Below are positions 1 to 64,000 of a DNA stretch of 64,000 nt, one piece after another (within the stretch, counting starts at the first letter, position 1; the number at the start of each line of letters is the position of its first letter). The notes under the pieces are model-generated. The model ran no database searches and was not told the origin of the DNA. It saw only the letters and a program-made list of their open reading frames with translations. The stretch comes from Psychroserpens algicola (GTDB taxonomy: Bacteria > Bacteroidota > Bacteroidia > Flavobacteriales > Flavobacteriaceae), in contig NZ_JACNMJ010000002.1 in assembly GCF_014526325.1 (NCBI RefSeq), positions 186,001-250,000 of the forward strand, written 5' to 3'. The position numbers and the translations under genes are program-made.

Positions 1-82
1 CATCATCTCTCTTTACTGTTGCTCTAAAAACGATTCTACCTATTCTACCAAAACCGTTAATTCCTAATTTTAAATTTGACAT
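1..82 (-). CDS. gapA: Glyceraldehyde-3-phosphate dehydrogenase, N-terminal fragment
   Basis: Only the first 27 codons lie in the window; the gene runs off the left edge. The visible N-terminus contains LGINGFGRIGR, the Rossmann NAD-binding start of type I GAPDH, which makes 1,3-bisphosphoglycerate from glyceraldehyde 3-phosphate. It starts with ATG at 80-82, 52 bases downstream of pfkA on the same strand, so the two glycolytic genes probably share a transcript. The identification rests on this N-terminal motif alone, but the motif is highly characteristic. Confidence 0.85.
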   Translation of the reverse strand, partial: MSNLKLGINGFGRIGRIVFRATVKRDD

Positions 83-134
83 TTTTTTCTTTTTTTATTT
101 CTATTACGTTATTATTCAGTTATTGTGTTTAGAA

Positions 135-1121
135 TTATGTTGTCATGATATCTGACACTCGTAATAATTCCATATTTATTTCAGATTTACCTTTAACAGC
201 TTTATCTAAAGGTGTAAGCGCTATTTTATCACTTAAAAGACCTACCATATAATTGGTTTTTCCTTCAAAAAGACTTTCTACAGCTTTAACACCCATTCTA
301 CTTGCCAATACACGATCAAAACATGATGGTGATCCACCACGTTGCATGTGTCCTAAAACAGAAACACGTACATCGTATTCGATCATATTTTCTTCCACAT
401 AATCTTTAAGTTCAAAAACATTTTTACCAATTTTATCACCTTCAGCTACGACAACAATACTAGACGATTTTCCGGATTGTTTACTGCGACGAAGAGATTC
501 TAATAGTCGGTCTAAACCTAAATCTTCTTCAGGAATTAAAATTTCTTCAGCTCCTGCTCCAATACCAACATTTAAAGCAATGTGTCCGGCATCACGTCCC
601 ATAACTTCAACAAAAAATAAGCGGTTATGTGAACTTGCAGTATCTCTAATTTTATCGATAGCTTCAACGACTGTATTTAATGCGGTGTCGTAACCAAGTG
701 TATGAGATGTTCCGAAGATATCATTATCAATTGTACCAGGAATTCCCATGACAGGAAACCCGAATTCCTGATTAAACACCATGGCACCTGTAAAAGTACC
801 ATCACCACCAATAGCAACAAGAGCATCAATATTGGCATTGGTTAATTGTTTATAAGCTTCTTTACGACCTTCGGCAGTTCTAAACGTTTTAGATCTAGCA
901 GACTTAAGAACGGTTCCTCCTTTATTAATAATGTCTTTTACACTACGTGCATTCATCGCCTTGAAATCACCTTCAATCATCCCTTCATAACCTCTGTAAA
1001 TCCCAACACATTCTACATTATGAAAAGCGCAAGTTCTAACTACAGATCGTATGGCAGCATTCATTCCTGGAGAGTCTCCTCCAGATGTAAAAACACCTAT
1101 TTTTTTTATCTTTTTTGACAT
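135..1121 (-). CDS. pfkA: ATP-dependent 6-phosphofructokinase
   Basis: Phosphorylates fructose 6-phosphate to fructose 1,6-bisphosphate, the committed step of glycolysis, in the cytoplasm. At 328 residues it has the normal length for bacterial PfkA. Visible motifs are the N-terminal GGDSPGMNAAIR, GGDG at about 105-108 and PGTIDND at about 128-134 with the catalytic Asp. Gly follows GGD, and Gly precedes TIDND where PPi-dependent enzymes have Lys; both point to ATP as phosphoryl donor. Substrate-binding MGR and HMQRGG motifs follow. It lies directly upstream of gapA in a glycolytic pair. Confidence 0.95.
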   Translation of the reverse strand: MSKKIKKIGVFTSGGDSPGMNAAIRSVVRTCAFHNVECVGIYRGYEGMIEGDFKAMNARSVKDIINKGGTVLKSARSKTFRTAEGRKEAYKQLTNANIDALVAIGGDGTFTGAMVFNQEFGFPVMGIPGTIDNDIFGTSHTLGYDTALNTVVEAIDKIRDTASSHNRLFFVEVMGRDAGHIALNVGIGAGAEEILIPEEDLGLDRLLESLRRSKQSGKSSSIVVVAEGDKIGKNVFELKDYVEENMIEYDVRVSVLGHMQRGGSPSCFDRVLASRMGVKAVESLFEGKTNYMVGLLSDKIALTPLDKAVKGKSEINMELLRVSDIMTT

Positions 1122-1258
1122 ATATTTTTTGATTCAAAAAGTAAACTTAGTAAACAAAAACTACAATAAAAATGGAAATAGGGTTTATTTAACAGGTGTT
1201 CAAAAACTCAAACGTTTTCGTTAATAAAAAAAAGAAAAAATGTTAAAAACAGGCGAAA

Positions 1259-4200
1259 TTAATTGCTTTTCGAACCCTTTTTTGATTTGATTTTTATGAA
1301 ATCTGGAGTTAGATTTTCGTTTTCATCTTCTACTTTTTCTTCCTTTTTTTCCGCTTTCTTTTTATTCTTACCAGAGAAGATGATTTGTACCAATTCTTTA
1401 AAGGTGTCAAATTCGACATTATAAGTTAAACCTGCGCCTTGAGTATAACCGATTTCTTCACCAAAGTTTCTAATACTATTTTCTCTGTTGAAGAATGTCG
1501 CTTTAAGTGTTCCGTCGTCATTTAAAAGTACATCTATTTGAACATCACCAGCAATTACAGTTTGATTGACACCACCTATAGGCACTCCTACTTTACCGTT
1601 AATTAATACGCGATCACTAATTTTTGTACTTAATGTTAAACCTAATCTATCATCGGTTTGGTAATCTGCAGTTTGCGATCCCGCTTCATAGTTAAAATTA
1701 ACCTGCAGTTTCCCGTCATCGTTGGTTAGAAAACTGTTAAAAAAGGCATTTACACGATCTGAAATAGTACCATATGCTTGTTGTCCCAGACTTGCCTCAC
1801 TAGCAAACGAACCTGTTGACAATAAAAATAAGGCCTGATTTTCTCTACTTTCTCTGGTTTCTAAACGATATTCTAATTCTGATCGAATATTAGAATCTAC
1901 ATCTGGAAAATTAAAAGTAAAATCTGGATCTGGTTGTTCTAGCTGACCTGTTAGATTAATTTCTACTTCTACGTCAATACTTCTATTAATAGGCGCATCT
2001 AGTAAAACCGAAGGATTAGCTCTGGCTTTATATACTGCTGTTAAACCCACCTGCGCTTTTAGTGGATCACCTTCCCAACGGATGGAGCCTCCTGGAACCA
2101 CAGTGAATTTTTTCTGAACAAGCCCAGCATAAGCGAAGTTATAATTACCTTCAACAATTTGAAAATCTCCAAACATTTGAAATTTTCCGTTGGTATTGAT
2201 ATCAAACAGTAAATTACCATTTCCTTTACCTTGAATGGTGCTTCCTGAATTTTTATCAATTACAATTTCGATATCTGCATACGGATTGACGAACAAATTG
2301 AACTCGAGCTCTAGCCCTTTTATTTCAGTATTATTAACTATTTCACCACGTAAACGGGCTTCTTTTTCTTCAGGACTTAAAAACTTAATAAATGAATTAT
2401 CACCGTAACTTTCTAAGTCACTCAAAGGAATTTTAAAAATAGTCCCTTGAGCTGTACTTCCGTTGAATTCTATTTTTAGTGCGTCTGTTGGTCCGGAAAT
2501 TTCTGCCTTTCCATCGACAAAAGCTGTTCCATAATAGAGCTCTTCTTCATCATAATCGGTATCTAAAACCAGTAAACGGTCGGTATCAATTTCTAATCCG
2601 AGTTTCCAATCTGAAAAATTCTGGTGACCAATAAAACCATTCAAAGTTGCTTTTGAGAAATACTCAGAATCGGTAATCTCAACATTCTGGAATATGAATT
2701 TTTGAGATTCTAGTTTCACTTTAGAATCAAAGTCAAAGCTATAATCAATATTCAGATATGGTATGGTTAATCCTGCGTTATCTAAAAGTAAATCACCATT
2801 AAATTGCGGATTTTTCAGGTTACCGCTTACCTTAGCATTACCTGTAACCAAACCTCTAATATTAGTTATTACGCCTTCTCCAAAAGGATCTAGAGGATCT
2901 AACAAAAACTCTTCAAAGGCAACATCGATATCGATTAAATTTGAATCTACATCTATTACACCCTTGGCATCAAGTGATTTTAAGTTGTCATTTTTAAGAG
3001 TTACATCAACATTGTAATTGGTTAAGGAGTTATTACCTGTAATTTGTGCGTTAAGTACACCTAATTCAAAGTCATTAGCTTTTAAATCACTTATTACAAC
3101 AGTTGAATTTGGTAAATACACGCCATCTTTTTGAAGAATTTTTAACTCTCCATTAACGCGTCCTTCTAACAGCAAACTATCGACTCTAGGTGTGATTTTA
3201 GTGAGGTCAACATCGGTAAAATCAAGTTTCAGATTTTTGTAAGTATCACTTTGTATGTCTCCTGAAAGTTCGATACGCTCATCAAAATGATTCATCACCA
3301 TCTCACTAATGTCAAAGTTTTTAAAGTCTCTGGTAAAGGTGATTTTATTCAGTTTGTTCTTATCTTCATTAATAATCCATTCATTATCTTTAAATAAAAC
3401 CGAAGACTTTCTAAAACCAACAACCGATTTGTTATTTTCATCGATGGTATAATACATACTCAAATTAAAGTCATCTACGTTATTTTTACCTCCTTTAAAT
3501 TCAGATTTGATAAAAAGGGTGTCACGTTGTGTTACATTAATAAGGCTGAATTTTGACACATTGTAAAACTTCGTACTCAATGTATCCATTTCAACATAGG
3601 TATTAAACAGCGGATTACTATTGTCAATTAATATAGAAATGTCATTTGCAAAATAATCGAGTAGTTTAATTTTTGGCGAATTAAATGTTAAGTTAAACTG
3701 TTTTTCATCAGTTTCAATTCGTCCTTTTACAGTTGTGTTTGGTCCTAATTCTAGTTCGTGGTAGAATACTTCTACAATTTTATTATAGATTTTAAAATCA
3801 AATTCTATATACTGATCGGTTTCAATTTCATTTGGAATATAGTTGGTATAGATACTACCTACAGAATTTTCGACCAGCCTACCTATATCGGCAAATTTAA
3901 AATTACCACTCATTTCACCCTGAATAATATCTGGTGAATTAATGGTTAGTATACGCTTATCATTTTCAAATTTGGACTCTATTTTAAAATCTTTAAAATA
4001 GTATTCGTCATTTTCATTGACATAAGTTGTATTTTCAAAATCTAAGGTTCCGAACGCATCATCAATGGTAGCGCCTTTCATCGATGTGGTTACATTCCCT
4101 CTAAATACAGAAATACTATCTTTTGTAATAAAATTTAAGGCTCTAAGGTTAGCATATTCAACGTTAGCGCTAAAATCAAAAGCTTTGATCTCTTTAGACA

Positions 4201-5659
4201 AATCTGCTAGTCCGTTAAATTGAAATTTGAAATTTTTGTCTTTCGATTCGAGGAAACCATTAAAAATCTGATTTCCGAGTTTACCAGAAATATCGACATC
4301 TTTATAGTCGTAATCATTATATTCGATATGAAAAACCTCCCCTTTTACCTGAGTACTCAAATTATTAATTGTAAATCCTTTTCCGTCGACATCCAGATTA
4401 AAAGATGTTGTTTTAACCTTAGGATCATTAAGTAAGACTCCTAAATCAAACTCATCAAAAACAACATTACCAATATAACTGGCATTATCGATATCATCAA
4501 CACGAGTCATTTTCATGTCTGATATTATTAAGCCTATATCAGTATTAATATTAATATCTGCGTCAATGGTTGTATCAGTTATAAATGAGGTTCCTGTGAT
4601 TCTGAAATCGCCAAGTTTTGAAAATACTGTCGGAATAGATTCTCCCAAAATATTTGGTAATAATGCGGTTAGGTCATAATAATTTGACGATAAATTATCG
4701 AATCGACCGTTCATTGAAAAATCGCCTTCAGCCTGACTGAATAGATTTTTAAAGTTAATATCGCCATAAATTTTGCTTCTACCACTGGCATTAAGCTGAA
4801 GATTTTTTGCATCTAAATTATTGAGAGTTCCTGATAATTCTACATTGAGCTGCGCTTTTTGATTGACTCCAAATTCGTTGTAGAACGTATTTAAATCATT
4901 GAGATACACCTCAGAATCTTTAAAATTTGCTGTTACGTTTACCTTATTTTCAAAATCTTTAAAATCTTCTCTATTGTAATCAAAACGCAAATTTCCGTCA
5001 AGATGAGAATTTTCAGTTTTAATACTCAGATTATTAAAAATCATGTGTTCAACAGTATACTCAAAATCGGTCACCATATTTTTAACATATGCACCACGAC
5101 TATCTTTAAAAGCCAGCGTATTTATTCGGGCATTAACATCACTTGCGGCAATGACAAAATTGGTTGCATTGATATTCAGATCGTAAAACTCGAGTACTTT
5201 TTCTGTTTCACGATTTTCATCAATTAATCTAAATGTCCCATCATATATAGAGACATCACTTGAAGACAGTAAAAATGTGCTTTTTTCAGGTCTGGGATTA
5301 TCTTCATCAAATTTGGCTACAAAAATATCGAGATTTGTATCGGTTTCGCCTTTATACGTTTTGACATTAAAAATTAAACCCATGATATCAATATCACCAA
5401 AGTTTAAAGTACCATCAATAACATTTCTGTAGTTAAGGATTGAAGTATTTAGTTCATTTATGGCAATTAAGGTGTCTTTTTTATAATCTTCAATGTAAAT
5501 TTCTTTAAGTTCTACATCGCCATTAAACTGGAGTCCGATTTTTCCAATGTTAATATTAGTCCCAAACTCATCATTAATACGATTAGTTGCATATTTTCCT
5601 AAACTTGTTTGAACAGCTGGAATAGATAATACCAACACCAAAATGATGAACAATAGCAA
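1259..5659 (-). CDS. tamB: TamB-family translocation/assembly module protein
   Basis: A giant envelope protein of about 1,466 residues with one N-terminal hydrophobic segment (IILVLVLSIPAV), a long beta-rich repetitive body and a C-terminal TamB/DUF490 domain with glycine-rich strands. The final 40 residues are a charged Lys/Glu-rich tail. Family members span the periplasm and are linked to outer-membrane protein assembly or phospholipid transport. The start is uncertain. The frame is open upstream to a TAA at 5717-5719, yet no ATG or GTG lies in that stretch. The given start is a TTG, which would drop the basic KKFLKIVSK stretch that would make a good N-region. The gene is divergent from tsaD. 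Confidence 0.85.
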   Translation of the reverse strand: MLLFIILVLVLSIPAVQTSLGKYATNRINDEFGTNINIGKIGLQFNGDVELKEIYIEDYKKDTLIAINELNTSILNYRNVIDGTLNFGDIDIMGLIFNVKTYKGETDTNLDIFVAKFDEDNPRPEKSTFLLSSSDVSIYDGTFRLIDENRETEKVLEFYDLNINATNFVIAASDVNARINTLAFKDSRGAYVKNMVTDFEYTVEHMIFNNLSIKTENSHLDGNLRFDYNREDFKDFENKVNVTANFKDSEVYLNDLNTFYNEFGVNQKAQLNVELSGTLNNLDAKNLQLNASGRSKIYGDINFKNLFSQAEGDFSMNGRFDNLSSNYYDLTALLPNILGESIPTVFSKLGDFRITGTSFITDTTIDADININTDIGLIISDMKMTRVDDIDNASYIGNVVFDEFDLGVLLNDPKVKTTSFNLDVDGKGFTINNLSTQVKGEVFHIEYNDYDYKDVDISGKLGNQIFNGFLESKDKNFKFQFNGLADLSKEIKAFDFSANVEYANLRALNFITKDSISVFRGNVTTSMKGATIDDAFGTLDFENTTYVNENDEYYFKDFKIESKFENDKRILTINSPDIIQGEMSGNFKFADIGRLVENSVGSIYTNYIPNEIETDQYIEFDFKIYNKIVEVFYHELELGPNTTVKGRIETDEKQFNLTFNSPKIKLLDYFANDISILIDNSNPLFNTYVEMDTLSTKFYNVSKFSLINVTQRDTLFIKSEFKGGKNNVDDFNLSMYYTIDENNKSVVGFRKSSVLFKDNEWIINEDKNKLNKITFTRDFKNFDISEMVMNHFDERIELSGDIQSDTYKNLKLDFTDVDLTKITPRVDSLLLEGRVNGELKILQKDGVYLPNSTVVISDLKANDFELGVLNAQITGNNSLTNYNVDVTLKNDNLKSLDAKGVIDVDSNLIDIDVAFEEFLLDPLDPFGEGVITNIRGLVTGNAKVSGNLKNPQFNGDLLLDNAGLTIPYLNIDYSFDFDSKVKLESQKFIFQNVEITDSEYFSKATLNGFIGHQNFSDWKLGLEIDTDRLLVLDTDYDEEELYYGTAFVDGKAEISGPTDALKIEFNGSTAQGTIFKIPLSDLESYGDNSFIKFLSPEEKEARLRGEIVNNTEIKGLELEFNLFVNPYADIEIVIDKNSGSTIQGKGNGNLLFDINTNGKFQMFGDFQIVEGNYNFAYAGLVQKKFTVVPGGSIRWEGDPLKAQVGLTAVYKARANPSVLLDAPINRSIDVEVEINLTGQLEQPDPDFTFNFPDVDSNIRSELEYRLETRESRENQALFLLSTGSFASEASLGQQAYGTISDRVNAFFNSFLTNDDGKLQVNFNYEAGSQTADYQTDDRLGLTLSTKISDRVLINGKVGVPIGGVNQTVIAGDVQIDVLLNDDGTLKATFFNRENSIRNFGEEIGYTQGAGLTYNVEFDTFKELVQIIFSGKNKKKAEKKEEKVEDENENLTPDFIKIKSKKGSKSN

Positions 5660-5719
5660 AATAATTGCTAATATTTTTGATACTATTTTTAGGAATTTCT
5701 TGATACGCTCTGAAAGTTA

Positions 5720-5727
5720 TAACTTTG
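5720..5727 (+). promoter_or_regulatory. Putative promoter of tsaD (-7 box)
   Basis: TAACTTTG matches the Bacteroidetes -7 consensus TAnnTTTG. A TTG at 5700-5702 lies 17 bases upstream and fits the -33 element. A start of transcription near 5734 would give a leader of about 30 bases before the tsaD ATG. On the other strand TAATTTTG (complement of 5732-5739) could be the -7 box of tamB, without a clear -33 partner. Confidence 0.55.
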
Positions 5728-5765
5728 ACCTCAAAATTAACAATTATTGTGCCTAATTTATATTA

Positions 5766-6788
5766 ATGACTTCACAAAATATATATATTCTTGCTATAGA
5801 GTCTTCTTGCGATGATACTGCGGCTTCTGTAATGTGTAACGGCAAAATTTTAAGTAACATTGTTGCCAGTCAGAAAATACACGAAGCTTATGGCGGTGTT
5901 GTACCAGAATTAGCGTCTAGAGCACACCAACAAAATATTGTTCCTGTAGTTGATATGGCATTAAAAACTGCTGAAATTTCTAAGACGCAACTCAGTGCCA
6001 TTGCCTTTACTCGTGGTCCAGGTTTAATGGGATCTTTATTGGTAGGAACTTCTTTCGCAAAATCAATGGCTTACGGGTTAGACATTCCGTTGATTGATGT
6101 AAATCATATGCAAGCTCATATTCTGGCACACTTTATTGAAGAAGACGGTTTTAAAAAGCCGCCATTTCCTTTTTTAGCGATGACGATTTCTGGAGGCCAC
6201 ACTCAAATTGTTAAGGTCAATTCGTACTTCGATATGGAAGTGATTGGAGAAACCATTGATGATGCTGTTGGTGAAGCCTTTGATAAAAGTGGGAAATTAT
6301 TAGGTTTAGGCTATCCTGCCGGACCAGAAATAGACAGAAGAGCTGCATTGGGAAATCCAAAAGCATTTGCCTTTACAAAGCCTAAAGTAGATGGCTTAAA
6401 TTTTAGTTTTTCGGGATTAAAAACGGCTATATTATATTTTATACAGAAGCAGGTAAAAGCAAATCCTAATTTTATTGAAGAGCATTTGAATGATATTTGC
6501 GCCTCAATTCAATATACGATTATTGGAATTTTAATTGATAAATTGAAATTGGCAACGAAGCAAACTGGTATTAAACATATTGCAATTGGTGGTGGTGTAT
6601 CGGCAAACTCAGGCATTAGGCAAGCTTTAAAAAATGGCGAACAAAAATTTGGTTGGACGACTTATATTCCAAAGTTTGAATATACAACAGATAATGCTGC
6701 TATGATTGCTATAGTTGGTCATCTTAAATATTTAGAAGGTGATTATGCCGATCAAAGTATCATGGCTTCTGCGCGATTAAAAATTTAA
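5766..6788 (+). CDS. tsaD: tRNA threonylcarbamoyladenosine transferase TsaD
   Basis: Transfers the threonylcarbamoyl group to A37 of ANN-decoding tRNAs, working with TsaB and TsaE. The 340-residue length is standard. The N-terminus has the ASKHA-fold start (AIESSCDDT), followed by the metal-binding pair H114 and H118 in VNHMQAH, the glycine-rich SGGHTQ, and a late GGGVSANS plus TDNAAMI segment that carries the remaining ligand. It starts with ATG, is divergent from tamB, and is followed 3 bases later by a TfoX-like gene. The partner gene tsaE lies at 34235 in this window, in a separate transcript. Confidence 0.96.
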   Translation: MTSQNIYILAIESSCDDTAASVMCNGKILSNIVASQKIHEAYGGVVPELASRAHQQNIVPVVDMALKTAEISKTQLSAIAFTRGPGLMGSLLVGTSFAKSMAYGLDIPLIDVNHMQAHILAHFIEEDGFKKPPFPFLAMTISGGHTQIVKVNSYFDMEVIGETIDDAVGEAFDKSGKLLGLGYPAGPEIDRRAALGNPKAFAFTKPKVDGLNFSFSGLKTAILYFIQKQVKANPNFIEEHLNDICASIQYTIIGILIDKLKLATKQTGIKHIAIGGGVSANSGIRQALKNGEQKFGWTTYIPKFEYTTDNAAMIAIVGHLKYLEGDYADQSIMASARLKI

Positions 6789-6791
6789 GTT

Positions 6792-7118
6792 ATGGCATTT
6801 GACGAACAGCTCGCAAACAGAATCAGAGAACAACTTCGTTTTTTTTCAGAAGATTTTACTGAAAAGAAAATGTTTGGAGGCCTTTGCTTTTTATACAAAG
6901 GTAAAATGACTGTTGGTATTGTTAAAGATGATTTGATGGTTAGAGTCCTCTCAGATGTGATAGCTACTGAATTGGCTAAAGACGCTGTAAGACCTATGGA
7001 TTTTACCAAACGACTAATGAAAGAGTTCGTCTATGTTTCTCAAAATGGCATTAAAACCGAAGCCGAATTATTGCATTATATTGAATTAGGTTTAGCTCAT
7101 GCAAAAAGCAAATTATAA
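6792..7118 (+). CDS. TfoX N-terminal domain protein
   Basis: A 108-residue protein that matches only the N-terminal TfoX/Sxy domain. The core KKMFGGLCFLYKGKM, the following glycine and V-R segment, and the C-terminal helix (LLHYIELGLAHAKS) are visible. The C-terminal domain of the competence regulator Sxy is absent, so a role in competence should not be assumed; stand-alone TfoX-N proteins are common and mostly uncharacterised. It sits 3 bases after tsaD and is likely co-transcribed. Its end is 2 bases from the end of the convergent truA-like gene, and no terminator hairpin is visible between them. Confidence 0.75.
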   Translation: MAFDEQLANRIREQLRFFSEDFTEKKMFGGLCFLYKGKMTVGIVKDDLMVRVLSDVIATELAKDAVRPMDFTKRLMKEFVYVSQNGIKTEAELLHYIELGLAHAKSKL

Positions 7119-7120
7119 TG

Positions 7121-7903
7121 TTATTCAAAAGCAACCGAATTCAAAATCAAACCTGAAGCAGGTGCTATAAAATCCATAACCTCTGTACTTTCAGACTTGA
7201 GGGAATTTTCAATATAATTTAAATCTACTTCTCCTCTACCTAATTTTATAAGCGTTCCCATCATGAGGCGAATCTGGTTTCGACCAAAGCCTTTTCCTTT
7301 TACGATAAGTGTGTACGTGTTTTTCGGAAAAAAATTTGCGGAATACAATGTGTTTTCTGTAAGGATACAACTATCAATAGTACGCTCATATAATCCTTTA
7401 TCGGTCGCTCGAAAACAATAAGGCTTGAAGTTGTGAGTCCCTTCAAATAACTGAGCTCCTTTTTTCATTAGTTCTATATCTAAATCATCTAAAATTGTAG
7501 TCATTATTGGCGCGCAAAAGGGATGACATTTTTGCCCATAAGTAAACAAATACACATACTCTTTAACTTTTGAGTGCTGAATGATATTAAAATCAGCATC
7601 TACTTCCTCAATAGCTAATGCTCTTAAATCCTGAGGCAGGTTAAGATTAAACAATTCTAAAAAGGCGGTTTGATCTTCTATTTTTTCATAGACAAACAAT
7701 TCAAACGCGGTTTCATTGGCAGAAACCATAGCATCTGTACGACCAGAACCTAAAGTTTTAAATGGTTTTCCGTCAAGAATAAAATTAAGTGTTCTATCAA
7801 TCATTAAATGAATCGTTTTCAGTTTGGGCTGCTTTTGCCAACCATGAAAACGATATCCTAAATATTGAATCTTTATTAAATAGTAAAAGCGTTTATTAAA
7901 CAT
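7121..7903 (-). CDS. TruA-like tRNA pseudouridine synthase paralogue
   Basis: A 260-residue protein of the TruA pseudouridine synthase family. YLGYRFHGWQKQP near the N-terminus corresponds to the usual Y-G-T-x-Y-x-G-W-Q-x-Q, and GSGRTDAMVSA holds the catalytic Asp. The usual motif is AGRTDxGVHA, so the residues after Asp (AMVSA) are divergent. C-terminal NQIRLMMGTLI matches the family R-x-M-V/M-R/G-x-L element. It probably isomerises uridine in tRNA, but the altered active-site loop suggests a paralogue with different site preference rather than the canonical TruA of positions 38-40. It is convergent with the TfoX-like gene. Confidence 0.75.
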   Translation of the reverse strand: MFNKRFYYLIKIQYLGYRFHGWQKQPKLKTIHLMIDRTLNFILDGKPFKTLGSGRTDAMVSANETAFELFVYEKIEDQTAFLELFNLNLPQDLRALAIEEVDADFNIIQHSKVKEYVYLFTYGQKCHPFCAPIMTTILDDLDIELMKKGAQLFEGTHNFKPYCFRATDKGLYERTIDSCILTENTLYSANFFPKNTYTLIVKGKGFGRNQIRLMMGTLIKLGRGEVDLNYIENSLKSESTEVMDFIAPASGLILNSVAFE

Positions 7904-7977
7904 AAAAGCAAGAACGCTATTTTATGAGTTTTTACAAAATTTTCAGAAGCATACTTACTAATATATTTTACAAAATA

Positions 7978-8006
7978 AGCCGCTACAATCATTGACTATA
8001 GCGGCT
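7978..8006 (-). terminator. Intrinsic terminator of the T9SS cargo gene
   Basis: AGCCGCTA (7978-7985) and TAGCGGCT (7999-8006) form a perfect 8-bp stem with a 13-base loop. Read on the minus strand it is followed by a T-rich stretch (TTATTTTG). It lies 27 bases after the stop of the 8033-9769 gene. Confidence 0.75.
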
Positions 8007-8032
8007 AAATAAATTAGTTGATTTTATCTTTC

Positions 8033-9769
8033 TTATTGAATAATCAACTTATGCATTCGTATGTCATTTGCAGCATTACTTAACTCTAACATGTAGATAC
8101 CAGTACTTAATGCACTTACATTAATATTATTTTGAGTAGTCGCACTATTTAAAGCATTTGAAAGCACCAATTGGCCACTCATATTATACAATTTACCTGT
8201 AGTTCCTTGTTGTAATTCACCAGATATAACGATTGTTCTATCTTGAGTATTGTTATAGATACTTAAAATCTCTAAAGTCGATTGCGCAACATGAAGCACA
8301 TCAGATTCAAACCTCAGAAAAAAGCGACCAGTACCAGATAAATCAGTACTAGGCGTGAATACAAAGTCGTTGGTATTTAACAGTGTAAGTGTATTAGCCA
8401 CTGTATCTTCTAAGTAAATATCGATAGTATTTGGCATATCTGTTTCCGTAATACTAATAGTAATTTCTTGTCCTTGAGTGGCATTAATACCTAACGGAAC
8501 AGCAATGTCATACATGGCATCAGGATTAAGTGACTGGATTGCGAAAGCCGTACCTGTGTTATTTTCAACTAAATGTGAATAAATAGAAAATGAAGAAGGT
8601 TCGCCATAAAGAGCAGCATCATATCCAGGATCAAAGCCATCAGAAGCATTACTATTAAAGTAAAAATCGGTACTATAACTCGAACTACCAGAACTCATGT
8701 TTAATTTTATATGTCCGTGATGAGCCGATAACGTCGTTCTCCCTAAAATAAAATCATCAGATGTTCCGCTACAACGCATCGATGTTGTAAAATCTATTAA
8801 ACCACCTCCAGGTTTAGCTTTCACAAAAAATGCCTGACCAGGTGCAATGAGTTCGGTTATTGCTGGAGAATCAATTGTTGCTTGATTCCAAACTGTCCAG
8901 CCGTCTGATGCATCTCCATCGTAACCATAAATTGCTCGGTGAGAAGCACCATCAAATTGTGATTTGTTTAGGTTAAAAAATGTATCAAATTCAAGATATG
9001 ACGGATACGGATTACCAATCAAATTCCATGCGTCACCCGAAGCTGCATCAGAAATTGGAATATCTAATACATCATCAGTTCTTACCAGTCCGGAAAAGGT
9101 TAGTGTACTACCATCAACTGTTGCCACTCTATAGCCAACACCAGACTCAATTACTGTAGTAGCGTTATTGATTATATCGTAGTTTTGATAAGCTCCAGCT
9201 GTTGTATTATAAGGAGCAAAAGCTCTTATTAAGCCAGAAGCAGCTAGGTCACCAATATTAACCAAGGCAAATGCTTCGAATAACTGATTGGAAACCGGAG
9301 AGGAAATTAAATCATTAGTTCCTATTTTTGAGGCATACCGATGGTAATTCACGGCTCCAATAATTGTTCCGTCAGCTATTAAACTGGAAAACATTTGAGA
9401 TGTAGAGTTTAAATCAACAACTGCTGTAGTTAGGGTTACATCAGTATCAACAGTAACTGCAGCTCCAGGATTAACTACTAAGTTATCACAAACTGTATTA
9501 GCGGAAATATTTACAGTTCCTGATTCTATAATAATAGTATCAATTGAAGTCGCTATTCCTATTGGATTATCGGAAATCCAACCATCATCATAAGTGTATG
9601 TGATTGGTAATAATCGATTTAAGCGTTCATTTTCATCAGATGATGAGTTTAGATGGTTACTCTCTTGGATTGTGTTTTGGATATTGAATCCAAATTTTTC
9701 TTGCGCACTTGAAAAATTGTAGAGACACAAAAAAAATAAAAAAACTAAAGTAGGTGTAAAGTTTTTCAT
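8033..9769 (-). CDS. Secreted protein with T9SS type A sorting domain
   Basis: A 578-residue exported protein. It has a signal peptide (residues 1-22, hydrophobic LVFLFFLCLY, cleavage after SSA). A beta-rich N-terminal part resembles adhesin-like repeats (TVNISANTVCDNLVVNPGA), and a Thr/Ser/Gly-rich middle shows no catalytic motif I recognise. The last 75 residues form a T9SS type A sorting domain: GKLYNMSGQLV, then INVSALSTGIYMLEL and the basic tail MHKLIIQ. The sorting domain is the firm part; the function of the body is unknown and could be adhesion or surface coat. It is a single-gene unit with its own promoter and terminator. Confidence 0.85.
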   Translation of the reverse strand: MKNFTPTLVFLFFLCLYNFSSAQEKFGFNIQNTIQESNHLNSSSDENERLNRLLPITYTYDDGWISDNPIGIATSIDTIIIESGTVNISANTVCDNLVVNPGAAVTVDTDVTLTTAVVDLNSTSQMFSSLIADGTIIGAVNYHRYASKIGTNDLISSPVSNQLFEAFALVNIGDLAASGLIRAFAPYNTTAGAYQNYDIINNATTVIESGVGYRVATVDGSTLTFSGLVRTDDVLDIPISDAASGDAWNLIGNPYPSYLEFDTFFNLNKSQFDGASHRAIYGYDGDASDGWTVWNQATIDSPAITELIAPGQAFFVKAKPGGGLIDFTTSMRCSGTSDDFILGRTTLSAHHGHIKLNMSSGSSSYSTDFYFNSNASDGFDPGYDAALYGEPSSFSIYSHLVENNTGTAFAIQSLNPDAMYDIAVPLGINATQGQEITISITETDMPNTIDIYLEDTVANTLTLLNTNDFVFTPSTDLSGTGRFFLRFESDVLHVAQSTLEILSIYNNTQDRTIVISGELQQGTTGKLYNMSGQLVLSNALNSATTQNNINVSALSTGIYMLELSNAANDIRMHKLIIQ

Positions 9770-9811
9770 AAGATTTGGTTGTTAAATTTGTTAAACTAAT
9801 TTTTGTCAACA

Positions 9812-9819
9812 CAAACTTA
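9812..9819 (-). promoter_or_regulatory. Putative -7 box of the T9SS cargo gene
   Basis: The minus-strand sequence TAAGTTTG matches TAnnTTTG and lies 43 bases before the ATG of the 8033-9769 gene. No good TTG stands at the expected -33 position, which would fit a promoter that depends on an activator bound upstream, possibly at the phased repeats at 9855-9908. Confidence 0.45.
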
Positions 9820-9854
9820 TAAAACCACCAAAAAAAACCGTTGAAATCTAATAT

Positions 9855-9908
9855 TATTCGATGAAAAAAAATATTAATCGATAATATGCGAAAATATTCG
9901 ATGAAAAA
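9855..9908. repeat. Three TCGAT direct repeats with 20-bp period
   Basis: TCGAT occurs at 9858, 9878 and 9898, exactly 20 bases apart and in the same orientation. The outer two copies are identical over 14 bases (TATTCGATGAAAAA); the middle copy is AATCGATAATA. They lie between hisIE and the promoter of the T9SS cargo gene, roughly 45 to 95 bases upstream of its predicted transcription start, a usual position for activator sites. Confidence 0.6.
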
Positions 9909-9913
9909 CAAAG

Positions 9914-10513
9914 CTACATTACATGACGCTCTTGTAAAATTGACATTACATCATTAAAAATAAAGCCTTTAGCTTGTAAAAGAATTAAATAATGAAATAG
10001 TAAATCGGCACTTTCATTCAAAAATAATTCATCATTATTGTCTTTGGCTTCAATGACAACTTCAACTGCCTCCTCTCCTACTTTTTGAGCAATTTTATTG
10101 ATACCCTTAGCAAATAATGAAGCTACATATGAAGTGTCGTCAGAGGCAGTTTGCTTTCTTTCTGAAATTATATCTTCCAATTTTGACAAAAAACCATAAT
10201 CCTGACTATTATTTTCATTCCAGCACGTATCTGTCCCTTTATGACAGGTTGGTCCATTTGGGTTCACTTTAATTAATAGTGTGTCGCTATCACAATCAAG
10301 TTTTATATCTACTAGCTTTAGATGATTCCCACTTTCCTCACCTTTAGTCCATAAGCGTTGTTTGGTTCTACTAAAAAAAGTTACGAGTTTGGTCTCTACA
10401 GTTTTTTGAAGTGCTTCTTCATTCATATAGCCTAACATTAAGACAGTATTAGTAGCGGCATCTTGTATGATAGCAGGAACAAGTCCGTTATTTTTATCGT
10501 AATTTATATTCAT
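9914..10513 (-). CDS. hisIE: Bifunctional phosphoribosyl-AMP cyclohydrolase / phosphoribosyl-ATP pyrophosphatase
   Basis: Performs the second and third steps of histidine synthesis. The HisI domain (about residues 1-105) shows MLGYMNEEAL, TFFSRTKQRLWTKGEESGN and the metal-binding Asp/Cys region DCDSDTLL and CHKGTDTCW. The HisE domain (about 110-199) shows the MazG-like helices with KVGEEAVEVVIEA and LLFHYLILL. At 199 residues it has the normal fused length. It is the last gene of the his operon, 46 bases after hisF. Confidence 0.96.
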   Translation of the reverse strand: MNINYDKNNGLVPAIIQDAATNTVLMLGYMNEEALQKTVETKLVTFFSRTKQRLWTKGEESGNHLKLVDIKLDCDSDTLLIKVNPNGPTCHKGTDTCWNENNSQDYGFLSKLEDIISERKQTASDDTSYVASLFAKGINKIAQKVGEEAVEVVIEAKDNNDELFLNESADLLFHYLILLQAKGFIFNDVMSILQERHVM

Positions 10514-10559
10514 TATATAATCTTTATTATTTTATTCTTAAAAAGCTTAGTGAAGTGTT

Positions 10560-11315
10560 CTAGAGCCTCACTTGTATATGCTGTTTTTTTAACTCTCTTT
10601 TTAAATTTAAAATTTCTATTTCTCCAAAATGAAATACACTTGCCGCTAAGGCAGCATCAGCTTTTCCTTCTTTAAATGTATCTGCGAAATGCTGTATAGT
10701 TCCTGCTCCTCCAGAAGCAATAACTGGTATGTTTACCAGTTTTGATAATTTTGCCAATGCAGCATTAGCAAAACCAGATTTGGTACCATCATTATTCATT
10801 GAAGTAAATAGAATTTCTCCAGCACCACGTTGCTCAACGTCTTTAGCCCAATCAAATAAATTAAGCGTTGTAGGTTGAGTTCCTCCTGCTAAATGTACTA
10901 TCCATTCATTATCAATTTGTTTAGCATCAATAGCAACAACCACACATTGACTCCCAAATTTATTTGCTAATTCATTGATTAATTCTGGGCGTTTCACTGC
11001 ACTCGAATTAATTGAAACTTTATCTGCACCACAATGCAATAAATCATCAACATCTTTTATGGATGAAATACCTCCTCCAACAGTAAATGGAATATTAACA
11101 TGCTCAGCCACTTTTAAAACCATTTCGTGCATCGTTTTACGACCTTCAAGCGTAGCTGAAATATCCAGAAACACCAGTTCATCTGCTCCTAGTTTTGCAT
11201 ATTGTTTTGCCAATTCTACAGGATCACCAGCATCTCTTAAGTCTACAAAATTGACACCTTTAACGGTTCTTCCGTTTTTGATATCCAGGCAAGGTATAAT
11301 TCGTTTTGTTAACAT
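10560..11315 (-). CDS. hisF: Imidazole glycerol phosphate synthase, cyclase subunit
   Basis: A (beta/alpha)8-barrel of 251 residues. With HisH it turns PRFAR and ammonia into imidazole glycerol phosphate and AICAR. The barrel opens with [20 protein letters not shown], where the catalytic Asp lies in [13 protein letters not shown] and [10 protein letters not shown] are the phosphate-binding loops, and the second catalytic Asp is in VVAIDAK. It starts 3 bases after the stop of hisA in an uninterrupted operon. Confidence 0.97.
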
Positions 11316-11318
11316 AGT

Positions 11319-12035
11319 TTAAATATGTGCTTCTAAATCTCGTAATCTAATATGTCCTTCATAAAGTGCTTTACCTATAATTGCTCCTTCACAACCTAAA
11401 TCTTCTAATGTGTTTAAATCTTTGATAGACGTCACACCACCAGATGCTATTAATTTAATATGTTTTGACGTACTGATAATGCGCTTGTACAAATCAAATG
11501 AAGGTCCTTCAAGCATTCCATCTTTAGCAATATCAGTACAGACCACATACGTTACACCTTTGGATTCATAGGATTTGATAAAAGGCAAAACGTCAATATT
11601 ACTTTCTTCCTGCCATCCACTGACAGCAATTTTTTCATTATTACAATCTGCACCAAGAATAATTTTAGTTCCACCATATTTATTAATCCAGCCTTCAAAA
11701 ACTTTTGGATTTTTAACAGCAATACTTCCACCAGTAATTTGCTTGGCTCCAGAATTGAAAGCGATATGCAAATCTTCATCTGCTTTTAAGCCGCCTCCAA
11801 AATCGATTTTTAAATTTGTTTTAGAACTGATTTGCTCTAAAACTTTATAATTTACAATATGATTAGCTTTTGCACCATCCAGATCTACTAAATGCAAATA
11901 TTGAATTCCAGCACCTTCAAAGGCTTTTGCAACTTCAATTGGGTTCTCATTATATACTTTTTTAGTACTGTAATCTCCTTTTGTAAGGCGAACACATTTT
12001 CCATCTATAATATCTATTGCTGGTATAATTCTCAT
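11319..12035 (-). CDS. hisA: ProFAR isomerase (HisA)
   Basis: 1-(5-phosphoribosyl)-5-[(5-phosphoribosylamino)methylideneamino]imidazole-4-carboxamide isomerase, an Amadori rearrangement on the route to histidine. The 238-residue barrel begins [17 protein letters not shown] with the catalytic Asp in AIDI. A second Asp lies in [12 protein letters not shown], and phosphate loops are seen in [11 protein letters not shown] and IASGGVTS. Its start overlaps the stop of hisH by 4 bases, which suggests translational coupling. Confidence 0.97.
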
Positions 12036-12613
12036 AAGTCTAGAAAGTTTTTTAATAGTTGTTCTCCTGCCACACTACTTTTTTCAGGGTGAAATTGAAC
12101 CCCATAAAAATTGTTTTTTTGTAATGCTGAAGCATAGTCTTCATCATAGTTTGTCGTTGAAATTTGAGCTGCACATTCTTCTACATAGAAACTATGCACA
12201 AGGTACATGAATTCGCCTTCATTAATGTTTTTAAATAGCTTAGATTTTAACGCTTTTATTGTATTCCAACCCATTTGCGGAACTTTTACACGCTTATTAA
12301 AACGTTTAACGTTTGCATTAAAAATTCCAAGTCCTTTAGTATTACCTTCCTCAGAATAATTACACATAAGTTGCATACCTAGGCAAATTCCTAACACAGG
12401 TTGTGTTAATTTAGGAATAAGTTTATCTAATCCGCTTTGTCTAAGCATGAACATAGCTGAACTCGCTTCACCAACTCCTGGAAAAATAACTTTATCTGCA
12501 GCTTTTATAACATCTGCATTATTAGAGAGTTGAGCATCAACACCTAAACGTTTAAAGGCAAACTGTATACTCTTTATGTTTCCAGCGCCATAATCTATAA
12601 TTACAACCTTCAT
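12032..12613 (-). CDS. hisH: Imidazole glycerol phosphate synthase, glutaminase subunit
   Basis: A class I glutamine amidotransferase of 193 residues that supplies ammonia to HisF. The nucleophile Cys is in [10 protein letters not shown], and the catalytic His and Glu are in [10 protein letters not shown]. The oxyanion region [14 protein letters not shown] is also present. It sits directly after hisB with no gap and overlaps hisA by 4 bases. Confidence 0.97.
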
Positions 12614-13747
12614 TTATAACATCCCTTTAGTTGATGGTAAAATCATTTTCTCTACATCACGCTTAACAGCCATTTTAATAGCCTTAGCAAAGGCTTTGAA
12701 GATGGCTTCTATTTTATGATGTTCATTGGTACCTTCTGCTTTTATATTCAAATTACATTTGGCGCCATCGGTAAAAGATTTAAAAAAATGAAAAAACATT
12801 TCAGTAGGCATTTTGCCAATCATTTCACGTTTGAAATCGGCTTCCCAAACGAGCCAGTTTCGTCCACCAAAATCAATGGCAGCCTGCGCAAAGCAGTCAT
12901 CCATAGGTAAAGAAAATCCGTATCGCTCAATACCTAATTTGTCTCCTAAAGTCGTTGCAAACACCTCACCTAGAGCTATCGCTGTATCTTCAATAGTATG
13001 GTGTTCATCGACTTCTAAATCGCCATCAACATCAATCATTAAATCCAATTGTCCGTGACGTGCAATTTGGTCCAGCATATGATCAAAAAAGGCAATTCCT
13101 GTATGAATGCTGCTTTGACCAGTTCCATCAAGATTTAAATCGATTCTAATTTTTGTTTCGTTAGTATCACGCGTTATACTTCCGGTTCGAGCATCTGTTT
13201 TTAGAAAGGTATAGATGGCTTCCCAATCATTACTTTCTAAAGCAATAAACCCATTTAGAGCCTCTCGTTCTACTGTAATTTCATCGGTTCCTAAGTTTGT
13301 ATGATCATTTATAAAAATTCCTTTTGAACCCAAGTTTTTAGCAAGTTCAATATCTGTTAACCGATCTCCAATCACAAAAGAATTTTCCAGATCATATTCC
13401 GAAGAAAAGTATTTCGTCAGTAAACCCGTGTTTGGTTTTCGGGTTGGAGCGTTATCCTTAGCAAAAGTTCTGTCTATAAATTGTTCCTTAAAAACGACAC
13501 CTTCAGCTTCAAAGGTTTTTAGAATGAAATTATGCACAGGCCAAAACGTATGTTCTGGATATACTGCGGTTCCTAAACCATCCTGATTGGTAATCATGAC
13601 GATTTCAAAATCGAGTTCGCTAGCGATTTTACTTAAATACTGAAAGACTTTCGGATAGAATTCCAATTTATCAAATGAATCAATTTGCTCGTCTGCTGGT
13701 TCTTTGATGAGTGTACCGTCTCTATCTATAAATAATACTCTTTTCAT
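12614..13747 (-). CDS. hisB: Bifunctional histidinol-phosphatase / imidazoleglycerol-phosphate dehydratase
   Basis: A two-domain enzyme of 377 residues, as in enterobacteria and many Bacteroidetes. The N-terminal HAD phosphatase (about 1-165) has DRDGT with D8 and D10, the MITNQDG motif and [10 protein letters not shown]. The C-terminal dehydratase (about 185-377) has the manganese-binding HHTIEDTAI and [11 protein letters not shown] His clusters plus [11 protein letters not shown]. It lies between hisC (3-base gap) and hisH (adjacent). Confidence 0.97.
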
Positions 13748-13750
13748 AGC

Positions 13751-14806
13751 TTATTTTAGTGATTTTAATGCTGTAATTAATTTGATGTTTTCCATTTGCG
13801 AACCGACAGTAAATCGCAAGCAATTTTCACATAAAGGTTGATTAGTTCTGTTTCTTACGACAATACCTTTACTTACCAGTTCAGAATATCGAGCTGTGGC
13901 ATTATCAACGCTAACCAAAATAAAATTAGCATCAGAATCGTAAACTGTGTTTATACAGCTTATGTATTTTAGCTCTGTCATTAACCAGTCGCGTTGCTCT
14001 AATATACGTCTTACATCTTCGATAACCAGGTGAGGTTTTGTTAAGTATTCTAAAGCCTTTATCTGTGTTAATTCGTTAATATTATAAGGTGGCTTAATGC
14101 GATTTAGAATCGAAATTATTGCCTTTGACGCATAGCAAACTCCCAGTCGAATTCCTGCCATGCCATAAGCTTTAGATAAGGTTTGTGTTACAATTAAATT
14201 AGGAAATTCGTCTAAGCGCTGTATCCAGCTTTCTGCTTTTGAAAAATCGATATAGGCTTCATCTATTACCACTATACCTTCAAATTCATTAAGCAATAGT
14301 TCGATTTGTTTCGTATCAAAACTGTTTGCCGTTGGATTATTAGGAGAACAGAGAAACAGTAATTTAGTAGCCTTAGACGATGCTTTGAGAATCTTATCTA
14401 CTTGTGGTTGAAAATTTGAACTCAAAGGAATTTTTATAACTTCCACAGCATTGACATTAGCCAATACTTCATACATACCATATGTTGGAGGCAATGTGAT
14501 AACACTATCTTGATTAGGTTCGCAAAATGCTCTAATAATTAAATCTAAAACTTCATCACTTCCATTACCTAGAAGTATGTTGTCTACTGAGATAGATTTC
14601 AGTTTGGACAGTTGCGTTTTTACCTGATTTTGCTGAGGATCTGGATATCGATTGACACCATTATTAAATGGATTCTCATTAGCATCAAGAAATACCATAC
14701 TACCAGAAACTTCTTTATATTCATCTCTTGCTGAAGAATATGGGTTTAGGTTTTTGATATTGTCACGAATGAGGTTGTTTAAATTAAATTTTTGCTTCAT
14801 TATCAT
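13751..14806 (-). CDS. hisC: Histidinol-phosphate aminotransferase
   Basis: A PLP-dependent fold-type I transaminase of 351 residues that converts imidazole-acetol phosphate to histidinol phosphate with glutamate. Visible are LGNGSDEVLDLIIRAFC, SPNNPTANSFD with the substrate-binding Asn, VIDEAYIDF with the PLP-binding Asp, and TLSKAYGMAGIRLG with the Schiff-base Lys. An internal Met two codons after the annotated ATG is an equally possible start. It follows hisD by 23 bases. Confidence 0.96.
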   Translation of the reverse strand: MIMKQKFNLNNLIRDNIKNLNPYSSARDEYKEVSGSMVFLDANENPFNNGVNRYPDPQQNQVKTQLSKLKSISVDNILLGNGSDEVLDLIIRAFCEPNQDSVITLPPTYGMYEVLANVNAVEVIKIPLSSNFQPQVDKILKASSKATKLLFLCSPNNPTANSFDTKQIELLLNEFEGIVVIDEAYIDFSKAESWIQRLDEFPNLIVTQTLSKAYGMAGIRLGVCYASKAIISILNRIKPPYNINELTQIKALEYLTKPHLVIEDVRRILEQRDWLMTELKYISCINTVYDSDANFILVSVDNATARYSELVSKGIVVRNRTNQPLCENCLRFTVGSQMENIKLITALKSLK

Positions 14807-14829
14807 TGTACTGAATTTAATATAGCGTC

Positions 14830-16113
14830 TTATTTTAAATCGTTTAGTCGCAATGTTACTGCATTTTTATGAGCTTGAAGTCCTTCAGCTTCTGCCATAA
14901 ATTCTATGGTATTACCAATGTTTAATAGCCCTTCTTTTGATATTTTCTGAAATGTGATGCTCTTGGTAAAGCTATCTAAATTGACTCCAGAGTACGATTT
15001 ACTATAACCATTTGTTGGCAACGTATGATTTGTACCAGAGGCATAATCACCTGCACTTTCTGGTGTGTAGTTTCCTATGAATACGGAGCCAGCATTTACG
15101 ATATAGTCAATGTAAAAATCTTCATTTTCTGTACAAATGATAAAATGTTCAGGAGCATACTCATTAATCATTTCCATCGCAATTGTATCAGTTTCCACAT
15201 AAATAAGTTTCGAATTATCTATAGCTTTCTCAGCCATGTCTTTACGAGGCAATACTGCTAATTGTTGTTTCACCTCATTAGCAACTTGGGTAATAAGTTG
15301 TTGAGACGTTGATATTAATATCACCTGACTATCGGCTCCATGCTCAGCCTGACTCAATAAATCTGAGGCTACATAACTTGCGTTTGCCGAATCATCAGCT
15401 ACGACTAGAAGCTCACTTGGACCAGCAGGCATATCGATGGCAACACCATATTTGGTAGCCAATTGCTTAGCTACAGTAACATACTGATTTCCTGGCCCGA
15501 AAATTTTATATACCTGCGGAATGACTTTAGTTCCAAAGGTCATTCCTGCAATAGCCTGTATACCTCCAACTTTAATGATTTTTGTTACACCACATAATTG
15601 AGCGGCATATAAAATTTCATTAGCAATTAGACCCTCTTTATTTGGTGGAGAACACATTACAATGTCTTTACAACCTGCAATCTGAGCTGGAATAGCCAAC
15701 ATTAAAACAGTTGAAAACAATGGTGCAGTGCCTCCAGGAATATATAAGCCAACCTTTTCGATTGCTCGTTTTTCCTGCCAGCATTCTATACCAGGAAAGG
15801 TTTGAACTGTAACACGCTTGGTTTCCTGAGCCTGGTGAAACGCTTCAATGTTTGTTTTAGCAGTTTGAATTGCTTTCTTTAGTGCTTCTGGAACCTGCAG
15901 TGAAGCTTCACTTATCTCTTTTTCACTAACAACTGTTGCATCTAATGTAACACCATCAAACAATTCAGTGTATTTAGAAATGGCTTTATCTCCACGTCTT
16001 TGTATGTCATTGAATATTTGATTAACAGTATTTTCAATATTTTCAACAGTTTGAGTTGGTCGTTTTAATATAGCAGACCAATCTGTTTTTTTAGGGTTTA
16101 AAATCGTTTTCAT
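14830..16113 (-). CDS. hisD: Histidinol dehydrogenase
   Basis: Catalyses the last two oxidations, histidinol to histidine, with NAD and zinc. At 427 residues it is full length. GLYIPGGTAPLFSTVLM, FGPGNQYVTVAKQ, MPAGPSELLVVAD, SQAEHGADSQ and the catalytic pair in YAPEHFII (Glu-His) are all visible, and the C-terminal SGTNHTLPT supplies another metal-binding His. Its start codon overlaps the stop of hisG by one base. Confidence 0.97.
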   Translation of the reverse strand: MKTILNPKKTDWSAILKRPTQTVENIENTVNQIFNDIQRRGDKAISKYTELFDGVTLDATVVSEKEISEASLQVPEALKKAIQTAKTNIEAFHQAQETKRVTVQTFPGIECWQEKRAIEKVGLYIPGGTAPLFSTVLMLAIPAQIAGCKDIVMCSPPNKEGLIANEILYAAQLCGVTKIIKVGGIQAIAGMTFGTKVIPQVYKIFGPGNQYVTVAKQLATKYGVAIDMPAGPSELLVVADDSANASYVASDLLSQAEHGADSQVILISTSQQLITQVANEVKQQLAVLPRKDMAEKAIDNSKLIYVETDTIAMEMINEYAPEHFIICTENEDFYIDYIVNAGSVFIGNYTPESAGDYASGTNHTLPTNGYSKSYSGVNLDSFTKSITFQKISKEGLLNIGNTIEFMAEAEGLQAHKNAVTLRLNDLK

Positions 16114-16970
16114 TACAGTACCATGTTTTCAATTGGACATACTAAAATTCCTTCGGCTCCATTACTTTTGAGTTCATCAATCACTTCCCAGAATTCATTT
16201 TTATTAATCACCGAATGCAATGAACTCCAACCCTCTTTTGCCAAAGGCAGAATTGTCGGACTGTTCATTCCTGGTAAAATATTTATGATAGCTTCTAACT
16301 TTTCGTCTGGAGCATTAAGTAATACATACTTACTTTGTCGGCCTCGTAAAACCGATTTCAAACGAAACTGAAGTTTATCTAATATGTTTTGATTTTCTGA
16401 AGATATTTTTGGTGATACAGCTAGAACGGCTTCAGACTTTAACAACACATCAACTTCTTTTAATCCGTTTTTAAACAATGTACTACCGCTGGAAACAATA
16501 TCTACAATGGCATCAGCTAATCCGATATTAGGCGCAATTTCAACCGATCCATTAATGATGTGCAAATTGGCATTGACCTTATTCTGCTTAAGAAATTGAT
16601 TAACCGTATTTGGATACGATGTGGCTATGCGCTTGCCTTCCAAATCCTGAATGGATGTATATGTTTTTGATTTTGGAATAGCAACAGATACTTTGCACGT
16701 TGAAAATCCTAATTTTTCGATACTAGAAATTCCATTGCCTTTTTCAACCAGAACATTCTCTCCTATGATAGCTGCATCTACAACTCCATCTTTTAAATAT
16801 TGTGGAATATCGCCATTCCGAAGGTAAAATACTTCGAGTGGAAAATTTTTAGCCGAGGCTTTAAGCTGATCTTTTCCGTTATCAATTGAAATTCCTACAT
16901 CTTTAAGAATCCGCATGGAATCATCGTGAAGTCTTCCCGATTTTTGTACTGCAATTTTTAATTTACTCAT
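16113..16970 (-). CDS. hisG: ATP phosphoribosyltransferase, long form
   Basis: First enzyme of histidine synthesis: condenses ATP and PRPP. At 285 residues it is the long HisG with a C-terminal regulatory ACT-like domain (about 210-285), through which histidine inhibits the enzyme in this class. The catalytic part shows KIAVQKSGRLHDDSM, KRIATSYPNTVNQFL and the PRPP loop in DAIVDIVSSGSTL. It is the first structural gene of the operon and lies 59 bases downstream of the attenuator hairpin (17029-17061). Expression is thus probably set both by attenuation and by feedback. Confidence 0.97.
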   Translation of the reverse strand: MSKLKIAVQKSGRLHDDSMRILKDVGISIDNGKDQLKASAKNFPLEVFYLRNGDIPQYLKDGVVDAAIIGENVLVEKGNGISSIEKLGFSTCKVSVAIPKSKTYTSIQDLEGKRIATSYPNTVNQFLKQNKVNANLHIINGSVEIAPNIGLADAIVDIVSSGSTLFKNGLKEVDVLLKSEAVLAVSPKISSENQNILDKLQFRLKSVLRGRQSKYVLLNAPDEKLEAIINILPGMNSPTILPLAKEGWSSLHSVINKNEFWEVIDELKSNGAEGILVCPIENMVL

Positions 16971-17028
16971 AATTACTTTTTTATTTTTTTTAGCTTGAGC
17001 AAATCATTTAAGGAACTTGTTAAACAAC

Positions 17029-17061
17029 AAAAAACCGTTTGATTTACTCAAACGGTTTTTT
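17029..17061 (-). terminator. Attenuator terminator of the his operon
   Basis: On the minus strand AAAAAACCGTTTGA and TCAAACGGTTTTTT make a perfect 14-bp stem with a 5-base loop (GTAAA) that ends in a U-tract. It stands between the His-rich leader peptide and hisG, so it would stop transcription before the structural genes unless it is disrupted. Confidence 0.9.
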
Positions 17062-17104
17062 AAATATCTTGATTTCATTCAATACATTTTCAGCTCGCTT
17101 GAGT
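17046..17104 (-). promoter_or_regulatory. Antiterminator pairing in the his leader
   Basis: In the RNA, ACTCAAGCG (17104-17096, inside the leader peptide frame just after the His codons) can pair with CGTTTGAGU (17054-17046), which is part of the 5' arm and loop of the terminator. The helix has 9 pairs with one G-U. A ribosome stalled on the His codons (17128-17111) leaves ACTCAAGCG free and favours this pairing. A ribosome that reaches the stop codon (17090) covers it and lets the terminator form. Confidence 0.75.
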
Positions 17105-17146
17105 GCCAGTATGAAAATGATGATGATGTGATTGAATAAAATACAT
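17090..17146 (-). CDS. hisL: his operon leader peptide
   Basis: An 18-codon frame, ATG to TGA, that encodes a peptide with the run HHHHFH: five His among six consecutive codons (17128-17111), all CAT. It lies directly upstream of the terminator and antiterminator elements and 120 bases upstream of hisG. This is the expected design of a ribosome-mediated attenuator that senses charged tRNA-His. No Shine-Dalgarno sequence is seen, as is normal for this phylum. The coding assignment comes from His content and position, not from homology. Confidence 0.85.
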   Translation of the reverse strand: MYFIQSHHHHFHTGTQAS

Positions 17147-17163
17147 TAGTTGTTATGTTTAAA

Positions 17164-17191
17164 CAAAGATTGCAAATTAAAATTAACAAAA
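17164..17191 (-). promoter_or_regulatory. Putative promoter of the his operon
   Basis: On the minus strand TTTTG (17191-17187) is followed 15 bases later by AATCTTTG (17171-17164), one base off the TAnnTTTG -7 consensus. An alternative -7 is TAATTTGC just upstream. Either would start the RNA shortly before the leader peptide ATG at 17146. Confidence 0.35.
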
Positions 17192-17247
17192 CCTAATCTT
17201 AGAAGAAGATTTATGATATTATTAATATTTAAAGCTCAAATTGCAAA

Positions 17248-17790
17248 TTACTCATATTTTGGACAAGTAGTCCACGGATAGGCACATTGATCTTTAAAAC
17301 GCAACCAACCTTCAATTCGTTTTTTACCAACTTTAAATTTCACTTTCGACCATAAATCATTAATTTCTATAATGTTCACAATTTGAAAATTATCCATTTT
17401 ATGAATTCGGTTAGAATTTAATGATGGTAAATCATATATATACACCTGATGATTGTCATCATAATTATCGACATGCACTAAAAAGTTAGTACTTTTCACC
17501 CAATGATCATCATAAGGGAAATTTTTATACGAACTCGGTAATCTTTGGATGTTACGCATTTTAAACCAACCAAATTCACTTTCAGTAATAGCAATCTTAT
17601 ACCATGAATTCTTGTCGGCAATGTTATACAACGTATCTACAACATTTCCACCCATATCATCATAAATCAATATAGGTTCTGGAGTTTGTTTGTTGTAATA
17701 AGCCTCTACAAAATTTCTATAGAAAGATTGATTGTCCTTTTGAGCAAACCCAAAAACAGATATTAGTAAACATAAAATACAAGCTCTCAC
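17248..17790 (-). CDS. Exported protein with SH3-like region
   Basis: A 180-residue protein with a short signal peptide (residues 1-16, ending VFGFAQ). I recognise no family with certainty. The second half (about 110-165) reads like a bacterial SH3 domain: VYIYDLPSLNSNRI, a V-NIIEINDLW segment and WSKVKF followed by GWLRF. The first half has a similar pattern (ILIYDDMGGNVV, then WYKIAI and FGWFKM), so there may be two SH3-like units. Two Cys close to the C-terminus could pair. It starts with GTG 7 bases after the prohibitin-family gene, and is the last of a run of envelope genes. Confidence 0.6.
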   Translation of the reverse strand: MRACILCLLISVFGFAQKDNQSFYRNFVEAYYNKQTPEPILIYDDMGGNVVDTLYNIADKNSWYKIAITESEFGWFKMRNIQRLPSSYKNFPYDDHWVKSTNFLVHVDNYDDNHQVYIYDLPSLNSNRIHKMDNFQIVNIIEINDLWSKVKFKVGKKRIEGWLRFKDQCAYPWTTCPKYE

Positions 17791-17797
17791 TATAAGT

Positions 17798-18610
17798 TTA
17801 CTGATTACCTAATATGATTGGCATTCCTGAATCTCCAGATCCAATAACAATGACTTTACTGTTTTGAGACTCAGACAATTTGATTGTAGCATCAATGCCT
17901 TTATCCTGAAGTATTTTATCTGTAAGTGAAGCACTTAAAATTTTATTCGCATCGGCTTTACCTTGCGCTTCAATTCTAACTTTTTGAGCTTCTTTTTCAG
18001 CGGTAACAAGTCTGAATTCATACTCTAACGATTCTTGCTCTTGCTTTAATTTACGCTCAATAGCTTCTTTAATTGTTGGAGGCAACGTCACATCACGAAT
18101 TAAAATATTGTTTAACTGAATGTATTGTGGCTCGACAATTTTTTTGGTTTCCTCAAAAATTTCATCTTGAATAGCATCACGTTTACTTGAGTATAGTTGC
18201 TCTGGAGTATAACGTCCAACAACACTACGTGCAGCACTTCTAATAGCTGGCTGTAAAACTCTACTAATATATTCTTTACCTTTTTCTTTATGTAAACGAC
18301 TTAAGTTTTTGTAATCGGGTTGATAAAGTACTGAAGCATCTAGCTTGATATCCAAACCATTTGAGGATAATACCGACATTTTCTCAGGCAATTCCTGTTG
18401 TCTTACCTCATAATCGATAACACTGTTCCATGGTGCGACAAAATTTATACCTTCTCCAAGTGGTTCACTCTCAGGATCAACTCCTCCTCCTAATTGATAA
18501 AGTACACCAGCGTGCCCTGAATCTATAGTCACAACCGATTTAAATAATAATATTAATGCAGCAACAATAACGATGATAGTTAGAACACCGCCTTTTGGTA
18601 ATTTTTCCAT
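17798..18610 (-). CDS. Prohibitin/SPFH-family membrane protein
   Basis: A 270-residue protein with one N-terminal transmembrane segment (about 8-28, LTIIVIVAALILLFKSVV) followed by an SPFH/Band 7 domain (DSGHAGVLYQLGGG through about 200) and a helical, Glu/Lys/Gln-rich region with EKEAQKVRIEAQGKADANK, typical of prohibitins. Such proteins form large rings on membranes and are thought to organise membrane domains or restrain proteases. It lies 11 bases after the VWA gene and probably belongs to the same transcript. Confidence 0.85.
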   Translation of the reverse strand: MEKLPKGGVLTIIVIVAALILLFKSVVTIDSGHAGVLYQLGGGVDPESEPLGEGINFVAPWNSVIDYEVRQQELPEKMSVLSSNGLDIKLDASVLYQPDYKNLSRLHKEKGKEYISRVLQPAIRSAARSVVGRYTPEQLYSSKRDAIQDEIFEETKKIVEPQYIQLNNILIRDVTLPPTIKEAIERKLKQEQESLEYEFRLVTAEKEAQKVRIEAQGKADANKILSASLTDKILQDKGIDATIKLSESQNSKVIVIGSGDSGMPIILGNQ

Positions 18611-18621
18611 AGTTTAAATTT

Positions 18622-20655
18622 TTAAATTAGTCCGTTATATTTTCTAATAAACCACTCACAAGCTAGACTAAGCGCAATGAGTGCAAGAAGATATTTCCAA
18701 TCTATCAAAGGTACGACTTTTTTAGTGCTTTTTTGAACCGTTGCAAACCTTGAGTCATTAAGTAAATCATTTGCAATTTCAGAAGCATTTGTGATAAAAT
18801 AAGACGATCCTTGACTTGTAGATGCTAAGTTTTGAAGTTTAGTGACGTTAGCATTTAAGAATTGTTGCTCTACGTTATAATCTAGTATTTTGAGCTCACC
18901 AGATTTTGAAATATTTTCGGAGTTAACTTTAACTGTAAAACTATAATCTCCTGCCTCTAAACCACTTAAATCTACTTCATAGTTTGTGTTTTTCAGAACA
19001 AAAGGAAATGATTTGACAGCCTCTGTCGCTTTATTTTTTAATGTAATATTTAGCGTAGCATTATCATCAAACTCATAATTTTTATTAAAAAACTGCGCAG
19101 TGATTTTTACATTATCATTACCATTATAGAACGATTCGTAATTTACATTGAGTCGCGCCCTACGTTTATTAGTACTTAAGTATTGTACCAGTTTTCCCAT
19201 AAAATTATCAAACATATTGAATGAATTTTCATTCATATATGCTTGTGCTCTCCATCTCCAAATGCCTTCACCCAATAGTAATGCTTCACGTTTATCATTG
19301 ATTTCAAATGTAGCCAGCAATGGCTCGTCAATTTGATTTCCGTTAATAGTTTTATAAAGAATGGTTTGGTAAGGAACCGTAAATGATGTGCTACCAAACT
19401 CTGCTTTTAAAGGCGGAAATTCTCCAAAGTTTAAATTATCAACAATAAAAGTAGCATAGTTTTGATTTAGGGTTGGCTGAAATTCTTCCACCTGATTGGT
19501 AAGTTCCTGCTTAAAATTACTTTGCAACTGATTTAATAATGACCAGTTTGTCTTTGTTCCGGCAATGATAATTTTATTCAACTTCAGCTTATCTATTTCA
19601 CTGAATAATGCTCTAAAATTATTTGTTGGTTGATACACAATTACCAATTGAAAGTCATTAGACTTATTTAAAAATTCTACTGTAGATAAAATTTCCGCAC
19701 TTCGTTGTTCATTACTTTCAATCGATTTTTTCAACGCTCCTAAATCAGGATGCAAAATATCTGAAACAATAGCGACACTGGTTTTCTGATCAATAACTTC
19801 TACAGCAAAGTTTTTAATGTTATTCACCTTGTTTTTTTCATTATCTAAAGGAACAATCTCTGCGCGATAACTCGTAACACCTACTCTATTTGCCGGCAAT
19901 GTTATATTGACAATTTGTGATGTTTGTGACTTACTAAAAGTGACTGGCTTAGAAAACAGAATCGCATTACCAGCAGTAATTTTTAATTGTGTATTAACTG
20001 TTGCGTTTCCGTTATAAGTCGCAATAACTTCAATAGGAAATTTGTTTTTTAAATACGCGTAGCGATTGACATTCAATTGCTGAATTTTCACATCCGTATA
20101 GGTTGTTGTGTCACCCAAAATCACAGGAAACACAGGTTGCTTGTAACGTTTTGTCAGATAGGTATAATCATTTCCATAGGTTTGATTCCCATCGGAAATG
20201 AGCACTGTAGGAGAAATTGAATTATTATATACTTCTGATAAACGTTCAAACACCAAAGCCAGGTTGGATTGTGTTTCATCAAATGACAACGAATCTACTG
20301 AATTGAGCTCTTTTCCGAAGCTATAAAACTCTAAATTAAAATTATCATTCAGAGCTTCATTAGCTTTTAATGCTGTAATGAAATCAGTAGTACTTTCAGT
20401 TTGATTAAGATAACGAATGGACTCTGAATTATCTATAGCAACGACTAAATTTGGCTTTTCATTGTAATATGTAACCGTATTAAATTTCGGATTGATAAGC
20501 AACACAAAAACAGCAAATAGTGAAATAAATCGCAACAGCATGAGCAGCCAGGACCGGTTTCCACTTAATTTAGACTTATAAGCATACTGAAAAAGCGCTA
20601 GTAATAGCGCTAAAATTCCAGATATGATCATGTATATTATTGTTTCTGTTTGCAT
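18622..20655 (-). CDS. Membrane-anchored VWA-domain protein
   Basis: A protein of 677 residues from the preferred ATG (MQTETI). An in-frame ATG 21 bases upstream (20674-20676) adds seven residues before the first membrane segment. Two N-terminal membrane helices (about 5-25 and 35-55) precede a von Willebrand A fold with the MIDAS-type motif DNSES (VVAIDNSESI). A long beta-rich region follows, then a final membrane helix (WKYLLALIALSLACEWF). No enzymatic motif is seen. Family members are predicted envelope proteins with the VWA part in the periplasm. The neighbours are fabG upstream and the SPFH gene downstream. Confidence 0.7.
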   Translation of the reverse strand: MQTETIIYMIISGILALLLALFQYAYKSKLSGNRSWLLMLLRFISLFAVFVLLINPKFNTVTYYNEKPNLVVAIDNSESIRYLNQTESTTDFITALKANEALNDNFNLEFYSFGKELNSVDSLSFDETQSNLALVFERLSEVYNNSISPTVLISDGNQTYGNDYTYLTKRYKQPVFPVILGDTTTYTDVKIQQLNVNRYAYLKNKFPIEVIATYNGNATVNTQLKITAGNAILFSKPVTFSKSQTSQIVNITLPANRVGVTSYRAEIVPLDNEKNKVNNIKNFAVEVIDQKTSVAIVSDILHPDLGALKKSIESNEQRSAEILSTVEFLNKSNDFQLVIVYQPTNNFRALFSEIDKLKLNKIIIAGTKTNWSLLNQLQSNFKQELTNQVEEFQPTLNQNYATFIVDNLNFGEFPPLKAEFGSTSFTVPYQTILYKTINGNQIDEPLLATFEINDKREALLLGEGIWRWRAQAYMNENSFNMFDNFMGKLVQYLSTNKRRARLNVNYESFYNGNDNVKITAQFFNKNYEFDDNATLNITLKNKATEAVKSFPFVLKNTNYEVDLSGLEAGDYSFTVKVNSENISKSGELKILDYNVEQQFLNANVTKLQNLASTSQGSSYFITNASEIANDLLNDSRFATVQKSTKKVVPLIDWKYLLALIALSLACEWFIRKYNGLI

Positions 20656-20714
20656 GTAATAGCTTTCGAACAGCATTTAAACTATTGTCTAAACTCTGTG
20701 AAATCAAATTCGAA

Positions 20715-21461
20715 TTAGGTCAACATTCCACCATCGACGTTTAAGGTTTGTCCTGTGACATAAGCACTCATATCACTTGCTAAAAACACACAAGCATTTG
20801 CTATATCTTCTGGTGTACCACCACGTTTTAAAGGAATAGCACTTCTCCAACCTTTTACGGTTTCTTCATCCAGCTTTGCTGTCATTTCGGTTTCTATAAA
20901 CCCTGGAGCAATGACGTTACTTCTTATATTTCTTGATCCTAACTCTAAAGCTACAGATTTTGAAAACCCGATAATTCCTGCTTTAGACGCCGCATAATTT
21001 GTTTGTCCAGCATTTCCTTTTACGCCAACTACTGAACTCATATTAATTATAGACCCTTTACGTTGTTTTAGCATGGTACGCTGAACCGCTTTGGTCATAT
21101 TAAATACTGACTTTAAATTCACTTCAATAACCTTATCGAAATCATCTTCACCCATACGCATTAAAAGGTTGTCTTTTGTAATACCTGCATTATTAACTAA
21201 GATATCGATGCTTCCAAATTCGGCTAAGACATCTTCTGCAAGTTGTTGAGCGTCTTCAAAATTCGCTGCATTACTTTGGTAACCTTTAGCTTTAATACCC
21301 TGACTGTTTAATTCTTTTTCTAACTCATTTGCTGCCTCTACAGAAGAGCTGTATGTAAATGCAACATTAGCTCCATGTTGAGCAAAAACTTCGGCAATAC
21401 CTTTACCTATACCTCGACTTGCACCTGTTATGATTGCTGTTTTTCCTTCTAATAATTTCAT
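20715..21461 (-). CDS. fabG: 3-oxoacyl-[acyl-carrier-protein] reductase
   Basis: A short-chain dehydrogenase of 248 residues that reduces 3-oxoacyl-ACP with NADPH in fatty acid elongation. It has TGASRGIGKGIA (cofactor loop), NNAGITKDNLLMRM, the catalytic Ser in MSSVVG and YAASKAG (Tyr-x-x-x-Lys). The start MKLLEGKTAIITG and the end VTGQTLNVDGGML are those of typical FabG rather than other SDR enzymes. It is the first gene of the run that includes the VWA, SPFH and SH3-like genes. Confidence 0.93.
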   Translation of the reverse strand: MKLLEGKTAIITGASRGIGKGIAEVFAQHGANVAFTYSSSVEAANELEKELNSQGIKAKGYQSNAANFEDAQQLAEDVLAEFGSIDILVNNAGITKDNLLMRMGEDDFDKVIEVNLKSVFNMTKAVQRTMLKQRKGSIINMSSVVGVKGNAGQTNYAASKAGIIGFSKSVALELGSRNIRSNVIAPGFIETEMTAKLDEETVKGWRSAIPLKRGGTPEDIANACVFLASDMSAYVTGQTLNVDGGMLT

Positions 21462-21486
21462 TTTTTACTATTTAATAGTTGGTATT

Positions 21487-21513
21487 CAAATATAGCAATT
21501 ACAAGTTGCACAA
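21487..21513 (-). promoter_or_regulatory. Putative fabG promoter
   Basis: TATATTTG (complement of 21487-21494) matches the -7 consensus exactly, and TTG (complement of 21511-21513) lies 16 bases upstream. The -7 box ends 25 bases before the fabG ATG, which gives a short leader. Confidence 0.55.
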
Positions 21514-21518
21514 CATAT

Positions 21519-21548
21519 AAAAACCTCACAAATTCTTGTGAGGTTTTT
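21519..21548 (-). terminator. Terminator after the 21569-21934 gene
   Basis: AAAAACCTCACAA (21519-21531) and TTGTGAGGTTTTT (21536-21548) form a 13-bp perfect stem with a 4-base loop, A-rich on one side and T-rich on the other. It could act in both directions, but only the minus-strand gene ends here. Confidence 0.85.
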
Positions 21549-21568
21549 AACATATATGTGTAGATATT

Positions 21569-21934
21569 TTACCGTTTATCTACTACTGATAGCGGCTGAA
21601 TTTTTGCTTTAATTTTTTTGTATAAGTTGAGTTGTGGTCTCGTGAGAATGTCATTCATTTCTCGAGTTTCTACTTCTTGCATTGTAAACAACAAGTCTAA
21701 CTTTTCTTTTCCCTTATATTTTGTTTCAATAGTTTCTCTTCTAATTAAAAATTCTTCTACCTTTTTCTGAAATAACACAAACTGTTTTGATGTTAATGCC
21801 AGTTCATTATTGTATTGCTGTGTGATTTGAGTTGCCTGATCTTCTAATTCGTCAGTGTCATTTTGCAACATCGGGTCTTGAGCAAATCCAATGATAGGAA
21901 GAACAATTATGAATAATGTTATTAAGTATTTCAT
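21569..21934 (-). CDS. Small exported protein, coiled-coil-like
   Basis: A 121-residue protein of unknown function. A signal peptide covers residues 1-18 (ITLFIIVLPIIGFAQ). The mature part is strongly helical and charged, with ELEDQATQITQQYNNELAL and KKVEEFLIRRETIETKY, so a coiled coil or helical bundle is likely. Comparable small helical exported proteins near fatty acid or envelope genes are common in flavobacteria, but I cannot name a family. It has its own terminator and is probably a single-gene unit. Confidence 0.65.
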   Translation of the reverse strand: MKYLITLFIIVLPIIGFAQDPMLQNDTDELEDQATQITQQYNNELALTSKQFVLFQKKVEEFLIRRETIETKYKGKEKLDLLFTMQEVETREMNDILTRPQLNLYKKIKAKIQPLSVVDKR

Positions 21935-22020
21935 TGTATAAATAGTTTTGATTACAAGTATAATTAACCAAAATCTATTGATATCGCTTTGCTCTTTTTC
22001 ATCAAATTTTATCTCAAATA

Positions 22021-22051
22021 ATAAAGGCAGCTAAAAATTAGCTGCCTTTAT
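22021..22051 (-). terminator. Terminator of the M16 peptidase gene
   Basis: ATAAAGGCAGCTAA (22021-22034) and TTAGCTGCCTTTAT (22038-22051) form a perfect 14-bp stem with a 3-base loop, 23 bases after the stop codon of the 22075-25044 gene. Confidence 0.8.
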
Positions 22052-22074
22052 ATTTAAATGCGTTTTAGCTGAAA

Positions 22075-25044
22075 CTACATTTTAATTTCTTCAGGTTGTT
22101 CATAGTTAAATAAATAATCGATATCCATTTCCTGAACTTTCCCTAATTTACTTAGAGCATTAAAATCGATATCTTTCTTATTACCAATTACCATAACATT
22201 ATAGTTTTCCCCTTTAATGTTTTCATTAAAGAAACCACGAAGATCATCCATAGTCATGTTTTTGATGGTATTATATATCTCTTCTCGATTATCATTATCG
22301 ATACCTAACTTTTTAAGTCGCTCATAATTCCAAAATACATCTGATTTAGTGATTCGTTGCGCTGCAAGTTTTTTTAATGTCGATTCTTTAGCAGCATTAA
22401 ATTGCTCTTCAGCTTCAGGCATATTTGTCATTAAATCCATCATTGCATCAACAGCCTGAGGCATTTTATTAGCTTGCGTACCAATATAAGCCATGACGTA
22501 ATTAGAATCATCTTGTTTGCTAGCATTACTATAGTTTGAGAATGCAGAGTAAGCCAAAGATTTAGATTCTCTAATTTCCTGAAAAACGATTGAAGACAAT
22601 CCGCTTCCGAAGTAGGTATTAAACAAAGTAGAAGCCGCCATGTTTTCAGCTTTAAAAGGATCGCCTTTAGCTAAAAACAGCATTTCAGATTGCACCATAT
22701 CGAAATCTACAAAGTACACATTGCCTCCAGTTTCTTTTTCAAGATAAGCCATTGCTTCTGGGTATTTGTTAAGCTCATCAGCAACTACATGACTTGTGTT
22801 TAAAGCAGCTACAGCAGCATCGACATCTTTTCCGTAGTAAAAAATTCGCTGCTCATAGTTTTTCATGTCTTTAACAATCTCAACCAATTCGGCAGGATCC
22901 ATAGCTTGCAATTCACTGACTTTAAAAATGTTTCTCAAACGTGAATTTTCGCCGTACTTTCCATAACTCATTAAACCACTCCATAGGATACTTCCTTTTT
23001 GAGTTTTGTTATCTTTTCGTCCTTTAGCTATAGATTCGACATATTTATCATAAGCCTCTTTGTCAGGTACTGCATTATTCCATAGATGCTCTAATAATTC
23101 TAAACCTTTAGGTAAGTTTTCTTTTATTCCGCTTAAACCAACATAAGTTGTTTCTGCTCCAGCACTAACGTAATAATTGACTCCTAATTTATAGAATTCT
23201 TTTTTCAATTCTTCAGCAGAATACTTATCTGTTCCTAGGTATTCCATATATCCAGCAGCGAGTCCGAGTTTTTTATCATTATCACTTCCCATATCAAAAA
23301 TGATATTCATGTTGAATAAATCATTTTGTTCATTTTTAATATAAGACACATTGATACCATTATCAGTTTTAGTCTCTTTAATTGCCTCTTTATAGTCGAT
23401 AAACTTTGGCTCTAAAGGTTTTGACTCTATAGCATTGAAATTGGTTAAAAAGGCAGAACTTTTTTCTCTATTTAGGTTGACAGGAGTAATTCCTGGATTT
23501 TCAACTTTTACAATTGAATCATCTTCACCTTGACGTTTGTAGGTTACAACATAATTGTCTTTATAAAAATTGGTTGCAAAATCAACGATTTCTTGTTTCG
23601 TTATTGTTCTTAAATCATCTAAAAATTCAACTCTACCTTTCCAGTCTAAATGTTTGATAAACGCATTGACATACATATCTGCTAAGGCTGAATTATTTTC
23701 ATAACGCTGAGTTTCACTTAATTTTAAGTCATTAATAACAGCATCAAGCATCCATTCGTCAAATTCTCCATTTTTAAGTTTTTCAATTTCACCAAGTAAT
23801 AATAATTTCACTTCATCAAGTGTTTGCCCTTCTTTAGGTGTTCCTGTAAAAGTGTGGTAACCATATTCTTTTAAGAATGTTGGAGAACAGCTCGCATTTT
23901 GAACTAATTGCTGCTGATTTAAGTTTAAATCTATAAGTCCGGCAGTACCATTAGCTAAAAGCATATCACACATAGTGACTAACTTTTCTTCTTTTGTTCC
24001 AGAAGCATCAGTTCTAAAAGCAATTGAAATATTTTCAGCAGTTGGACCAAAAACTTCTTTAATTACTGGTGATGTAATAGGTTCTTCTTTAGGTAGTATT
24101 GGGTGAACAACTTCTTTTCTTTCAAACTTTCCGAAGGCGTCATTCACCCCTTTTATCGTTTTCTCAAAATCGATATCACCAACTAATACCATAGCCATAT
24201 TATTTGGCACGTAGTATTTATCAAAATAGTTGTGAATATCAACCATTGAAGGATTTTTTAAATGGTCTCCTATTCCTATAGTCGTTTGTTGTCCGTAAGG
24301 ATGATTAGGAAACAGACCATCTAACATTGCTGCATAACGCTTTCTATAATCGTTATCCTGACCTCTATTAAATTCTTCAAATACAGCTTCTAACTCTGTA
24401 TGAAACAAGCGTAATACTAACTGGCTAAATCGCTCGCTTTCTACTTTTAACCATTTCTCTAATTCGTTTGCAGGTATTTTATTGACATAAACAGTTTGCT
24501 CGAACCACGTATAAGCATTAGTTCCTGTTGCACCCAAAGAAGCAACCATTTTATCGTACTCATTTGCGATACTGTGATTTGATGCTTCTAATGAGATTTC
24601 ATCAATCTTTTTATATAGTTCTTTTTTCTTTTCTGGATCAGATTCAGCTCTGTGTTGTTCATATAGGTCAGAGATTTGATCTAAATACGCTTTTTCTTTT
24701 TCCCAATCTGCTGTACCGATTTCATCGGTACCTTTGAAAACCATGTGCTCTAAATAGTGTGCTAATCCTGTAGATTCTTTTGGATCATAATTAGAACCTG
24801 CTCTTACAGCAATAAACGTTTGAATTTTAGGTTCATCAATATTTTTACTTAAATACACTTTTAAACCGTTATCTAGCGTGTATAAGCGTAAACCTGTTGG
24901 GTCATTTGCAACAGATTCGAAAGCAAATCCATTACTGTCTGTTTTAGATTCGACAGCATAGGCCAAATCACTTTTGTTATCTGTTTTACAATTGTAAGCT
25001 AATGCAATTACAAACAGCATAACACATAGTTTGATGTTTTTCAT
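22075..25044 (-). CDS. M16-family zinc metallopeptidase, probable lipoprotein
   Basis: A 989-residue protein with four M16-type lobes, as in pitrilysin-like fused peptidases. The N-terminal half has the inverted zinc motif HXXEH (H96, E99, H100 in HYLEHMVFKGT) and a downstream Glu-rich helix (ELEAVFEEFNRG) that should hold the third ligand. The second half lacks the motif and is the structural lobe. The signal peptide ends at a Cys (LAYNC, Cys19) that fits a loose Bacteroidetes lipobox, so it is probably a lipoprotein that faces the periplasm or the surface. It probably degrades short peptides. It is a monocistronic unit. Confidence 0.9.
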   Translation of the reverse strand: MKNIKLCVMLFVIALAYNCKTDNKSDLAYAVESKTDSNGFAFESVANDPTGLRLYTLDNGLKVYLSKNIDEPKIQTFIAVRAGSNYDPKESTGLAHYLEHMVFKGTDEIGTADWEKEKAYLDQISDLYEQHRAESDPEKKKELYKKIDEISLEASNHSIANEYDKMVASLGATGTNAYTWFEQTVYVNKIPANELEKWLKVESERFSQLVLRLFHTELEAVFEEFNRGQDNDYRKRYAAMLDGLFPNHPYGQQTTIGIGDHLKNPSMVDIHNYFDKYYVPNNMAMVLVGDIDFEKTIKGVNDAFGKFERKEVVHPILPKEEPITSPVIKEVFGPTAENISIAFRTDASGTKEEKLVTMCDMLLANGTAGLIDLNLNQQQLVQNASCSPTFLKEYGYHTFTGTPKEGQTLDEVKLLLLGEIEKLKNGEFDEWMLDAVINDLKLSETQRYENNSALADMYVNAFIKHLDWKGRVEFLDDLRTITKQEIVDFATNFYKDNYVVTYKRQGEDDSIVKVENPGITPVNLNREKSSAFLTNFNAIESKPLEPKFIDYKEAIKETKTDNGINVSYIKNEQNDLFNMNIIFDMGSDNDKKLGLAAGYMEYLGTDKYSAEELKKEFYKLGVNYYVSAGAETTYVGLSGIKENLPKGLELLEHLWNNAVPDKEAYDKYVESIAKGRKDNKTQKGSILWSGLMSYGKYGENSRLRNIFKVSELQAMDPAELVEIVKDMKNYEQRIFYYGKDVDAAVAALNTSHVVADELNKYPEAMAYLEKETGGNVYFVDFDMVQSEMLFLAKGDPFKAENMAASTLFNTYFGSGLSSIVFQEIRESKSLAYSAFSNYSNASKQDDSNYVMAYIGTQANKMPQAVDAMMDLMTNMPEAEEQFNAAKESTLKKLAAQRITKSDVFWNYERLKKLGIDNDNREEIYNTIKNMTMDDLRGFFNENIKGENYNVMVIGNKKDIDFNALSKLGKVQEMDIDYLFNYEQPEEIKM

Positions 25045-25084
25045 GTGATAATAATTGTTAATTTTAATTGAGTTAGTTAAAAAA

Positions 25085-25117
25085 AATTCCGTTGACTAAG
25101 TTACAGTCAACGGAATT
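25085..25117 (-). terminator. Terminator of the lpx-sucD run
   Basis: AATTCCGTTGACT (25085-25097) and AGTCAACGGAATT (25105-25117) form a perfect 13-bp stem with a 7-base loop. On the minus strand it is followed by eight T. It lies 42 bases after the sucD stop. Confidence 0.85.
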
Positions 25118-25159
25118 ATAACGAATGTGTTTTATATTTATTTTAACAGGAAATCATTC

Positions 25160-26032
25160 TTAACCAATAACTTCTGCTACTTTTTTACCAATTTCGGCTG
25201 GTGAATCTACGACGTGAATACCACAAGCTCTCATAATTTTCTTTTTAGCTTGTGCTGTATCATCACTTCCTCCTACAATTGCTCCTGCATGTCCCATAGT
25301 ACGTCCTGCTGGTGCTGTTTCTCCTGCAATAAAGCCTACAACTGGTTTTTTACTTCCGCTTGCCTTATACCAATGTGCAGCATCGGCTTCTAATTGACCC
25401 CCAATTTCTCCAATCATAACCACAGCTTCAGTTTCAGGATCGTTTATTAATAATTCAACAGCTTCTTTGGTTGTTGTTCCGATAATTGGATCACCACCAA
25501 TTCCGATAGCGGTTGTAATTCCTAAACCTTGTTTTACAACCTGATCAGCAGCTTCGTAAGTTAATGTACCCGATTTAGACACAATACCAACTTTTCCTTT
25601 TTTGAACACAAAACCTGGCATAATACCAACTTTAGCTTCACCTGGAGTAATAACTCCTGGGCAATTAGGACCAACTAATCTGCAGTCTCTATTTTTTATA
25701 TAATTTGAGGCTTTAATCATATCACCTACAGGAATGCCTTCTGTAATTGTAATGATGACTTTAATTCCAGCATCGGCAGCTTCCATGATCGCATCTGCAG
25801 CAAATGCTGGAGGAACAAAAATAATTGTGGTATCGGCTTGCACCTCTTTAACCGCTTCAGCAACGGTATTAAATACGGGTTTATCCAAGTGTGTCTGACC
25901 TCCTTTTCCTGGAGTTACTCCACCAACAACATTGGTTCCGTATTCAATCATTTGGCCTGCGTGAAACGTACCTTCACTACCAGTAAAACCTTGAACTATT
26001 ATTTTTGAATCTTTATTAACTAAAACGCTCAT
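25160..26032 (-). CDS. sucD: Succinyl-CoA synthetase, alpha subunit
   Basis: Makes succinate and ATP or GTP from succinyl-CoA in the TCA cycle together with SucB/SucC, which is not in this window. At 290 residues it has the normal length. The CoA-binding [24 protein letters not shown], and [10 protein letters not shown] with the phosphorylated active-site His are present. It lies 99 bases downstream of an NTF2-like gene. A TATTTTTG box (complement of 26096-26103) might give it its own promoter. Confidence 0.96.
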
Positions 26033-26131
26033 TTGTGTTTGTTTTATTTGACTTTTTTGTGATTAGAAGAATTTCTTACTTTGAAATTCGTTGTGCAAAA
26101 ATAAGTTATTGCTTATGATTTTTAAAAATTT

Positions 26132-26536
26132 TTAGACTTTTATTTCAGCATATGAATTTAAACTTTCTGAACTGTCATCAGCAAGCTGACTAATCTCATG
26201 TCCGCGATATAATTTCCCATCTTTTACTTCCCAAATGGATATAAAATGTGCTAAAGCATCTTCTTTTTGAGGACGTTCAATTGAGGTTACATAAATGGTA
26301 TATCGTGCAGTAACCATGTTTTGATCTTCCAATAAGTGGCTGATGCGATAAGTAAACGAGTGATACGCTTTTTTTAAACCTGAGAGCATCGCATTTATAC
26401 CATCATAATCTAAAGTTGTAAACCCATTACTACTATTCCAAAGTAATTTACAATCCTTATGAATGTAATCAATGGCATTATTATCCTGGGCTAAATCTAA
26501 TGCATAGAATGCTTTAACAACTTCTTTTGCTGACAT
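26132..26536 (-). CDS. NTF2-like/SnoaL-type fold protein
   Basis: A 134-residue protein that fits the nuclear transport factor 2 superfamily. It has an N-terminal helix (AKEVVKAFYALDLAQD), a cone-shaped core with DYIHKDCKLLWNS and a strand pair (YRISHLLEDQNMVTARYTIYV, then FISIWEVKDGKLYRGHEIS). This fold serves enzymes and ligand-binding proteins, and no catalytic set can be named here. It starts one base after the stop of the LpxD-like gene, so both are surely translated from one mRNA. Confidence 0.7.
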   Translation of the reverse strand: MSAKEVVKAFYALDLAQDNNAIDYIHKDCKLLWNSSNGFTTLDYDGINAMLSGLKKAYHSFTYRISHLLEDQNMVTARYTIYVTSIERPQKEDALAHFISIWEVKDGKLYRGHEISQLADDSSESLNSYAEIKV

Positions 26537-27472
26537 TTATAAAGTTTTTAGTTTTTCAAGAATTTCAGGTATTTTTCTGATGGCTGCAATTTCTTTGTAT
26601 TTACTTCTGAAATCATCTGCAGGTACACCAAAATAGCTTTTATGTCCTTCAAGTGATTTACTAACACCTGCTTTTGCTGAAATAACAGCTTTTTTTCCAA
26701 TGGTAATCCCGCTGGTGATTCCTACTTGTCCCCAAATAGTGACTTCGTCTTCAATGATAACACAACCAGCAATTCCGACTTGAGATGCAATTAAGCATTT
26801 TTTACCAATAACAGTATCATGTCCAACTTGAATTTGATTGTCCAGTTTAGAACCTTCACCAATAATTGTATCTGCAGTAACACCTCTATCAATTGTACAC
26901 AAGGCACCAATATCTACATTGTTTTCAATAACTACGCGACCACCTGAACGCAATTGGTCAAAGCCTTCTGGTCTGTTTTTATAATAAAACGCGCTAGCTC
27001 CTAAAATTGCTCCTGCGTGTATGATGACATTATCACCAATAACTGTATCATCATAAATGCTAACATTGGAATGAATGGTACAATTATTACCAATTTTGAC
27101 ATTATGACCAATAAAACAATTGGGCTGGATAATTGTATTTTCTCCTATTGTTGCCGAAGGTGAAACTGACACATTAGAGGATTGAAACGGTTTAAAATGA
27201 AGCGTAAGCGCATTGAAGTCTCTAAACGGATCATCACTTATTAAAAGTGCTTTTCCTTCAGGACACTCTACTTTTTTATTGATTAAAACTATGGTAGCAG
27301 CAGATTCTAATGCTTTATCGTAGTATTTTGGATGGTCAACAAATACAATATCTCCAGGTTCAACAACATGAATTTCGTTCATCCCTAAAACAGGAAAATC
27401 CTCAGCTCCTACAAATTCTGTAGAGATAAGGTTTGCAATTTCCTTAAGTGTATGAGGTTTTGGGAATTTCAT
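26537..27472 (-). CDS. Second LpxD-like acyltransferase
   Basis: A 311-residue left-handed beta-helix protein related to UDP-3-O-acylglucosamine N-acyltransferase. It has an LpxD-type N-terminal domain (about 1-100, [19 protein letters not shown]) and many hexapeptide repeats. [21 protein letters not shown] holds the conserved catalytic-type His. It is shorter than the lpxD copy at 30253 and is distinct in sequence, so it is not a recent duplicate. Its acyl chain or sugar substrate may differ. It sits between efp and the NTF2-like gene within the lipid A run. Confidence 0.8.
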
Positions 27473-27475
27473 TGA

Positions 27476-28042
27476 CTATTCCTTGATACGTTCTTTATAG
27501 GTTCCTTTTTCAGTTTCTATTTTAATTTTGTCACCTTCATTAATAAATAAAGGTACATTAACTTCAGCTCCTGTCTCTACGGTTGCAGGTTTTGTTGCGT
27601 TGGTTGCTGTATTTCCTTTGACACCTGGTTCGGTATGCGTCACTTCTAAAATCACACTTGCAGGCATATCTACAGATAATGGCATATTGTCTTCGGTATT
27701 AATTAAAACCGTTACGACTTCACCTTCTTTCATTAAATCTGGTCGATCTAAAGCCGCTTCAAGTAAGCGAATCTGAGTATAATCAGACTCATTCATAAAA
27801 TGGTAAAATTCACCATCATTGTACAAGTATTGAAACTTATGAGTTTCTACTCTAACATCATCAATTTTATGTCCTGCTGAAAATGTATTGTCTATAACTT
27901 TTCCCGTTGTTACACTTTTAAGCTTAGTTCTCACAAAAGCAGGTCCTTTTCCAGGTTTAACATGTAAAAATTCGATAATTTTAAAGATATCGTGATTATA
28001 TCTAATACATAATCCGTTTCTAATATCTGAAGTACTTGCCAT
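27476..28042 (-). CDS. efp: Elongation factor P
   Basis: Relieves ribosome stalling at polyproline stretches. The 188 residues cover the three beta-barrel domains. The tip loop KPGKGPAFVRTKLK has Lys at the position modified in other bacteria, and the C-terminal EVNVPLFINEGDKIKIETEKGTYKERI is diagnostic. It sits 3 bases before the LpxD-like gene and 24 bases after lpxA; this place within lipid A genes is seen in other Bacteroidetes. Confidence 0.96.
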   Translation of the reverse strand: MASTSDIRNGLCIRYNHDIFKIIEFLHVKPGKGPAFVRTKLKSVTTGKVIDNTFSAGHKIDDVRVETHKFQYLYNDGEFYHFMNESDYTQIRLLEAALDRPDLMKEGEVVTVLINTEDNMPLSVDMPASVILEVTHTEPGVKGNTATNATKPATVETGAEVNVPLFINEGDKIKIETEKGTYKERIKE

Positions 28043-28066
28043 AATATGTTTGTCTAATTTATTAAA

Positions 28067-28852
28067 TTAATTTGATTTGAAATACCCTTTCATGATACCT
28101 CTATGAGAGTTCTTAATAAACTGAAGAATCTCATCACGTTCAGGAGTTGCCTCCATTTCAGCTTCAATTAAATCTGAAGCCTGTGTATTGTTATAATTTT
28201 TTTGATATAATATTCGGTATATATCTTGAATTTCTCTAATTTTTTCTGTTGAAAATCCACGTCGACGTAAGCCTACAGAGTTTATTCCAACATACGATAA
28301 TGGCTCTCGAGCTGCTTTTACAAATGGAGGCACATCTTTACGCACTAAAGATCCACCAGTTACAAAAGCGTGGTTTCCGATAGAACAAAATTGATGCACT
28401 GCAGTCATTCCTGCTAAAACGACGTAATCACCAACAGAAATATGACCAGCCAAAGTACTATTATTTGAAAAGATACAATTATCACCAACAATACAGTCGT
28501 GAGCAATGTGGCAATAAGCCATGATTAAGCAGTTGTTACCGATAACCGTTTTCATTTTATCGGTAGTTCCTCTATTAATCGTAACACACTCTCTTATAGT
28601 AACATTATCACCTATTATTGTAAGTGTATCTTCATCATTATATTTTAAATCCTGAGGTACTGCAGAAATTACAGAACCAGGGAAAATATTACAATTTTTA
28701 CCAATACGAGCCCCTTCCATTATGGTCACATTACTTCCAATCCATGTGCCTTCTCCAATGGTTACATTACTATATATTGTCGTGAAAGGTTCTATAACTA
28801 CATTCTTAGCGATTTTTGCTCCAGGATGTACGTAAGCTAAAGGTTGGTTCAT
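28067..28852 (-). CDS. lpxA: UDP-N-acetylglucosamine acyltransferase
   Basis: Adds the 3-O-acyl chain to UDP-GlcNAc in the first step of lipid A synthesis. At 261 residues it has the usual length, with a left-handed beta-helix of hexapeptide repeats and a C-terminal helical domain (FSTEKIREIQDIYRILY). The catalytic His is in MAYCHIAHDCIVGDN, and GVGLRRRGFS-like NSVGLRRRGFS marks LpxA. It starts 7 bases after the stop of lpxC/fabZ. Confidence 0.96.
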   Translation of the reverse strand: MNQPLAYVHPGAKIAKNVVIEPFTTIYSNVTIGEGTWIGSNVTIMEGARIGKNCNIFPGSVISAVPQDLKYNDEDTLTIIGDNVTIRECVTINRGTTDKMKTVIGNNCLIMAYCHIAHDCIVGDNCIFSNNSTLAGHISVGDYVVLAGMTAVHQFCSIGNHAFVTGGSLVRKDVPPFVKAAREPLSYVGINSVGLRRRGFSTEKIREIQDIYRILYQKNYNNTQASDLIEAEMEATPERDEILQFIKNSHRGIMKGYFKSN

Positions 28853-28859
28853 TTGCTTT

Positions 28860-30266
28860 TTATTTTACTTTTGAAATTTGAGCCATTAACTCTGCTTCTG
28901 CGCAAAGTTTTCCATTGGCGTAAGCATAGCCTTGCATGTGGCAGATACCGCGACGAATTGGCGTTATTAAATCGCACTTAAAGATAAGAGTATCACCAGG
29001 AACTACTTTTTGTTTGAATTTCACTTTATCAATCTTCATAAAGAAGGTTAAATAGTTTTCTGGATCTGGAACAGTACTCAAGACTAAAATTCCTCCAGTT
29101 TGCGCCATAGCTTCAACGATTAAAACTCCTGGCATTACTGGTGCTCCAGGGAAATGCCCTTTAAAAAACTCTTCGTTCATGGTAACGTTTTTCATACCAA
29201 TCACATGAGATTCAGACAATTCAAACACTTTATCAAGCAGTAAAAATGGTTGTCTGTGAGGTAACATGTCCATAATTTGAATCACGTCCATTAATGGCTC
29301 TTGATTCAAATCGATTTGAGGTACGTTATTACGACGCTCATTTTTTATAATCTTAGACAGTTTTTTTGCAAACTGTGTATTGATAAAATGTCCTGGTTTA
29401 TTAGCAATTACCTTACCTTTAATACGAGTTCCTACTAGAGCTAAATCTCCAACAACATCAAGTAACTTATGCCTCGCAGCTTCGTTAGGATGATGAAGAG
29501 TTAAATTATCAAGAATCCCATTAGGCTTGACTGCTATAGAATCTTTATTGAATGCGACTCTCAATTTATCCATAGTTTCGGGAGATAATTCTTTATCTAC
29601 ATAAACAATGGCATTATTAAGATCTCCACCTTTTATAAGTCCGTGTTCCAATAACATTTCCAATTCATGTAAGAAACTGAACGTTCTTGAATCAGAAATA
29701 TCAGTTTTAAAATCTGAAATATGATTCATGGTTGCATTTTGCGTTCCGAGAACTTTTGTTCCGAAGTCAACCATAGTTGTCACCTGGTATTCTTTTGCTG
29801 GCATCACGATAATTTCACTTCCTGATTCTTCATCAGAATAAGAGACTACATCAGACACAACATATTCTTCTCTAAAATCATCTTGATCTGTAATACCTGC
29901 TTTTTCGAGAGCTTCAACAAAGAATTTTGAAGAACCATCCATAATTGGAGGCTCAGAAGCATTTAATTCGATAATCGCATTATCGATATCTAATCCAACC
30001 AAAGCTGCTAGTACATGCTCAGAAGTCTGAATAGTAACTCCATTTTTTTCTAAGCAAGTGCCTCTTTGAGTATTGGTGACATAGTTAGCATCTGCTTCAA
30101 TAACTGGAGATCCTTCCAAATCGATACGCTTAAAAGAAAATCCGTTATTTACAGGAGCAGGACAAAATGTTAGCGTAACATTTTTACCAGTATGTAAGCC
30201 TACTCCAGTGAGAGAAACCTGTTTCTCAATAGTTTTTTGTTTAACGTCTGTTTTAATTATTGCCAT
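28860..30266 (-). CDS. lpxC-fabZ: Fused LpxC deacetylase / FabZ dehydratase
   Basis: A 468-residue bifunctional protein, a fusion typical of Bacteroidetes. The N-terminal part (about 1-310) is UDP-3-O-acyl-GlcNAc deacetylase with [15 protein letters not shown] and the zinc/catalytic [21 protein letters not shown]. The C-terminal part (about 325-468) is 3-hydroxyacyl-ACP dehydratase with [33 protein letters not shown] and the hot-dog fold. Coupling the two joins lipid A and fatty acid synthesis at the shared 3-hydroxyacyl-ACP pool. Its start overlaps the 3' end of lpxD by 14 bases. Confidence 0.96.
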
Positions 30267-31281
30267 TTACTTTCTTTTCTAAATCATTAATGGTTTTAAC
30301 AATCTTAGGTAAATTTTTGAAATATACATATGATTTATTCCAATCTCCGTAAGTGAATGAAGGTGACCCTTGAAGCACTTCGTTATCTTTAACATGTTTT
30401 CCAATTCCAGATTGCGCCTGAACTTTAACATTATTACCAATTGTAATATGACCAGCAATACCAACCTGACCTCCAATTTGGCAATTTTCACCAATTTTTG
30501 TTGACCCTGCAATTCCTGTTTGAGCTGCAATAACTGTATTTTTACCAATTTCTACATTGTGAGCAATTTGAATTTGGTTATCTAACTTTACACCTCTGCG
30601 AATGATGGTTGATCCCAGCGTTGCTCTATCAATTGTAGTCGCTGCACCAATATCGACATGGTCTTCAATAATTACATTTCCTGTTTGAGGAACTTTACTA
30701 TACTCGCCATTTTCGTCTGGCACAAAACCAAAGCCATCGGCTCCAATGATAACGCCCGAGTTGACAACACAGTATTTTCCTATGATGGATTCCGAATAAA
30801 TTTTTGCTCCTGAAAACACAATAGTATGGTCTCCAATAACAACATTGTCACCTATATATGCGTTTGGAAAAATCTTAACATTTTGTCCAATGGAAACATT
30901 ATCTCCAATATAGCTAAAAGCACCAACATAAACGTCAGTTCCTAGAGAAGCTGTTTCAGAAATAAATGAAGGTTGTTCTATTCCGAATTTATTCAGTTTA
31001 ACTTGATTGTAATATTCTAAAAGTTTAGAAAATGATTTATAGGCATCTTCAACTTTAATAAGCGTTGTAGAGATGTCATTTTCTGGCTCAAATGTTTTGT
31101 TGACAATCGTTATAGACGCTTTGGTAGAATAAATGTATGACTTATACTTTGGGTTTGCCAAAAAGGTCAAAGAGCCTTCTGTACCTTCTTCAATTTTTGA
31201 AAGTTTAGAAACTTCTACCTCAGGGTCGCCTACGATATCACCTTCTAAAATTCCAGCTATTTGTTGTGCTGTAAAGTTCAT
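30253..31281 (-). CDS. lpxD: UDP-3-O-(3-hydroxyacyl)glucosamine N-acyltransferase
   Basis: Third lipid A enzyme; N-acylates the product of LpxC. The protein has 342 residues: an N-terminal uridine-binding domain ([21 protein letters not shown]), a left-handed beta-helix, the catalytic His in [22 protein letters not shown] and a C-terminal helix with [27 protein letters not shown] is a characteristic LpxD loop. It follows the HD-domain gene by 31 bases and overlaps lpxC. Confidence 0.96.
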
Positions 31282-31312
31282 TCACGCAAAAATAGGAAAA
31301 ATGTGTTAGATT

Positions 31313-32533
31313 TTATTTAGGATAACAGATATAATATTTTGTTACAGGTTTAGACAAGGCTTTCATGCTAAACTGGTCTGATGCTTTGGTGATGTCTACC
31401 ACTTTTCCAGTTTTCTGCAAAATCTTGATATTCTGTTTTTTAGACTGATATGCCTGATTAGATATTTCATCGATAAATACAAAATATTCAGCATCCTTTT
31501 TAGAAATATTATATTTAGATATCAGGCTTGAAATGTGCTTGTCAAGCGTTGATCTTTTAATCGGTTTATTCTTTAGTTTTATTTTCAGAAGATCTCTATT
31601 GATAATCATTCCTGAAAGGTTTTTGAGAATAAAATCTTCATGGTATTGCCAATCTTTCATAGCTGAAACAATATCAGTATCATCTAGACGAGAAAATGTT
31701 TCAAGAGTAAAATCATCAAAATTTTCGGCGGAAATTTCATTGTCAAGAAAATACGTTAAGGCTTCACTTGCTCTTAATTGTACACCTTGGCTTTTGAGTT
31801 CTTTAGCACGTTTTAAAACTCGGGTCAGCAATTGTTCAGCTACCAATCCTGTTTTATGCAAATACACTTGCCAGTACATAAATCGTCTAGCGACCAGGAA
31901 TTTCTCCACACTATAAATTCCTTTTTCTTCTACAACCAGTCTGTCGTCAACAACATTTAACATGGTAATTAATCGTTCACTATTGATATTACCTTCGGCT
32001 ACTCCAGTATAAAAACTATCGCGTTTAAGATAATCTGCGCGATCCATATCAAACTGACTTGAAATGAGCTCACATAAAAAGGGTCTGTGATACTTTCCTT
32101 CAAAAATCTGGATGGCTAGCGTTAAACTTCCGTTAAATTCTTTATTGAGCTTTTGCATGAAATGCATCGAAATCTCTTCATGAGAAATGCCATTTACGAT
32201 GCTGTGTTCCATGGCATGAGAAAATGGTCCGTGTCCAATATCGTGCAATAAAATAGCAATAAAAAGTGCTTTTTCTTCTTCCTGAGAAATTGTAACCTCT
32301 TTAAAACGAAGCACATTCACAGCTTTTTGCATTAAATGCATGCAGCCAATGGCATGATGAAATCGCGTATGATGAGCTCCCGGATACACCAAATATGAGA
32401 GACCCATTTGAGAAATTCGGCGCAATCGTTGAAAATATTTGTGTTCAATTAAATCGAAAATATCCGAATTCGGAATAGTAATAAATCCGTAAATTGGGTC
32501 GTTAAAGATTTTAAGTTTGTTACTTGTCTTCAA
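31313..32533 (-). CDS. HD-domain phosphohydrolase (COG1078-type)
   Basis: A 406-residue HD-superfamily protein. Metal-binding residues are seen in HHTRFHHAIGCMHLM and LLHDIGHGPFSHAMEH, and a later Asp in FDMDRADYLKRD. It resembles dGTP triphosphohydrolase-like proteins. The substrate is unknown; a nucleotide triphosphate is plausible from the family. TTG is used as the start codon. It is the first gene of the long minus-strand lipid A run and is divergent from porX over only 35 bases. Its position upstream of lpxD recurs in flavobacteria. Confidence 0.85.
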   Translation of the reverse strand: MKTSNKLKIFNDPIYGFITIPNSDIFDLIEHKYFQRLRRISQMGLSYLVYPGAHHTRFHHAIGCMHLMQKAVNVLRFKEVTISQEEEKALFIAILLHDIGHGPFSHAMEHSIVNGISHEEISMHFMQKLNKEFNGSLTLAIQIFEGKYHRPFLCELISSQFDMDRADYLKRDSFYTGVAEGNINSERLITMLNVVDDRLVVEEKGIYSVEKFLVARRFMYWQVYLHKTGLVAEQLLTRVLKRAKELKSQGVQLRASEALTYFLDNEISAENFDDFTLETFSRLDDTDIVSAMKDWQYHEDFILKNLSGMIINRDLLKIKLKNKPIKRSTLDKHISSLISKYNISKKDAEYFVFIDEISNQAYQSKKQNIKILQKTGKVVDITKASDQFSMKALSKPVTKYYICYPK

Positions 32534-32558
32534 ACGTTAAGCTTTTACATTAATTTAA

Positions 32559-32566
32559 ACAAATAT
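32559..32566 (-). promoter_or_regulatory. Putative promoter -7 box of the HD-lpx run
   Basis: The complement of 32559-32566 reads TATATTTG, an exact TAnnTTTG match, 25 bases before the TTG start of the HD gene. The box lies in the 35-base gap to porX, so any -33 element would fall inside the first porX codons. Confidence 0.5.
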
Positions 32567-32568
32567 AC

Positions 32569-34122
32569 ATGAACACTATAAATATTCTTTGGGTTGACGA
32601 CGAAATCGATCTTTTAAAGCCACATATTATTTTTCTTGAGCAAAAACAATATAAAGTTACCACGTGTCAAAGTGGTACCGAAGCTATTGAAATTATTGAC
32701 GATACTAATTTTGATATCGTGTTTTTAGATGAAAATATGCCAGGCCTGACCGGTTTAGAAACATTAAATGAAATTAAGGAGCGTCGTGCTAATCTTCCTG
32801 TAGTTATGATTACAAAAAGTGAAGAGGAATATATTATGGAAGAAGCCATCGGAAATAAAATTGCCGATTACCTCATTAAACCTGTAAACCCTAATCAGAT
32901 CTTATTGAGTTTAAAGAAAAACTTGGATCACTCTAGGCTCGTTTCAGAAAAAACAACCTCTAACTACCAGCAAGAGTTTAGAAAAATAGCTATGGATTTA
33001 TCTATGGTAAACAGCTTTGAAGAATGGAGTGACTTGTATCAAAAACTTATATACTGGGAGTTGCAACTTGAAGATATTGAAGATGTTGGCATGACCGAAA
33101 TACTAGAGTCTCAGAAAACTGAAGCTAATGTTCAGTTTGGTAAGTTTATAGAAAAAAATTATTCAGATTGGTTTGATCATAATGCTGACGCACCAACACT
33201 ATCGCACAATTTGTTTAAAGACAAAATTGTTCCTGAAATAAGTAAAGATCAGCCTACACTATTAATCGTCATTGACAACCTACGTTATGACCAATGGAAG
33301 GCTTTTGAACCTATAGTCAACAACTATTACAAAAAAGATTCTGAAACACCCTTTTACAGTATCCTTCCAACAGCGACACAGTATGCAAGAAATGCCATAT
33401 TTTCGGGATTAATGCCTGTAGATATGGAAAAACTACATCCTAATCTTTGGAAAAACGATACAGATGAAGGTGGAAAAAACATGCATGAAGCAGAATTTTT
33501 AGAAGGTCAGTTAAAGCGTTTAGGACTTCAACATTTAAAAACAGAATACCATAAAATCACAAACCTTAAAGCAGGAAAAAAACTGGTTGAAAACTTCAAA
33601 ACATTAAAAGATAATGACCTTTCAGTGATTGTTTACAATTTTGTGGATATGCTATCACATTCAAAAACAGAAATGGATGTTGTTAAAGAATTAGCGTCTA
33701 ATGACAAGGCTTACCGATCACTAACGGTGAGCTGGTTTAAAAACTCTCCTTTATTAGAAATGATACAGCAAGCGCAAGGTCTTGGGTTTAAGTTGATTCT
33801 AACTACAGATCATGGTACCATAAATGTAAAACATCCTTCAAAGGTAATTGGTGATCGGGACACGAGCTTAAATTTGCGTTATAAAACTGGTCGAAGTTTG
33901 ACTTATGAAGAACGTGAAGTTTTGGTAGCTAAAGACCCAAAAACCATTCAATTGCCATCAATAACTATGAGTAGCTCCTTTATTTTTGCGAAAAGTGATT
34001 ATTTTTTAGCCTATCCAAACAACTACAATCATTATGTAAGTTATTACAGAAATACCTATCAGCATGGAGGCGTTTCGCTGGAAGAAATGATTATTCCGTT
34101 TGTTGTAATGAATCCGAAATAA
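32569..34122 (+). CDS. porX: Response regulator with PglZ phosphodiesterase domain, PorX type
   Basis: A 517-residue protein that joins a CheY-like receiver (about 1-120; D10/D11 acidic pocket, phospho-acceptor D54, K104) to a linker and a C-terminal PglZ alkaline-phosphatase-like domain. The PglZ part shows IDNLRYDQWKAFE, the nucleophile region PTATQYARNAIFSG, LTTDHGT and YQHGGVSLEEMIIP with metal ligands. PorX proteins regulate the type IX secretion system with the sensor PorY and sigma factor SigP, and cleave linear oligoribonucleotides in vitro. All metal-binding elements look intact. T9SS cargo genes occur elsewhere in this window. Confidence 0.93.
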   Translation: MNTINILWVDDEIDLLKPHIIFLEQKQYKVTTCQSGTEAIEIIDDTNFDIVFLDENMPGLTGLETLNEIKERRANLPVVMITKSEEEYIMEEAIGNKIADYLIKPVNPNQILLSLKKNLDHSRLVSEKTTSNYQQEFRKIAMDLSMVNSFEEWSDLYQKLIYWELQLEDIEDVGMTEILESQKTEANVQFGKFIEKNYSDWFDHNADAPTLSHNLFKDKIVPEISKDQPTLLIVIDNLRYDQWKAFEPIVNNYYKKDSETPFYSILPTATQYARNAIFSGLMPVDMEKLHPNLWKNDTDEGGKNMHEAEFLEGQLKRLGLQHLKTEYHKITNLKAGKKLVENFKTLKDNDLSVIVYNFVDMLSHSKTEMDVVKELASNDKAYRSLTVSWFKNSPLLEMIQQAQGLGFKLILTTDHGTINVKHPSKVIGDRDTSLNLRYKTGRSLTYEEREVLVAKDPKTIQLPSITMSSSFIFAKSDYFLAYPNNYNHYVSYYRNTYQHGGVSLEEMIIPFVVMNPK

Positions 34123-34234
34123 ATCCATGTAATGCAAAAAAAGCCGATGAAATACACTTTTTTCTAGTTTTTCTCATATAATTTATGTAATATTGCTATC
34201 AAATTAGATAAAATACATTTATGTTACTAAGAAA

Positions 34235-34699
34235 ATGTCAGTGTTATTAGAGATCACATATGAGATTGAAGACATCGATACTGTTGCAAAACAGATATTG
34301 GATCATGCAACATCAAAAACTATAGCATTTAATGGTGATATGGGAGTTGGAAAGACAACGCTTATAAAATCATTAGTTAAATGTCTTGGATGTGATGATG
34401 ACGTTAGTAGTCCGACATTTTCAATTGTAAATGAATATTTAGGAAATGAGGCTTCGATTTTTCATTTTGATTTATATCGAATTAATGACGAAGAAGAAGC
34501 TTTAAATTTTGGATTTGAAGATTATTTATACACCTCCAATTGGGTGTTTATTGAATGGCCTGAAAACGCTGAAAATTTATTACCACAAGACATAAACAGT
34601 ATTGAAATTTCTTACAAAAATAAGACCTCAAGATCCCTCAAATTGAGCCAAAACATGATATTAACCCAGAAAAAACCTATAGAGCAACACAATATTTAA
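34235..34699 (+). CDS. tsaE: tRNA threonylcarbamoyladenosine biosynthesis ATPase TsaE
   Basis: A 154-residue P-loop ATPase needed for t6A formation by TsaD and TsaB. The Walker A motif is GDMGVGKTT (34-42), followed by the family motif SSPTFSIVNEY and the Walker B-like IFHFDLYRI and WVFIEWPEN. It lies 112 bases downstream of porX in the same direction, as in other flavobacteria. The usual next neighbour ald is displaced here by about 2.5 kb of accessory genes. Confidence 0.95.
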   Translation: MSVLLEITYEIEDIDTVAKQILDHATSKTIAFNGDMGVGKTTLIKSLVKCLGCDDDVSSPTFSIVNEYLGNEASIFHFDLYRINDEEEALNFGFEDYLYTSNWVFIEWPENAENLLPQDINSIEISYKNKTSRSLKLSQNMILTQKKPIEQHNI

Positions 34700-34739
34700 C
34701 AAATAAATAAGCAACCTAACACCGCGTCTTTATTGAGGA

Positions 34740-34790
34740 TTACGGAAAAACCGTAAGAAAAGATGATTAAAAGAGTGGTTTTTAACACTC
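34740..34790 (+). other. Two small hairpins after tsaE
   Basis: TTACGG-AAAAA-CCGTAA (34740-34756) is a perfect 6-bp hairpin, and GAGTG (34773-34777) pairs with CACTC (34786-34790), followed by TTTT after one base. They may end the tsaE transcript or be processing sites, but the stems are short. Confidence 0.3.
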
Positions 34791-34820
34791 GTTTTAACTG
34801 TTTAAAGTATAAGTGCTTCT

Positions 34821-34828
34821 TATATTTG
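34821..34828 (+). promoter_or_regulatory. Putative promoter -7 box of the small exported peptide gene
   Basis: TATATTTG is an exact TAnnTTTG match, 29 bases before the ATG at 34858. The expected -33 region near 34799-34803 has only TGTTT. Confidence 0.5.
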
Positions 34829-34857
34829 AGCAATTAATTAATTTAATCCCTTATATT

Positions 34858-35001
34858 ATGAAGACTAAAAAGTACGTACTAGCTATCGCGATTTTCGGTG
34901 GTATGTTGTTCACAGCTCAGGCAACTGATTTAATTAACCTAGATGGACAAGTTAAAACTGAAATCGAGAAAAAGAAATTCAAAAAACCAGATAACTTATA
35001 A
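34858..35001 (+). CDS. Tiny exported peptide
   Basis: A 47-residue product from ATG at 34858; a longer upstream in-frame extension from 34813 crosses the putative promoter and is not favoured. MKTKKYVLAIAIFGGMLFTAQA is a good signal peptide with AQA as cleavage site. About 25 residues remain, ending in the basic EIEKKKFKKPDNL. No family is recognised. Its last 59 bases overlap, in a different frame (+1), the start of the next membrane protein gene. A +1 shift in the A-rich stretch would fuse the two, but nothing shows that this happens. Confidence 0.6.
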   Translation: MKTKKYVLAIAIFGGMLFTAQATDLINLDGQVKTEIEKKKFKKPDNL

Positions 35002-35485
35002 AAGAAATTTTATTCAAGGTAGTGTCGTGGCTATTTTATTAGCTATTACACCATATCTGTTTTCGATTCATGAAAGTGTTCCAGAAGAAAGATTTTGGAG
35101 CACTTTTTTATTTACTTATGATAGTAAAGCTTGGGAAAATGCAAACTTAGTTATGTGGATTCTTACAGGCAAAGCGGTTCCTCTATTCTTATTATTAATT
35201 TGGTTTTTCACCTGTAGACACTGGTGGTATCACGCTCTCTTAGTACCTATTGTAATGTATTTGTATCAAATATTTGCTCTTTTTAATGAAGATCAATCAT
35301 ATTTTGATGAGATGAATTTTATGTATATGCTGCCACTTATGGCAATAATTATACCTTCAATATATTTGGTGAGAGCAAAAATATTTGACAAATTAAACGA
35401 TGCTGATAAAACAATGCAGGAACTTGAAGAAGAATTTATGATGAAACCTAAAGGACTGTGGGGAAAAATCAAGCAATATTTTTAA
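34943..35485 (+). CDS. Unknown membrane protein, W-W family copy A
   Basis: A 180-residue integral membrane protein with a basic N-terminus and four hydrophobic segments (about 26-45, 70-92, 98-116, 128-146). The centre reads LLIWFFTCRHWWYHALLVPIVMYLYQIFALFNE. Two other genes in this island (36037 and 36617) share the pattern W-x-x-T-x-x-x-W-W, then a hydrophobic run with Pro and F-x-x-F-x-N/E, the same length and the same topology, so the three are paralogues. I know no function for the family. The start at 34943 overlaps the tiny peptide gene; a downstream start is possible but the N-terminal residues up to NFIQG look native. Confidence 0.65.
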   Translation: MDKLKLKSRKRNSKNQITYKRNFIQGSVVAILLAITPYLFSIHESVPEERFWSTFLFTYDSKAWENANLVMWILTGKAVPLFLLLIWFFTCRHWWYHALLVPIVMYLYQIFALFNEDQSYFDEMNFMYMLPLMAIIIPSIYLVRAKIFDKLNDADKTMQELEEEFMMKPKGLWGKIKQYF

Positions 35486-35514
35486 CTCGTTAACATAAAT
35501 AACTTCTATAAGAT

Positions 35515-35546
35515 AAAACAGTTCATAAATATGAGCTGTTTTTTTT
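35515..35546 (+). terminator. Terminator after membrane protein copy A
   Basis: AAAACAGTTCATA (35515-35527) pairs with TATGAGCTGTTTT (35530-35542) over 13 positions with one G-U, and an unbroken T-run (35539-35546) follows. It lies 30 bases after the stop of the 34943 gene. Confidence 0.85.
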
Positions 35547-35595
35547 ATTAATACTAAATTGCATAAGCTAAAATTTAGAAAATAATCGACACTTA

Positions 35596-35625
35596 TTGAT
35601 TTTAATTCAAAAACATTTACATTTG
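35596..35625 (+). promoter_or_regulatory. Putative promoter of the HTH gene
   Basis: TTG at 35596-35598 and TACATTTG at 35618-35625, spaced by 19 bases, match both Bacteroidetes promoter elements. The ATG of the next gene follows 45 bases later. Confidence 0.6.
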
Positions 35626-35669
35626 TAACATACAGTTATATTGATTGACTCTTAATAACCCTAATTATA

Positions 35670-36035
35670 ATGAGTAAAACCGTACATCGTATTATGCAGT
35701 TGATTACTGCATTAAACATGAGTGCCAGACAATTTGACATTTCTATTGGAACTGCCAATGGTTATATATTACGCATGCAAAAGAACAATGCTTCGGTTGG
35801 AAGCGACGTGATTGAGCGTATTATTAAAGAGTATCCTCAGGTTAATTTAATATGGTTGATTACTGGTAAAGGAGAGATGTTCATTAAAGAAGTTCCTAAA
35901 CCTAAATCAAAAACTAAACTAGAGATTGAAGCCTACATAAATAATCGTTTAAAAGAAAAATGGTCTGATGAAAAGAAAGCTCTTTTTGATGAAATATTGT
36001 TAGAAATTAATAATATTGATGATAGTGATAATTAA
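35670..36035 (+). CDS. Small HTH (XRE/phage repressor-like) DNA-binding protein
   Basis: A 121-residue protein. Residues 1-70 form a helix-turn-helix domain of the XRE type: VHRIMQLITALNMSARQFD, the SIGTANGYI recognition region and a later VNLIWLITGKGEMF. That last element is typical of a group of small flavobacterial and phage-like repressors. The C-terminal 45 residues are charged and helical and may dimerise. It has its own promoter and lies between one plus-strand and two minus-strand copies of an unknown membrane protein family; it could regulate them, though nothing in the sequence proves it. Confidence 0.7.
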   Translation: MSKTVHRIMQLITALNMSARQFDISIGTANGYILRMQKNNASVGSDVIERIIKEYPQVNLIWLITGKGEMFIKEVPKPKSKTKLEIEAYINNRLKEKWSDEKKALFDEILLEINNIDDSDN

Positions 36036-36036
36036 G

Positions 36037-36630
36037 TTATTCATTTATACTATTTCTTAATTCTATAAGACTACATAAATATTCTTTTTTTTCAATTTTA
36101 TCTTTCTGCTTTTTTATAAGATCATATTTCTTTTTAATTTTATAAGATTCCTTCCTATTAAATAGTGATAAATCATTCATCAACTTATAAATCTCATCAT
36201 TGAGTTCTGATCTGGTATTGCTATTTACTGAATAATAGTTTAGCTTTTTTGCTATAAACAAGAGAAGAAAACTAAACATTAAAAATATTGGAAGTGAATG
36301 AGCAAAACCATAATTATCTAAAAAATTATATCTATCATTTAAAAAACTGATAAATTTTGAAAATTCAATTGATAGAGGAATTAACAGAACCAATCTCCAC
36401 CAGTTTTTGCAAGTCACAAACCAAATAGAAATCATTAAAATAGTCAAAGTTTTATATGCATAAATCCATAAATAATTTTTTACATTTTCAAAGTATCCTG
36501 CATCTATAGTGAAAAATTTAGTATCCCAAACTTTCGTTGTAGGTGCCAATACATGAAAGTAAAAAGCAAACGGAGAAATTATTATTATAAGAACAATAAT
36601 TAAATCTTTTTTTATTTTAATGTTTTTCAT
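36037..36630 (-). CDS. Unknown membrane protein, W-W family copy B
   Basis: A 197-residue membrane protein with four hydrophobic segments (about 9-27, 52-70, 74-92, 108-126) and a charged, coiled-coil-like C-terminal 60 residues rich in Lys, Asp and Asn. The core ISIWFVTCKNWWRLVLLIPLSIEFSKFISFLND aligns by eye with copies A and C. Its end is 2 bases from the convergent HTH gene and its start overlaps the 3' end of copy C by 14 bases, so B and C are co-transcribed. Function unknown. Confidence 0.65.
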   Translation of the reverse strand: MKNIKIKKDLIIVLIIIISPFAFYFHVLAPTTKVWDTKFFTIDAGYFENVKNYLWIYAYKTLTILMISIWFVTCKNWWRLVLLIPLSIEFSKFISFLNDRYNFLDNYGFAHSLPIFLMFSFLLLFIAKKLNYYSVNSNTRSELNDEIYKLMNDLSLFNRKESYKIKKKYDLIKKQKDKIEKKEYLCSLIELRNSINE

Positions 36631-37213
36631 TTTGATAAAGTTTACTCCTAAGTTTTAATAATTTTTCTAAGTATTCAGCTTTGTCAAAATTCTTTTTATT
36701 TTTCTTTAAATTACTAAATTCTAACTTTAAAATTAATTCGTCATTATTGTTATAGTGCATTTCTTTAAAAACTAAATCAATTTCAGTATTTAATTTTTCA
36801 TAAACTACTTGATGATTAATATATTTATTCAATTTATTAGATAAATAAAGTAAGGACAATACTATAGGAATAGTTACTGGTATACTGGTAATAAAATCTA
36901 CTTCATCAAAATTTTCAAACTTGATATTTAGAAAACCAATAAACTTAAAAACTTCTAGAGTTAGAGGAATCATTATAGCAATTTTCCACCAATGTCTCGA
37001 TGTGTAATGCCATATAAATAATAATATTATTAATTGAAGTTTAACAGCTAAAAACCACAAAATCAATCTTAAGTTAAATTCAAAACCAAATACTTTTGTA
37101 TTTAGCTGCTCATTGGTCATTAACTCAGGTATATAAAAGATTAGTTTAACTGATAGAATAATTAATATTATAATATAGTCATGGATATTTTTTCTCTTCA
37201 AAATCAAACTCAT
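36617..37213 (-). CDS. Unknown membrane protein, W-W family copy C
   Basis: A 198-residue membrane protein with the same topology as copies A and B. The conserved centre is LFIWHYTSRHWWKIAIMIPLTLEVFKFIGFLN. The C-terminal tail (about 130-198) is cytoplasmic-looking, with VYEKLNTEIDLVFKEM and a Lys-rich, coiled-coil-like end. The pair C-B is transcribed leftward from the gap to ald. Base composition is visibly more AT-rich than in the flanking ald and porX genes, which fits acquired DNA. Function unknown. Confidence 0.65.
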   Translation of the reverse strand: MSLILKRKNIHDYIIILIILSVKLIFYIPELMTNEQLNTKVFGFEFNLRLILWFLAVKLQLIILLFIWHYTSRHWWKIAIMIPLTLEVFKFIGFLNIKFENFDEVDFITSIPVTIPIVLSLLYLSNKLNKYINHQVVYEKLNTEIDLVFKEMHYNNNDELILKLEFSNLKKNKKNFDKAEYLEKLLKLRSKLYQNEKH

Positions 37214-37293
37214 AGAAAATAATCTCTAATATAAAACTTATTTTGCAAAAAATGAATTTTTATTTGTAATTTGAGTTACCAATTAAAACATCA

Positions 37294-38493
37294 ATGAGCA
37301 AATCTTTATCTCCTTTTACCAAAGCACAATTACTTCCACAAGAAGAAACCCTAGAAGTTTATAAAAAGAAAGGTGATTTATTTATTGGAATACCCAAAGA
37401 AACCCATTTTCAAGAAAAAAGAGTCTGTTTAACCCCAGATGCTGTCTCTGCATTAGTTTCAAATGGCCATCGCGTTATGATAGAGTCTGGTGCTGGAGAA
37501 GGCGCTAATTTTAAAGATAAAACCTATAGCGAAGCTGGAGCAGAAGTCACCAACGATACAGCAAAAGTGTTCTCCTGCCCTATTATACTTAAAGTAGAAC
37601 CACCTTCGATAGACGAAATTAAACTCATCAATCCGCAAACGCTCTTAATTTCTGCATTACAACTAAAAACTCAAAGCAAAAAATATTTTGAAACCCTGGC
37701 TGCTAAACGAATAACTGCCTTGGCTTTCGAATTCATTAAAGATGACGATGGCGCATATCCTGCAGTACGATCACTTAGCGAAATTGCCGGAACTGCTTCT
37801 ATACTCATTGCATCTGAACTGTTATCCAATGTCAATGGTGGTAACGGCTTGATGTTTGGTAATATTAGCGGTGTGCCTCCTACCGAAGTTGTCATTATTG
37901 GCGCAGGAACTGTAGGCGAGTTTGCTGCGCGTTCTGCTATCGGACTAGGTGCAAATGTCAAAATATTTGACAATTCTATTACAAAATTACGTTGTGTACA
38001 ATCCAACCTCGGAAGAACTTTATATACCTCGACACTTCAACCTAAAAACCTGGTAAAGGCTCTAAAACGTTGCGATGTAGCTATTGGAGCCGTTAGAGGC
38101 AAAAACAGGTCTCCAATTGTAGTTACAGAAGCCATGGTGAATACCATGAAATCTGGAGCTGTTGTTATCGATGTTAGTATTGATATGGGTGGATGTTTTG
38201 AAACCAGTGAAGTTACAAATCATGATAAACCCACTTTTGAACACAATGGTGTTATTCATTACTGTGTTCCAAATATTCCTGCTCGTTATTCACGTTCGGC
38301 CTCAGTATCAATTAGTAATATCTTTACCCCTTACCTATTAAAAATTGCTGAAGATGGTGGTATTGAAAATGCCATCCGTTTTGATCGTGGTTTAAAAAAT
38401 GGGTTGTATTTTTACCACGGAATATTGACAAATAAATCTGTTGCCGATTGGTTCGATTTAGACTGTAGTGATGTCAATCTGTTAATTTTCTAG
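37294..38493 (+). CDS. ald: Alanine dehydrogenase
   Basis: Interconverts alanine and pyruvate plus ammonia with NAD. At 399 residues it is slightly longer than classic Ald (about 370) because of an N-terminal extension of about 25 residues (SPFTKAQLLPQEETLEVY), a form seen in Bacteroidetes. It shows IGIPKETHFQEKRVCLTPDAV, the substrate-binding Lys in ILKVEPPS, ALQLKTQ in place of the more usual MHLA, and the Rossmann motif VVIIGAGTVGEFAA. It is related to the transhydrogenase alpha subunit, but length and the lone gene favour Ald. Confidence 0.88.
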   Translation: MSKSLSPFTKAQLLPQEETLEVYKKKGDLFIGIPKETHFQEKRVCLTPDAVSALVSNGHRVMIESGAGEGANFKDKTYSEAGAEVTNDTAKVFSCPIILKVEPPSIDEIKLINPQTLLISALQLKTQSKKYFETLAAKRITALAFEFIKDDDGAYPAVRSLSEIAGTASILIASELLSNVNGGNGLMFGNISGVPPTEVVIIGAGTVGEFAARSAIGLGANVKIFDNSITKLRCVQSNLGRTLYTSTLQPKNLVKALKRCDVAIGAVRGKNRSPIVVTEAMVNTMKSGAVVIDVSIDMGGCFETSEVTNHDKPTFEHNGVIHYCVPNIPARYSRSASVSISNIFTPYLLKIAEDGGIENAIRFDRGLKNGLYFYHGILTNKSVADWFDLDCSDVNLLIF

Positions 38494-38558
38494 AAGTTAA
38501 AAAAAGTAATTTGTTTCACTAACTATATTGCTAACAATCAAAATGACAACTATCACTC

Positions 38559-38930
38559 ATGAAATTAATTCATAGAATAGGCTATTACTTAGGCGGATTT
38601 TCTATAGGTCTGATTTTACTTGCCTTTTTTCTAGGCGGAAAAAAGACATCTTGTTCCTATGGTCCAAATGCCAGAACTATAAAAAACATAAGTATAAAAA
38701 AACACTTCTATTCTGAAGCTACTGAAAATGCAATGAAAACATACAGCTTAGATACTCTGGCTGTGTCTCAACTGATTAAAACTGGAGATGTAAACTTTTC
38801 AGAAAGTGATACAAAATCTGAAGGTTGCAAAACCTATCTTATCGAAAATGAACTCGAAGAAAAAGAGGTATTCCTAACTGTCAAAAATTGTGATTCTTCT
38901 GCTACCATCCAGTCTTTAATTATCAAATAA
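38559..38930 (+). CDS. Small membrane-anchored protein, DUF4258-like
   Basis: A 123-residue protein with one N-terminal transmembrane helix (about 8-27, LGGFSIGLILLAFFLGG). A soluble domain follows with CSYGPNARTIKNISIKKHFYS, a helix (LDTLAVSQLIKTGDVNFSES), and a strand pair containing CKTYLIENE and KEVFLTVKNC. This pattern resembles the DUF4258-type small proteins found beside ald in flavobacteria; the domain name is from memory and tentative. Three Cys (in SCSYG, GCKTY and KNCDS) are outside the helix. It lies 65 bases after ald and is probably co-transcribed. Confidence 0.6.
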   Translation: MKLIHRIGYYLGGFSIGLILLAFFLGGKKTSCSYGPNARTIKNISIKKHFYSEATENAMKTYSLDTLAVSQLIKTGDVNFSESDTKSEGCKTYLIENELEEKEVFLTVKNCDSSATIQSLIIK

Positions 38931-39015
38931 AGGCTTTTTAGAAATAATCATCCACTATAGCAATCATCACATATTTAATGTGAAATCATGACATTAGATT
39001 AGAAGTCAAATAAAT

Positions 39016-39043
39016 AAAGTCCAGATCATTACATCTGGACTTT
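39016..39043. terminator. Bidirectional terminator
   Basis: AAAGTCCAGAT (39016-39026) and ATCTGGACTTT (39033-39043) make an 11-bp perfect stem with a 6-base loop. T follows on the plus side and A precedes. It lies between the plus-strand gene ending at 38930 and the minus-strand gene ending at 39081 and can serve both. Confidence 0.8.
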
Positions 39044-39056
39044 TTAATATTAAATA

Positions 39057-39084
39057 TGCCTAATAATTATTGCCTAATAATTAT
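39057..39084. repeat. 14-bp tandem duplication at a gene end
   Basis: TGCCTAATAATTAT is present twice in tandem (39057-39070 and 39071-39084), followed by a partial third copy TGCTTAATAA. The second copy covers the stop codon of the 39081-43955 gene, which looks like local slippage or duplication. Confidence 0.6.
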
Positions 39085-42000
39085 TGCTTAATAAATCGCT
39101 TTGTTATTATTTGACCTTCCGAAGAAAACCTAATTTGATAAACACCTGTATTTAAGTTACTAATATCAATAGCATTGTTTTTTAAAGTTCCTTTAGAAAC
39201 TATCTGGCCAACCATGTTATAAATTTCAAATGAAAGATTTGTATAGTCAGACTTAATATTAATTGAACTGCCTTTAACCGGATTTGGATATAAAGCGATG
39301 TCTTTTAGTTCTTCAACAGCTATCGTGTTTGTTTCGATTGTAGTCGCCACTGTTTTTGTTTCTGCTTCTGCTTTTGCTTTCGATTTTCCTGTTTCTGCCT
39401 TTCTACCAGACTTACTAGTTGATAGCGATACATCATCGATAGCAATATCTGCCTTCCAGGTGTTACCTGTTATTCTATTAAAACGCAATTGCACACTACC
39501 ACCTAAATAAGACGAAAGATTAACACTTGCAGATTGCCATGAATCACCTATGTTTCCTGAACTATTCCAAATCGATGTCCAGCTTGCACCATTATCATCA
39601 CTTACTTCTAAGTCAATAGTTCCCGAATCGGTTGAACCTAGTTGATGATATTTAAAACTAAAAGTTGCATCTGATAAGCTCGACAAATTAAAACATGGTG
39701 AATTCAAAATCGCTTGTTTTGTTAGGTTTGCTGAAGCTTCTACAAATACGTAGTATGAACCTTGTGACGCACTTGTCGGACCTGTACCACTTGAAGGTGT
39801 TCCGTTGGCATCAACAGTCCAGTCAATATCATCTGCACTAGATTGTGTCCAGCCTCCTAACGTATTTTCAAACCCTTCAGTATATGGAAACGATGTAATT
39901 CCGTTAGCACATCCATAATTGACACTTTCTGTTAAACTTACCTCATCAATGGCAATATCAGCCTGATAAGAATTGCCTACAACTCTATTAAATCGCAGTC
40001 TAACACTTCCATTTAAATACGCAGTCAAATCAATATTTGCGGTTAGCCAAGAATCGCCTAAATTCCCTGAACTATTCCAGATGGATGTCCAGCTTGCACC
40101 ATTATCATCACTTGCTTCCAAAGCAATAGTTCCTGAATCGGTTGAACCCGATTGATGGTATTTAAAACTGAAATTGGCGTTTGATAAATTAGACAGGTTA
40201 AAACATGGAGAATTTAAAAACGCCTGCTTTGCTGGATTTCCTGAAGCCTCGACAAACACGTAGTATGAACCTTGTGATGCATTTGCAGGACCTGTCCCAC
40301 TTGAAGGCGTTCCGTTGGCATCAATTGTCCAATCGATATCATCTGCACTGGATTGTGTCCAACCTCCTAACGTATTTTCAAATCCTTCAGTATATGGAAA
40401 CGATGTAATACCACTAGCACATCCAGAATTGGTGCTTTCTGTTAAACTTACCTCATCAATGGCAATATCGGCTTGGTAAGAGTTACCTACAACTCTATTG
40501 AATCGCAATTGAACACTTCCTCCAATATAGGTTGTCAAATCAATCTCGGCCATTAACCATGAATCACCTAAGTTTCCAGAACTATTCCAGATAGATGTCC
40601 AGCTAGTACCATTATCTTTACTTAGTTCTAAGTCCAGGGTTCCCGAATCAGTTGAACCCGATTGATGGTATTTAAAACTGAAATTGGCATTTGATAAATT
40701 TGACAGATTAAAGCATGGCGAGTTTAAAAATGCCTGCTTTGCTGGATTTCCTGAAGCCTCTACAAATACGTAGTAGGTTCCTTGTGATGCACTTGCAGGA
40801 CCAGTCCCGCTTGAAGGCGTTCCGTTGGCATTAATTGTCCAATCGATATCATCTGCACTAGATTGCGTCCAGCCTCCTAACGTATTTTCAAACCCTTCAG
40901 TATATGGAAACGATGCAATTTCTTCTGCACAATCTTCATCTACAGTATTAATAATTTCTTTTAAGCTAATCTCATCAATGGCAATATCGGCCTGGTAAGA
41001 GTTACCAACAACTCTATTGAATCGCAATTGAACACTTCCTCCGAGATATGCTGCCAGATCAATTTCAGCCGTCAGCCATGAATTACCTAAGTTTCCAGAA
41101 CTATTCCAGATGGATGTCCAGCTAACACCATTATCGTCACTTGCTTCTAAATCAATCGTTCCTGTATCCGTAGAACCCGATTGATGGTATTTAAAACTGA
41201 AATTGGCATTAGACAAATTTGACAGATTAAAACATGGCGAGTTTAAAAATGCTTGTTTTGCTGGATTTCCTGAAGCCTCTACAAATACGTAGTAAGTTCC
41301 TTGTGATGCACTTGTCGGACCAGTACCGCTTGAAGGTGTTCCGTTGGCATCAATTGTCCAGTCAATATCATCTACACTAGATTGTGTCCAGCCTCCTAAC
41401 GTGTTTTCAAATCCTTCAGTATATGGAAACGATGCAATTTCTCCTGAGCAATCTTCATCCACAGTATTAATAATCTCTTTTAAGTTTATCTCATCAATAG
41501 CAATATCTGCTTGGTAAGAGTTTCCTACAACTCTATTGAATCGCAATTGAACGCTTCCTCCAAGATAAGCTGCCAGGTCAATATCAGCATTGAGCCATGA
41601 ATCGCCTAAGTTTCCAGAACTATTCCAGATGGATGTCCAGCTAGCTCCATTATCATCACTTGCTTCCAAATCAATCGTTCCAGTATCCGTAGAACCCGAT
41701 TGATGGTATTTAAAACTGAAATTGGCATTAGATAAATTAGACAAGTTAAAACATGGCGAGTTTAAAAATGCTTGCTTTGCTGGGTTCCCTGAAGCCTCTA
41801 CAAACACGTAGTAAGTTCCTTGCGATGCACTTGAAGGACCCGTTCCACTTGAAGGTGTTCCGTTGGCATCAATTGTCCAGTCGATATCATCTGCATTGGA
41901 CTGTGTCCAGCCTCCTAACGTATTTTCAAACCCTTCAGTATATGGAAACGATGTGACTTCATTAGAACAGTCAGTAGTAACTGTATTTGCCGTTCCTTTT

Positions 42001-43955
42001 AAATTCACTTCATCAATAGCAATATCGGCCTGATAAGAATTTCCTACAACTCTATTGAATCGCAATTGAACACTTCCTCCAACGTAAGCCGCTAAGTCAA
42101 TATCGGCAGCCAGCCATGAATTCCCTAAGTTTCCAGAACTATTCCATATGGATGTCCAGCTAGCGCCATTATCATCACTTGCTTCTAAATCAATCGTTCC
42201 TGTATCTGTAGAACCCAATTGATGGTATTTAAAACTGAAATTGGCATTAGACAAATTAGACAGGTTAAAGCATGGTGAATTTAAAAATGCTTGTTTTGCT
42301 GGATTTCCTGAAGCCTCCACAAACACGTAGTAGGTTCCTTGTGATGCATTTGCAGGACCTGTCCCACTTGAAGGTGTTCCGTTGGCATCAATTGTCCAGT
42401 CTATATCATCTGCACTAGATTGTGTCCAGGCTCCTAATGTATTTTCAAACCCTTCATTGTATGGGAAGGTTGCAATTTCATTTGAACAGTCAGGCGTTGT
42501 ATTTGCCACAATAGACATTTCATTGAGATAATACTCAAGATTGGTATACCCATCAGGTTGAACACTATTAGCATCTGATGAATTATTAGGATTCAATCCA
42601 TTTTGGTTTTCCCAGACATTTGGCATGCCATCATTATCAGAATCATAATTAGCAGGTCTGGAATTAATTGGTGTATTACTAACTGAATTATGAAACTCTA
42701 AATAGTGTTGTTTAGTAACTATATTAGTTGGTGGATAAGAATAATATTCAGATACATTATTAGTAACATTCGTGATGTAAATATCATCTGTTTTATCACG
42801 ATATATTGCAGCACTACCATCACTATTTAAATATTTATTTGCTCCAGCATTTAATGGTACATTTATAAGGGTTTGCTGAGCAGTCATCAATGTTGGCGCT
42901 TCACCTAGTAAGGGCAATGGTGAAGATAAACGAAAATCAGTGTCAGCATCATCCCATTGATTAATTCCTGCATACGCGCCACTATTTACATTAAATCTAT
43001 GCACATAAAGACTCCAATCGTCACCTGCTTCGGTTAAAAAAGAGGGATAAACATTACCATCAGTATATATTCTTATATTAGAACGCTGACTCGAGCTACC
43101 AATATCTAACCAGTTAACTGCAAAATCATATCCTCTTGGATCTGCTGTTTTTACTCCACTTTGATAAAAGTTACCTATTTCGTTTAACTGTGAATTATTA
43201 TGAGCAGCTACAGCCATTAACCTTGTAAACCAATTATGAACGACATTATTTATAACATCAGTTCTAAGCGCTGTAACGTTTGGAAATCTGTGACTTATAT
43301 TATAGTATAAATTACCAATTATACTATAATTTGTAGAAATAGGACTATATCCATCTCCAGCAAGCATACCGGTTTTACTTTCACCAAAAATACAGTTTTG
43401 CACTGTAATATTTGACGAACTACCAACTGTGCTAAATGCTTCATCTCCTCCCCAGGAAATCGAACAGTGATCAATTATAAAATTCGTACAATTGACGCCA
43501 TTTAATGCATCAACGTTACCAGCTGGATTATAATCAGGTCTAAATCTTATATATCTTACAATTACATTATCTATGTCTTGAAAAAACACGGCTTTCCCTG
43601 TAATTGTTATTCCTCCTAGTGGAGCAGTATGCCCAGCAATAGTCAAATTACTAGCATAAATGTGTAAGTTAGATGTTAATTGAATGGTGCCACTTACATC
43701 AAAAACAACGGTACGATTAGAAGCACTTACTGCGTCTCTAAAACTTCCTAATCCGCTGTTATTTAAATTTGTAACGTGGTAAACATCGCCTCCACGACCT
43801 CCTGTAGCATATGCTGCTGCTCCAACTGCATCTGGAAAAGCTTTCTGTTGCGCAGTACTAAAATTTGATATGCAAAACAGAAGTAATAGTAAAAAATTGA
43901 AGTTTAATAATTTGAAGGCACGATAGAGAGGGCTTCTATGGTTAAGTGTAATCAT
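39081..43955 (-). CDS. Giant T9SS-secreted pectate-lyase-like protein with six MAM-like modules
   Basis: A 1,624-residue exported protein. Signal peptide about 1-36 (hydrophobic NFLLLLLFCISNF, then STAQ). A right-handed parallel beta-helix of pectate lyase type spans about 38-430: GGRGGDVYHVTNLNNSG, IIDHCSISWGGDEAF, and SHRFPN with a candidate catalytic basic residue. A calcium-binding type loop DSDNDGMPNVWE precedes six tandem beta-sandwich modules of about 170 residues (about 488-1512), each with the FPY-EGFENTLGGW, FSFKYHQ, DNGASWTSIWNSSGN and ADIAIDEV marks of MAM-like domains. A Lys/Ala/Glu-rich linker and a T9SS type A sorting domain (LYPNPVKGSSINI to the end) follow. Predicted polysaccharide binding and cleavage at the cell surface; the substrate is not known. 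Confidence 0.85.
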   Translation of the reverse strand: MITLNHRSPLYRAFKLLNFNFLLLLLFCISNFSTAQQKAFPDAVGAAAYATGGRGGDVYHVTNLNNSGLGSFRDAVSASNRTVVFDVSGTIQLTSNLHIYASNLTIAGHTAPLGGITITGKAVFFQDIDNVIVRYIRFRPDYNPAGNVDALNGVNCTNFIIDHCSISWGGDEAFSTVGSSSNITVQNCIFGESKTGMLAGDGYSPISTNYSIIGNLYYNISHRFPNVTALRTDVINNVVHNWFTRLMAVAAHNNSQLNEIGNFYQSGVKTADPRGYDFAVNWLDIGSSSQRSNIRIYTDGNVYPSFLTEAGDDWSLYVHRFNVNSGAYAGINQWDDADTDFRLSSPLPLLGEAPTLMTAQQTLINVPLNAGANKYLNSDGSAAIYRDKTDDIYITNVTNNVSEYYSYPPTNIVTKQHYLEFHNSVSNTPINSRPANYDSDNDGMPNVWENQNGLNPNNSSDANSVQPDGYTNLEYYLNEMSIVANTTPDCSNEIATFPYNEGFENTLGAWTQSSADDIDWTIDANGTPSSGTGPANASQGTYYVFVEASGNPAKQAFLNSPCFNLSNLSNANFSFKYHQLGSTDTGTIDLEASDDNGASWTSIWNSSGNLGNSWLAADIDLAAYVGGSVQLRFNRVVGNSYQADIAIDEVNLKGTANTVTTDCSNEVTSFPYTEGFENTLGGWTQSNADDIDWTIDANGTPSSGTGPSSASQGTYYVFVEASGNPAKQAFLNSPCFNLSNLSNANFSFKYHQSGSTDTGTIDLEASDDNGASWTSIWNSSGNLGDSWLNADIDLAAYLGGSVQLRFNRVVGNSYQADIAIDEINLKEIINTVDEDCSGEIASFPYTEGFENTLGGWTQSSVDDIDWTIDANGTPSSGTGPTSASQGTYYVFVEASGNPAKQAFLNSPCFNLSNLSNANFSFKYHQSGSTDTGTIDLEASDDNGVSWTSIWNSSGNLGNSWLTAEIDLAAYLGGSVQLRFNRVVGNSYQADIAIDEISLKEIINTVDEDCAEEIASFPYTEGFENTLGGWTQSSADDIDWTINANGTPSSGTGPASASQGTYYVFVEASGNPAKQAFLNSPCFNLSNLSNANFSFKYHQSGSTDSGTLDLELSKDNGTSWTSIWNSSGNLGDSWLMAEIDLTTYIGGSVQLRFNRVVGNSYQADIAIDEVSLTESTNSGCASGITSFPYTEGFENTLGGWTQSSADDIDWTIDANGTPSSGTGPANASQGSYYVFVEASGNPAKQAFLNSPCFNLSNLSNANFSFKYHQSGSTDSGTIALEASDDNGASWTSIWNSSGNLGDSWLTANIDLTAYLNGSVRLRFNRVVGNSYQADIAIDEVSLTESVNYGCANGITSFPYTEGFENTLGGWTQSSADDIDWTVDANGTPSSGTGPTSASQGSYYVFVEASANLTKQAILNSPCFNLSSLSDATFSFKYHQLGSTDSGTIDLEVSDDNGASWTSIWNSSGNIGDSWQSASVNLSSYLGGSVQLRFNRITGNTWKADIAIDDVSLSTSKSGRKAETGKSKAKAEAETKTVATTIETNTIAVEELKDIALYPNPVKGSSINIKSDYTNLSFEIYNMVGQIVSKGTLKNNAIDISNLNTGVYQIRFSSEGQIITKRFIKQ
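39418..42496 (-). repeat. Six near-identical 510-519-bp coding repeats
   Basis: The string gattgtgtcc or a one-base variant recurs at 39841, 40351, 40861, 41380, 41899 and 42418, which gives periods of 510, 510, 519, 519 and 519 bases. The repeats encode the MAM-like modules and remain similar at DNA level, including third codon positions, so they expanded recently or are kept alike by gene conversion. The 9-base difference lies in the short linkers between modules. Confidence 0.9.
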
Positions 43956-44437
43956 TTTAGGGTTAATAATTTGTAATGGATTAATATTTTTTTTATTAAT
44001 TATTTTTAAAATGCAATTTTAAAACATGCGAAAACCTTCATGTAGAATTTTAAATCAATTCAATTTTCTAGACGCAAAACTACAATTCTAATCAACTAAT
44101 TTAAAGCCAATTGCGACTAATTTTCATTAAGAATTTTCGTACTAAAAATCTAAAAATTGATTAGATCATACATACATTGCATTATGGTATACGATTTGAT
44201 ATACGATGAAAGTGCAGAAAAAGACGTTGAAACGTCATTTATTTATTAAACGAAGCTTAAATACTAAAAATTAACGCACATAACAAACTGACGTACAATA
44301 GATTAAAATTATTAAGATATGTATAAAATTATTTAAGAATCATATGAAGTGTACTATTGTTATTACATAAAAAAACCACTGCTAGCATATTTATACTAGC
44401 AATGGTTATTACAATTAATAGCTAATTCAAAAATATA
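43956..44437. other. Intergenic region between the two giant lyase genes
   Basis: 482 bases, very AT-rich, with no credible gene. It holds the terminator of the upstream lyase gene (44374-44407), a perfect inverted repeat GACGTT-GA-AACGTC (44224-44237), and two TACGAT copies 12 bases apart (44190 and 44202). A possible -7 box TAGTTTTG (complement of 44075-44082) lies 120 bases before the start of the 39081-43955 gene. A long untranslated leader is likely. Confidence 0.5.
44374..44407 (-). terminator. Terminator of the second giant lyase gene
   Basis: AACCACTGCTAG (44374-44385) and CTAGCAATGGTT (44396-44407) pair over 12 positions with one mismatch and a 10-base loop. On the minus strand a T-run follows. 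It lies 31 bases after the stop of the 44438-49402 gene, so the two lyase genes have separate transcripts. Confidence 0.7.
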
Positions 44438-47400
44438 TTACCGAATCGGGATTTTCTTTAAGACACTGGTATCGTCATAAATCAATCTAACAATATAGAT
44501 GCCTCTGGCATAAGGTGATGTATTAATTGATCGTATCATTTCAGATTGGTTTTCTAATTCTGATGCACTAAATAATTCAGTATATAAGACTTTTCCAGAC
44601 ATGTCATAGATAGATATTCCTCGAGCAGTTACCGAATCTAATCCATTAATTTTAACTTTTAATACGTCTTCTGTCGGCTCTTGATATACTATAAAATCAA
44701 AGGCTTCAGTTTCAGTTGGTGGCGGATTTTCTATCGTATTACAAGCTTCAACAAATACCATTACAGTATCCTCATCACTATCTAAAGCATTGTAAACTAA
44801 GACAGAGTATTCTGTATCTGAATCTGGAGACACTTCAATACTTTGAGTTGTTTCACCTGTATTCCATAAGTACTCCTCTCCTCCTGTTGCTGTTAGAGTG
44901 ACTGTTTCTTCTGAACAAATTGTGATGTCTTCTCCTGCATCAGCTTCCACAATGCCAACAACATTTACAACTACAGCTGATGTGTCTTCACAATTATTGA
45001 TATAACCCGTTACTTCATAGGTTGTCGTTGCTGATGGGCTTACGGCTATATTTGGCTGTGTTGCGCCATTATTCCACAGGTAACTGTTGGCACCACTGGC
45101 CGAAAGTGTCACGAATTCACCTTCCAAAATCATCACTTCACCTCCATTGCTAATGATAACATTAGGATTCGGATTTACTGAAACAGTAACATCTGCATCA
45201 TCTTGAAATGCGCCTTGATACACAGTAACCGTGTAAGTTTGCGTTCCTGAAGGGTTTACTGTAATGCTTTGCGTGGTCTCACCTGTACTCCATAAGTAAG
45301 CATCTCCTTCTGAAGCTGTCAATGTCGTCGAATATCCCTGACAAATTGTTTGATCTGCTCCAGCACTAGCTTCAAAAGCAACTGTTACCATAACGTCATC
45401 AGAAACTTCACATCCATTAGAAATTCCAGTTACAGTGTATAATGTAGTTTCATTTGGTGTAACAACAATGCTTGCTGTTGTTTCTCCAGTACTCCACACA
45501 TAAGAATCTGCTCCTGTTGCTGTCAAGGTTGTACTTTCTCCTATAAAAATCGAAGTATCAGCACCTGCATCTGTTACTGGTAATTCATTAACGGTTACTG
45601 TAACACTATCTTCATCTGAAGCTGTTTGAGCTGTATTAAATGCTGTTACAGTATAATTTGTTGTTGTATTCGGATTTACAGTAATGCTTGCAGTAGTTTC
45701 ACCTGTACTCCATACATAAGTTGTTCCTCCTGTTGCTGTAAGCGTTGTGCTATCTCCATTACAAATAGTAACATCTGATCCAGCATCGGCTGTAACATTT
45801 TCTATGTTTACTGTTACCAACACTTCATCTGAAGATTCACAGTTGTTAGAAAATCCTGTTACTGTATAAGCTGTAGAACTGTTTGGTGACACTGCAATCG
45901 ATGCTGTAGTCGCTCCTGTACTCCATAGGTATGTATCTGCTCCTGTAGCAATTAATGTTGTACTTTCTCCTTCGGAAATGGTCACATCAGCACCTGCATC
46001 TGTTGCTGGTAATTCGTTAACTATTACAGTAACACTATCTTCATCTGAAGCTGTTTGCGCTGTATTAAATGCTGTTACAGTATAATTTGTTGTCGTATTT
46101 GGGTTTACTGTAATACTTGCTGTAGTTTCACCTGTACTCCATACATAAGTTGTTCCTCCTGTTGCTGTAAGCGTTGTGCTTTCTCCATTACAAATAGTAA
46201 CATCTGATCCTGCATTAGCTGTAACATTTTCTATGTTTACTGTCACTAACACTTCATCTGTTGATTCACAGTTGTTAGAAAACCCTGTCACTGTATAAGT
46301 TGTAGAACTGTTTGGTGTCACAGTAATCGATGCTGTAGTCGCTCCTGTACTCCATAAATATGTGTCTGCTCCAGTAGCAGTTAGCGTTGTACTTTCTCCT
46401 TCGGAAATGGTCACATCTGCACCTGCATCTGTTGCTGGTAATTCGTTAACTATTACAGTAACACTATCTTCATCTGAAGCTGTTTGCGCTGTATTAAATG
46501 CCGTTACAGTGTAATCTGTTGTTGTATTTGGGTTTACAGTAATACTTGCTGTAGTTTCACCTGTACTCCATAAATAAGTTGTTCCTCCTGTAGCTGTAAG
46601 CGTCGTGCTTTCTCCATTACAAATGGTAACATCTAATCCTGCATTAGCTGTAACATTTTCAGATTGTACAATAACAGTAACACTGTCGGAAGTTTCACAG
46701 CCATTTGAAGTTCCCGTTACTGAATAAGTTGTAGTTGCATTTGGACTTACTGAAATGCTTTCACTAGTCTCTCCTGTGCTCCACAAATAAGAGTCTGCTC
46801 CAGTTGCTGTTAGCGTTGTGCTTTCACCTTCAGTAATGGTTACATCAGAACCTGCATCTGTTGCTGGTATAGCATTAACAGTCACAAGGACCTCATCTGT
46901 ATCAGAACAATTGTTTTCAAATACTTCAACGGTATAGGTAGTTGTTGCATCCGGACTTACCGTGATACTTTGAGTTGTTTCCCCTGTACTCCAAAGGAAT
47001 GTTGTTCCTCCAGAAGCTGTTAATGTAGTTTCATTTCCAAGGCATATATCAGAATCGTTACCTGCGTCAGCTATAGGTAATTCGTTAACAGTGACAGTCA
47101 CACTATCTTCATCCTGATTTGTACCAGATACACTAAATGCAGTAACTGTATATGTTGTCGTTATTGTAGGTGAAATATTTATACTTGCGGTTGTTTCTCC
47201 TGTATTCCAAAGATATGTTGTTCCTCCAGTTGCTGTAAGTGTAATAGTTTCTCCATTACAAATCTCGGTGTCATTTCCAGCATTAGCATTGACACTGTCA
47301 TCTAGCAAAAAAACAGTAACCGAATCTGAGTCCTCACAACCATTGGTAGTTCCTGTTACAGAGTATGATGTATCTAAAACAGGGTTAACAGTTATCGATT

Positions 47401-49402
47401 GTGTAGTTTCACCAGTACTCCATAAATATGAATCAGCACCTGTAGCAGTCAATGTGGTACTTTCTCCTATAAATATAGTAACATCTTCACCAGCATCAAC
47501 ATTTGGAATATCGTTTACTGTAACAGTAACGTTATCTGTACTCGTACAATTATTCTGCGTAACTTCAACAGAATATGTTGTAGTCACACTTGGGTTTACT
47601 GTAATTGAGGCTGTTGTTTGACCTGTGTTCCATTCGTACGAAGTTCCGCCTGTAGCAGTTAACGTAATTGGTGTTCCTAAACAAGTAGATACATCCTCAC
47701 CTGCATTTGCTGTTGGTAGTTCATTTACTGTAATTGTAATTTGTGCTTCAGTAAAACTTCCATCAGAATGTGTTCCTGTTACTGTATACGTTGTAGTTAC
47801 AGTTGGAGCCACAGTAATACTTTGAGATGTTTCATTATTAAAATCCCATTCATATGAATTGGCATTTGCAGCTGTTAAAACAACCTCTTCACCTTCACAT
47901 ATAGTGTCATTGGTTGCATTAGAACTTACTGTAACTTCATTTCCATTTGTTTCTCCAGTACCAGGTGTATCCACCTCATTCAAAAATTCTTCAACGTTTG
48001 TATATCCATCTCCATCTTCATCTTCAGAAGCCGCATTAGAAAGTGTATTATATTGTATCATTTCCCATTCGTCAGCCATACCATCATTATCAGTATCGTA
48101 ATCAGAAGGTCTTGAGTTTATAGGTGTATTACTTACCGAATTATGGAAATTAACATAACTTGGTTTACTTGTAATATTTGTTGGTGGATAAGAATAGGGT
48201 TCTGATGTACCATTAACAACATTAGTCACATAGGTATCATCAATAGCATCACGATATTCTCCTGTAGTTCCGTCGCTATTCAAATATTTATACGCTCCAG
48301 AATTTAGAGGAACATTTTCTAGAGCTTCTTCGGCAGTCATAATATTCGTAGGCTCTCCTAACAATCCAAATGGAGATGATACTCTAAAATCAGTATTTCC
48401 ATCATCCCACTGATTGGTTCCTGCGTAAGCTCCGCTCGTAACATTAAATCTATGAACATATAAGTCCCAATCATCTTCAGATTCACTTATAAATGAAGGA
48501 TAGACATTTCCATCTGAATAGATTCTAATATTAGATCGCTGACTAGCGCTACCAATGTCTAACCAGTTTACAGACCAGTTTGGACTTCTTGGCTCACCAG
48601 TCTTTGTTCCGCTTTGATAATAATTGTTTATTTCGTTTAACTGAGCATGATCACGTGAGGCAACAACCTTTAATCTTGTATACCAGTTATGAACCACATT
48701 GTTAATAACATCCGTTCTTATAGCATTAACATTAGGGAATCTGTGACTTATATTATACCACAAATTACTGTTTATACTGAAGTTTGTTGAGCTAGCATTA
48801 CTACTTTCTCCTGCTAACATCCCAGTAGCACTTTCACCAAATATGCAATTTTGAACGGTTACATCAGATGAACTCCCTCTAAGACTAAATGCTTCATCTC
48901 CTCCCCATGATACCGAACAATGATCTATAATAAAGTTAGTACAGTTAATCGCATTTAACGCATCAACGCTTCCACTGGCATTATAATTAGGTCTAAACCT
49001 AATATACCTTACAATAATATTATTGGTATTTTGAAAATAAATAACGTTACCAGTAATTGTGATTCCTCCTTCTGGTGCAGATTGTCCAGCTATTGTTAAA
49101 TTATCAGCATAGATTGATAGACTGCTCGATAGCTCTATTGTTCCACTAACATCAAATACAATAATTCTATTTGATCCACTAACCGCGTCTCTAAAACTAC
49201 CTGAGCCACTATTATTGAGATTGGTGACATGATAGACTGAACCTCCTCTACCTCCAGTAACATGTGCTCCAGCACCTGTTGCACTAGGGAAAGCTAATTG
49301 AGCATAAGAGGCTAAACTAGAGATTAAAATTAGACTAAATAAAACATTTTTACATAATATCGAAATGCCATAGGCATGCCATAGGTTTTTTGGGGATTTC
49401 AT
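44438..49402 (-). CDS. Giant T9SS-secreted pectate-lyase-like protein with fifteen Ig-like modules
   Basis: A 1,654-residue exported protein. A long N-region precedes the hydrophobic LFSLILISSLASYAQ (signal peptide, about 1-35). The pectate-lyase-type beta-helix (about 36-430) is closely similar along its length to that of the 39081-43955 gene, with GGRGGSVYHVTNLNNSG, IIDHCSVSWGGDEAF and SHRFPN. DTDNDGMADEWE follows as a calcium-type loop. Then come about fifteen Ig/PKD-like modules of about 71 residues (about 490-1554), each with AGxDVTICNGEST-LTATGG-YLWSTGETT-SI-V-P--T--YTVT. A C-terminal T9SS-type sorting domain ends GIYIVRLIYDDTSVLKKIPIR. The repeats may act as a stalk or as glycan-binding units. 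Substrate unknown. Confidence 0.85.
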   Translation of the reverse strand: MKSPKNLWHAYGISILCKNVLFSLILISSLASYAQLAFPSATGAGAHVTGGRGGSVYHVTNLNNSGSGSFRDAVSGSNRIIVFDVSGTIELSSSLSIYADNLTIAGQSAPEGGITITGNVIYFQNTNNIIVRYIRFRPNYNASGSVDALNAINCTNFIIDHCSVSWGGDEAFSLRGSSSDVTVQNCIFGESATGMLAGESSNASSTNFSINSNLWYNISHRFPNVNAIRTDVINNVVHNWYTRLKVVASRDHAQLNEINNYYQSGTKTGEPRSPNWSVNWLDIGSASQRSNIRIYSDGNVYPSFISESEDDWDLYVHRFNVTSGAYAGTNQWDDGNTDFRVSSPFGLLGEPTNIMTAEEALENVPLNSGAYKYLNSDGTTGEYRDAIDDTYVTNVVNGTSEPYSYPPTNITSKPSYVNFHNSVSNTPINSRPSDYDTDNDGMADEWEMIQYNTLSNAASEDEDGDGYTNVEEFLNEVDTPGTGETNGNEVTVSSNATNDTICEGEEVVLTAANANSYEWDFNNETSQSITVAPTVTTTYTVTGTHSDGSFTEAQITITVNELPTANAGEDVSTCLGTPITLTATGGTSYEWNTGQTTASITVNPSVTTTYSVEVTQNNCTSTDNVTVTVNDIPNVDAGEDVTIFIGESTTLTATGADSYLWSTGETTQSITVNPVLDTSYSVTGTTNGCEDSDSVTVFLLDDSVNANAGNDTEICNGETITLTATGGTTYLWNTGETTASINISPTITTTYTVTAFSVSGTNQDEDSVTVTVNELPIADAGNDSDICLGNETTLTASGGTTFLWSTGETTQSITVSPDATTTYTVEVFENNCSDTDEVLVTVNAIPATDAGSDVTITEGESTTLTATGADSYLWSTGETSESISVSPNATTTYSVTGTSNGCETSDSVTVIVQSENVTANAGLDVTICNGESTTLTATGGTTYLWSTGETTASITVNPNTTTDYTVTAFNTAQTASDEDSVTVIVNELPATDAGADVTISEGESTTLTATGADTYLWSTGATTASITVTPNSSTTYTVTGFSNNCESTDEVLVTVNIENVTANAGSDVTICNGESTTLTATGGTTYVWSTGETTASITVNPNTTTNYTVTAFNTAQTASDEDSVTVIVNELPATDAGADVTISEGESTTLIATGADTYLWSTGATTASIAVSPNSSTAYTVTGFSNNCESSDEVLVTVNIENVTADAGSDVTICNGDSTTLTATGGTTYVWSTGETTASITVNPNTTTNYTVTAFNTAQTASDEDSVTVTVNELPVTDAGADTSIFIGESTTLTATGADSYVWSTGETTASIVVTPNETTLYTVTGISNGCEVSDDVMVTVAFEASAGADQTICQGYSTTLTASEGDAYLWSTGETTQSITVNPSGTQTYTVTVYQGAFQDDADVTVSVNPNPNVIISNGGEVMILEGEFVTLSASGANSYLWNNGATQPNIAVSPSATTTYEVTGYINNCEDTSAVVVNVVGIVEADAGEDITICSEETVTLTATGGEEYLWNTGETTQSIEVSPDSDTEYSVLVYNALDSDEDTVMVFVEACNTIENPPPTETEAFDFIVYQEPTEDVLKVKINGLDSVTARGISIYDMSGKVLYTELFSASELENQSEMIRSINTSPYARGIYIVRLIYDDTSVLKKIPIR
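45480..46660 (-). repeat. 429-bp tandem coding repeat in the Ig-like stalk
   Basis: taacactatc recurs at 45601, 46030 and 46459, exactly 429 bases apart. Each unit codes for two Ig-like modules (143 residues), one with Thr-Asp-Ala-Gly and one with Ala-Asn/Asp-Ala-Gly at the head. Neighbouring units are nearly identical in DNA; modules further out are diverged, so the centre of the stalk is the recent expansion. Outer limits are approximate. Confidence 0.8.
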
Positions 49403-49543
49403 GTGCTATTAAATTTGGGGACTTTAATATTGCGACCAATCTAGACAATAAATTTAAAAATTAACGTTTAAAGTATTAATTATTCGATAATGTGTATTAA
49501 AAATGAAATATAATTCCTACTTTTTACTATAATTGACTATATT

Positions 49544-49565
49544 TTTGTCAAAAATTTGTCAAAAA
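49544..49565. repeat. 11-bp perfect tandem repeat
   Basis: TTTGTCAAAAA stands twice without gap (49544-49554 and 49555-49565), about one helical turn per copy, in a non-coding region. It could be a regulator site with two contacts on the same DNA face. Confidence 0.5.
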
Positions 49566-49590
49566 AACAATAATACTTAATGTACGTTGG

Positions 49591-49619
49591 TCGATAAAAA
49601 ATGGATTACATCGATAAAA
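49591..49619. repeat. Two TCGATAAAA direct repeats, 20-bp period
   Basis: TCGATAAAA occurs at 49591-49599 and 49611-49619, exactly 20 bases apart. The spacing, the core TCGAT and the A-run after it match the repeats at 9855-9908. In both places the nearest minus-strand gene codes for a T9SS cargo protein. A further single TCGAT is at 49484. Confidence 0.5.
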
Positions 49620-49925
49620 TTTTAACAAAATTTTCTACAATTCTTACATATAATTAGGAAAAATCACACAAAAATTATTGATAACAATAAAGCACAGCTA
49701 GTAAATTAAATAGCAACTTCAAACACAAAAGAGACAGACTTGTAGGATAAAAAACAATCAAGAAAAGATTATGGATAATCGTTAAAATAGACGTTTTCAT
49801 CAAATTTATAAGCTAATATCATTTCTATTTCACATATTTGGAACATCAAAATAACCTACTTACAACCAAAATACTTTATATTGAACCAAATCGCAGTACC
49901 TATCAAGTCAAAACTATCACTCTAA

Positions 49926-51122
49926 TTGAACAAAACGGATAACATAAATAAGTTAGTAACCTATTTATTCATCATAGGTTTAGCTCTAGGCTTAATTTTT
50001 GTATATTTTGCTCAAGAGCGATTATACAGTAAGATGTCCTCTGGTTCAATATCATTAGGTCCTGAACGCTATTTCAGATCGCTTTCTGTCATATTCATAT
50101 TTATTTCGGTTCTAATCAGCATATTCCAATCCAGAAAAAAGTATCTGCCCAAATTTTTTATAGCCTATCTTTTAATTCTGGGTTATATCACAATAAACTA
50201 CCTTTTTACTGGTCCTGGTCTTGATGACATTACAGGATTAATGGATACTAAAGGTATTGGGCCTTGGATTTGCTTAGGTTTGATATTCGTAGGGTTTGAT
50301 GATAAGAGGTATGAGATTTTCAAAAAATTTCTGCTCGTTGCTGTCCTTGTGATTTCTGCCTATGTAATTTATAGTCTTGTGGTTTACGGAATAGGTCTGT
50401 ATCGTGGTCAATCACTCGCTAAGTATCGTGTCTATGCAACTAATCTCGTATGGATCTCACCATTTGTGTTTTTAATATTGAAGGATAATAAAAAACTCAG
50501 ATTCATAAGAATATTTGCAATCATTATTGGTATATCAACAGCTCTGGTCACCTTAACAAGATCATTTTTATTAATTTTTCTAATGGTGATTATTTTTGAT
50601 TTTATTCATACCAAGAAAAAAACATTTTATGCTATTGGAGGAGTTCTCGTCGGAATACTATTCATATATGTTTTATTAAATTCTGAAGCATTAAGTACCT
50701 CTTTAGAGCTTTTACAGCAGCGAGGAACAAATGATACACGCTCAAATCAATTAAACGCATTTTTGAGTCAGATTAATGTTTATGATCTGATTGTTGGAAC
50801 TGGCTTTGACTCCACATGGGATTTTAATGGACGACAATATCCATATCTCGATAATCAATGGCTTTTATTATTGTGGTGGGCTGGACTCATTCCTGCAATG
50901 ATGTACTTTTATTTAACAGCCGTTATACCCTTTAAGTTATTTATAAAAAAAGGACAAGACTATGAAACAAGAGTTGAATCTTTTGTCCTAGTCATCTGGA
51001 CTCTAGCTTGTGCTGGTGTTTCAATATATTCTACGATGTCTGTAGATTTTTACTTTTTTATTATTTGTGTCATTCAAGGCCGTTTACTATATAAATACAG
51101 CAAACGAAGTGAATATAGATAA
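49926..51122 (+). CDS. O-antigen polymerase/ligase-like membrane protein
   Basis: A 398-residue protein with about ten transmembrane helices and few charged residues apart from loops. The periplasmic loop QRGTNDTRSNQLNAFLSQINVYDLIVGTGFDSTW, followed by DNQWLLLLWWAGLIP, resembles the Wzy/WaaL O-antigen polymerase-ligase superfamily. The start codon is TTG. As the first gene of the polysaccharide cluster, next to a flippase, a Wzy polymerase is the more likely role; a ligase cannot be excluded. Confidence 0.75.
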   Translation: MNKTDNINKLVTYLFIIGLALGLIFVYFAQERLYSKMSSGSISLGPERYFRSLSVIFIFISVLISIFQSRKKYLPKFFIAYLLILGYITINYLFTGPGLDDITGLMDTKGIGPWICLGLIFVGFDDKRYEIFKKFLLVAVLVISAYVIYSLVVYGIGLYRGQSLAKYRVYATNLVWISPFVFLILKDNKKLRFIRIFAIIIGISTALVTLTRSFLLIFLMVIIFDFIHTKKKTFYAIGGVLVGILFIYVLLNSEALSTSLELLQQRGTNDTRSNQLNAFLSQINVYDLIVGTGFDSTWDFNGRQYPYLDNQWLLLLWWAGLIPAMMYFYLTAVIPFKLFIKKGQDYETRVESFVLVIWTLACAGVSIYSTMSVDFYFFIICVIQGRLLYKYSKRSEYR

Positions 51123-52341
51123 AGACACCATAAAAAAAATAGTCACGTTGTATGGTTCAACATTTATTGGTGTAGGCTTAGGCTTCGCCATAAGTGTATT
51201 CAATACTCGAGTTTTAGGAAAAGAAGCCTTTGGTGATTTCAAGTTTATTGAAACTGTTTTTCGCTTTTTAGCTAGTCTGGTATCAGTAGGTATATTTATT
51301 TCTATCACAAGAATGCTTGCCATAGCAAAAAGCAAAATCTACACACATCGTCTTATAGGCTTTTTTGTAATAGCATTAGCCATTGCTGGTGCGATTGGAG
51401 TTATTTTATTGCTCATTTTTTCTTTTATAGAGCCTATTTGGTTCTCTGGGAATTTGGGTCATATTTTCAGGCAATATTCATTTTTAATTTTCGCTATTCT
51501 TGGAAGTATTGCCTTGAGGGAAATTCTAAAAGGCCTAAATAAAATATATACGTTATCAGTTTTAAATGCAGTTCCTGCAATTCTATATTTAGTAATCGCC
51601 TACAGTTTCAACCTAAAAAACCCATTACATCTCGAAGACATCTTATTACTCTTTTATGGTTTTCAGCTACTTTTTTTAATTGTAATTATAATTAAACTGA
51701 AACCAAAGTTTGATATTAAAAAGAGCCTTGTCAAAGATGTAATTCATGAGAATAATACAAATGGAAAGCCTATATATTATGGAAGTCTTGCTGGTGTCGC
51801 AACAGCACATATAGTTGGGTTTTCACTATCCTATTATATAGACAATACTCAAGTAGGCTTTTTTACACTAGCTATGACTGTATGCTCCCCATTAATTATG
51901 ATACCATCTGTTTTAGGAACAGTGCTTTTTAAAAAATTTGCAAACTTCGATTATATACCTAAAAAGGTTATAATTTTTTCTATTTTAGCCACAGTTTTAG
52001 CACTAATAGTATTTTATGTTTTTATTGAAAGAGTATTTCTACTGTTTTATTCTGAAGACTTTACGCCAGCAATAGACATATCAAAAATATTAATTTTTGG
52101 CTTTTTGCTCCATGGCTTTGGAGACCTGATTAATAGATTTTTAGGAGCAAATGGTAAAGGTAAATTATTAAGAAATTCTGCATTTGTCGTAGGAATTGTT
52201 AATGTTTTGGGCTATACTATTTTAGTCAAATATTTTGGTGTTACCGGAGCAATAGTGACTAAGATTTTTGCAAGTGCAACTTATCTATTCATGATGTATT
52301 ATTATTATACCAAATTCATTAAAAAAAACAAATATGTTTAA
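51109..52341 (+). CDS. Wzx-type polysaccharide flippase
   Basis: An oligosaccharide flippase of the MOP superfamily, 410 residues from the GTG start chosen here, with about twelve transmembrane segments. It would move lipid-linked repeat units across the inner membrane. The frame is open up to a GTG at 51067, but that adds 14 residues lying inside the previous gene. MNIDKDTIKKIVTLYGSTFIGVGLGF is the usual start of such proteins. The remaining overlap with the polymerase gene is 14 bases, and the stop overlaps the next gene by 8. Confidence 0.85.
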   Translation: MNIDKDTIKKIVTLYGSTFIGVGLGFAISVFNTRVLGKEAFGDFKFIETVFRFLASLVSVGIFISITRMLAIAKSKIYTHRLIGFFVIALAIAGAIGVILLLIFSFIEPIWFSGNLGHIFRQYSFLIFAILGSIALREILKGLNKIYTLSVLNAVPAILYLVIAYSFNLKNPLHLEDILLLFYGFQLLFLIVIIIKLKPKFDIKKSLVKDVIHENNTNGKPIYYGSLAGVATAHIVGFSLSYYIDNTQVGFFTLAMTVCSPLIMIPSVLGTVLFKKFANFDYIPKKVIIFSILATVLALIVFYVFIERVFLLFYSEDFTPAIDISKILIFGFLLHGFGDLINRFLGANGKGKLLRNSAFVVGIVNVLGYTILVKYFGVTGAIVTKIFASATYLFMMYYYYTKFIKKNKYV

Positions 52342-53344
52342 AGGAAAAATCCTTTTAATTACTGGAGGAACAGGTTCATTTGGTAATGTAGTCTTAAACC
52401 GATTTTTAGATACTGATATCAAAGAAATAAGGATATTCAGTAGAGATGAAAAGAAGCAAGACGATATGAGAAATCGGCTTCAAAATGACAAGGTGAAATT
52501 TTACATTGGTGATGTTAGAGATTTCAACAGCATTGATAGAGCTATGAGTGGTGTTGATTATGTGTTTCATGCTGCTGCTTTAAAACAAGTTCCTTCATGT
52601 GAGTTCTTCCCTATTGAAGCCACAAAGACCAATGTTTTAGGAACTCAAAACACTATTGATGCTGCCATCAAAAATAAAGTCGAAAAAATTATTTGCCTAA
52701 GTACCGATAAAGCAGCGTATCCAATTAATGCTATGGGAATCAGTAAGGCGCTTATGGAAAAAGTGGCTATTGCAGCCTCGCGAAACATTTCTGAAGACAG
52801 CACTACTGTATGCTTAACCAGATACGGAAATGTTATGGCCTCAAGAGGATCGGTTATTCCTCTTTTTGTGAAACAAATTAAAGACAATATGCCTTTAACA
52901 ATTACAGACCCAAATATGACGAGGTTTTTAATGTCATTAGAAGATGCTGTTGATCTTGTAATATTTGCATTTAAAAATGGAAATCAGGGAGATTTGTTTG
53001 TCAACAAAGCACCTGCAAGTTCAATTGGAGATTTGGCTGCTTCAATTCAAGATATCTTCAATGCAAAAAACGAAATAAAAATCATCGGAACCAGACATGG
53101 TGAAAAATTATATGAAACACTCTGTACTCGCGAAGAAATGCAAAAGGCTGAAGATATGGGTGATTTCTACAGAATACCTGCCGATAATAGGGATTTAAAC
53201 TATAACCGTTACTTTTCAGAAGGCGAAAAAGATATTAGTAAAATAGAAGATTATCACTCGCATAATACAACGCAATTAACTAAAGATGCTCTTAAAGACA
53301 CGCTTATGAATCTGCAATTTATTAAAGACAGTTTAAATGAGTAA
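52334..53344 (+). CDS. capE: UDP-GlcNAc 4,6-dehydratase/5-epimerase, CapE type
   Basis: A 336-residue extended short-chain dehydrogenase: Rossmann motif TGGTGSFG at the N-terminus, DVRD and HAAALKQVPSCE. The active site reads CLSTDKAAYPINAMGISKALMEK, with Met in the place of the usual Tyr before the x-x-x-Lys; this altered triad occurs in some members of the dehydratase group. CapE starts synthesis of UDP-N-acetyl-L-fucosamine from UDP-GlcNAc. The matching CapF and CapG genes follow at 53773 and 54910, which supports this pathway over pseudaminic acid or other SDR routes. Confidence 0.88.
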   Translation: MFKGKILLITGGTGSFGNVVLNRFLDTDIKEIRIFSRDEKKQDDMRNRLQNDKVKFYIGDVRDFNSIDRAMSGVDYVFHAAALKQVPSCEFFPIEATKTNVLGTQNTIDAAIKNKVEKIICLSTDKAAYPINAMGISKALMEKVAIAASRNISEDSTTVCLTRYGNVMASRGSVIPLFVKQIKDNMPLTITDPNMTRFLMSLEDAVDLVIFAFKNGNQGDLFVNKAPASSIGDLAASIQDIFNAKNEIKIIGTRHGEKLYETLCTREEMQKAEDMGDFYRIPADNRDLNYNRYFSEGEKDISKIEDYHSHNTTQLTKDALKDTLMNLQFIKDSLNE

Positions 53345-53768
53345 TGAGCACCAAATAATTGAAGGTGATTTGTTTAGTGATAATAGAGGTACATTGTCAT
53401 TTGTCAATGCTTTTTCGTTGCAACCCATCGTTCGTTTTTATGAAATTGCACATAACGATACAACAACAATAAGGGCATGGCAAGCACATAAAAAAGAATC
53501 CAAATGGTTCTATTGTTCGCGTGGAGCATTTAAAATTAGCTTAGTCAAATTAGACACTTTTGATAATCCCTCTGATGATTTAGAAGTCTTTTCTTTCGAA
53601 TTAAATGAAAACAAACCACAAATACTCTATATTCCTGGAGGTTATGCAAACGGTTTTAAAGCCATCACTGATGATGCTAAACTTATGGTATTTTCAAATT
53701 TTGATTTGGAAACATCAAAACAAGATGATTATAGATTTGAAACCAATAAATGGATAAATAAATGGTAA
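53337..53768 (+). CDS. Cupin-fold sugar isomerase/epimerase-like protein
   Basis: A 143-residue single-domain cupin. GDLFSDNRGTLSFVN and RAWQAHKKESKWFYCSRGAFKISLVK resemble the RmlC/WxcM-FdtA families, where such proteins isomerise or epimerise nucleotide 4-keto-sugars. The stretch YIPGGYANGFKAI is the second cupin motif. It overlaps capE by 8 bases and precedes capF by 4, inside the FucNAc operon. It is not one of the three classical CapE-F-G enzymes; it could act on the same keto intermediate and yield a variant sugar. The function is inferred from fold and place. Confidence 0.65.
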   Translation: MSNEHQIIEGDLFSDNRGTLSFVNAFSLQPIVRFYEIAHNDTTTIRAWQAHKKESKWFYCSRGAFKISLVKLDTFDNPSDDLEVFSFELNENKPQILYIPGGYANGFKAITDDAKLMVFSNFDLETSKQDDYRFETNKWINKW

Positions 53769-53772
53769 GATT

Positions 53773-54906
53773 ATGATGAAAATTGGAATAACAGGACAAG
53801 CCGGATTTATTGGAAATCATCTTTTCACGACCTTAAGTCTCGACGATTCAATAGCCTTAATCCCCTTTGAAAGACAGTTCTTCGAAGATGAAACAGCATT
53901 AAATACTTTTGTTTCTCAATGCGATGTTATTGTTCATTTAGCAGCAATGAATCGCCATGAAGATCAACAGGTTATCTACAATACGAATATTGCTTTAGTA
54001 AAAAAGCTTGTCAATGCTTGTGTACAAACTAATGCAACACCACATATTATATTCTCATCGTCTACGCAAGAGTTAAACGATAATCTATATGGAAAATCTA
54101 AAAAAGAAGGTAAAACTATTTTTGAGCAATGGGCTGTAGCCTCTGGAGGTAAATTTACATCGCTAACCATTCCTAATGTTTTCGGACCATTTGGTAAGCC
54201 TAATTACAATTCATTTATTGCTACATTCTGTCATAAATTAACACACGGTGAAACACCTGAAGTACATGTTGACTCTCAAGTTAATTTAATTTATGTCAAC
54301 GAATTAGTTGCAGCATTTATTGGTATCATTAAAGAGGACATACCTACTAATGAGTTTAACACATCCTGTTATGAATATCTTGTGCCGCATACAAGTTCTA
54401 GAAAAGTATCAGAGATTTTAGCTTTATTGGTGTCTTTTAAAACTAATTATTTGGCTAATGGTGTATTTCCATCATTAGAAGATCCTTTTGAAAAAGCACT
54501 TTTCAACACCTATAGATGCTATATTCCCGAAGATCATTATCCTGTACTTTTTGAAAAGCACACAGATCCAAGAGGCATGTTTGTAGAGATTGCTAGAACT
54601 AATACCAGCGGACAATTTTCCTTTTCAACCACAGTGCCAGGAATTACCCGCGGAAATCATTTCCACACAAGAAAAGCTGAGCGTTTTGCTGTTATAAGCG
54701 GAAAAGCATTAATCCAGTTGCGAAAAATCGGAACAGATAAAGTTATAGATTATTATCTGGATGGTGAGCATCCTGCTTATGTAGATATGCCAATCTGGTA
54801 TACACATAATATAAAAAATATAGGTGATACAGAACTTGTAACCTTGTTCTGGATTAATGAACCTTACAACCCAGAAGACGCTGACACTTATTTTGAAAAT
54901 GTATAA
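53773..54906 (+). CDS. capF: Bifunctional epimerase/reductase, CapF type
   Basis: A 377-residue protein with two domains. The N-terminal SDR (about 1-245) has GITGQAGFIGNHL and the Tyr-x-x-x-Lys of NLYGKSKKEG. The C-terminal cupin (about 250-377) has DPRGMFVEIART, GITRGNHFHTRKAERFAVISG with metal-binding His residues, and DMPIWYTHNIKN. This domain order and length are those of CapF/FnlB, which epimerises C3 and then reduces C4 on the way to UDP-L-FucNAc. A second ATG three bases after the given start is equally possible. Confidence 0.9.
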   Translation: MMKIGITGQAGFIGNHLFTTLSLDDSIALIPFERQFFEDETALNTFVSQCDVIVHLAAMNRHEDQQVIYNTNIALVKKLVNACVQTNATPHIIFSSSTQELNDNLYGKSKKEGKTIFEQWAVASGGKFTSLTIPNVFGPFGKPNYNSFIATFCHKLTHGETPEVHVDSQVNLIYVNELVAAFIGIIKEDIPTNEFNTSCYEYLVPHTSSRKVSEILALLVSFKTNYLANGVFPSLEDPFEKALFNTYRCYIPEDHYPVLFEKHTDPRGMFVEIARTNTSGQFSFSTTVPGITRGNHFHTRKAERFAVISGKALIQLRKIGTDKVIDYYLDGEHPAYVDMPIWYTHNIKNIGDTELVTLFWINEPYNPEDADTYFENV

Positions 54907-54909
54907 GTC

Positions 54910-56043
54910 ATGAAAAAATTAAAAATTGTTACAGTAGTAGGAACACGACCAGAAATTATACGACTCTCTTGCGTGATTTTAGCTTTAGATAAAAATGAAG
55001 CCATAGATCATGTATTAGTCCACACTGGTCAGAATTACGATTATGAGCTAAATGAAATATTTTTTGAAGATTTAGGTTTACGCAAGCCTGATCATTTTCT
55101 AAATGCTGCAAAAGGGTCTGCTACCGAAACTATAGGTCAGATTTTAATTAATATCGACCCAATTCTCGAACAAGAACAACCCGATGCTTTTCTCGTATTG
55201 GGTGACACCAATAGCTGTTTAGCAGCTATTACTGCTAAGAAACGTAAAATCCCAGTATTTCATATGGAAGCTGGAAACCGATGCTTTGATCAACGTGTTC
55301 CAGAAGAAACAAACAGACGTATTGTAGATCATTTGGCGGATATCAACCTAACTTACAGTGATATTGCTCGTGAGTATCTTCTTCGTGAAGGCTTGCCTGC
55401 CGACAGGGTTATAAAAACGGGAAGCCCAATGTTTGAAGTCCTACACAAGTATCTGGATCAAATAACAGATTCAGATGTATTAAGTCGTCTTAACCTTGAA
55501 GACGGAAAGTATTTTGTAGTATCTGCTCATCGAGAGGAAAATATTAGTAGTGAGGTAAACTTTAATGGATTAATAGAAAGTCTGAATACCATTGCAGATA
55601 CGTATAAATATCCAATTATTGTATCTACACATCCGAGAACGCGACATATGATTGATGCAAAAAATGTCAAAGTGAGAGACGAAGTAAAGTTCATGAAGCC
55701 CTTAGGTTTTAGTGATTACAACGCTTTACAAAGAAATGCTTTTGCAGTACTATCAGACAGTGGTACGATTTCAGAAGAATCGTCAATTTTAAACTTTCCT
55801 GCACTAAATATTAGAGAAGCACATGAACGTCCGGAAGCTATGGAAGAAGCTTCTGTGATGATGGTAGGACTCAAACCAGAACGTATTTTGCAAGGTTTGG
55901 CCGCTTTAAAGGTGCAAGAGAGAAACCCTGAACGAAATTTCAGAAGGGTTGCCGATTACTCTATGCCTAATGTAAGCGAAAAAGTAGTTAGAATTATCAT
56001 CTCATATATCGATTATGTAAACCGAGTGGTTTGGTCTAAATGA
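54910..56043 (+). CDS. capG: UDP-sugar 2-epimerase, CapG/WecB type
   Basis: A 377-residue non-hydrolysing UDP-GlcNAc 2-epimerase family enzyme. VVGTRPEIIRL at the N-terminus, VHTGQNYDYEL, HMEAGNRCFDQRVPEETNRR, VVSAHREENIS and LSDSGTISEESSI are the family motifs. Following capE and capF, it is expected to perform the last step that forms UDP-L-FucNAc; a general UDP-GlcNAc/ManNAc epimerase is the alternative. It lies 3 bases after capF. Confidence 0.88.
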   Translation: MKKLKIVTVVGTRPEIIRLSCVILALDKNEAIDHVLVHTGQNYDYELNEIFFEDLGLRKPDHFLNAAKGSATETIGQILINIDPILEQEQPDAFLVLGDTNSCLAAITAKKRKIPVFHMEAGNRCFDQRVPEETNRRIVDHLADINLTYSDIAREYLLREGLPADRVIKTGSPMFEVLHKYLDQITDSDVLSRLNLEDGKYFVVSAHREENISSEVNFNGLIESLNTIADTYKYPIIVSTHPRTRHMIDAKNVKVRDEVKFMKPLGFSDYNALQRNAFAVLSDSGTISEESSILNFPALNIREAHERPEAMEEASVMMVGLKPERILQGLAALKVQERNPERNFRRVADYSMPNVSEKVVRIIISYIDYVNRVVWSK

Positions 56044-56049
56044 TAACTG

Positions 56050-57258
56050 TTGAAGAGGGGCGTTTTTATATATAGTAATTTTAATTTTTCAGTAAAAAAT
56101 GCTGGAGTCACACGTATGCTTTACTATGCGCAGGCAATTGCTAGTACAGATACTCCTGTGTATTTACTGACCTGCAGTTCGTCTCCGATAGAAAAAAATG
56201 CATTTACTGAAGTATATCCAAATGTATTTATCCTTAAAGATAATACGATAACGAATAGCTTTTTTGGAACTTATAAATTCATCAAGAACCTTTACAAGTT
56301 TTCAAAAAGTATAGTGAAAGAGCAAGCTTATATCTTCTACCCTTCTCCTCTGGTTTATCTGGAAATTATTGCGCTGTTTTATTTGAAACTTTTAAAAAAG
56401 TGCAACGTATTTTATGAACTCAATGAAGTTAGAAAATACACATCAACTTTTCATGACGGTATAAGTATAAAGCGTCCGAAATATTCGATTAAGAAAATTA
56501 TTTACAAAACGGTCTTTTCTGCTTTAGAATACTGCCTACGTTTTTACGATGGTTTAATTTGTATTTCTACTGCCATTGAAGCTTATGGAAAACGCTTTAA
56601 TTCATCAACAATTCGAGTTCCTATTTTAACCAATCCTAATTTTAAAAAAGAGTTTTCAAATTTGGTTTATAGTCGAGACAACACATTTAACATTGGATTT
56701 TCTGGGAGCATTCATCCCAATAAAGAAAACTTATCCAACTTTTTTAAAGTACTGGGAGAACTTCACAAAAACAACTACGCTTTTACTTTAAATTTATGTG
56801 GTTATTTTCAAAAGGAACACCAGAATGTATTGATAGAAAAACTAGCTACAGATTTAAATATTAAGACCAATATAAAATACTACGGAAATTTAAATGCTAA
56901 AGAATTATCGACCTTTTTAGATCAACAAGACTTATTAGTGATTCCTCGCGGCTATACACTTCAAAACAATTATGGTTTTTCTACGAAACTTTCAGATTAT
57001 TTAGATCATGGAAAACCTATTTTAGTCACTGATGTAAGCGATAACAAGCTTTTTATTAAAGATGGAGTTAATGGTTTTATTGTACCAACAGATAATAATA
57101 CTAAAATGCATGAAAAGTTAGAGTACATTATAACTCACTATGATGATTTTTTAGACACTATTCAAAAAAATGCCAATGAAACCTCCAGAAAGAGTTTCTA
57201 CTATAAAAACTTTAATGAGTTATTGTCAAACTTTATCTTTCAACCAAAACACACCTAA
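56050..57258 (+). CDS. Glycosyltransferase, group 1
   Basis: A 402-residue GT-B glycosyltransferase. The N-terminus (VFIYSNFNFSVKNAGVTRML) and the donor-binding C-domain (GFSGSIHPNKENLSNFF, then YGFSTKLSDYLDHGKPILVTDVSDN and GVNGFIVP) fit family GT4. The Glu of the typical E-x7-E motif is less clear than in its neighbours. The start codon is TTG, 6 bases after capG. The donor sugar cannot be told from the sequence; FucNAc from the preceding genes is a candidate. Confidence 0.8.
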   Translation: MKRGVFIYSNFNFSVKNAGVTRMLYYAQAIASTDTPVYLLTCSSSPIEKNAFTEVYPNVFILKDNTITNSFFGTYKFIKNLYKFSKSIVKEQAYIFYPSPLVYLEIIALFYLKLLKKCNVFYELNEVRKYTSTFHDGISIKRPKYSIKKIIYKTVFSALEYCLRFYDGLICISTAIEAYGKRFNSSTIRVPILTNPNFKKEFSNLVYSRDNTFNIGFSGSIHPNKENLSNFFKVLGELHKNNYAFTLNLCGYFQKEHQNVLIEKLATDLNIKTNIKYYGNLNAKELSTFLDQQDLLVIPRGYTLQNNYGFSTKLSDYLDHGKPILVTDVSDNKLFIKDGVNGFIVPTDNNTKMHEKLEYIITHYDDFLDTIQKNANETSRKSFYYKNFNELLSNFIFQPKHT

Positions 57259-57304
57259 TTATTAAAAACAATTTGATAGTTTTAAATCATCAAAAGCCCC
57301 TTAA

Positions 57305-58465
57305 ATGAACAAAAAAAAGATATGTATATTAACAATTAGCCTTAACATGGGTGGCGCAGAACGCGTCATTAGCCTATTGCTAAAGCATTTGGTTCATGAT
57401 TATGATGTGACGTTAGTATTACTATCAGACGACATTGAATTTGACATCCCAGAACAGGTAACATTACACGTTTTAGGCAAGTCTAATATTCTTAAAAATA
57501 AGCCGCCTCATAGCAAGCTTAAAAGCACAGTCATGTTTATTTACAAGTATTATAAAATTGTAAAGCGTGAAAAATTTGATATTGCTATGTCCTTTCTGGC
57601 CTTACCAAATATTATAAACAGCATCATAGCTAATTATGTAAATCATAAAAAAACACATACTGTTATTAGCGAACGTTGTTATCCTTCGGAAATGTACAAA
57701 CAAGGGACTTTTGCTATGAAAATGGCTAAAATATTCTATCCGATTTTTTATAATAAGAACGATCGTTTGTTTTCAAATTCTGTGCACATCAATGAGGATT
57801 TGAAGGAAAATTTCAAGATTAAAATACCAATGGATGTTATTTACAATCCTATTGAAATTAGTCATCCTAAACCCTTTAAAGACAGCTATGATGGCTCGGC
57901 ACCTTTCAAAATCATAAATGTAGGAAGTCATTCTCATGCTAAAAATCAAGAGTTAATCTTAAATGCGTTAAGAACTCTTGATACGGATGTGTCGCTAACA
58001 ATTTTGGGTACCGGAAACCTCACACAAGATTTAAAAGACTACATTCTGACACATCATATTACCAATGATATTCACATGCCAGGAAAAGTGAAAAATGTCG
58101 GCGAATACTTACTCCAAAGCGATTGTTTTGTCTTGTCATCAATCACTGAAGGCTTCCCTAATGTATTACTCGAAGCTATGGCTATTGGTATTCCAGTGAT
58201 ATCTACAAACTGTATGTCTGGCCCGCTGGAAATTTTAAATGATAATGAGGAAGTTACGATAGACGATGGTGAATTTTATCTGGCAAAATATGGTATACTT
58301 ATTAATGTAAATGATAATATTGCATTAACTAAAGCCATTACCTTTTTCAAAGACAATGATGACATGAGAAAAAAGTATAGTGATTTAGGGTATAAAAAAG
58401 CAAAACAATACGATCTTCCTGAGATCTATAAAGAAGTTAAATTATTATTAGATAACGAATACTAA
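57305..58465 (+). CDS. Glycosyltransferase family 4
   Basis: A 386-residue GT-B enzyme. LTISLNMGGAERVISLLLKHL opens the acceptor domain. NVGSHSHAKNQELILNAL and SSITEGFPNVLLEAMAIGIPVISTNC contain the donor-binding E-x7-E. GPLEIL follows. It sits 46 bases after the preceding glycosyltransferase and 2 bases before asnB. It builds one linkage of the repeat unit; donor and acceptor are unknown. Confidence 0.88.
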   Translation: MNKKKICILTISLNMGGAERVISLLLKHLVHDYDVTLVLLSDDIEFDIPEQVTLHVLGKSNILKNKPPHSKLKSTVMFIYKYYKIVKREKFDIAMSFLALPNIINSIIANYVNHKKTHTVISERCYPSEMYKQGTFAMKMAKIFYPIFYNKNDRLFSNSVHINEDLKENFKIKIPMDVIYNPIEISHPKPFKDSYDGSAPFKIINVGSHSHAKNQELILNALRTLDTDVSLTILGTGNLTQDLKDYILTHHITNDIHMPGKVKNVGEYLLQSDCFVLSSITEGFPNVLLEAMAIGIPVISTNCMSGPLEILNDNEEVTIDDGEFYLAKYGILINVNDNIALTKAITFFKDNDDMRKKYSDLGYKKAKQYDLPEIYKEVKLLLDNEY

Positions 58466-58467
58466 CT

Positions 58468-60366
58468 ATGTGCGGAATTAATGGTGTCATATTCAAATCT
58501 GAACAAGAGTCTCATAGTGTAAAGCAAACGCTTACAAAAATGAACGACTTGATCATACATCGCGGTCCTGATGATGATGGTGTCTATACCAAAAGTGATC
58601 CACGTTATGCCGTTGGAATGGGAATGCGTCGTTTATCGATTATAGATTTGAGTACGGGAGATCAGCCAATGTACTCTGAAGACAAATCCATAAGCATTGT
58701 TTTTAATGGAGAAATTTACAATTACCAGACTCTAAGGCATCAATTAAAAGAGCAAGGCATTAATTTCTCGACAACGAGTGACACAGAGGTTATTTTAAAA
58801 CTTTATGAAGCCTATGGGACCGACTCGTTTGCGATGCTTGATGGGATGTTCGGTTTGAGTATACATGATTATAAGGCCAACAAACTATATATTGCTCGGG
58901 ATTTCTTTGGAGAAAAACCACTATACTATACAAATACTAAGGATTGTTTTTACTGGGCTTCAGAGCTAAAATCCATTTTTAATGGGTTGCCTACGCGTCC
59001 TGCTATTAGCAAAGATGGATTGAATCTTTATTTCAGACTCACATACATTCCTGCGCCTTATACGATTTATGAAGACATCCATAAATTAGAAGCTAATAAT
59101 TACATCGCATATGATTTAGAAAATTTTGATTTTTCAATCCATCAAATCCATGATACGACGCCTAAAGCCAAGTCTCAATTATCATTCGATGAAGCTAAAG
59201 CTGAAGTCAAAGATCGTGTCTTCAAAAGTGTAGAATCCAGATCGGTTTCAGATGTTCCTTTAGGGACTTTTCTTTCAGGAGGCGTCGATTCTTCTGTAGT
59301 TTCATATTGTTTATCTGAAATAAGCAATTCAAAAATTGATACATTTTCCATAGGTTTTGAAAAGGCTACTTTTGATGAAACTGATAAGTCGCGAGTTGTA
59401 GCGAAACAAATAGGAAGTAATCATCATGAGTTTATTATCAACGAATCCGATTTAGGAGAAAATATAGACAGTATTCTTCAAAATTTTGACGAACCTTTTG
59501 CCGATTCATCCTCGCTCCCAACCTATTTGGTTTCTAATAAAACCAAAGCCTACGTTAAAGTAGCATTAACGGGTGATGGTGGTGACGAAGTATTTGGTGG
59601 TTACAACAAATATTACATCGGAAAATTAAACAGCCGTTACACGAATATTGTACCAAAATTTATTCACAATGGCATAAAATCATTGTCTTCAGCATCTTTA
59701 AAGCGTAAAGATGACAGTAGAGGATTTAAATACAAACTCAATAAACTGGTAAATGCTATCGACTATAATGATAGTTATTATTGGGATATCATTTCCTTGG
59801 GTTTTGATGTTAACGACATTAATACACTATTGTCTGACGAATTTCAAAAGCAAGATCTATTTCAGTATTATAAAACAAAAACAGGCATCTCTAATCCAAA
59901 GTCATTAAACGATTTTAGAACCATCGACAGGCATTTAAGTTTAGAAGGCGATATGCTGGTTAAAGTAGATCGAACCAGTATGCTCAATTCTCTGGAGTGT
60001 AGAGCACCTTTTCTGAATAGAGAATTATTTGAATTCACCATGAGCCTACCTGAAGAGTATCTTTTAAAGAAATGGAGCAAAAAGCACATTTTAAAAGAAG
60101 CCTTTAAGGATGTGTTTCCTGAAGGTTTTCTGGAGAAATCAAAACAAGGATTTGGTGTCCCAGTTGGTGATTGGCTAAGAAGTGGTTTAAAGCAGGAACT
60201 CTTGAGCTATAGTGACAGGACTTTTCTAAAAAACCAAGCAATTTTCAATACCGATCATATCATAAAACTTGTCAATAATCATGTCAGCGGAAAAGAAGAC
60301 AACACCTTTAAAGTATGGTCATTTTTCTGTTTTCAAAAGTGGTATACAAAAACCTATTTAAGCTAA
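58468..60366 (+). CDS. asnB: Glutamine-hydrolysing asparagine synthase-like amidotransferase
   Basis: A 632-residue class II glutamine amidotransferase. The N-terminal glutaminase domain begins with Cys2 (MCGINGVIF) and shows HRGPDD and NGEIYNY. The synthetase domain has the ATP-pyrophosphatase loop SGGVDSS near residue 270, TGDGGDEVFGGY and the C-terminal KVDRTSMLNSLECRAPFL. Such genes inside polysaccharide clusters usually amidate a uronic acid of the repeat unit and do not make free asparagine; that role is inferred from place. It lies between two glycosyltransferase genes. Confidence 0.88.
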   Translation: MCGINGVIFKSEQESHSVKQTLTKMNDLIIHRGPDDDGVYTKSDPRYAVGMGMRRLSIIDLSTGDQPMYSEDKSISIVFNGEIYNYQTLRHQLKEQGINFSTTSDTEVILKLYEAYGTDSFAMLDGMFGLSIHDYKANKLYIARDFFGEKPLYYTNTKDCFYWASELKSIFNGLPTRPAISKDGLNLYFRLTYIPAPYTIYEDIHKLEANNYIAYDLENFDFSIHQIHDTTPKAKSQLSFDEAKAEVKDRVFKSVESRSVSDVPLGTFLSGGVDSSVVSYCLSEISNSKIDTFSIGFEKATFDETDKSRVVAKQIGSNHHEFIINESDLGENIDSILQNFDEPFADSSSLPTYLVSNKTKAYVKVALTGDGGDEVFGGYNKYYIGKLNSRYTNIVPKFIHNGIKSLSSASLKRKDDSRGFKYKLNKLVNAIDYNDSYYWDIISLGFDVNDINTLLSDEFQKQDLFQYYKTKTGISNPKSLNDFRTIDRHLSLEGDMLVKVDRTSMLNSLECRAPFLNRELFEFTMSLPEEYLLKKWSKKHILKEAFKDVFPEGFLEKSKQGFGVPVGDWLRSGLKQELLSYSDRTFLKNQAIFNTDHIIKLVNNHVSGKEDNTFKVWSFFCFQKWYTKTYLS

Positions 60367-60375
60367 GTCATTATC

Positions 60376-61524
60376 TTGAAGAAACTTATTCGCATAACAA
60401 CAGTTCCGTCATCATTAAGAACACTCTTAAAAGGACAGCATCGCTTTATGAGCCAATACTATGAAGTTATTGGAGTATCTGGAGATGGTGATGCCTTGCA
60501 AGAAGTGAGACAAAATGAAGGCATCAAGACGCATGTTGTAGAAATGACGCGAACCATAACACCTTTTAAAGATCTTAAAGCCACGTACCAGCTCTATAAG
60601 TTTTTTAAACAAGAAAAGCCCTTTATTGTACATACACATACACCAAAAGCAGGAACTCTGGGAATGCTCGCAGCTAAACTGGCAGGCGTACCACATCGAT
60701 TACATACTATTGCAGGCTTGCCGCTTTTAGAAGCAACAGGTTCAAAGCGTAAGCTATTAGATACTGTAGAAAAATTTACATATTCGTGTGCTACACAAAT
60801 TTTACCAAATTCTACGGCATTGAAGGATATAATCATTAAAAATAAATATGCGAAAGCTGCGAAACTTAAAGTCATTGGTAACGGAAGTTCAAATGGTATT
60901 GATACAACACATTACGACAGTGCTCTAGTTTCAGAAGAAAAACAACAGCAATTAAAACAAGAGTTAGGCATTCAAGATACTGATACTGTTTTTATTTTTA
61001 TCGGAAGAATCGTAAAAAGCAAAGGCATTAACGAATTAGTAAATGCGTTTAACAATCTCTCTTCAAAAGTGTCAGATGCTAAGTTAATACTTGTTGGTCC
61101 CAAAGAAGATCATTTAGATCCGCTTTTACCAGAAACAGAAGCCTTTATCAAAGAAAACAAACAAATTCTAGCTGTAGGAATGCAAAAAGACATCAGGCCT
61201 TATGTTGCCATTTCTGATGTCCTCACCTTTCCTAGTTATCGGGAAGGATTTCCAAATGTTGTGCTACAGGCAAGCTGTATGGAATTGCCTTGTATTGTCT
61301 CTAATATTAATGGCTGTAATGAAATTATAGAGCATCAACTTAACGGCTTAATTATTCCAGTAAAAAATGAAACTGCACTTGAAGAGGCTATGCAGTTTAT
61401 GATCACTAACCCTGAAAAACGACAAGCTATGGTTGCACATACAAGGTCAAGAATTATTGAGCGTTACGATCAGAGTTTTGTTTGGAATGAGCTTTTAAAA
61501 ACCTATCAAAGCCTAGACAAATGA
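60376..61524 (+). CDS. Glycosyltransferase family 4
   Basis: A 382-residue GT-B enzyme. The N-terminal domain starts LIRITTVPSSLRTLLKGQHRFM and contains HTHTPKAGTLGMLAAKLAGV. The C-terminal domain has FIGRIVKSKGINELVNAF and FPSYREGFPNVVLQASCMELPCIVSN with the E-x7-type motif (the second Glu is replaced by Ala-Ser). It resembles enzymes that act right after the initiating sugar transferase, which is encoded next, so it may add the second sugar. TTG start; 4-base overlap with the next gene. Confidence 0.85.
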   Translation: MKKLIRITTVPSSLRTLLKGQHRFMSQYYEVIGVSGDGDALQEVRQNEGIKTHVVEMTRTITPFKDLKATYQLYKFFKQEKPFIVHTHTPKAGTLGMLAAKLAGVPHRLHTIAGLPLLEATGSKRKLLDTVEKFTYSCATQILPNSTALKDIIIKNKYAKAAKLKVIGNGSSNGIDTTHYDSALVSEEKQQQLKQELGIQDTDTVFIFIGRIVKSKGINELVNAFNNLSSKVSDAKLILVGPKEDHLDPLLPETEAFIKENKQILAVGMQKDIRPYVAISDVLTFPSYREGFPNVVLQASCMELPCIVSNINGCNEIIEHQLNGLIIPVKNETALEEAMQFMITNPEKRQAMVAHTRSRIIERYDQSFVWNELLKTYQSLDK

Positions 61525-62147
61525 AACTATATAAAAACATCATAAAGCGGCTTTTAGATTGTATAGCAGCAAGTCTTGGTTTTATACTCTTATTTCCTGT
61601 TTTTGCAGTAACCTGGCTCGTTTTAATGATAAAAAATAATGGTAAGGCTTTCTTTTACCAAGAACGACCAGGAAAAAACGAGCGCATCTTTAAAATCATT
61701 AAGTTTAAGACAATGAATGATAAAACTGATGCCAAAGGCGAATTATTGCCGCCTTCAGAACGTTTAACAAAAGCAGGAATATTTGTGAGAAAGTATTCCT
61801 TAGATGAAATTCCGCAATTACTCAATGTTATCAAAGGAGATATGAGTTTGATTGGACCACGACCACTTCTCGTCAGATATTTACCCAGATACAACGATTT
61901 TCAAAAACAACGCCATTTAATAAAACCAGGTATCACAGGCTGGGCACAAGTTAATGGCAGAAATGCTATAAGCTGGGAACAGAAATTTGAATATGATGTG
62001 TGGTATGTCAAAAACTTAAGCTTTCTATTAGATATAAAAATTCTATTTTTAACCTTGTATAAAGTCATAAAAAAAGATGGCATTTATAGTTTTGAAAATG
62101 ACATAGTACCTGATTTTACAGGTACCGAACAAAAAAAACAAGAATAA
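61521..62147 (+). CDS. Initiating polyprenyl-phosphate sugar transferase, PglC type
   Basis: A 208-residue monotopic phosphoglycosyl transferase. One N-terminal membrane helix (about 10-35, with the conserved Arg-Leu-Leu-Asp before it) is followed by the catalytic Asp/Glu region KFKTMND, SLDEIPQLLNVIKGDMSLIGPRPLL and KPGITGWAQVNGRNAISWEQKF. It starts assembly of the repeat unit by moving a sugar phosphate to undecaprenyl phosphate. The length is that of small PglC-like enzymes and not of the long WbaP/WcaJ type. Confidence 0.92.
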   Translation: MKLYKNIIKRLLDCIAASLGFILLFPVFAVTWLVLMIKNNGKAFFYQERPGKNERIFKIIKFKTMNDKTDAKGELLPPSERLTKAGIFVRKYSLDEIPQLLNVIKGDMSLIGPRPLLVRYLPRYNDFQKQRHLIKPGITGWAQVNGRNAISWEQKFEYDVWYVKNLSFLLDIKILFLTLYKVIKKDGIYSFENDIVPDFTGTEQKKQE

Positions 62148-62150
62148 CAC

Positions 62151-63173
62151 ATGGCAATCAATATCCTTTTTACCTGTGCAGGACGACGCAATTATCTAAT
62201 TAATTATTTTAAAGAAGCTTTAAAAGGTGAAGGTCGTATTATTGTTGCAGACATGAGCACCTCTGCTCCTGCAATGGTTGATGCCGATTTAGCAATTTTG
62301 GTTCCGAGTGTTTATAGTGACCATTATATCGATGAGCTCAAAAAAATAATTATCGAACATCGTGTCACTGCTGTCATATCACTAAATGATCTTGAACTTC
62401 CTATTCTTTCTAAGCATAAAACTGAAATAGAAAAAACCGGAGCGAAAGTTATTGTTTCTAATGAACGTGTTATTGATATTGCATTCGATAAGATTGAAAC
62501 TTTTAATTTTCTAAAAAGCATTGGACTAAAAACGCCTAAAACCTATACCTCGATTAGTAAAGTAAAATCAGCTATTCAACAGGGTGATCTCGACTTTCCG
62601 CTTGTTGTTAAACCACGTTGGGGAAGTGCTTCTATTGGTATCGATTTCCCTGAAACTGAAGAAGAATTAGATTTAGCATTTAAACTCCAGCAGATAAAAC
62701 TCAAAAAATCTATTCTCAATACTGTTAGTCAACATGATTTTGATAATGCCATACTGATTCAGGAAAAAATGAATGGCACAGAATATGGCATGGACATCGT
62801 CAATGATTTTGAAGGTAATTACTACGGGACATTTGTTAGAGAAAAAGTAAACATGCGTTCTGGAGAAACCGATAAAGCGAGATCTGTCATTGACCAGCGA
62901 TTTGATGATGTCGGACAAGAGATATCGAAACATCTCAAGCACACCGGAAGTTTAGATTGTGACGTTTTTATTGCCAACAACGAGCTTTACGTCTTAGAGT
63001 TAAATCCAAGATTTGGAGGAGGTTACCCGTTCTCACATGAAGCAGGAATTAACACAGCTGCTGTTTATATTGAATGGTTAAAAGGGAATAACAATGTAGC
63101 ACAGTTTAATCAGTATAAAGCTGGTAAACTGTTTTCAAAATGCGACCGTATGTTAGAAATTAAGTCACGTTAA
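62151..63173 (+). CDS. ATP-grasp enzyme of the polysaccharide cluster
   Basis: A 340-residue ATP-grasp ligase. N-terminal ILFTCAGRRNYLINYFKEAL and AVISLNDLELPILSKH form the pre-ATP-grasp domain. VVKPRWGSASIGI is the ATP-binding loop, and CDVFIANNELYVLELNPRFGGGYP holds the metal-binding Glu and Asn. It resembles carbamoyl-phosphate-synthase-like ligases often found after pglC genes, where they probably link an amino acid or other carboxylate to a sugar amine; substrates are unknown. Its 3' end overlaps the convergent gene by 14 bases. Confidence 0.82.
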   Translation: MAINILFTCAGRRNYLINYFKEALKGEGRIIVADMSTSAPAMVDADLAILVPSVYSDHYIDELKKIIIEHRVTAVISLNDLELPILSKHKTEIEKTGAKVIVSNERVIDIAFDKIETFNFLKSIGLKTPKTYTSISKVKSAIQQGDLDFPLVVKPRWGSASIGIDFPETEEELDLAFKLQQIKLKKSILNTVSQHDFDNAILIQEKMNGTEYGMDIVNDFEGNYYGTFVREKVNMRSGETDKARSVIDQRFDDVGQEISKHLKHTGSLDCDVFIANNELYVLELNPRFGGGYPFSHEAGINTAAVYIEWLKGNNNVAQFNQYKAGKLFSKCDRMLEIKSR

Positions 63174-64000
63174 AAGTCACTTGCTGTGCTTTTTTAGTAC
63201 CTGAAATAAGATAAGTGTTTTCTAAACTTTTATGCTTGTAAACTTTAATGTTTGAAATATTTTCAGGGTTAGCAAAAGCGAACGAAAACACACACACACG
63301 CAAAAATTTATAATCGTCTTTTTCAAATTGAATCAAATCGTAATCTGAAGCTTCAAACTGCTGAATTGAAGAGACCTTAACATTCGAATATTGAGACGTT
63401 TCTACTGTTTTTTTATTTGACATTAAAAACTTATACTTTCTATAAAGCTCATTCACTTTTCGCTTCCTCAGATACAACTTTAAAATATAAAAATATTCGA
63501 TATATTTTGAGGTAAGAATTGATCGTATAGATTTAGAATCGTATAGGATATGGTAATTAAAATCGTAAGCTAAATTTCCCCATTTATGTTTATAGTCAAA
63601 ATCTCCTTTTGAGAAATCTGAAATTTGATATCCATGATCAAAACACCATTCAAGAAGTTTTATAATCGATGTTTTTCCGATACTAAACTTGTAATAATCA
63701 GGATTAAAGACAGTTATAGTCTCAAAAAGCACCTTATCTGCATGGAAATTTAAGGTAATCCCAATAGGATTATCTTCATTATAAATTATAAGAAGAGAGG
63801 CTTTCTTTTCTTTCAGCATTTCAAAAACCAACTCACTATAATAGGCCCACTTATCTTTACTTAAGTGATGATAATTAACCTGTTTACCTTCAAAACGCTC
63901 ATTAAGTAAGGCATGAAACTGATCAAAAAGCACATCAAACTTTGCTTGTGAAATTTCCTCGTTAATAAATTCATAACGAATATTAAAACAGGTTTCAAGG
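63160..64000 (-). CDS. GNAT/FemAB-like acetyltransferase, N-terminus outside the window
   Basis: The reading frame stays open to the right edge, so the true start lies beyond 64000 and at least 280 residues are present. VLFETITVFNPDYYKFSIGKTSIIKLLEWCFDHG and ISDFSKGDFDYKHKWGN fit the GNAT-type acyl transfer domain of CelD/BcsL-like proteins. A basic helical region (YILKLYLRKRKVNELYRKY) and a C-terminal beta-rich part follow. It may acylate a sugar of the surface polysaccharide. It is convergent with the ATP-grasp gene, with a 14-base overlap and no terminator in between. Confidence 0.65.
   Translation of the reverse strand, partial: LETCFNIRYEFINEEISQAKFDVLFDQFHALLNERFEGKQVNYHHLSKDKWAYYSELVFEMLKEKKASLLIIYNEDNPIGITLNFHADKVLFETITVFNPDYYKFSIGKTSIIKLLEWCFDHGYQISDFSKGDFDYKHKWGNLAYDFNYHILYDSKSIRSILTSKYIEYFYILKLYLRKRKVNELYRKYKFLMSNKKTVETSQYSNVKVSSIQQFEASDYDLIQFEKDDYKFLRVCVFSFAFANPENISNIKVYKHKSLENTYLISGTKKAQQVTFNVT

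Follow-up and report, generated by a model that had tools for sequence, protein, structure and literature searches.

Timing is essential in attenuators generally, and attenuators are reported to have been predicted in Bacteroidetes by Vitreschak et al. in 2004. The enterobacterial his attenuator (Rfam His_leader, RF00514) is built from a run of His codons in a short open reading frame (ORF), with an antiterminator and a terminator before hisG, and some Firmicutes his attenuators likewise combine a His leader peptide and a terminator with an antiterminator established by comparison; the abstract of the same work, which dates from 2022 and deals with his regulation, names Proteobacteria as having RNA attenuators (PMC9413887). 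The phylum considered here has its own peptide-leader attenuator, the Bacteroid-trp leader (RF01692; PMC2864571). In Flavobacterium psychrophilum, conserved structured 5′ elements without Rfam hits have been described upstream of pheA and hisG, and the same paper mentions “strong clues” that amino-acid operons are attenuated through leader peptides (PMC9723704); its section 19 gives the hisG element without anatomy, sequence, or mechanism. In the sections consulted of a 2021 paper on the his genes of the superphylum, attenuation appears once, for enterobacteria, and the word “leader” never (PMC8305728).

The element described here lies on the minus strand of a 64,000-nucleotide stretch of Psychroserpens algicola DNA (the window) and is very probably a ribosome-mediated transcription attenuator of the his operon, its promoter, stalling, and read-through being predicted from comparison and folding. 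A promoter-like site, a leader frame, a terminator, and hisG follow one another on this strand. The leader peptide ORF MYFIQSHHHHFHTGTQAS (17090–17146) begins with an ATG at 17146 and ends with a TGA at 17090; its 18 codons, with His at codons 7–10 and 12, give exactly the HHHHFH frame of the original prediction. It sits directly 5′ of hisGDC(NB)HAF(IE), in which hisG (16113–16970; minus strand, TIGR00070 match) is the first gene of the controlled operon and is followed on the same strand by hisD, hisC, the bifunctional hisB, hisH, hisA, hisF, and hisIE (9914–16113), all with NCBIfam matches above cut-off; by these matches, the genes 3′ of the leader make histidine, the amino acid that is sensed. 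The element extends beyond 17029, up to the hisG start at 16970. RNA of positions 17146–17020 folds at −37.9 kcal/mol, a z of −7.1 relative to 200 dinucleotide shuffles, which give −17.87 kcal/mol (sd 2.83), and a covariance model of the element (R1) found a single strong match in its own genome (E 1.4e-23), the next having an E value of 0.0067.

No Rfam family reached its gathering score in the window, and the weak matches in 16900–17300 were set aside, all being below cut-offs and most lying on the terminator. His_leader was unmatched in the window at gathering score, in 16900–17300 at E ≤ 10, and in loci L001 and L002 at E ≤ 0.5; Bacteroid-trp did not match the his leader, and the T-box models were unmatched both in the window at gathering score and in a permissive search of 16900–17300. 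The type of control is a known one, of which this is a his member without an Rfam match, and an additional helix, s4:s7, makes the element a variant. The enterobacterial his attenuator differs in that the present element has a predicted 13-nt A-rich 5′ UTR without a visible Shine-Dalgarno sequence and, close to where hisG begins, the additional helix s4:s7. Bacteroid-trp differs in sensing Trp rather than His, and the Firmicutes his attenuators belong to another lineage, with an s7-like element unmentioned in the corresponding part of PMC9413887. The F. psychrophilum hisG element, going by its description, is probably the same element.

The terminator of the window consists of 14 perfect pairs between arms at 17061–17048 and 17042–17029, with a 5-nt loop and a T-run within the 3′ arm, and corresponds exactly to the perfect 14-bp terminator with U-tract that had been proposed. 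Its 3′ arm with the U-tract is strand s5 (17029–17042, minus strand, as are all the strands that follow), whereas strand s4 (17046–17061) comprises the 5′ arm and two loop bases used by s2, and has s2, s5, and s7 as partners. A competing 9-bp helix had also been claimed, and it is present: the antiterminator strand s2 (ACTCAAGCG, 17096–17104), located after the His run, pairs with CGTTTGAGT (17054–17046) through nine pairs, one of them G·U. The accompanying claim of a minimal layout of only two alternative helices was wrong, and the statement that no separate pause hairpin is visible was incorrect because the window fold contains a long 5′ hairpin. In this hairpin s1 (17131–17142), the 5′ strand of the outer stem, pairs with s3 (17072–17086), downstream of the leader stop, at 17142–17131 with 17083–17072, and two inner stems are added. 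Both the 5′ hairpin and s4:s7 are conserved, and for the antitermination state folding predicts a small hairpin of s3 with s6 (17062–17089) immediately 3′ of the leader stop. Strand s3 could also pair weakly with s2; RNAalifold gave a possible s2:s3 helix (TCAAGCG with TGTATTGA) with 99.5% of cells paired, and this helix, which has zero double changes, a median of −2.8 kcal/mol, and a probability of at most 0.09 in window folding, was kept only as one that may form. The segment TGTATTGA after the leader stop (17086–17079 in the window) is almost invariant in the window and its relatives, and its three alternative pairings are a partial explanation.

Conservation was assessed in relatives comprising the best 80 of 552 confirmed stretches, taken from named genomes with HisG. 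These are closely related, non-independent sequences, mostly from named Flavobacteriaceae (Psychroserpens, Winogradskyella, Gelidibacter, and Tamlana), some being metagenome bins whose names go no further than class or phylum. All 80 have a leader of 16–18 codons with 3–6 His codons (78 of them under a stricter ORF rule) and a CC+GTTTGA terminator located 30–37 nt past its stop, while dinucleotide shuffles of the upstream regions of the relatives gave the His-rich ORF together with a terminator in 0/2520 cases and the ORF alone in 3/2520. Among same-family loci the ORF was found in 51/52 and the ORF with terminator in 49/52. Other Bacteroidia are represented by 74 loci from 36 family codes; under the rules used, the ORF is present in 57 (25 family codes) and the ORF and terminator in 43 (22 family codes), with the His ORF absent in 17 of the 74 and the combination undetected in 31. 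Two loci shorter than expected (L100 and L137) were left out of these family and Bacteroidia counts, as were seven of the 82 matched genomes outside the family, five of them partial or weak and two full-length (G181 and G098). Outside the class Bacteroidia, 20 of the 78 matched genomes were read, of which five have the ORF and terminator, four a His-rich ORF with the terminator undetected, and 11 no His-rich ORF. By these comparisons the element is present in other Bacteroidia families and in a few genomes beyond. In the family codes f5 and f41, 5/5 loci each have a His-rich leader (e.g., L126, L160, L204, and L205) with no leader-linked terminator under the rule used, and control in these families may differ.

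Transcription is predicted to start at approximately 17159, on the basis of a −7 promoter box AATCTTTG (17164–17171, minus strand; consensus TAnnTTTG) whose position is taken as −12 to −5 (PMC9723704); a predicted upstream promoter element lies at 17192–17196 on the same strand and reads TTAGG, where relatives often have TTTGG. This start is upstream of 17090, the position below which a start would have spoken against the original prediction, and yields a 5′ UTR of 13 nt in the window (counted by hand). Among the best 80 of 552 relatives, TTTG occurs 5′ of the leader ATG in 77, in 70 of which the predicted 5′ UTR is 12–15 nt long, and a TTG/TTAGG-like match lies 20–30 nt above TTTG in 75, this being a loose pattern with no background control. 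The predicted 5′ UTR stretch is A-rich in the relatives. No Shine-Dalgarno sequence is visible in it by inspection, in line with initiation in Flavobacterium johnsoniae (PMC6847099); ribosomes of Bacteroidia make no use of Shine-Dalgarno pairing (PMC6847099; PMC9976891).

The pairings of the leader were examined for covariation in an alignment of 81 leaders (A1). For the 5′ hairpin and terminator, 91.0% of cells are paired, double changes occur in 11/37 pairs (7.2 in shuffles) and in 78 cells (31.9 in shuffles), and the score of 0.128 compares with 0.085 in shuffles and at most 0.058 for slid partners. Double changes are found in 5/12 pairs of the s1:s3 outer stem, the two outermost pairs of which are mostly unpaired in relatives and not conserved. 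The post-stop hairpin s3:s6 is paired in 90.0% of cells in the leader alignment and has no covariation. All 81 rows share an unchanged terminator 5′ arm, CCGTTTGA, in keeping with a strand that has several partners. The antiterminator s2:s4 is paired in 91.9% of cells and is nearly invariant, and its covariation within the family is therefore weak, the score being reached by 60/500 shuffles. Pairing of s2 with s4 exceeds that of shuffles (p ≤ 0.05) in 42/49 family leaders and 27/43 leaders outside the family, and is non-significant in 16 of these 43. Outside the family, terminator arms such as GGCTTACC and CCGCCTAT occur, and the post-His stretch again complements the arm. This turnover argues for the antiterminator, its pairing appearing to have been re-created outside the family, mostly with unrelated sequences. 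The small frame and the pairing, on whose conservation in related genomes the original prediction depended, are both conserved.

The effect of a ribosome on these pairings was modeled with an assumed footprint of 28 nt, from −15 to +12 relative to the A site; one of 81 leaders, which did not fit the His-run pattern, and one of 49 family leaders, with too short an arm, were left out. With the window RNA exposed to the end of s2:s4, the antiterminator reached 1.0 when the A site was at His 7, 8, 9, or 10, 0.24 with the ribosome at the start codon, and 0.0 without a ribosome, at His 12, and at the stop codon. With a stall at the second His codon, the arm pairs upstream (mean > 0.5) in 78/80 of the best 80 of 552 relatives, 47/48 family leaders, and 34/43 leaders outside the family. 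These numbers fall to 1/80, 1/48, and 8/43 with the ribosome at the stop codon, to 5, 2, and 5 without a ribosome, and to 4, 0, and 6 with shuffled leaders; in one family leader the footprint response is reversed. At equilibrium the full-length window RNA adopts the terminator whatever the ribosome state, and the switch therefore depends on timing.

From the conserved anatomy and the folding, the following steps of termination and antitermination are inferred. Transcription would begin about 13 nt before the leader ORF with its four consecutive His codons. If the leader is not translated, s1 and s3 would pair, s2 would be locked inside the hairpin, and the terminator s4:s5 would form. When His-tRNA is ample, the ribosome would get to the stop codon and cover s2 and s3, and the terminator would again form. 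When His-tRNA is scarce, a stall at His codons 7–10 would open the 5′ hairpin and free s2, which could pair with s4 before s5 exists, allowing the polymerase to read through. Sequence and folding together indicate an antiterminator that excludes the terminator and that a stall at the regulatory codons would release, and the proposal of a His-codon attenuator of a his operon in a lineage without Shine-Dalgarno leaders gains strong support from conservation, covariation, and ribosome-footprint folding.

Other accounts of the leader and its hairpin fare less well. The hairpin is a good terminator and a gene lies upstream on the same strand (17248–17790), so that it might merely terminate this gene, the His frame having arisen by chance; given a leader, terminator, and 30–37 nt spacing kept in all of the best 80 of 552 relatives, a promoter-like site between the upstream gene and the leader, and an ORF and terminator combination absent from all 2520 shuffles, this account is scarcely credible. 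A structured leader ahead of an amino-acid operon would also be expected of a sensor that needs no ribosome, either a T-box or a riboswitch for His, acting on the same terminator. Such a sensor is highly improbable in view of a window with zero Rfam families at gathering score, the absence of a T-box from the 14 matches of the permissive search of 16900–17300, the His run conserved in frame, and a predicted pairing that responds to the ribosome footprint. The leader peptide, in turn, is well conserved in the best 80 of 552 relatives, where it often reads MxFIQLHHHHFHTCTQAS, and a trans-acting leader peptide has been published, peTrpL of Sinorhizobium (PMC7298713); the peptide might thus itself be functional, in metal binding or in trans, and the RNA pairing secondary. 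Its tail is, however, fixed at the level of codons. In the best 80 of 552 relatives the penultimate codon is Ala GCG in 75/80 leaders compared with 146/1457 Ala codons in their hisG, and TGC makes up 45/46 leader Cys codons compared with 56/214 in hisG, comparisons whose P values are not literal because the sequences are related. Outside the family the tail is replaced and the pairing often stays. These patterns indicate that the leader tail is held by pairing and not by the peptide alone, and a primary function of the peptide is very unlikely. Leader His codons of the same relatives are CAT in 342/358 cases, compared with 97/222 in their hisG, a bias that may reflect pairing, decoding speed, or base composition.

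Between the attenuator and its first gene lies s7 (TGATTTGCTCAAGC, 16993–17006, minus strand), which is complementary to the terminator 5′ arm and loop GTTTGAGTAAATCA and is situated 22 nt before hisG; in the loop class of the window, the hisG start (ATGAGTAAATTA, 16959–16970, minus strand) is complementary to s7. An s7-type segment is found in the terminator–hisG gap at p ≤ 0.05 in 76/81 close loci and at p ≤ 0.01 in 74, with a median of −17.1 kcal/mol. It occurs in 31/49 broader family loci, being absent at p ≤ 0.05 in 18/49, and in 9/43 loci outside the family, five with the same terminator type. Such pairing is seen in 1/22 trp attenuators of the family, a further difference from Bacteroid-trp (seven of 29 trp leaders, with a gap below 15 nt, were left out), and in 0/26 phe attenuators. 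No earlier description of an s7-like element was found in open-licence full text.

Covariation of s4:s7 was measured in an alignment made from sequence alone (A2), which holds 65/81 loci, 64 of them distinct, the 16 with a gap above 66 nt being left out. Here s4:s7 is paired in 92.0% of cells (82.0 in shuffles), with 68 double-change cells (25.6 in shuffles), and its score of 0.326, the highest covariation score measured, exceeds both the 0.173 of shuffles and the maximum of 0.094 reached with slid partners; pairs with double changes number 5, no excess over shuffles (4.8). The terminator stem uses none of the five loop bases and s2:s4 only the first two, yet loop and s7 change together, AGTAAATC with GATTTACT, AGACAATC with GATTGTTT, and AGAATATC with GATATTTT. 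Across 25 loop classes, the pairing of each loop with its own gap was matched by 0/5000 permutations. The s4:s7 pairing itself is well supported by these comparisons. The spacing between s7 and hisG varies among relatives. Pairing of s7 with the hisG start (p ≤ 0.05) is found in 32/33 loci of the commonest loop class (33/81 loci, including the window), in 5/11 with GACAAT loops, and in 2/17 with GAA* loops; it was tested for covariation and none was found. In the commonest class, the AUG region has a predicted access of 0.34 when s7 is free, 0.62 when s7 is held, and 0.55 with a shuffled gap, and the shift in access exceeds 0.2 in 29/33 loci of this class, 2/11 of the GACAAT class, 2/17 of the GAA* class, and 10/20 of the remaining classes. 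In L043, L053, L060, L074, and L079, a further short inverted repeat (for example TTCCTGCTTTCTCAGGAA) is found between s7 and the start of hisG.

Since s7 is made after the termination decision, it cannot decide the termination of its own transcript. In read-through RNA, s7 could claim s4 together with the terminator loop. Within the loop class of the window, s7 would otherwise pair with the hisG start codon, and s4:s7 would therefore free hisG for translation. The attenuator might in this way act twice, a stalled ribosome setting termination and thereafter leaving the hisG start open, with s7 held by s4, or closed; the terminator loop would then be a decoy of the hisG start, both reading TGAGTAAAT. 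This double action, modeled by folding, is put forward tentatively, as less likely than not, and the second gate on hisG translation that we infer would concern this loop class and depend on the order of folding. The trp leader of Bacillus subtilis with its TRAP protein offers the same logic as is proposed for s7, a single leader switch governing termination and, in read-through RNA, also the start of the first gene (PMC11255114). In that system the decision is made by a protein and a Shine-Dalgarno sequence is sequestered, whereas here a stalled ribosome would decide.

A plainer reading is that s7 merely opens the terminator hairpin after read-through and has no control over hisG translation. 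It agrees with the covariation of s4:s7 across loop classes, which s7:hisG lacks, and with the finding that s4:s7 outweighs s4:s5 in 52/81 loci when s7 has just emerged; set against it are the pairing of s7 with the hisG start in nearly all loci of the commonest class, the predicted gain in AUG access when s7 is held, and a window terminator that is not out-competed at equilibrium. In a fuller fold of the window the terminator stands at 0.75–0.92 before the hisG start is made and at 1.00 after, and in window RNA extending to hisG codon 12 the equilibrium structure is the terminator (1.00), not s4:s7, in all three ribosome states. Simple opening of the hairpin is a serious possibility, if somewhat short of an even chance. 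The terminated leader RNA, which would be abundant when histidine is plentiful, might alternatively act in trans, its loop blocking hisG translation via s7. In the window, as in many relatives, s7 is complementary to loop and arm over 13–14 nt, and terminated RNA leaves the loop single-stranded, but every read-through RNA can form this pairing in cis, and action in trans is unlikely. Because the terminator–hisG gap ranges from 37 to 122 nt, the inverted repeat of s4 and s7 was not taken for a DNA operator.

Other amino-acid leaders were seen in the same genome. A trp leader MNINLNHTWWWNSRNNNFVN with a terminator precedes trpE (L251, contig C13, approximately 1344–1468) and matches Bacteroid-trp at 61 bits (cut-off 49); a WW leader and terminator precede trpE in 29/30 family loci, and the antiterminator test on trp leaders came out negative under the region rule used, with 1/22 positive. 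A Phe/Tyr-rich leader MNTLNHTYYNWFYFFFSEKKETLYV and terminator lie before the prephenate dehydratase gene (L218:1271–1400, contig C16). Such a Phe/Tyr leader is found in 26/30 family loci, with antiterminator pairing at p ≤ 0.05 in 24/26, and was unmatched in Rfam up to E 0.5. A short frame ending GTIIFTITLRGI before the aspartokinase gene (L228:2646–2732, contig C12), without a clear terminator, is a possible Thr/Ile leader, and no leader was seen before ilvD.

The findings suggest that ribosome-sensing attenuation is widespread in Bacteroidia. Ribosomes translating the leader would need to load onto a 5′ end that is A-rich and very short and to match the pace of the polymerase, and transcription–translation coupling in the phylum could therefore be tested with one reporter. 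If s4:s7 truly controls hisG translation, it would represent a new way of coupling the two levels of control, and such a translational gate would exert its control with no Shine-Dalgarno sequence to hide.
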